Shown: positions 1 through 20,831 of the stretch, in pieces
Position numbering within the stretch: the stretch's first letter is position 1
How the letters are laid out: every line of letters begins with the position of its first letter
From: a virus
Length of the DNA stretch: 20,831 nt
Direction: 5' to 3' (one strand)
IMG/VR virus record: IMGVR_UViG_3300009164_003768
Location: 1-20,831 of that record
Program-made: the position numbers and the translations under genes
The notes under the pieces: model-generated
What the model was told of the DNA's origin: nothing
What the model saw: only the letters and a program-made list of their open reading frames with translations
Databases searched by the model: none

Positions 1-1
1 A

Positions 2-1036
2 TTTAAATCTAAGCGCCCACTCTTTCTCTGGGGCCCTCCCGGTATCGGTAAATCAGAAGTTGTAGCAGATGTTACTAGTGAACTAGGCGGTCATATGATT
101 GACTTGCGTATGGCACAGATGGAGCCTACAGACATTCGTGGTATTCCATACTTCAACAAGGACCTCAATAAGATGGATTGGGCGTCTCCCGTAGACTTGC
201 CTGACGAGGAACTTGCAAGTCAATACCCTATCGTTGTTCTTTTCTTAGATGAAATGAATAGTGCATCACCCGCAGTACAGGCTGCTGGCTATCAATTGAT
301 TCTTAATCGCCGTGTAGGTAAGTATGTATTGCCTGACAATGTTGTTATCGTAGCAGCAGGTAATCGTGAATCTGATAAGGGTGTTACTTATCGTATGCCA
401 ATGCCCCTAGCTAATCGTTTCTTGCACTTGGAAATGCGTCCTGACTTTACTGCATGGCAAAACTGGGCAGTTAACAAAGGCATTCACAAGGACGTGGTTG
501 GTTACTTGAGTTTCGCTAAACAAGACTTGTATGATTTTGATAGCAAATCTTCAAGCCGTGCATTCGCTACACCCCGTACATGGTGCTTTGTTAGTGACTT
601 GCTTGATGACGAGGCAGATACTGATATTGATACATTGTTCAATCTGATTGCAGGCAGTGTTGGTGAAGGTCTTGCAGTTAAGTTTGCAGCCCATCGTAAA
701 ACATCAGGTAAGATGCCCGACCCAGCAGATATTCTTTCTGGCAAAGTAACTACATTGTCTGTGAAAGAAATTTCAGCAATGTATTCACTGACAATTTCAA
801 TGTGCTATGAATTGAAGGATGCATTGGAAGTACAAAAAGTAAACAACAAAAAGTTTCACGAAATGGCTGACAACTTCTTCACATACATCATGGCTAACTT
901 TGAAACAGAGTTGGTTGTGATGGGTGCTAAGATTGCGCTTAAGACTTACAAGTTGCCAATTGAGCCTAGTCAACTAAAACACTTTGATGAATTTCACAAA
1001 AAGTACGGCAAGTACATTGTAGACGCAGGTAATTAA
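2..1036 (+). CDS. MoxR-type AAA+ ATPase, 5' end outside the window
   Basis: The open frame runs in from the left edge, so the true start is upstream; the internal ATG at 95 would miss the nucleotide-binding loop. Walker A reads GPPGIGKS (nt 32-55), Walker B LFLDEMN (about nt 239-259), sensor 1 VAAGNRE (about nt 350-370), followed by PLANRF with the likely arginine finger. These are features of the MoxR branch of AAA+ proteins, ATP-driven chaperone-like rings that usually work with a VWA-domain partner. Such a partner is the next gene, and this pairing is the best argument for function. Family membership is clear; the substrate in a phage-infected cell is unknown. The gene ends in its own terminator, so it belongs to an upstream transcript and is not simply co-transcribed with the VWA gene. 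Confidence 0.88.
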   Translation, partial: FKSKRPLFLWGPPGIGKSEVVADVTSELGGHMIDLRMAQMEPTDIRGIPYFNKDLNKMDWASPVDLPDEELASQYPIVVLFLDEMNSASPAVQAAGYQLILNRRVGKYVLPDNVVIVAAGNRESDKGVTYRMPMPLANRFLHLEMRPDFTAWQNWAVNKGIHKDVVGYLSFAKQDLYDFDSKSSSRAFATPRTWCFVSDLLDDEADTDIDTLFNLIAGSVGEGLAVKFAAHRKTSGKMPDPADILSGKVTTLSVKEISAMYSLTISMCYELKDALEVQKVNNKKFHEMADNFFTYIMANFETELVVMGAKIALKTYKLPIEPSQLKHFDEFHKKYGKYIVDAGN

Positions 1037-1045
1037 AGTTTACGG

Positions 1046-1077
1046 GTGAGAATGGTGTGAACATTCTCACTCTTTTT
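1046..1077 (+). terminator. Intrinsic terminator after the MoxR gene
   Basis: A perfect 9-bp stem pairs GTGAGAATG (1046-1054) with CATTCTCAC (1062-1070). It has a 7-nt loop and is followed directly by TCTTTTT. It starts 10 nt after the MoxR stop codon. Confidence 0.85.
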
Positions 1078-1079
1078 AC

Positions 1080-1108
1080 TTGCACTTAAATAGATGTTGT
1101 GCTATAAT
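1080..1108 (+). promoter_or_regulatory. Sigma70-type promoter with extended -10 for the VWA gene
   Basis: TATAAT at 1103-1108 is preceded by TGC, giving a perfect extended -10 (TGnTATAAT). A partial -35, TTGCAC at 1080-1085, sits 17 nt upstream. The promoter lies directly after the terminator, so the VWA gene starts a new transcript made by host polymerase. The expected start is near 1115, leaving a short leader before the ATG at 1137. Confidence 0.82.
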
Positions 1109-1136
1109 ATAGCATATTTTAGATAAAGGATTGTAT

Positions 1137-2414
1137 ATGAGTAGCGTAATTGCCCCAACAAAAAAGAAAACACGTAGCAAGAAATACGAAAATCTTCTTG
1201 GACCTACTGATCCTAAGATTGATATGCAAGCCCGCGAACGATTGATTTCGGCACGTGTGGGTTTGCTATTGCGTCATTCATTCTTTGGCAATCTTGCTAC
1301 ACGCCTCAAGTTGACTAATGCTGACGAGTGGTGCGGTACTGCTGCTACTGATGGATTGAAATTCTATTACAATAGCCGCTTCATTATGCTATTGAAACCC
1401 AAAGAAGTAGAGTTTCTAGTTGGACATGAGGTACTTCACGTTGTGTACGAACACATGGACCGTCGTGGTAATCGTGATCCGCAAATGTGGAATATCGCTG
1501 ATGACTATGCAGTTAATGCTGACTTGAAGCGGCACAATGTTGGTCAGTTTATTACAAGTGTCCCGTGCTTGTATGAAAAGAAATATGACGGCAAGCCCGC
1601 TGAGGAAATCTATGATGACTTGATGCAGAATGTGCAGAAGATTAACTTGGATGACTTGATTGATCAAATGCTTGACGATCACATGGATAGTGATGGTGAT
1701 AGTGCAGGTGACGGTGAAGGTCCTGAAAGTGAAGGCAAAGGTCGTCCCAAGATGACTGATGAGGAGCGTGAACGTGCCCGTCAAGAAATGAAGCAAGCAA
1801 TTATCAGTGCCGCACAAAGTGCAGAAGCTGGGCAGTTGCCCGCGGGTGTTGAACGACTAATCAAGCAACATACTGACCCAGTTATGCCTTGGCGTGAACT
1901 GATTCAAACTAACTTGACTAGCAGTATTCGTACTGACTATACTTGGATGCGTCCCTCACGTAGAGGCTGGCACATGGATGCTATCATGCCCGGCATGACT
2001 CCCGGAGAAGAAATTGATGTGGTTGTATCACTTGATATGAGTGGTAGTATCAGCAACAAGCAAGCACAAGCATTCTTGGGTGAGATTGGTGGCATGATGG
2101 ATTCGTTTGATGGTTACAAGGTTCATGTATTCTGTTTTGATACTGATACATATAACCCGCAAGACTTTCATAGTGAGAACATGGACAGTATTGAAGAATA
2201 TGAGCCGCAAGGTGGCGGTGGTACTGACTTTGATTGTATCTTCACATACTTGAAAGAAAATGCAATTGATCCTAAGCGACTGATTGTGTTTACTGATGGA
2301 TATCCCAATGGTTCATGGGGCGACCCTGACTACTGTGATACTACATGGATCATTCATGGTGACAAGAACCCGAATCCCCCGTTTGGTACATACGCATTGT
2401 ATGATGAGGCTTAA
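1137..2414 (+). CDS. Metallopeptidase-like plus VWA domain protein (DUF2201-like), MoxR partner
   Basis: The N-terminal part carries an HExxH zinc-protease motif (H97-E-V-L-H101), followed by a conserved-looking WNIADDYAVN segment. The middle, about residues 180-225, is acidic and charged. The C-terminal part is a VWA-like domain with the metal-ion-dependent adhesion site: D300-x-S-x-S, then TDF after a glycine run, then FTDGYP. This order matches DUF2201-type proteins (putative metallopeptidase followed by a VWA-like domain), which are typical partners of MoxR ATPases. ATG 1137 is preferred to TTG 1131 because AAAGGA (1125-1130) stands 6 nt before it. The known role of such pairs is ATP-driven remodelling or maturation of protein complexes. 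Whether HExxH is catalytic here, and the target, are unknown. Confidence 0.86.
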   Translation: MSSVIAPTKKKTRSKKYENLLGPTDPKIDMQARERLISARVGLLLRHSFFGNLATRLKLTNADEWCGTAATDGLKFYYNSRFIMLLKPKEVEFLVGHEVLHVVYEHMDRRGNRDPQMWNIADDYAVNADLKRHNVGQFITSVPCLYEKKYDGKPAEEIYDDLMQNVQKINLDDLIDQMLDDHMDSDGDSAGDGEGPESEGKGRPKMTDEERERARQEMKQAIISAAQSAEAGQLPAGVERLIKQHTDPVMPWRELIQTNLTSSIRTDYTWMRPSRRGWHMDAIMPGMTPGEEIDVVVSLDMSGSISNKQAQAFLGEIGGMMDSFDGYKVHVFCFDTDTYNPQDFHSENMDSIEEYEPQGGGGTDFDCIFTYLKENAIDPKRLIVFTDGYPNGSWGDPDYCDTTWIIHGDKNPNPPFGTYALYDEA

Positions 2415-2528
2415 ATGACTTTTGAAGCATTAATTGTCTTAGGTGGTGTAGCACTAGTGGTGATGTTAATCATCATTAAGTGCTACACTTTTTTTATTAA
2501 TACTGACGATGAACTTCCAAAATCATAA
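2415..2528 (+). CDS. Possible 37-residue single-span membrane protein
   Basis: This short frame starts immediately after the VWA stop codon (TAAATG), with GAGG at 2406-2409 as a possible ribosome binding site. It encodes MTFEALIVLGG followed by a strongly hydrophobic stretch (about residues 5-28), then a polar tail ending DDELPKS. It overlaps the next gene by 20 nt. The composition is that of a bona fide one-pass membrane peptide. However, the same bases contain a good intrinsic terminator (2448-2495), and that alone could explain the gap. No family was recognised. Confidence 0.45.
   Translation: MTFEALIVLGGVALVVMLIIIKCYTFFINTDDELPKS
2448..2495 (+). terminator. Intrinsic terminator ending the VWA transcript
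   Basis: GTAGCACT (2448-2455) pairs with AGTGCTAC (2479-2486). Inside it, TGATG pairs with CATCA across a TTAAT loop. A run of seven T follows at 2489-2495. The hairpin lies within the small membrane ORF and just before the next gene, which starts at 2509. Confidence 0.68.
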
Positions 2529-2748
2529 AGTATATGAAAGTCCAGATGGCGGTGAGACAATCTACGAACGTAAGATAGGTTCCTCTGACCGTACCTTGAT
2601 TAAAGAAAATACATCATTGATTAGTCAAATACGTGAAGACCAATTGTGGGGCAACATTCGCCGTGAAGCAAAAACAAACAAAACATTAGCAGATATTTTA
2701 GATCAAGCAAAGATGGTATATGCGCTCATCAAAAAAGAAAACAATTAG
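2509..2748 (+). CDS. Conserved-looking small phage protein, unknown function
   Basis: This 79-residue basic/polar protein has no membrane segment. The N-terminal half contains VYESPDGGETIYERKIGSS, a strand-turn-strand pattern that I associate with small unknowns in environmental T4-like phages. The C-terminal half is predicted helical and charged. It follows a terminator by 13 nt and has no evident ribosome binding site, so it may rely on translational coupling to the overlapping 37-residue ORF. It opens a run of closely spaced small genes. No function can be assigned. Confidence 0.7.
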   Translation: MNFQNHKVYESPDGGETIYERKIGSSDRTLIKENTSLISQIREDQLWGNIRREAKTNKTLADILDQAKMVYALIKKENN

Positions 2749-2758
2749 ATTCATTGCA

Positions 2759-3091
2759 ATGTGGGACATGACTGGGCTTGAAGCCTTGATCAATGTTACA
2801 CGAATTGAAAAAGAACATGAAGATTGGGAAAAGGAAAATATCTTTCGTATCCTAAAGGATCAAGATAAAACACTCAAGCCAGCACATGTTCCATTAGAGA
2901 TGATGATACTTAGGGCTAGAACAAATAGTCAACGACATTATGAAATCTATGCCTTTGATTCAGAACTATCTGAACAAGATATTAGAGAAACATTTGAAGA
3001 TAGTCCACAAGTAATGGTTGATGCTATTCGTAATGTAGGGCATGAATTGTATAGTGATAGAGTATTAAAGAAAACACAGGTGATTGTATGA
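2759..3091 (+). CDS. Conserved phage protein of unknown function (MWD-type)
   Basis: The frame is open from an ATG at 2720, but ATG 2759 is preferred: it lies 10 nt after the previous stop and gives the N-terminus MWDMTGLEALINVT, which resembles the usual start of this phage family as I remember it. The product is 110 residues, mixed alpha/beta and charged (an EKEHEDWEKEN helix near residue 17), with no membrane segment or known catalytic motif. It overlaps the following gene by 4 nt (ATGA), so the two are probably translationally coupled. Function unknown. Confidence 0.75.
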   Translation: MWDMTGLEALINVTRIEKEHEDWEKENIFRILKDQDKTLKPAHVPLEMMILRARTNSQRHYEIYAFDSELSEQDIRETFEDSPQVMVDAIRNVGHELYSDRVLKKTQVIV

Positions 3092-3507
3092 TGTATATTG
3101 GAACAAGTTTGGGTAGATGTTTGCGTAGTCTCCTTATGGACGAAGTGTCCGAGGATGACGTACTATTGCTTATCACCAGGACACAAACTAAGGACTATGA
3201 AAGTTTCCTTACTATTGTAAAACAATATTATGAGGAAGGTAATTGGTCTTCACATCGTCCAGAAGAGTATGATCTTGCAGTCAAGCCATGGAATGAAGTA
3301 GAAGAACTTGCTAGTAGATTGTATAAAAGCGGCAAGATTCATCAGCCAAGAAATTTTGCACTTTTGGGTAGTCAATTTATACATCCTGATTTGAAAGATG
3401 ATGTTTGGGTAGAAGTATCACCAAAGAATCGTAACACAACACCTGCGGTTGTACAAGCATATGAACAATATAAATTGCTTGATTCACTGACCAAAGATCA
3501 CTCATAG
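3088..3507 (+). CDS. Conserved phage protein, unknown function
   Basis: A 139-residue soluble protein beginning MMYIGTSLGRCLRSLL; the second ATG (3091) is an equally possible start. The sequence DVLLLITRTQ followed by an acidic helical region and WVEVSPKNR suggests a compact alpha/beta fold. I recognise the general pattern from T4-like environmental phages but no assigned role. It is coupled to the upstream gene through the ATGA overlap. A 57-nt gap with a palindromic element follows, so it probably ends this small group. Confidence 0.75.
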   Translation: MMYIGTSLGRCLRSLLMDEVSEDDVLLLITRTQTKDYESFLTIVKQYYEEGNWSSHRPEEYDLAVKPWNEVEELASRLYKSGKIHQPRNFALLGSQFIHPDLKDDVWVEVSPKNRNTTPAVVQAYEQYKLLDSLTKDHS

Positions 3508-3520
3508 AAAATATTTCATT

Positions 3521-3558
3521 GAGTATAACAGATATTAAATATCTATGTACTCTAGGAG
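3521..3558 (+). promoter_or_regulatory. Palindromic element with a late-promoter-like core before the 241-residue gene
   Basis: AGATATT (3530-3536) and AATATCT (3538-3544) form a perfect 15-nt palindrome around one A. It is flanked by GAGTA (3521-3525) and TACTC (3548-3552), which can extend the stem. TTAAATA at 3535-3541 differs from the T4-type late core ATAAATA by one base. A strong ribosome binding site, AGGAG, follows at 3554-3558. It may be a weak late promoter or an operator; only the symmetry and the binding site are certain. Confidence 0.4.
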
Positions 3559-3564
3559 AATATT

Positions 3565-4290
3565 ATGAGTTTTTTAAAACATGTCGGTAAACAAGGTGAT
3601 CGTAAGGTTGCTATCATTTTTCGTGAAGTTCCAGGTGAACCTCACATGTGTCTTGTAACATATACAGAGACATTAAATCAACACATTCACGATCCGTTGA
3701 TACGTTGTATTGAAAGTGATATTGGGCAACATGCTGAATCATTAAGTGATGCATTAAACCGTACCTTGGGTTTAGATGGTAATCCAATATTACAAACATT
3801 GCATCGTGAAGGTTTACTAAAGAAAGTAAACACCGAGAATATTGTTGTCACGCCCAATAGTCAAACTAAAATCAAATTGAATGAACTCAATAAAATTTTG
3901 ACTGAGATGAAGCAGGGAGAAGCAGCGGTTAAACGCATGGCTGATATTGATCAAAGTCGTGGTATGCAAACGCCAGGTGAAGTAGCACGTAGAATGCGTG
4001 AACAAAAAACCCGTGATGCAAAGGTTCAAACAACACCATTGATAGCAAGTAGCAGTGATGCATTGGGTGATAGTGCAATAGCAAATAACTTGCGTCAACA
4101 AGCAGCTAGAATGGCAGCAGAAGCTAAAGGATTGATGGCTGAAAGTCAAGACCTATTAAAGCAAGCAGCAGCAATGGATCCTCCTGTAATGGAGAAGAAG
4201 CCACGAGCAAGTAAAAAGGCAGTTGTAGAAGCTGCACCAGTTGCAGAAGCTACTAAGGTAAAGAAACCAAGAGCAAAAGTTAGTGCATAA
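3565..4290 (+). CDS. Conserved T4-like phage protein with coiled-coil middle and Ala/Lys-rich tail
   Basis: This 241-residue protein has a strong start: AGGAG (3554-3558) lies 6 nt before the ATG. The N-terminal region (about 1-110) is a globular alpha/beta segment including YTETLNQHIHDPLIRCIESD. Residues 105-160 are helical and charged (KIKLNELNKILTEMKQGE, then ADIDQSRGMQTPGEVARRMR). The tail is rich in Ala, Lys and Pro (KKPRASKK, KVKKPRAKVSA), as in nucleic-acid-associated or disordered tails. I recognise it as a recurring unknown in T4-like environmental phages. Its own leader element suggests separate regulation. TAATG couples it to the next gene with a 1-nt overlap. Confidence 0.75.
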   Translation: MSFLKHVGKQGDRKVAIIFREVPGEPHMCLVTYTETLNQHIHDPLIRCIESDIGQHAESLSDALNRTLGLDGNPILQTLHREGLLKKVNTENIVVTPNSQTKIKLNELNKILTEMKQGEAAVKRMADIDQSRGMQTPGEVARRMREQKTRDAKVQTTPLIASSSDALGDSAIANNLRQQAARMAAEAKGLMAESQDLLKQAAAMDPPVMEKKPRASKKAVVEAAPVAEATKVKKPRAKVSA

Positions 4291-4586
4291 TGAGCCCAGA
4301 CTTCATCGAAAAGTGGGAACATATCCTTGAAGATGTTGAGAAAAATAAAATACCCGTAGAGTTTATTAAGAAATTAGTAGTCAAATTACAGGGTAAAAAA
4401 CAACATACTATAAACATTGAAAAGTTTTTAACACAAGGATTAGACCCAGAGCAGATAGAGGATATTGTCAGTAGAAAATTGCAAGAATTAGATGAATCAG
4501 TCGTTGGAGTTGAGTTTATTCTTAACGTGCAAAGTATTGCTGATACTGTACAACCTGAAACAGATAAATTATTGAATAGACTATGA
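4290..4586 (+). CDS. Small conserved phage protein, unknown function
   Basis: A 98-residue acidic, mostly helical protein (FIEKWEHILEDVEKNKIP near the N-terminus; a hydrophobic/acidic heptad-like C-terminal half). The pattern, with a short strand region QHTINIEKFL followed by GLDPEQIEDIV, looks like a small adaptor or helix-turn-helix-like fold, but no DNA-binding motif is clear. It is sandwiched between overlapping neighbours (TAATG upstream, ATGA into thyA), so it is translated as part of one operon with thyA. Confidence 0.72.
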   Translation: MSPDFIEKWEHILEDVEKNKIPVEFIKKLVVKLQGKKQHTINIEKFLTQGLDPEQIEDIVSRKLQELDESVVGVEFILNVQSIADTVQPETDKLLNRL

Positions 4587-5458
4587 AACAATACTTAGAA
4601 TTATTACAAGATATTCTAGAAAACGGAGAAATAAAAGATGATAGAACTGGCACTGGGACTATTAGTGTGTTTGGACGTCATCTTCGCTTTGATTTGCGTA
4701 GGGGTTTTCCAGCCGTCACAACTAAAAAACTTGCTTGGAAAGCGTGTGTAGGTGAACTACTTTGGTTCATTGAAGGTAGTAGAGATGAACGCAGATTAGC
4801 AGAACTTACGCATGGCACACGTGAGGGTGTTGCTACTATTTGGACACCTAACGCATTAGCCAGTTATTGGAAACACAAAGCAAAGTTTGAGGGTGATCTA
4901 GGTCGTATATACGGAGTACAATGGAGACAGTGGAATACAAACACTGTAAAATGGATTAATTCTAGTGAATCAATGCCGGTGTATATCGACCAACTAGCTA
5001 ATCTAATTGAAGGACTAAAGAAAGACCCCAATGGTCGTAGACATGTGCTCACAGCTTGGAATCCAGGTGAGTTAGATCAAATGGCATTACCTCCATGTCA
5101 TGTATTGTGCCAATTCTATGTCAACAAGAATCGTGAACTATCTTGCCATATGTATCAGCGTAGTGTTGATGTTTTCTTGGGTTTACCTTTTAACATTGCT
5201 AGCTATGCGTTACTCACTCATCTAATAGCACAAGTATGCGATTTAAGTGTTGGTGAATTAGTTATCAGTACAGGTGATACACATATCTATACTAATCACG
5301 TTGAGCAAGTTAAAGAACAATTAAGCCGTGATCCATTATCATTGCCCATATTGAAAATAAATCATACTATAAAAAACATAGATGATTTCATACCCGAAGA
5401 TATTGAGTTAGTCGAATACAAGTGCTATACTGCTATTAAAGCAGATATGGCAGTGTAA
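4583..5458 (+). CDS. thyA: Thymidylate synthase (ThyA type)
   Basis: The enzyme methylates dUMP to dTMP using methylene-tetrahydrofolate, supplying thymidylate for phage DNA replication. Diagnostic features are DRTGTGTISVFG near residue 20 (phosphate-binding arginine), the catalytic cysteine C172 in ALPPCHVLCQF, the phosphate-binding CHMYQRSVDVFLGLPFN segment, and the tail KCYTAIKADMAV. At 291 residues it is slightly longer than the E. coli enzyme (264). The protein looks complete with all catalytic elements. It overlaps both neighbours, and its presence is typical of T4-like phages that rebuild the host nucleotide pool. Confidence 0.97.
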   Translation: MKQYLELLQDILENGEIKDDRTGTGTISVFGRHLRFDLRRGFPAVTTKKLAWKACVGELLWFIEGSRDERRLAELTHGTREGVATIWTPNALASYWKHKAKFEGDLGRIYGVQWRQWNTNTVKWINSSESMPVYIDQLANLIEGLKKDPNGRRHVLTAWNPGELDQMALPPCHVLCQFYVNKNRELSCHMYQRSVDVFLGLPFNIASYALLTHLIAQVCDLSVGELVISTGDTHIYTNHVEQVKEQLSRDPLSLPILKINHTIKNIDDFIPEDIELVEYKCYTAIKADMAV

Positions 5459-6162
5459 TGATAATACCCAATACTAAAAATGTAACAATTTTATTTTATC
5501 GATCTTATAGCTGTGGGAATTTTTTAGCTAATATATTGTGTTATAATAAAAATTTTATACCAAAAATTTCAACCAGTAGTCACGGTGGTGCATATACGGT
5601 CAAGGATCATTTTGATATTGATATAAAGCATAAAATTATAATGAGTTCAGTTCCAGACGAAATTACTGAATTAAAAAAATGGGATAAGTATGAATTGGGA
5701 TGTGAGGGTTTTTATAATTTTAATTTAGATAAACCTTTAAAAATGTTTGATACTTTTAAAAAAAGAGATGATTACGCAAAAAAAATATTAAATCCATTAG
5801 TTACTGAAATATTAGAAATGAATGGTAATACATTTATTGCTGCACATGGTCCTTATAATCTTATTTTTGGAAAGTCAATTTTTCCCGATGCTAGAGTAAT
5901 TAAATTAATAAATGATCATGAAGTAAACAAAAAATCAAAAATTTTAAAAACTGGATTTTATGAAAACACACATCATAGTACATTAAAATATTCAATAGAT
6001 TATATTGATCTTAATTATTATTTTGATATAGGAACCATGTTTAATGAAACAGATTTTTTCAATGAAATATACAAATTATTAAATTGGTATGATATTGAAG
6101 AAAAAACATTGGATAGTAGGGTAAAAGAATATTATAAAAAATATATAAGTATATATCAATGA
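5458..6162 (+). CDS. Putative sulfotransferase-like P-loop protein
   Basis: A 234-residue protein whose first strand and loop (VTILFYRSYSCGNFLANIL) resembles the PAPS phosphate-binding start of sulfotransferase-like proteins. FIAAHGP and ARVIKLINDHE in the middle, plus a helical Tyr/Lys-rich C-terminus, fit that fold, but no sulfotransferase motif is exact. The gene is clearly more AT-rich than its neighbours: only 11 of 60 bases are G or C at 5521-5580, against 28 of 60 at 1321-1380. This suggests recent acquisition. It overlaps thyA by 1 nt (TAATG) and the next gene by 4. It opens the cassette of sugar-modifying genes, so sulfation or another transfer to a glycan is possible but unproven. 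Confidence 0.5.
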   Translation: MIIPNTKNVTILFYRSYSCGNFLANILCYNKNFIPKISTSSHGGAYTVKDHFDIDIKHKIIMSSVPDEITELKKWDKYELGCEGFYNFNLDKPLKMFDTFKKRDDYAKKILNPLVTEILEMNGNTFIAAHGPYNLIFGKSIFPDARVIKLINDHEVNKKSKILKTGFYENTHHSTLKYSIDYIDLNYYFDIGTMFNETDFFNEIYKLLNWYDIEEKTLDSRVKEYYKKYISIYQ

Positions 6163-6419
6163 TAACACTAGAACCAGATACAATTGAATGCGTAGTAAAA
6201 CATCTTCGAGTGGGTGATGTAGAAGATCCTGATTTGTATGTTGCTGCGCCAATATTTGATTGGCAACAAACAGAAGAAGGACAATGGATTATGAAAAATA
6301 GTAATCCTGCTCCCATTTGGAAAAGGTATGTTGACCCAATGATATATGGATATTCATATACAGTACATGCTTTTTTAAAATCAAAAGATTACGTATTTTG
6401 GAGTTTAAAGTACAAATGA
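6159..6419 (+). CDS. Conserved small T4-like phage protein, unknown function
   Basis: An 86-residue soluble protein. The core GDVEDPDLYVAAPIFDWQQTEEGQWIMKN, followed by a DPMIYGYSYTV segment and a final FWSLKYK strand, is a pattern I recognise from small unknowns of T4-like environmental phages. It is rich in aromatic residues and probably forms a compact beta-containing fold. Start and stop both overlap neighbours by 4 nt, so it sits inside a translationally coupled run. No function can be given, and its place between a P-loop protein and an epimerase may be accidental. Confidence 0.72.
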   Translation: MITLEPDTIECVVKHLRVGDVEDPDLYVAAPIFDWQQTEEGQWIMKNSNPAPIWKRYVDPMIYGYSYTVHAFLKSKDYVFWSLKYK

Positions 6420-7435
6420 ATATATTAGTAACAGGCGGTCTGGGCCTTATAGGACATAATGTAGTAAAACGTTTATCAGAACAAGGACACACTACATCAA
6501 TAATTGATAATAAAACTAATTACGGTATCATTCCTCAAATTGAGATTGACTATCTGATGGCTGAGCGAGAAAAGAAATTTATGTCACGTAACTTTACTGA
6601 CACATTAAGTTTTATATACAATAAAGACATTTCAGATGCTAATGAAATGGATAATATTTTCAATATAGAACAGCCAGAGATTGTTATTCACTTAGCTAGT
6701 TTCCCCAGACAGAAAGTAGTCAATGCGAATCCAGCATTAGGTAGTCGTACAATGAGTGAAGGATTACTTAACTTACTAGAAGCAAGTAACAAGTATGAAG
6801 TAAGAAAATTTATCTATCTAAGTAGTTCAATGGTATATGGCGATTTTACTGATGATGTAAAAGAAGATACTGTTTGTAAACCAATTGGACAGTATGGCAT
6901 TATGAAACTAGCAGGTGAATGGCTAGTACGTGATTACTCTCGCAAAACTAATCTTGTTCATACTATCATTCGTCCAAGTGCGGTATACGGTCCACTAGAT
7001 GTAGAAGATAGAGTTATTAGTAAATTCTTACTTACTGCAATGCGAGGTGAAGTACTCAAAGTCAATGGTGCAAGTGAAACGCTTGACTTTACGTATGTTG
7101 ATGACGCCGCAGATGGTATTGTTGCAGCCGCATTAAGCGACAACACAGACAATAAAATATATAACATCACAAAGAGCCATAGTCGTAGTTTGTTAGGAGC
7201 AGCTAATTTAGCAGTAAGTCTTGTGGGTAAAGGCACTATTGAAGTGCGTGACAAGGATATAGACTTTCCTAGCAGAGGTTCGTTGAATATAGATGCTGCA
7301 CGTAGAGATTTTGGATATGATCCTAAGGTTGATGTAGAAGAAGGGTTTCAAAAGTATTACGAGTGGTTGAAAAATAGTGATTTTTGGAAAAATAAATTGT
7401 ATGAAAATTATAACAATATCACCACATCCAGATGA
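6416..7435 (+). CDS. NAD-dependent epimerase/dehydratase, extended SDR family (copy 1)
   Basis: A 339-residue nucleotide-sugar enzyme. The Rossmann motif GGLGLIG (residues 7-13) binds NAD(P). The catalytic site is the SSSMVYGDF serine region plus Y160-x3-K164 (YGIMK), and RPSAVYGP and LDFTYVDDAADG are the usual substrate-side motifs. ATG 6416 is chosen over the in-frame ATG at 6398 because it starts right at the first Rossmann strand and gives an ATGA overlap with the previous gene. It is a clear paralogue of the enzyme at 9051-10019. The exact reaction (epimerase, dehydratase or reductase) cannot be told from sequence; a UDP- or GDP-sugar is the likely substrate. Confidence 0.9.
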   Translation: MNILVTGGLGLIGHNVVKRLSEQGHTTSIIDNKTNYGIIPQIEIDYLMAEREKKFMSRNFTDTLSFIYNKDISDANEMDNIFNIEQPEIVIHLASFPRQKVVNANPALGSRTMSEGLLNLLEASNKYEVRKFIYLSSSMVYGDFTDDVKEDTVCKPIGQYGIMKLAGEWLVRDYSRKTNLVHTIIRPSAVYGPLDVEDRVISKFLLTAMRGEVLKVNGASETLDFTYVDDAADGIVAAALSDNTDNKIYNITKSHSRSLLGAANLAVSLVGKGTIEVRDKDIDFPSRGSLNIDAARRDFGYDPKVDVEEGFQKYYEWLKNSDFWKNKLYENYNNITTSR

Positions 7436-8021
7436 TTTAGAAATTGCTTGTTCTGGAACACTAAAAAAGTTTCAAGATGCCGGGGCAGAAATTATTTCTG
7501 TTTTAACTGTTAAACCTAGTGCAGAAGTAAATGTAAATCGTAGTCAGGTTATAGTTAACCAAGAACTATCTAATAGTTATGCATTATCTAAATTTGAACT
7601 TAGAGTTTTTAACACAAATTTACATAATAATGGTAGACCAAATCTAGTATGTGATAATAATACCATGACTGAGTTAAGTAAACTAATTGATAGTTGTGAC
7701 CTTGCCATAATACCTAATCCCGAAGATTATCATCAGGACCACAAAACTACATATAAACTAGTATGGCCGTTACTACAAAAACGTGCCAAAGAAGTTTGGA
7801 CCATGACTAGTTGGCCTTACTCATATCAACATAAAACAAATTCATCTAATATATACATTGGAATAGATTGGGAATTTAAAAAAAGCCTACTACAATGTTA
7901 TAGTAGCTATATCACTAATGATAAATTAAATCAAATTAAAAATCTTTCAAAAGTATACGGAGATAAATCCGGTAATAAAGATGCTGAGGCATTCACACTA
8001 TTATACAAATATGTCAGCTAA
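7401..8021 (+). CDS. PIG-L/LmbE-family deacetylase
   Basis: A zinc-dependent N-deacetylase of the family that removes acetyl groups from GlcNAc-type sugars. The zinc-binding motifs are complete: PHPDDLE (H9, D11, D12) and H111-Q-D-H114. At 206 residues it is a normal length for the family. ATG 7401 is preferred to 7377 because MKIITISPHPDD places the first strand directly at the N-terminus as usual. It overlaps the epimerase by 35 nt and the next gene by 11 nt. Lying between an epimerase and an aminotransferase, it probably deacetylates an amino sugar or nucleotide sugar in the same pathway; this is inferred from context. Confidence 0.88.
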   Translation: MKIITISPHPDDLEIACSGTLKKFQDAGAEIISVLTVKPSAEVNVNRSQVIVNQELSNSYALSKFELRVFNTNLHNNGRPNLVCDNNTMTELSKLIDSCDLAIIPNPEDYHQDHKTTYKLVWPLLQKRAKEVWTMTSWPYSYQHKTNSSNIYIGIDWEFKKSLLQCYSSYITNDKLNQIKNLSKVYGDKSGNKDAEAFTLLYKYVS

Positions 8022-9054
8022 GATTACACTTTTTCAAACTGATAGAGTTTGGTCTCAGGTTCGTGATGAAGTATTTTCGTTAACGGATCATTATCATAAA
8101 TCGGGCATTGCTCAAAACGGTGAACCTGCGTTGTTATTAGAAACCGAACTGTGTAAAAGATTTAATAGAAAATACTGTGTAGTTACAGGTAGTTGCACCG
8201 ACGCATTAGACCTTGCGTTACAAGCATTGAAGTTACCTAAAAATGCTAAAGTGGCTGTGGGTAATTATACATTTACGGCTACTGCACATGCGGTAGTTCG
8301 TGCAGGTTATCAAGTAGTACCAGTAGATGTAACAGAAAATTATACAATCGATGTTGATAAAATTAATAATGTAGATGCAGTTATGCCAATTGATATTTTT
8401 GGTAATATGAGTAATTGGAATAAATTAAATCAATTGAATATTCCAGTTGTCAATGATGCAGCACAAAGTTTAGAAAGTCATAATGGAATTAGTTATAGTG
8501 CAAGTAATGGTTTAGTAAGTTGTGTGAGTTTTAGCCCCAGTAAGACTATTTCTAGTTGGGGTTCGGGCGGAGCATTGTTAACAGATAATAAAGATATAGC
8601 TAATTTATGCAGATTATTACGTATACATGGAAAGATACGCAATGATGATATTTCAGTTGGTGCTGGATTAAACAGTATAATGTCAACCATGGAAGTAGCT
8701 GCGGTACTAGTTGGACTTAAGTATTCTGCTCAATGGCAAGATCGCAGAACTAAGATTAGTGAATATGTAATATCTAATTGTAAATTTAAATCTGCCAACG
8801 ATCCTTTGATAAAAAACACATATCATAAATTAGTATTTCAAAGTGATAATCGTGACCAAGTTGTACAAGAATTAAATAACAAAGAGATTGGTGCTATTGT
8901 TCATTATCGCAAGACTATAAATGATGAATCTATCTACACTACAGGAAATTCTTTTCCAGTAAGTGATAGATTAAAATCTATAAGTTTTACTGTGCCTAAT
9001 CAGCATACATTAACAGATTTAGAAGTAGAAAGAATAGTAGAGGAATTAAAATGA
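8011..9054 (+). CDS. DegT/DnrJ/EryC1/StrS-family sugar aminotransferase
   Basis: A PLP-dependent enzyme that transfers an amino group to a keto-sugar nucleotide. Visible signs are VVTGSCTDALDLAL (cofactor phosphate binding), PIDIFGN, D149-A-A-Q-S (pyridine-ring aspartate), and the Schiff-base lysine K178 in SFSPSKTISSWGSGGAL. The length (347 residues from ATG 8011) is a little below the common 360-400. ATG 8011 is preferred to 7981 because the additional ten residues encode no family sequence and would deepen the overlap. It overlaps the next epimerase by 4 nt (ATGA). The partner ketosugar could come from either flanking SDR enzyme. Confidence 0.9.
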   Translation: MSAKITLFQTDRVWSQVRDEVFSLTDHYHKSGIAQNGEPALLLETELCKRFNRKYCVVTGSCTDALDLALQALKLPKNAKVAVGNYTFTATAHAVVRAGYQVVPVDVTENYTIDVDKINNVDAVMPIDIFGNMSNWNKLNQLNIPVVNDAAQSLESHNGISYSASNGLVSCVSFSPSKTISSWGSGGALLTDNKDIANLCRLLRIHGKIRNDDISVGAGLNSIMSTMEVAAVLVGLKYSAQWQDRRTKISEYVISNCKFKSANDPLIKNTYHKLVFQSDNRDQVVQELNNKEIGAIVHYRKTINDESIYTTGNSFPVSDRLKSISFTVPNQHTLTDLEVERIVEELK

Positions 9055-10019
9055 AAGTATTAATTTTAGGAGGGCACGGATTTATTGGTCATCATGTTGC
9101 TCGTCAAATGACAGAACTAGGTCACCATATTATAACAATTGATATACACCACCAATATGGTGAATATCAAAATTGGGAATATGATCCAGTGATGCAACAA
9201 CGTATTAGTTATATGGGTGTACATGAACATCATCAAGGTGACGTTTGCGATACTGCATTTATGAATACGGTATTTGATATATCTAGACCAGATGTAGTAA
9301 TTGATCTTGCTACATATCCCAATGCTAAAATGGTTAAGAAAAATGTTGTAGATGCTACCACTAATATGGTTGCAGCTACTGCCATTGCACTAGATTTATG
9401 TGTTAAGTATAATGTCAAACGTTTTGTACTAGCAAGTAGCAGTATGGTATATGGAGACTTTGATGCATTCAATGGAGCCCCAAATGAAGATGCAGTGTGT
9501 AATCCACTGACGCTTTACGGTAGCTATAAGTTACAATGTGAACGTATGTGCAAAATTTGGCATCATGAACATGGATTAGAATATGTATTATTGCGTCCTA
9601 GTGCTTTATACGGTACCCGAGACATGGTGGTGCGTGTCATAAGTAAAATGACTGTATCCGCATTGAAGACAGGTAAAATGATTGTCAATGGTCCAGATAA
9701 TAAACTAGATTTTAGTTATGTAACTGATGTTGCTGGTGCGTTTACTCAGGCAGCAATACATCCAAACGCTGCAAATCAAATCTTTAATTGTACCCGCAAC
9801 AATGGTCGTAAAATTATTGAGGCAGCTGAATTAATAAATGGTCGTATTCCAAGCAAAATAGTTATAGAACCACATGATATATTTTATCCAAATCGTGATA
9901 CATTGGATAGTAGTAGAATGGTCAGTATGACTGATTGGCGCCCCTCGGTTGATATTGAGCAGGGTATACCTGCTTACTTAGATTGGTTCTTGTTACAAGA
10001 ATTTTTGAATAAATTCTAA
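9051..10019 (+). CDS. NAD-dependent epimerase/dehydratase, extended SDR family (copy 2)
   Basis: A 322-residue enzyme with Rossmann motif GGHGFIG (residues 7-13), SSSMVYGDF, catalytic Y156-x3-K160 (YGSYK), RPSALYGT and LDFSYVTDVAG. It shares long stretches of the same motif order with the epimerase at 6416-7435 (identical SSSMVYGDF, RVISK and NG..LDF), so the two are duplicates that diverged, possibly to act on successive intermediates. It closes the overlapping block; a 17-nt AT-only gap follows. Substrate and reaction direction are unknown. Confidence 0.9.
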   Translation: MKVLILGGHGFIGHHVARQMTELGHHIITIDIHHQYGEYQNWEYDPVMQQRISYMGVHEHHQGDVCDTAFMNTVFDISRPDVVIDLATYPNAKMVKKNVVDATTNMVAATAIALDLCVKYNVKRFVLASSSMVYGDFDAFNGAPNEDAVCNPLTLYGSYKLQCERMCKIWHHEHGLEYVLLRPSALYGTRDMVVRVISKMTVSALKTGKMIVNGPDNKLDFSYVTDVAGAFTQAAIHPNAANQIFNCTRNNGRKIIEAAELINGRIPSKIVIEPHDIFYPNRDTLDSSRMVSMTDWRPSVDIEQGIPAYLDWFLLQEFLNKF

Positions 10020-10036
10020 TAAAATAATATTATATT

Positions 10037-11299
10037 ATGGATGAATCAAATAAAAGTTTTTGTGTGATGCCTTGGATTAATGTATCATCACATACCGATG
10101 GTTCAGCAAGATTGTGTTGTGTATCGGATGATTTTATTAAAAAAAACGATGGTACTAAATTTAATTTAGGCTACGACAAACTTGAAGATATTATAAATTC
10201 TGATAGTTATAAAAAAATTAGACAGGACATGATAGATGGAAAATCTATTGAAGGTTGTTATAAATGCTACGATGCTGAAAATAACAACGGCAGGAGCCAT
10301 AGGCAAAATTATAACACATCATGGAAAAGTGATCCTGACTTCTTTCAAAAGTATAAAAAATCATTAAATAATAAAAATGAAATAGAAAACACCGTTCAAT
10401 ATTTTGATTTGCGTTTTGGAAATTTATGTAATTTAGCATGTAGAAGTTGTTATTCAGGCGCAAGTAGCCAGTTTAATGAAGAAGTAAAAGAACTGCAAGA
10501 AACTCAACCTGCTATTTCAAAATTTCATGGAATAATTAAAGAATCACTTAATGAATGGTACAACACTGATATTTTTGATAAAAACATTAACGATAATCTA
10601 TCTACATTAAGACAATATTATTGTGTGGGAGGAGAGCCCACACTAATAGATAAAAATTATGAAATTTTAAAAAGCATGGTTGATTCGGGGCATAGTAAAC
10701 ATGTAGTATTAGTATTAAATTCAAATATGACTAATACCAAAAAAGATTTTTATGCATTCTTTAAGCATTTTAAAAAGGTTGATATCCTTGCAAGTATTGA
10801 CGGAGTTAATGAAATGCAAGAGTATCTAAGATATCCCAGCAGCTGGAAACAAGTTTCAAATAATCTGATTAAAGTAATAGATATGCAATTGCCTAATTTA
10901 TTTGTCTTTTTAACTCCTGTTATACAAAAAACAAATTTAGAATATATTACTGAACTGTTTGAATTTGCAGAAACTATTAATAGAAAATATGAAAAATCTA
11001 TAGTAAAAATTTCACCTACAATTTTGATGGATCCGCCATATTTAGATTTAATGTATTTGCCATTAGAATACAAAATTAAATGTTGGGAAAAAATACAAGA
11101 ATGGATTAATAATTCTTGCAAATATCAATCGCCGGTGTTTCACAAGCAATTAGAAACTATAAAAACTAAATGTTTTACTGAAGTAAACTACCAAGAAAAT
11201 TTACTTAATTATTTTGAATTTTCTGATATTTTTGATAAAAACAGAAATGAAAAATTGTCGGACATTAACCCAGAACTAAATCAATTTAGAACTAAATAG
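10037..11299 (+). CDS. Twitch-type radical SAM protein
   Basis: A 420-residue radical SAM enzyme. The 4Fe-4S motif is C131-x3-C135-x2-C138 in LCNLACRSCYS, and GGEP (198-201) is the SAM-binding motif. The N-terminal region carries additional cysteines (C9 in CVMPW, C27-C28, and a GCYKCYDAE segment), as in twitch/SPASM-like proteins that hold a second cluster. The N-terminal position of these cysteines is the arrangement I associate with phage and marine twitch-domain proteins. It is AT-rich, has no evident ribosome binding site, and follows the sugar cassette, so it may perform a radical modification of the same product. Substrate unknown. Confidence 0.86.
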   Translation: MDESNKSFCVMPWINVSSHTDGSARLCCVSDDFIKKNDGTKFNLGYDKLEDIINSDSYKKIRQDMIDGKSIEGCYKCYDAENNNGRSHRQNYNTSWKSDPDFFQKYKKSLNNKNEIENTVQYFDLRFGNLCNLACRSCYSGASSQFNEEVKELQETQPAISKFHGIIKESLNEWYNTDIFDKNINDNLSTLRQYYCVGGEPTLIDKNYEILKSMVDSGHSKHVVLVLNSNMTNTKKDFYAFFKHFKKVDILASIDGVNEMQEYLRYPSSWKQVSNNLIKVIDMQLPNLFVFLTPVIQKTNLEYITELFEFAETINRKYEKSIVKISPTILMDPPYLDLMYLPLEYKIKCWEKIQEWINNSCKYQSPVFHKQLETIKTKCFTEVNYQENLLNYFEFSDIFDKNRNEKLSDINPELNQFRTK

Positions 11300-11800
11300 A
11301 TGATGTGGATCTTATCATATCTTCCCGATTTTATAACTCATATCATCTTTTTTCTAGGGGTAGCCGGAACTATCATAGGATTTTTATTGGGTTTTATTCC
11401 CGGTATAAAACCCTATCAATTTGCTATTCAAGTTATCAGTATTCTAGTATTAAGTTTTGGAATATATTTAGAGGGTGGATTAGCTGAACAAGCTGTTTGG
11501 AAATCAAAAGTAGCAGAACTAGAAGTAAAAATTGCCGGGGCAGAAGTTAAATCAGAAAAGGTAACTACCGAAGTTGTTACTAAGATTCTTACAAAAAAAC
11601 AAATAATTAAAGAAAAGGGTGATGATATAGTACAATATATTGACCGAGAAATTGTCAAATATGATAATACTTGTCCTATCCCAGAAGAAGTAATAAAATC
11701 ACATAATGCAGCGGCAAAAAATGATACTAGTATTCTAGTTCCAGTTGATTTACATAATAAATTAGCTACACCACCAATAATATTGGCGCCAAAGAAATGA
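11300..11800 (+). CDS. Inner-membrane spanin (Rz-like)
   Basis: A 166-residue protein with two hydrophobic segments (about residues 12-33 and 40-57), then a charged, helical, coiled-coil-like periplasmic region (about 60-120), and a CPIPEEVIKSHNAAA segment near the C-terminus typical of Rz-like phage proteins. Inner spanins join an outer-membrane lipoprotein partner to fuse the two membranes and finish lysis. The next gene, overlapping by 4 nt, is exactly such a lipoprotein. Two membrane spans rather than the single span of lambda Rz is a variation. ATG 11300 or 11303 can start it. No holin or endolysin is visible in the window. Confidence 0.78.
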   Translation: MMWILSYLPDFITHIIFFLGVAGTIIGFLLGFIPGIKPYQFAIQVISILVLSFGIYLEGGLAEQAVWKSKVAELEVKIAGAEVKSEKVTTEVVTKILTKKQIIKEKGDDIVQYIDREIVKYDNTCPIPEEVIKSHNAAAKNDTSILVPVDLHNKLATPPIILAPKK

Positions 11801-12069
11801 AAAAACTACTACTATTATCAGTAATATTTTTGTCAGCATGTAGCACAGTTGTTCCTGTAAAACAACAGTTTCCTGCTTTACCTGAAGAATTATCACAAAC
11901 CTGCAAACCTTTAGAGACTATTGAGGGTACAACCACTACATTGAGCAATTTAATGGAAGTTGTAGCAAAAAACTACAGTACAAGACATGAATGTGCAGCA
12001 CAGTTAGAAGCAGTACTTGAGTGGTATAATAAACAGAAGAAGATTTTTGAAGAAGTCAATTCTGACTAA
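11797..12069 (+). CDS. Outer-membrane lipoprotein spanin (Rz1-like)
   Basis: A 90-residue protein with a classic lipoprotein signal: MKK, a hydrophobic core, and the lipobox LSAC with the lipidated cysteine at C15. The mature part starts STVVPV, contains FPALPEELSQTCKPL, and ends in a helical region. It overlaps the inner spanin gene by 4 nt (ATGA), the usual coupled arrangement for separate i-spanin/o-spanin pairs. It would sit in the inner leaflet of the outer membrane, meaning the host is Gram-negative. The pairing supports both calls more strongly than either alone. Confidence 0.8.
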   Translation: MKKLLLLSVIFLSACSTVVPVKQQFPALPEELSQTCKPLETIEGTTTTLSNLMEVVAKNYSTRHECAAQLEAVLEWYNKQKKIFEEVNSD

Positions 12070-12071
12070 TA

Positions 12072-12104
12072 CCTAAATAGTGATAAATACACTATAGTTT
12101 AGGA
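12072..12104 (+). promoter_or_regulatory. T4-type late promoter in the loop of a ribosome-site-sequestering hairpin
   Basis: CCTAAATAGTG (12072-12082) pairs with CACTA (12090-12094) and TTTAGG (12098-12103), giving 11 bp with a 3-nt bulge. The 7-nt loop, 12083-12089, is exactly ATAAATA, the late-promoter core. The 3' arm overlaps the ribosome binding site AGGA (12101-12104) of the gene at 12112. By T4 spacing the late start would be near 12095, leaving out the 5' arm. Pairing is seen in the sequence; function is inferred. Confidence 0.7.
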
Positions 12105-12111
12105 TATAGAG

Positions 12112-12660
12112 ATGACACAAGAAATAATCAATATAGGTGCTCAACCCAATGATGGGGAAGGCGATCCGTTACGTACAGCTTTTGAAAAAGTTAACAATAA
12201 TTTCTCACAGTTATATAGTACAGGATTTTTTACTTCAAGTGCTTATTCTGTTGGATTAACTGCTGATCAAGTTATATTTGAAGCCCCAGTAGAAACATTT
12301 ACACAAGGTATATTTCAAATTAATTCTAATGATACATTATCTACTGATACTGAAAACATCACGTTAAATGTTTCTGTAATCAACGACGGTAGTGGATTGA
12401 AATGGAACGGACACAATACATTGTTTAATGGTAATGTATTAACTGGCTATGACATGGATATAGATATAGTTTCTTCAAATGTTCGCATATTAGTTAATCC
12501 AATCGTAGATACAACAATATTTCATTTTATATCGGCACAAATTACATGGACCGGTGTTCCTGTGCCCGGACTAGTTATTCAAGTTGATGGTTCTATCAAT
12601 ACTGATCTTGACACAGAAAACAATTTCAATTTAGAGACTGAAAATCAAATCACCGTATGA
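12112..12660 (+). CDS. Virion structural protein, tail-fibre/baseplate-like N-terminus
   Basis: The N-terminus MTQEIINIGAQPNDGEGDPL, followed by RTAFEKVNNNFSQLY, is a motif repeatedly found at the start of tail-fibre or baseplate-associated proteins of marine T4-like phages. The remaining residues (about 45-182) are beta-strand-rich with many Asn, Thr, Asp and Val residues, low in Lys and Cys, as in fibre-like or bacterial-surface-like folds. The late-type promoter and switchable ribosome site directly upstream also fit a late virion gene. The exact place in the virion is not determined. It overlaps the next gene by 4 nt. Confidence 0.68.
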   Translation: MTQEIINIGAQPNDGEGDPLRTAFEKVNNNFSQLYSTGFFTSSAYSVGLTADQVIFEAPVETFTQGIFQINSNDTLSTDTENITLNVSVINDGSGLKWNGHNTLFNGNVLTGYDMDIDIVSSNVRILVNPIVDTTIFHFISAQITWTGVPVPGLVIQVDGSINTDLDTENNFNLETENQITV

Positions 12661-13049
12661 GAGCAAAAGAATTCATAACGGAACAACGTGCTGCACTGTC
12701 GGTTGATATTGCTAGAGCGATGCCGGGTACTTATACTATTCCAGGATTACCCAACAGTGATTTCTATAAACAATATCGTTTTGGGGTAGCATTAGCTGGC
12801 GCCCGTGGCCAACTAGAAAGAGAACAAGATAGTATCCCACCTTATAACTTTGAAAAAGAAACTCCATGGGGAGAGAATATGATTGTAAGTTCATACATGG
12901 ACGGTGAGATTGAAAAAGATATTGAATATGCTATGAAAGAAACAGGTGTTCCTGGTACTAAAGTATTAATCAGCACTAAGAAAAGTGAAGAAGCACCGGG
13001 TGTAGATAAAACTAGTCCAGTTAAAGCGTTTAAAGGTTATCCAAAATGA
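12657..13049 (+). CDS. Candidate internal head protein A with capsid-targeting-like N-terminus
   Basis: A 130-residue protein beginning MRAKEFITE-Q, which closely resembles the T4 capsid-targeting propeptide (MKTYxEFIAE-A) that the prohead protease gp21 removes after an (L/I)-x-E site; here ITE would fit that rule. The rest is polar, with YRFGVALAGARG in the middle, DGEIEKDIEYAMKETG later, and a C-terminal VKAFKGYPK. It is a divergent tandem paralogue of the next gene, sharing MRA-x-EF, the middle pattern, and the FKGY end. It is co-translated with the preceding structural gene (ATGA overlap). The head-protein reading is inferred from the N-terminus and context; no database-confirmed function is claimed. 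Confidence 0.6.
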   Translation: MRAKEFITEQRAALSVDIARAMPGTYTIPGLPNSDFYKQYRFGVALAGARGQLEREQDSIPPYNFEKETPWGENMIVSSYMDGEIEKDIEYAMKETGVPGTKVLISTKKSEEAPGVDKTSPVKAFKGYPK

Positions 13050-13423
13050 GAGCAAGTGAATTTTTAAGTGAACAACGCACAATTGGTACACCCACCAAGC
13101 GCCAATCCTTCGCTATGCGTGGATTACATAAGTTTCGTGATCCGGGCGGATATGACCGCACCTATGAATTGAATCGTATTATGATGGCTGTTGCTAGCGC
13201 AGACGGAACTACTCCGTTAGAAATAGATGCGGAAACGTGGAGCGGTCGTTATAATACAGCACATCCATATACCGACATAGAATCAAAAATGCTCAAACAA
13301 GCATATAAAGCAGTGGGTAGTGACATTGTAGATTTGAATCACGGGGATGATGAAAGCACAGAATTACCGGATACAAACGTTCAAAGTATAGCAAAGCCTT
13401 TTAAAGGTTACAAAAGAAAATAA
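13046..13423 (+). CDS. Candidate internal head protein B, tandem paralogue of the preceding gene
   Basis: A 125-residue protein beginning MRASEFLSE-Q, again a match to the EF(I/L)x-E propeptide pattern of T4 internal proteins. It contains LHKFRDPGGYDRTYELNRIM, an ASADG turn, a W-S-G-RYNTAHPYT segment and DIESKMLKQAYKAVG, and ends KPFKGYKRK. I recognise the central segment from conserved unknowns of marine phages. It overlaps its paralogue by 4 nt; both would be made together from the late transcript. Cleavage would leave a mature protein of about 116 residues. Function inferred. Confidence 0.6.
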   Translation: MRASEFLSEQRTIGTPTKRQSFAMRGLHKFRDPGGYDRTYELNRIMMAVASADGTTPLEIDAETWSGRYNTAHPYTDIESKMLKQAYKAVGSDIVDLNHGDDESTELPDTNVQSIAKPFKGYKRK

Positions 13424-13434
13424 TCAGAGTATCA

Positions 13435-13471
13435 AATCCTAGAATAAGTAATTATAACAAATTACAGGATT
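13435..13471 (+). promoter_or_regulatory. Hairpin covering the methyltransferase ribosome site, with a late-promoter-like loop
   Basis: AATCCT (13435-13440) pairs with AGGATT (13466-13471), and GTAATT (13448-13453) with AATTAC (13460-13465). A 7-nt bulge separates the arms and the loop is ATAACA. The AGGA of the outer 3' arm is the only ribosome binding site for ATG 13476. TATAACAA (13453-13460) matches the late consensus TATAAATA at six of eight positions, and would start a transcript near 13466. Confidence 0.55.
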
Positions 13472-13475
13472 CTGA

Positions 13476-14174
13476 ATGCTTATTGATATTAACCAAACAC
13501 TAGATTTAATTAAACTTAAATTTTACAACGAGTGGCTATACACCGCACATATATATGACGAAGGTGATAGCGAAATGCACAGGGGTCTAACTGAAACTGT
13601 AGTTAAACAATACATTGATCCATTAAATCTTTCAAAAGATAGTAAAATATTAGATTTAGGATGTGGCCCGGGCTATTTCTTAGATGAGATGAAGTCACGT
13701 GGTTATACTGATTTAACTGGTGTAACATTAAGTCCAGGTGATATCAAAGTATGTGAGGATAAAGGACATACTATTAAAAAGTATGATTTGAGTTTTCTTC
13801 CACAAAGTGAAGGTTACTATGATGAAAGTGTAGATTTCTTATTCTTACGTCACGCATTAGAGCATAGTCCATATCCTATCTTTAGTCTAATGGAATACAA
13901 TCGTGTTCTTAAACAATTTGGTAAGATTTATATTGAAGTCCCGCAGCCAGGATGTGAAAGACGGCATGAAACTAATCTAAATCACTATAGTATTTTGGGG
14001 CAAGATCAATTAGCCGCACTAATTGTACGCACTGGATTCAATATTGATAAGTTTGAAAACTTTGAGTTTGATATAGAATTTCCTGACCCGGACGATAGTG
14101 AAAAGAAAATCACCGCAAGAGAAAAATTCTACTGTATCGTTGCTACCAAGCAAAGACCATTAGATATCAAATAA
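13476..14174 (+). CDS. SAM-dependent methyltransferase, class I
   Basis: A 232-residue protein with the SAM-binding glycine motif ILDLGCGPGYF (from residue 58), an acidic end of the second strand near KYDLSF, and LRHALEHSPYP in the post-motif region, typical of class I methyltransferases acting on small molecules, sugars or lipids. The C-terminus (EFPDPDDSEKKITAREKF) is acidic and polar. No target-recognition domain of DNA methyltransferases and no DPPY/NPPY motif are seen, so DNA methylation is unlikely. It could methylate the sugar made by the upstream cassette, but it is separated from it by spanin and virion genes. Its ribosome site sits in a hairpin. Confidence 0.82.
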   Translation: MLIDINQTLDLIKLKFYNEWLYTAHIYDEGDSEMHRGLTETVVKQYIDPLNLSKDSKILDLGCGPGYFLDEMKSRGYTDLTGVTLSPGDIKVCEDKGHTIKKYDLSFLPQSEGYYDESVDFLFLRHALEHSPYPIFSLMEYNRVLKQFGKIYIEVPQPGCERRHETNLNHYSILGQDQLAALIVRTGFNIDKFENFEFDIEFPDPDDSEKKITAREKFYCIVATKQRPLDIK

Positions 14175-14180
14175 TTTGTA

Positions 14181-14201
14181 ATAAATACTCATTATGAGTA
14201 T
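14181..14201 (+). promoter_or_regulatory. Late promoter and start-codon hairpin in front of the terminase gene
   Basis: ATAAATAC at 14181-14188 matches the late-promoter core and places the expected transcript start at about 14193, one base before ATG 14194. ATACTCA (14185-14191) and TGAGTAT (14195-14201) form a 7-bp stem around TTA, so the start codon lies at the loop/stem border in read-through RNA. No Shine-Dalgarno sequence precedes the ATG. Confidence 0.62.
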
Positions 14202-15753
14202 GACGAAAACAGGACAGGCATCACTAGTTAAAGATCCCTATACTAAGACTAAATTTAAGAATGATAAGGAATTACAGGACTTTATAAAGTGCTGTGATCC
14301 AGACACAGGTTATCTATACTTCATGGATAACTTCTTTTATATACAACACCCCACAAAAGGTAGCATGGTATATCATCCATGGGACTTTCAAAAAAGATTA
14401 ATTAACACTTATCATAACTATCGTTATTCAATTTCATTGATGCCCCGACAGTCAGGTAAATCAACTAGTGCAGCTGGCTACTTACTCTGGTACGCTATGT
14501 TTGTACCAGACAGTACTATTCTTATTGCAGCACACAAGTACACGGGCGCACAAGAGATTATGCAGCGTGTTCGCTATGCTTATGAAAACTGTCCAGACTA
14601 TATCAAAGCAGGTGTAACAACATATAACAAAGGTTCATTAGATTTTGAGAATGGTAGTCGTATTGTTAGTGCTACAACTACTGAAAATACAGGTCGTGGT
14701 ATGAGTATTACATTATTATACCTAGATGAGTTTGCATTCGTTAGACCAAGTATCGCTAAAGAATTCTGGACAGCTATTACCCCAACATTAAGTACTGGTG
14801 GTAAAGCTATTATCACAAGTACACCAAACAGTGACGAGGATCAGTTTGCCTTCATCTGGAAAGGTGCTAACAAAACTGAAGATGAGTTTGGTAACACAAC
14901 TGAGTTAGGTGTTAATGGCTTTAGAGCATATAGAGCAGAGTGGCATGAACAACCAGGACGAGATCAAAAGTGGGCTGATGAAATGAAAGCACAACTTGGC
15001 GAGGATCGTTTCAACCGAGAGATTGGTTGTGAATTTATTATCGCTGATGAAACACTTATCAATCCTAATACATTATTAATGTTACAAGGAATAGAGCCAG
15101 TCAGTCGTATGGGACAAGTTCGCTGGTATCAGAAGCCAAAAAAGGGCAGTATCTATACAGTATCATTAGACCCAAGTCTTGGTACTGGTAGTGATCCAGC
15201 GGCAATACAAATCTTTGAAGCAAATACTGTTACACAAGTTGGTGAATGGAAACACAATAAAACTGATATCCCAACACAGATTAAACTTATAGCACAGATA
15301 AACAAATACATAGTTGAATGTACGGGTGAACCAAACAATCTTTATTATAGTGTAGAGAATAACAGCATTGGGGAAGCAGCATTGGTGTCACTAAATGAAT
15401 ATGGAGAGAATAACATCCCCGGAACATTTATTAGTGAACCGGGTAAGAAGCGCAAGGGTTTTAACACTACAAATAAGAGTAAATTAACCGCTTGCGCCAA
15501 GTTCAAGACATTACTAGAAAGCAAGAAACTAACTATAAATAGTCGTAGTCTTATCAGTGAATTGAAAGCATTTGTAGCACATGCGGGTAGTTATGCTGCT
15601 AAGATTGGGGATACAGACGATTTGATTATGGCCAGCTTATTAAATGTAAGAATGATACAGGAATTAGGGTCATATCACTTTGAATTAGACAGTTATGTAC
15701 GTGACCACGAAGAATTTGTGGCACCACTACCTTTCTTTGCCGTACTAAGTTAA
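14194..15753 (+). CDS. terL: Large terminase subunit (gp17-like)
   Basis: The packaging motor: ATPase plus nuclease that cuts concatemeric DNA and pumps it into proheads. Walker A is MPRQSGKST (83-91) and Walker B LLYLDEFAFV with D178 and E179. The C-terminal nuclease starts at SLDPSLGTGSDPAA (D326), with a second acidic region SVENNSIG and GDTDDLIMASLL near the end. At 519 residues it is shorter than T4 gp17 (610) but has all motor and nuclease elements. It carries no Shine-Dalgarno signal; a late promoter is almost on top of the ATG. ATG 14200 in frame is the only close alternative start. No small terminase gene was identified next to it. Confidence 0.95.
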   Translation: MSMTKTGQASLVKDPYTKTKFKNDKELQDFIKCCDPDTGYLYFMDNFFYIQHPTKGSMVYHPWDFQKRLINTYHNYRYSISLMPRQSGKSTSAAGYLLWYAMFVPDSTILIAAHKYTGAQEIMQRVRYAYENCPDYIKAGVTTYNKGSLDFENGSRIVSATTTENTGRGMSITLLYLDEFAFVRPSIAKEFWTAITPTLSTGGKAIITSTPNSDEDQFAFIWKGANKTEDEFGNTTELGVNGFRAYRAEWHEQPGRDQKWADEMKAQLGEDRFNREIGCEFIIADETLINPNTLLMLQGIEPVSRMGQVRWYQKPKKGSIYTVSLDPSLGTGSDPAAIQIFEANTVTQVGEWKHNKTDIPTQIKLIAQINKYIVECTGEPNNLYYSVENNSIGEAALVSLNEYGENNIPGTFISEPGKKRKGFNTTNKSKLTACAKFKTLLESKKLTINSRSLISELKAFVAHAGSYAAKIGDTDDLIMASLLNVRMIQELGSYHFELDSYVRDHEEFVAPLPFFAVLS

Positions 15754-15759
15754 GTTTAA

Positions 15760-15768
15760 GATAAATAC
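15760..15768 (+). promoter_or_regulatory. T4-type late promoter before the 894-residue gene
   Basis: GATAAATAC at 15760-15768 is only 4 nt upstream of ATG 15773. By T4 spacing the transcript would begin at the ATG itself. There is no Shine-Dalgarno sequence upstream. The same motif precedes the terminase in almost the same position. Confidence 0.68.
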
Positions 15769-15772
15769 AATT

Positions 15773-18457
15773 ATGCCAACAAATTCAGAATCTTTAAACC
15801 GCGAATTGTTTAGATTACTATCTAGATATAAATCAAAACCATTAGATGCAGAGGGTAAAGTTACCCCTGTGCCCGAAGAAGCAGATGTTTTTAAGTTTGA
15901 ATTCACTAAAGACGGAGAAGATTACGGTACTGTTTATGTTACTATAGATGAAGAACGTGTATTAACTTTATATTATGGCGATGATGTAGCAGATAGTCCC
16001 GGTGATAAAACACCCGGATTGGGATATGATGACACTTGGTGGGGATTACATGATCAATTAAGTGCTTGGAGAATGACCAAGGGCTTAAGAGGATTTAAAA
16101 CACAAAACAAAGACCGTGTGGGTGATGACATGGCAAGAAGGAACCATATGAGAAACAAAGATAAAATAGCAGAGGGTTACTACCCAATGGGCAAGAGTCG
16201 CAGTTACAGTGATGCTGTGCCTAGCGTAAAGATTGTTATTGAGCATAGCCGCGTTATTGAAGAAGGTGAACAACGCTATCGTAACATCAATAGAATTTTT
16301 TTAGAGAATCAAGACGGTGAACGCTATTTACTTGACACTAAGAAGCCAGGTATTGCCCGTGTCTATGCTAGACATATTGCTGAAGGTGGTAAAGTCAATG
16401 ACGACCGTTGGAACCATGTACATAGTCTTTGTGAAGAATACAGTAAGATGGCTGGATTTGTTCGTGCTACACGCAATGGGCAATTCAATGAATCAGCACA
16501 ATCATTAGTTAATGAAGGCATTGCACATTATCAAAGTTTGCGTGAATCATTGAGCCGTATGACTGGCAAGCGTGGTTACAATAGTTACTTTGAAAGTTGG
16601 ACACCATCATTGATGGAAGATGGAACTGAAGAAAACAATCTAAATGAATTGTTTGTGCAAGAGACATTAGACCCACGCATTGAAAGTGTAATGCCAATAT
16701 TAAACAGAATACATAAAAAAGTTTCTGAATCAATAGTTGATAAAGAAATGAACAAGTTAGCAGAGTGGGCTGATAGTTTAGTTGAAGAAGAAAGTCTAAC
16801 AAGTAATAATCCAGGTGGTATCCCTGAAAGCAAAATGGATGAAGGTGTACTTGATAGTATTAAGAATATGTTTGGTAAAAAAGATCAAACACCTATTGCC
16901 TTTGACCGCCCGGGGAGTGTCACACCTGAGGACATTCTTATAGCATATCAAAGAGAACCTGATTTTACAGCATACGTTAAAAATCTTGCAATGCAAAACA
17001 GTATATCTCCTAAAGAAGTGATTAAACAACTTCAACAATCAGTGGGTCCGCTAACAGTACAACCTGATTATAGGAAAGAGTCCATTCCTTCTGAAGGTAT
17101 GGAAGAAGCTATCAATACAGGTGCTTCTTTACAAAGATTTAGAAACGATCCTCGAGGTAATCAAAAATTACCTGCAACACCGGCAAAAGAAGTAGATGAG
17201 ATTATTGATTACGATACACTAAATCAGTTAGCATCGCACCCAATGGCCGGCCCTCTTGCAGCAGCAGGCGGAGCAGCAATTGGTGCTACAATTGGTAAAG
17301 GTATTACAAAAGCTGCCAATTGGTATAAAAATAGACAAGAAAAGAAGGCTCAAGATTATGATATGAGAGGTAACAAGGTAGCAGAAGAAGTAGACACTGG
17401 TCAATATGATGCTGTTAAATCCTCACACAAAGGCGGACCTACCCCAAAACAAGAAAAAAGCTTCCGCGAGAAAGTACAAGCATACGGTAAAGAATTAGAG
17501 CAACGTCAGAAAGAAAAAGGTGTGGCAGAAGGCGACGGCAATCCTGATATTCAGCCAGGCATGAAGGTATCTCAAGGAACAGTTGAAAAAGTAGATGGCA
17601 ACATTGTCACAGTAAAAACATCAAACGGTGATATGATAACTATGAACATACACGATGTAGATCAAGCTGTGGCGGAAGATTCGCACGAAGAACAAGTTGC
17701 AAGATTGGCCGCATACAATGAAAGAATGGCCGGTGAAAATCCACCAATCGACTTGGGTCTACGAGAAGTAGGCAACTGGGCAAAGGTTGGTCACTATGGT
17801 GATCCTATCAAAACAGCTTGGTATAATATAGCAAAATACGGAGTTAGAAATAATAGATTTAAAGATTCAGTCGACCAAGTAATGTCGGCTATTGGTGAAT
17901 TCCCTGATCTGGAAGACGAAGTATATGACATGTATGATATTAACCAAGATGAAGTGGATATATTATATGATGCCTATGAAACAGTATATGACCAATGGGA
18001 ACAATCACAAGGTGCGACTAATGAAAACTTTATAAACCAAGTTGACCAAGCAGTTACTAGTGAAGGTGAACATACTCAACATGCTATGCGTGGTCGCAAT
18101 CCTGGCGCTAATGAATTTGAACATGACTTTGAACCAGAAGATAAGATTGGCAACATCCATGACAAAATATCAAAGATGTTAAAGAGATTAGAAAAGCCAA
18201 AGCATGAACCAAGTATGAAAGATACCGATCTTGGTAATACATTACATGAAGCAGCACCTTGGGAAGATGAGGATGAAGAAGATAAGGATGATAAGAAGCC
18301 AAAAGATACTAAAGGTAGTGATGGTTCTGAACACGGCGGTCATTCTAGGGCAAAGCATTTAGCAAAAAATGCCATTCCAAAAGATGATAAGAAAGAAGTT
18401 AGTGAGGGTCAAGATGAATTGGCACGTATCTTAACAATAATGAATCACAGAAGATAA
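15773..18457 (+). CDS. Large modular acidic protein, probably virion-associated
   Basis: At 894 residues this is the largest gene here. The N-terminal part (about 1-330) is a globular region conserved in appearance with a large unknown of marine T4-like phages (LNRELFRLLSRYKSKPLD, then GYYPMGKSRSYSDAVPSVK). The remainder looks modular. It includes a segment near 350-440 with many helices, a glycine/alanine zipper at 491-511 (MAGPLAAAGGAAIGATIGKG) that could enter a membrane, an SH3-like beta segment around 595-631, a helical domain near 640-755, and a charged acidic tail. Short V/I-x-E-G/D/E tetrads recur at the module borders. No catalytic motif is seen. A late promoter and its position after the terminase suggest a head or ejected internal protein; function remains unassigned. 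Confidence 0.6.
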   Translation: MPTNSESLNRELFRLLSRYKSKPLDAEGKVTPVPEEADVFKFEFTKDGEDYGTVYVTIDEERVLTLYYGDDVADSPGDKTPGLGYDDTWWGLHDQLSAWRMTKGLRGFKTQNKDRVGDDMARRNHMRNKDKIAEGYYPMGKSRSYSDAVPSVKIVIEHSRVIEEGEQRYRNINRIFLENQDGERYLLDTKKPGIARVYARHIAEGGKVNDDRWNHVHSLCEEYSKMAGFVRATRNGQFNESAQSLVNEGIAHYQSLRESLSRMTGKRGYNSYFESWTPSLMEDGTEENNLNELFVQETLDPRIESVMPILNRIHKKVSESIVDKEMNKLAEWADSLVEEESLTSNNPGGIPESKMDEGVLDSIKNMFGKKDQTPIAFDRPGSVTPEDILIAYQREPDFTAYVKNLAMQNSISPKEVIKQLQQSVGPLTVQPDYRKESIPSEGMEEAINTGASLQRFRNDPRGNQKLPATPAKEVDEIIDYDTLNQLASHPMAGPLAAAGGAAIGATIGKGITKAANWYKNRQEKKAQDYDMRGNKVAEEVDTGQYDAVKSSHKGGPTPKQEKSFREKVQAYGKELEQRQKEKGVAEGDGNPDIQPGMKVSQGTVEKVDGNIVTVKTSNGDMITMNIHDVDQAVAEDSHEEQVARLAAYNERMAGENPPIDLGLREVGNWAKVGHYGDPIKTAWYNIAKYGVRNNRFKDSVDQVMSAIGEFPDLEDEVYDMYDINQDEVDILYDAYETVYDQWEQSQGATNENFINQVDQAVTSEGEHTQHAMRGRNPGANEFEHDFEPEDKIGNIHDKISKMLKRLEKPKHEPSMKDTDLGNTLHEAAPWEDEDEEDKDDKKPKDTKGSDGSEHGGHSRAKHLAKNAIPKDDKKEVSEGQDELARILTIMNHRR

Positions 18458-18475
18458 GGGTAAATTGCTTATCAA

Positions 18476-18500
18476 AAACCTCACTTAAAAGGTGAGGTTT
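18476..18500 (+). terminator. Terminator-like hairpin after the 894-residue gene
   Basis: AAACCTCAC (18476-18484) pairs with GTGAGGTTT (18492-18500), a perfect 9-bp stem with a 7-nt loop. On the plus strand only the three T of the stem follow, but on the minus strand five T follow the stem, so it may work both ways. A second small stem (GATAAG 18453-18458 with CTTATC 18468-18473) precedes it and covers the stop codon. Confidence 0.55.
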
Positions 18501-18512
18501 GCCATAACAGGC

Positions 18513-18520
18513 ATAAATAC
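18513..18520 (+). promoter_or_regulatory. T4-type late promoter for the gp32-like gene
   Basis: ATAAATAC at 18513-18520, the same 8-mer found at 12083, 14181 and 15761. It lies just upstream of a sigma70 promoter, so the gp32-like gene could be read early and late. It is about 110 nt from the ATG. Confidence 0.6.
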
Positions 18521-18521
18521 A

Positions 18522-18550
18522 TTGACAGTTTGAGAAAGTAATGATATACT
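18522..18550 (+). promoter_or_regulatory. Strong sigma70 promoter for the gp32-like gene
   Basis: A consensus -35 TTGACA (18522-18527) and -10 TATACT (18545-18550) are separated by exactly 17 nt. TGA in front of the -10 gives an extended -10 (TGnTATACT). The start would be near 18557, giving a leader of about 72 nt. Confidence 0.88.
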
Positions 18551-18564
18551 TACTCATCGTGTTA

Positions 18565-18620
18565 GTTACTTCATAGTGAAGTAGCGAATTAAAAAACGAG
18601 ACCATCTCAATTTATAAGGA
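18565..18620 (+). promoter_or_regulatory. Structured, then AU-rich leader of the gp32-like gene
   Basis: GTTACTTCA (18565-18573) pairs with TGAAGTAGC (18577-18585) over a TAG loop (9 bp including one G-U). Farther on, GAGA (18598-18601) pairs with TCTC (18605-18608). An AU-rich segment with AAGGA (18616-18620) precedes the ATG by 8 nt. T4 gene 32 is autoregulated through a leader pseudoknot followed by an unstructured AU-rich ribosome site; this layout is similar, but a true pseudoknot was not proven. Confidence 0.45.
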
Positions 18621-18628
18621 ATATTATT

Positions 18629-19636
18629 ATGGCATCATTGGCAGAAATCCGCGCACGTATTGCAGCGCAAGACACAAAATCAAATACAAAGGGTTCTAAC
18701 ACCCAATCAGATAATTCTATCTACCCCCACTGGAACATGGACGAAGGCACTACTGCTAGTATTCGTTTCTTGCCCGACGGTGACACAAAAAACGAATTCT
18801 TCTGGGTAGAAAAACAAATCATCAAACTTCCATTCAACGGAGTTAAAGGTGATAGCAATGTAAAACAAATCGTAGTACAAGTACCCTGCGTAGAAATGTA
18901 TAACGATGGTTCTACCTGCCCTATCTTGGCTGAAGTTCGTCCTTGGTACAAAGATGAAACATTGAAAGAAATGGCTAACAAGTATTGGAAGAAGCGTAGT
19001 TATATCTTCCAAGGCTTTGTGCGTCAAAACCCACTTGGTGATGACAAAACACCAGCAAACCCAATTCGTAGATTTGTTATCAGTCCACAAATTATCCCAA
19101 TCGTTAAGAGTGGATTACTAGATCCCGAAATCATGGAATTGCCTACAGACTATACACGTGGTCTTGATTTTAACATTAAGAAATCTAGCAAAGGTGGATA
19201 TGCTGATTACAGTACAAGTAATTGGGCACGTAGAGAAACAGCATTGACTGATGCTGAACAAGCAGCAATTGAAGCGCATGGATTATTCAATCTAACTGAC
19301 TTCTTGCCCAAGAAGCCAGGCGAAGCTGAACTACGCATTTTGAAAGAAATGTTTGAAGCATCGGTAGATGGTCAACCATACGACAACGAACGTTGGGGTA
19401 ACTACTATCGTCCATGGGGCTTAGATGCTCCAGCAGGTGGAGCAACAATTGAATCGGCACCATTACCAACTCGCACTGCTCCAGCAGCACCCGCAGGTCT
19501 ACCCGCTTGGGAAGATGATGTTGCGGCAGCAGAAGCATCTTTCACTAGTCCAGTTGTAGTTCCTACAGCAGCACCTTCAAGTGATAAAGCACAAGACATT
19601 CTAGCAATGATTCGTGCTAGACAAAAATCTGCTTAA
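18629..19636 (+). CDS. Single-stranded DNA-binding protein, gp32-like
   Basis: Covers exposed single strands in phage replication, recombination and repair. The core is recognisable: YPHWNMDEGTTASIRFLPDG, VEMYNDGSTCPILAEVRPWYKD, KKRSYIFQGFVRQNPLGDD, and FVISPQI..IVKSGL, in the order of gp32-type OB-fold proteins. Only two cysteines remain in the zinc region (C87 and C97, the latter in CPIL where T4 has CPVC), so the T4 zinc finger (H64, C77, C87, C90) appears changed or lost. The C-terminus is a Pro/Ala-rich linker ending in a basic helix (DILAMIRARQKSA), unlike the acidic tail of T4. A strong promoter pair drives it, and uvsX follows in the same direction. Confidence 0.9.
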   Translation: MASLAEIRARIAAQDTKSNTKGSNTQSDNSIYPHWNMDEGTTASIRFLPDGDTKNEFFWVEKQIIKLPFNGVKGDSNVKQIVVQVPCVEMYNDGSTCPILAEVRPWYKDETLKEMANKYWKKRSYIFQGFVRQNPLGDDKTPANPIRRFVISPQIIPIVKSGLLDPEIMELPTDYTRGLDFNIKKSSKGGYADYSTSNWARRETALTDAEQAAIEAHGLFNLTDFLPKKPGEAELRILKEMFEASVDGQPYDNERWGNYYRPWGLDAPAGGATIESAPLPTRTAPAAPAGLPAWEDDVAAAEASFTSPVVVPTAAPSSDKAQDILAMIRARQKSA

Positions 19637-19642
19637 AACTAT

Positions 19643-19662
19643 ATAGGGGCCACGGCCCCTAT
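19643..19662 (+). terminator. GC-rich hairpin between the gp32-like gene and the next gene
   Basis: ATAGGGGCC (19643-19651) pairs with GGCCCCTAT (19654-19662), a perfect 9-bp arm pair around AC. Only TCTT-like sequence follows no real U-run, and TAGGAG, the ribosome site of the next gene, begins within 8 nt. It may attenuate or stabilise the gp32 mRNA rather than fully terminate. Confidence 0.6.
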
Positions 19663-19676
19663 CTTAGGAGAACACT

Positions 19677-19910
19677 ATGACATTACCAGACGAAAGATAT
19701 CGTGCCTTAAAGCAAGGTAAAAAATTATTAGAGGAATTGTGTGATCCTGGTCGTACACCGCGTGTACCTAGTCTAGTTAGAGACAGGGCAAGAGGAGCAC
19801 TAAGACATTATCCAAGTGATTATGAATTGGATAGAATGGCAGACCAGTGTCCCGATTTACTTGATAAACAACCGTTTAGTGTATACAATAACGGTACATA
19901 CAACAGATAA
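19677..19910 (+). CDS. BPSL0761-like small conserved protein
   Basis: A 77-residue protein beginning MTLPDERYRALKQG and containing LCDPGRTPRVPSLVRDRARGALRHYPSDYELDRMADQCPD (described here by its ends: LCDPGRTPRVP and MADQCPD). This pattern matches the small family named BPSL0761, seen in Betaproteobacteria and phages. No function is known to me. A good ribosome site (AGGAG, 19666-19670) precedes the ATG by 6 nt. It lies between the gp32-like gene and uvsX, suggesting an early/middle gene linked to replication or recombination. Confidence 0.7.
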   Translation: MTLPDERYRALKQGKKLLEELCDPGRTPRVPSLVRDRARGALRHYPSDYELDRMADQCPDLLDKQPFSVYNNGTYNR

Positions 19911-19930
19911 CAAAGAAAGAGAGATTATCA

Positions 19931-20831
19931 ATGGCAAAACCATTTGATGTTAGCAAGTTCCGCAAAGAAATTACAAAAAGTATTGAGGGACTTAGTATAG
20001 GATATAACGATCCAACAGATTGGATCAGTACAGGAAATTATGGGCTCAATTATCTCATTAGCGGTGATTTTAATAAAGGCGTTCCTCTTGGAAAGGTTAC
20101 TGTCTTTGCCGGAGAGAGTGGATCAGGAAAAAGTTTCATCTGTTCCGGAAATCTCGTCCGACACGCACAACAACAAGGCATTTATGTTGTATTAATTGAT
20201 AGCGAAAATGCATTAGATGAAAAATGGCTACACGCATTAGGTGTAGATACAAGCGAAACTAAATTGCTTAAACTAAACATGGCTATGATTGATGATGTGG
20301 GTAAGACTATATCAGAATTTATGAAGTCATATAAAGTAATGGCAGAAGATGATAAACCAAAAGTATTGTTTGTTATTGACAGTCTTGGTATGCTATTGAC
20401 TCCAACTGACGTAAATCAGTTTGAAGCAGGTGATATGAAAGGTGATATGGGTCGTAAGCCTAAAGCACTAACAGCACTTGTTCGTAACTGTGTTAATATG
20501 TTTGGTAGTCACAATGTAGGATTGGTTGCTACTAATCACACATATGCTTCACAAGATATGTTTGATCCAGATGATAAAATCAGTGGTGGTCAAGGATTTG
20601 TTTACGCAAGTAGTATTGTAGTTGCTATGAAGAAACTCAAACTCAAAGAGGATGAAGATGGTAACAAGGTTGCTGAAGTAAATGGTATTCGTGCTGCTTG
20701 TAAGATTATGAAAACTCGCTATGCGAAACCTTTTGAAAGTATTCAAGTTAAGATTCCATACGAAACAGGTATGAGTCCTTATAGTGGCTTAACTGATATG
20801 CTTGAAAAGTCTGGTGCATTGAAGAAAGAAG
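19931..20831 (+). CDS. uvsX: UvsX/RecA-type recombinase, 3' end outside the window
   Basis: An ATP-dependent strand-exchange protein that works with the gp32-type protein in recombination-driven replication and repair. Walker A is G61-ESGSGK-S68, Walker B LFVIDSLGMLL follows, and a GDMKGDMGRKPKALTALVR loop plus SGGQGFVYASS correspond to the DNA-binding loop regions of UvsX. The start ATG 19931 has AGAGAG upstream and gives the usual MAKPFDVSKFRKEIT N-terminus. About 300 codons are present; the C-terminal part is cut by the window edge. It sits 20 nt after the small upstream gene and is probably co-transcribed with it. Confidence 0.93.
   Translation, partial: MAKPFDVSKFRKEITKSIEGLSIGYNDPTDWISTGNYGLNYLISGDFNKGVPLGKVTVFAGESGSGKSFICSGNLVRHAQQQGIYVVLIDSENALDEKWLHALGVDTSETKLLKLNMAMIDDVGKTISEFMKSYKVMAEDDKPKVLFVIDSLGMLLTPTDVNQFEAGDMKGDMGRKPKALTALVRNCVNMFGSHNVGLVATNHTYASQDMFDPDDKISGGQGFVYASSIVVAMKKLKLKEDEDGNKVAEVNGIRAACKIMKTRYAKPFESIQVKIPYETGMSPYSGLTDMLEKSGALKKE

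Follow-up and report, generated by a model that had tools for sequence, protein, structure and literature searches.

A late promoter inside a Shine-Dalgarno-hiding hairpin: candidate promoter-gated translation of a virion gene in uncultured T4-superfamily phages

The lysozyme gene e of bacteriophage T4 is carried both on long transcripts that hide its ribosome-binding site (RBS) and on late-promoter RNA that lacks the 5' arm of the hiding structure (PMC3014915). Late promoters are similarly positioned at T4 genes I-TevI, I-TevII, I-TevIII and segB and at mobE of Aeh1, so that late transcripts escape an RBS-hiding structure (PMC2988022), and inhibitory initiation structures with a buried RBS have been described for T4 soc, 49, 25 and 26 (PMC2988022, PMC3014915). 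Here we analyse a comparable element in a 20,831-nt stretch of viral DNA, referred to as the window throughout. The genome that carries it belongs to the T4 superfamily, more precisely to an uncultured group of jumbo phages that is related to T4 but distant from it. The window TerL matches Terminase_6N/6C and shares no more than 51% identity with that of the isolate phages compared, e.g., Sinorhizobium phage Phosso and Pseudomonas phage PA5oct.

The hairpin and its surroundings

The element lies between a pair of spanin genes and a virion gene, and its parts are the following:

11292..11298, + strand: CTAAATA, a variant late-type motif before the i-spanin gene (ATG 11300/11303), where relatives have ATAAATA
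11300..11800, + strand: i-spanin-like gene (ORF; phrog_4952), presumed i-spanin from its position, overlapping the o-spanin start
11797..12069, + strand: o-spanin gene (Rz1/LysC-like lipoprotein; Pfam LysC 1.1e-9; phrog_456, Rz-like spanin)
12072..12082, + strand: hairpin 5' arm CCTAAATAGTG, upstream of the predicted late start
12083..12089, + strand: late promoter motif ATAAATA, read from the sequence, forming the hairpin loop
12090..12103, + strand: hairpin 3' arm CACTATAGTTTAGG with a 3-nt bulge at 12096-12098, covering the AGG of the Shine-Dalgarno (SD) sequence
12095, + strand: predicted late transcription start (last A of the motif + 6), which we take from T4 late promoter geometry
12101..12104, + strand: SD sequence AGGA, 7 nt before the ATG (12112)
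12112..12660, + strand: virion gene, 182 aa (phrog_677, 7e-9)

The 3' end of the o-spanin gene is the source of read-through RNA into the hairpin. The N-terminus of the 182-aa protein resembles baseplate wedge and tail-fibre connector proteins, and the protein is 30% identical to a cyanophage protein annotated as gp9, suggesting a putative baseplate/tail-fibre protein. A recurring N-terminus, MTQEIINIGxxPNDGxGDPLRTAFxKxNxNF, is found at many loci, variants of it (MTQE.., MTQKVIKAS..) head several different genes, and each of these genes is preceded by a similar late promoter/leader cassette; this N-terminus is a probable baseplate-attachment domain common to several genes, with a leader that travels along.

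An earlier note on this DNA had described an 11-bp stem covering AGGA. Eleven base pairs are indeed present, but they are split into 6 + 5 bp by the bulge, and the outer pairs include only the AGG while the last A is mostly unpaired. Positions 12072-12104 fold with a minimum free energy (MFE) of -8.4 kcal/mol versus -2.9 +/- 1.9 for shuffled sequences (z -2.82; 2 of 200 shuffles equally good), and the thermodynamic fold with flanks that the note had proposed as a check (12060-12125) yields -9.5 kcal/mol (z -1.83). Judged on its own sequence, the window stem is thus modestly unusual (z -1.8 to -2.8), and comparison with shuffled 5' arms gives p 0.07-0.20.

The note's view that read-through RNA is closed and RNA from 12095 open agrees with the predicted folds: the pairing probability of AGG is ~1.00 in read-through RNA at 37, 25 and 15 °C, and AGG is mostly free in RNA starting at 12094/12095, from which the 5' arm is absent. 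With longer sequence context, the predicted read-through pairing stretches toward the AUG, and a longer fold of the RNA from 12095 has the AUG lightly paired (-3.8 kcal/mol), which counts against an open late RNA. The 7-nt loop is precisely ATAAATA, as had been pointed out, but the exact match of loop and promoter is incidental: stems of at least 3 bp close on 3.4% of ATAAATA motifs versus 2.4% of control 7-mers, a difference that is not significant, and the loop boundaries are different in relatives. In view of this lack of enrichment among motifs, we rejected the exact loop as a meaningful feature.

Pairing between the arms among relatives

Eighty relatives of the downstream protein, the results of a pattern search blind to the 5' arm and 53 more distant relatives were pooled and gave 60 distinct elements. 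In the clade of the window, the leader (CACTATAGTTTAGGA) hardly varies, while the 5' arm occurs in about ten forms (including CCTAAATAGTG, CCAAAACTGTG, CTTAAACTGTG and GACTAAAGTG), most to nearly all of which can still pair with AGTTTAGG, often after a shift in register; the arms CCAAAACTGTG of L012 and CTTAAACTGTG of L094 reach -15.1 and -14.5 kcal/mol, respectively. Where protein identity drops to 48%, the two arms have both been replaced and are complementary again, as in L067 (CCGTTT/AAACGG plus CTGGTCT/AGACTAG; -15.6 versus -6.9 for the null) and L077 (AGTAATCTT/AAGATTACT; -17.3). The rebuilt stems of distant relatives (p<=0.005) continue to pair bases in the SD region or beside the AUG, and the changes between clades include G-U pairs and shifted registers. 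Because the arms change while pairing persists, it is the structure and not the sequence that is conserved.

For an arm-swap test, the elements were grouped by which gene lies upstream. Compensatory change, which the earlier note had named as a check, is evident behind the o-spanin gene: across the 30 distinct elements of this class, native arms average -9.97 kcal/mol versus -7.29 for swapped ones (sd 0.43; permutation p 0.0002, a guide rather than an exact value, since each arm is inherited with its leader and the lineages are only partly independent). It does not extend to the 18 elements with a lipoprotein gene upstream (-7.69 versus -7.20, p 0.09), which lack the arm-swap signal and serve as an internal control, and the element is not universal. 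Median SD pairing is 0.74 in read-through versus 0.37 in late RNA for the o-spanin class and 0.43 versus 0.26 for the lipoprotein-upstream class. In most relatives, the stem lies between the o-spanin stop codon and the promoter, which begins 3-16 nt past that stop, yet L195, L048 and L089 lie behind an o-spanin gene without a clear SD-closing stem. Asymmetry between sense and antisense folds did not separate RNA from DNA structure. Taken as a comparison of sequences, these data indicate that the hairpin has very probably been rebuilt by compensating changes during evolution and that the element is real.

In L053, L057, L083 and others, a small lipoprotein gene separates the o-spanin and virion genes and ends in a stop codon that overlaps the late motif (TGATAAATAC); these relatives keep promoter and SD but have no hairpin. 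Such relatives are a natural deletion control for the hairpin, and since about 18 elements with another gene upstream have no stem, the virion gene can do without it. Comparing the gene between relatives that have the hairpin and those that lack it thus provides ready natural controls.

Late promoters of the phage group and the same design before other genes

The late motif of T4-like cyanophages is NATAAATA (PMC2984593), and the T4-type motif TATAAATA/NATAAATA is matched here by GATAAATAC. Across the window and six related contigs, 199 of the 441 ATAAATA occurrences have an ATG no more than 40 nt away (counting ORFs of at least 80 aa only), a far higher share than for control 7-mers (48-127 of 334-777), and the distances of ATAAATA to the ATG form two sharp peaks. 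For CTAAATA, itself a probable variant of the motif, the count is 74 of 282. Of 10 related large contigs, 8 have a gp55-like late sigma (phrog_234, E~1e-22); the 20.8-kb window is itself too short to show one. The group thus has both the motif of T4-type late promoters and, in relatives, the sigma factor. A late-type motif also lies within a few nt of the spanin gene ATG in nearly all relatives, in the form of ATAAATA or, as in the window, CTAAATA.

The i-spanin gene is preceded by CTAAATA instead of ATAAATA not only in the window (11292) but also in L017, L106 and L117, and in the window and L017 a radical SAM/SPASM gene ends at this site. Genome-wide, CTAAATA shows a peak at 4-5 nt from the ATG (11 and 7 cases) like that of ATAAATA and may be a working late motif.

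About one-third of gene-linked late-type motifs sit 4-7 nt before the ATG, with a peak at 5 that places the ATG at the predicted +1, and very few sit at 8-15 nt. The motif fills most of the space in the 65 promoters of the 4-7 nt class, none of which has an SD-like trimer compared to 91 of 116 leadered ones. This placement is found in the window at 14181-14194 (terL), 15761-15773 (the next gene) and 11292-11303 (i-spanin) and in related contigs (L196-L267); the corresponding counts are 0/27 for T4, 0/15 for cyanophage and 2/32 for PA5oct. The pattern suggests that leaderless late mRNAs form a large class in this phage group, including those of terL, a spanin gene and others. A search of the open literature for such late genes in T4-like or jumbo phages returned no match.

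Two further layouts were noted. At 18513-18545, ahead of a gp32-like SSB gene (18629), a near-perfect sigma70 promoter (TTGACA, 17 nt, TATACT) comes directly after ATAAATA; G001 and G004 have the same arrangement some 105 nt ahead of the homologous SSB gene, and it is probably a combined late and early promoter. At L216:19023 of the G001 contig (ATAAATACTCACTACATGTGAGTATTTTTTTATG), the late motif itself is the 5' arm of a stem with a T-run after it; the layout resembles an intrinsic terminator, one that could form in read-through RNA only.

We rejected the idea that hairpins are a general feature of late promoters after a first cross-pairing test of 90 promoters found no overall excess (5.46 versus 5.18); the excess is confined to some genes. 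A local test, with shuffling restricted to the 24 nt ahead of the motif, was applied to 119 leadered late promoters of related genomes and returned 11 at p<=0.01 (about 1 expected) and 20 at p<=0.05, with the low-p promoters clustering in few gene families. The hairpin design precedes the head-tail adaptor gene (phrog_211) in 5 of 5 genomes, at about -20 kcal/mol in several, and 18 of 19 variants of this element have p<=0.01 while one has no hairpin. It is likewise present before a baseplate wedge gene (phrog_10646; 5/6 genomes), a small virion protein gene (phrog_11854; 4/4) and an unannotated 85-aa gene (2/4). The arm-swap test gave p 0.48 for the baseplate wedge alone and p 0.14 for the adaptor alone, the sequences being too few or too alike. 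With T4 as positive control, gene e and I-TevII emerged as the two strongest cases (p 0.007; 6 of 23 promoters at p<=0.05), so the local test detects the known kind of switch, and the rate in the window's group is comparable with that of T4. The same test gave 0/12 for cyanophage ACG-2014d and 3/28 for PA5oct. Together with the predicted folds, the recovery of the T4 genes supports the T4 logic of a late promoter in an SD-hiding hairpin that the earlier note had invoked.

Probable promoter-gated translation and its alternatives

We consider it likely, at a probability of roughly 0.78, that the element is a promoter-gated translation switch by which the virion gene is translated only from the RNA of its own late promoter. 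In RNA arriving from the spanin or earlier genes, 12072-12103 would fold and bury the SD of the 182-aa gene, which would block initiation in the infected cell. RNA polymerase with the gp55-like late sigma would start at about 12095, within the hairpin element, and the resulting RNA would have no 5' arm and a free SD and would be translated. The presumed biological purpose is that the virion protein would not be made from polycistronic read-through RNA, whatever its age.

Such gating by the gene's own promoter fits the data better than the early/late timing proposed in the earlier note, in which the hairpin strictly silences early and middle read-through and delays the virion protein until late promoters fire. 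Read-through of that age is plausible from the gene order, given that thymidylate synthase, sugar and radical SAM genes abut on the same strand of the window with tiny gaps between neighbours, and T4 gene e and I-TevI offer precedents (PMC3014915, PMC2988022). However, nearly all relatives have a separate late-type motif for the spanin gene immediately upstream, so RNA reading through from it is probably late too, and the hairpin would then act as an insulator and not as a timer; the baseplate wedge gene with the same design likewise comes after a gene that has a late promoter of its own. We therefore regard strict timing as possible but somewhat doubtful. With similar reserve, we put forward tentatively that the hairpin is a general insulator and not an early/late clock, with several virion genes of late operons being translated only from own-promoter RNA. 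If so, the tail-fibre connector-like, head-tail adaptor, baseplate wedge and small head protein genes would be insulated, the dose of each protein would be set by its own promoter, and these genes would coexist with a second large late class that has no leader and no SD.

The location of the stem between the o-spanin stop and the promoter, together with its loss where another gene intervenes, might also mean that the hairpin serves the upstream message by stabilising the spanin RNA at its 3' end or by slowing or terminating transcription, with SD burial as a by-product. We think this unlikely, given that no U-run follows the stem, that rebuilt distant stems keep pairing SD-region or AUG-adjacent bases and that the design also precedes genes with different upstream neighbours. 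A palindromic DNA operator overlapping the promoter, in place of an RNA structure, would account for a promoter inside a palindrome and has a parallel in the operator over the late promoter of T4 I-TevI (PMC2988022), but it is very improbable for arms whose sequences differ wholly between clades and retain pairing with G-U pairs and in shifted registers. Fortuitous pairing between spacer and leader, both of which are AT-rich, for which the window's single-sequence p values of 0.07-0.20 would leave room, is strongly disfavoured by the arm-swap test (p 0.0002) and by the rebuilt stems (p<=0.005), and we give it hardly any credence.

The promoter-gated switch that we favour follows a logic already known from T4 gene e, soc, 49, I-TevI and segB and from mobE. 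With gene e, the window element shares an RBS-hiding hairpin and a late promoter upstream of the RBS, and the statistical test applied here recovers gene e; gene e is a lysis gene, whereas the window gene is a putative baseplate/tail-fibre gene behind the spanins, its motif sits in the hairpin loop and its phage is distant and uncultured. The I-TevI-type hairpins show the same logic of late promoter placement, but I-TevI, I-TevII, I-TevIII, segB and mobE are mobile homing endonuclease genes, of which there is none at the window element, and I-TevI additionally represses itself through its operator. The elements of soc, 49, 25 and 26 resemble it in burying the RBS of virion or other late gene transcripts and are compared by logic only, as they have no homology to it. 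Features of the gene e/I-TevI type found here are, in the predicted RNAs, an SD paired on read-through and a late RNA with no 5' arm and a mostly open SD, and, among relatives, compensating change in the o-spanin-upstream class only. What the sequence comparisons would add to the known cases is stronger evolutionary support than a single fold can give, and structural genes as the apparent main users. A gene e type switch would thus be present in distant, uncultured jumbo phages of the T4 superfamily, as evidenced by compensating evolution, and promoter-gated translation would be a recurrent trait of T4-type late expression instead of a curiosity of few T4 genes.
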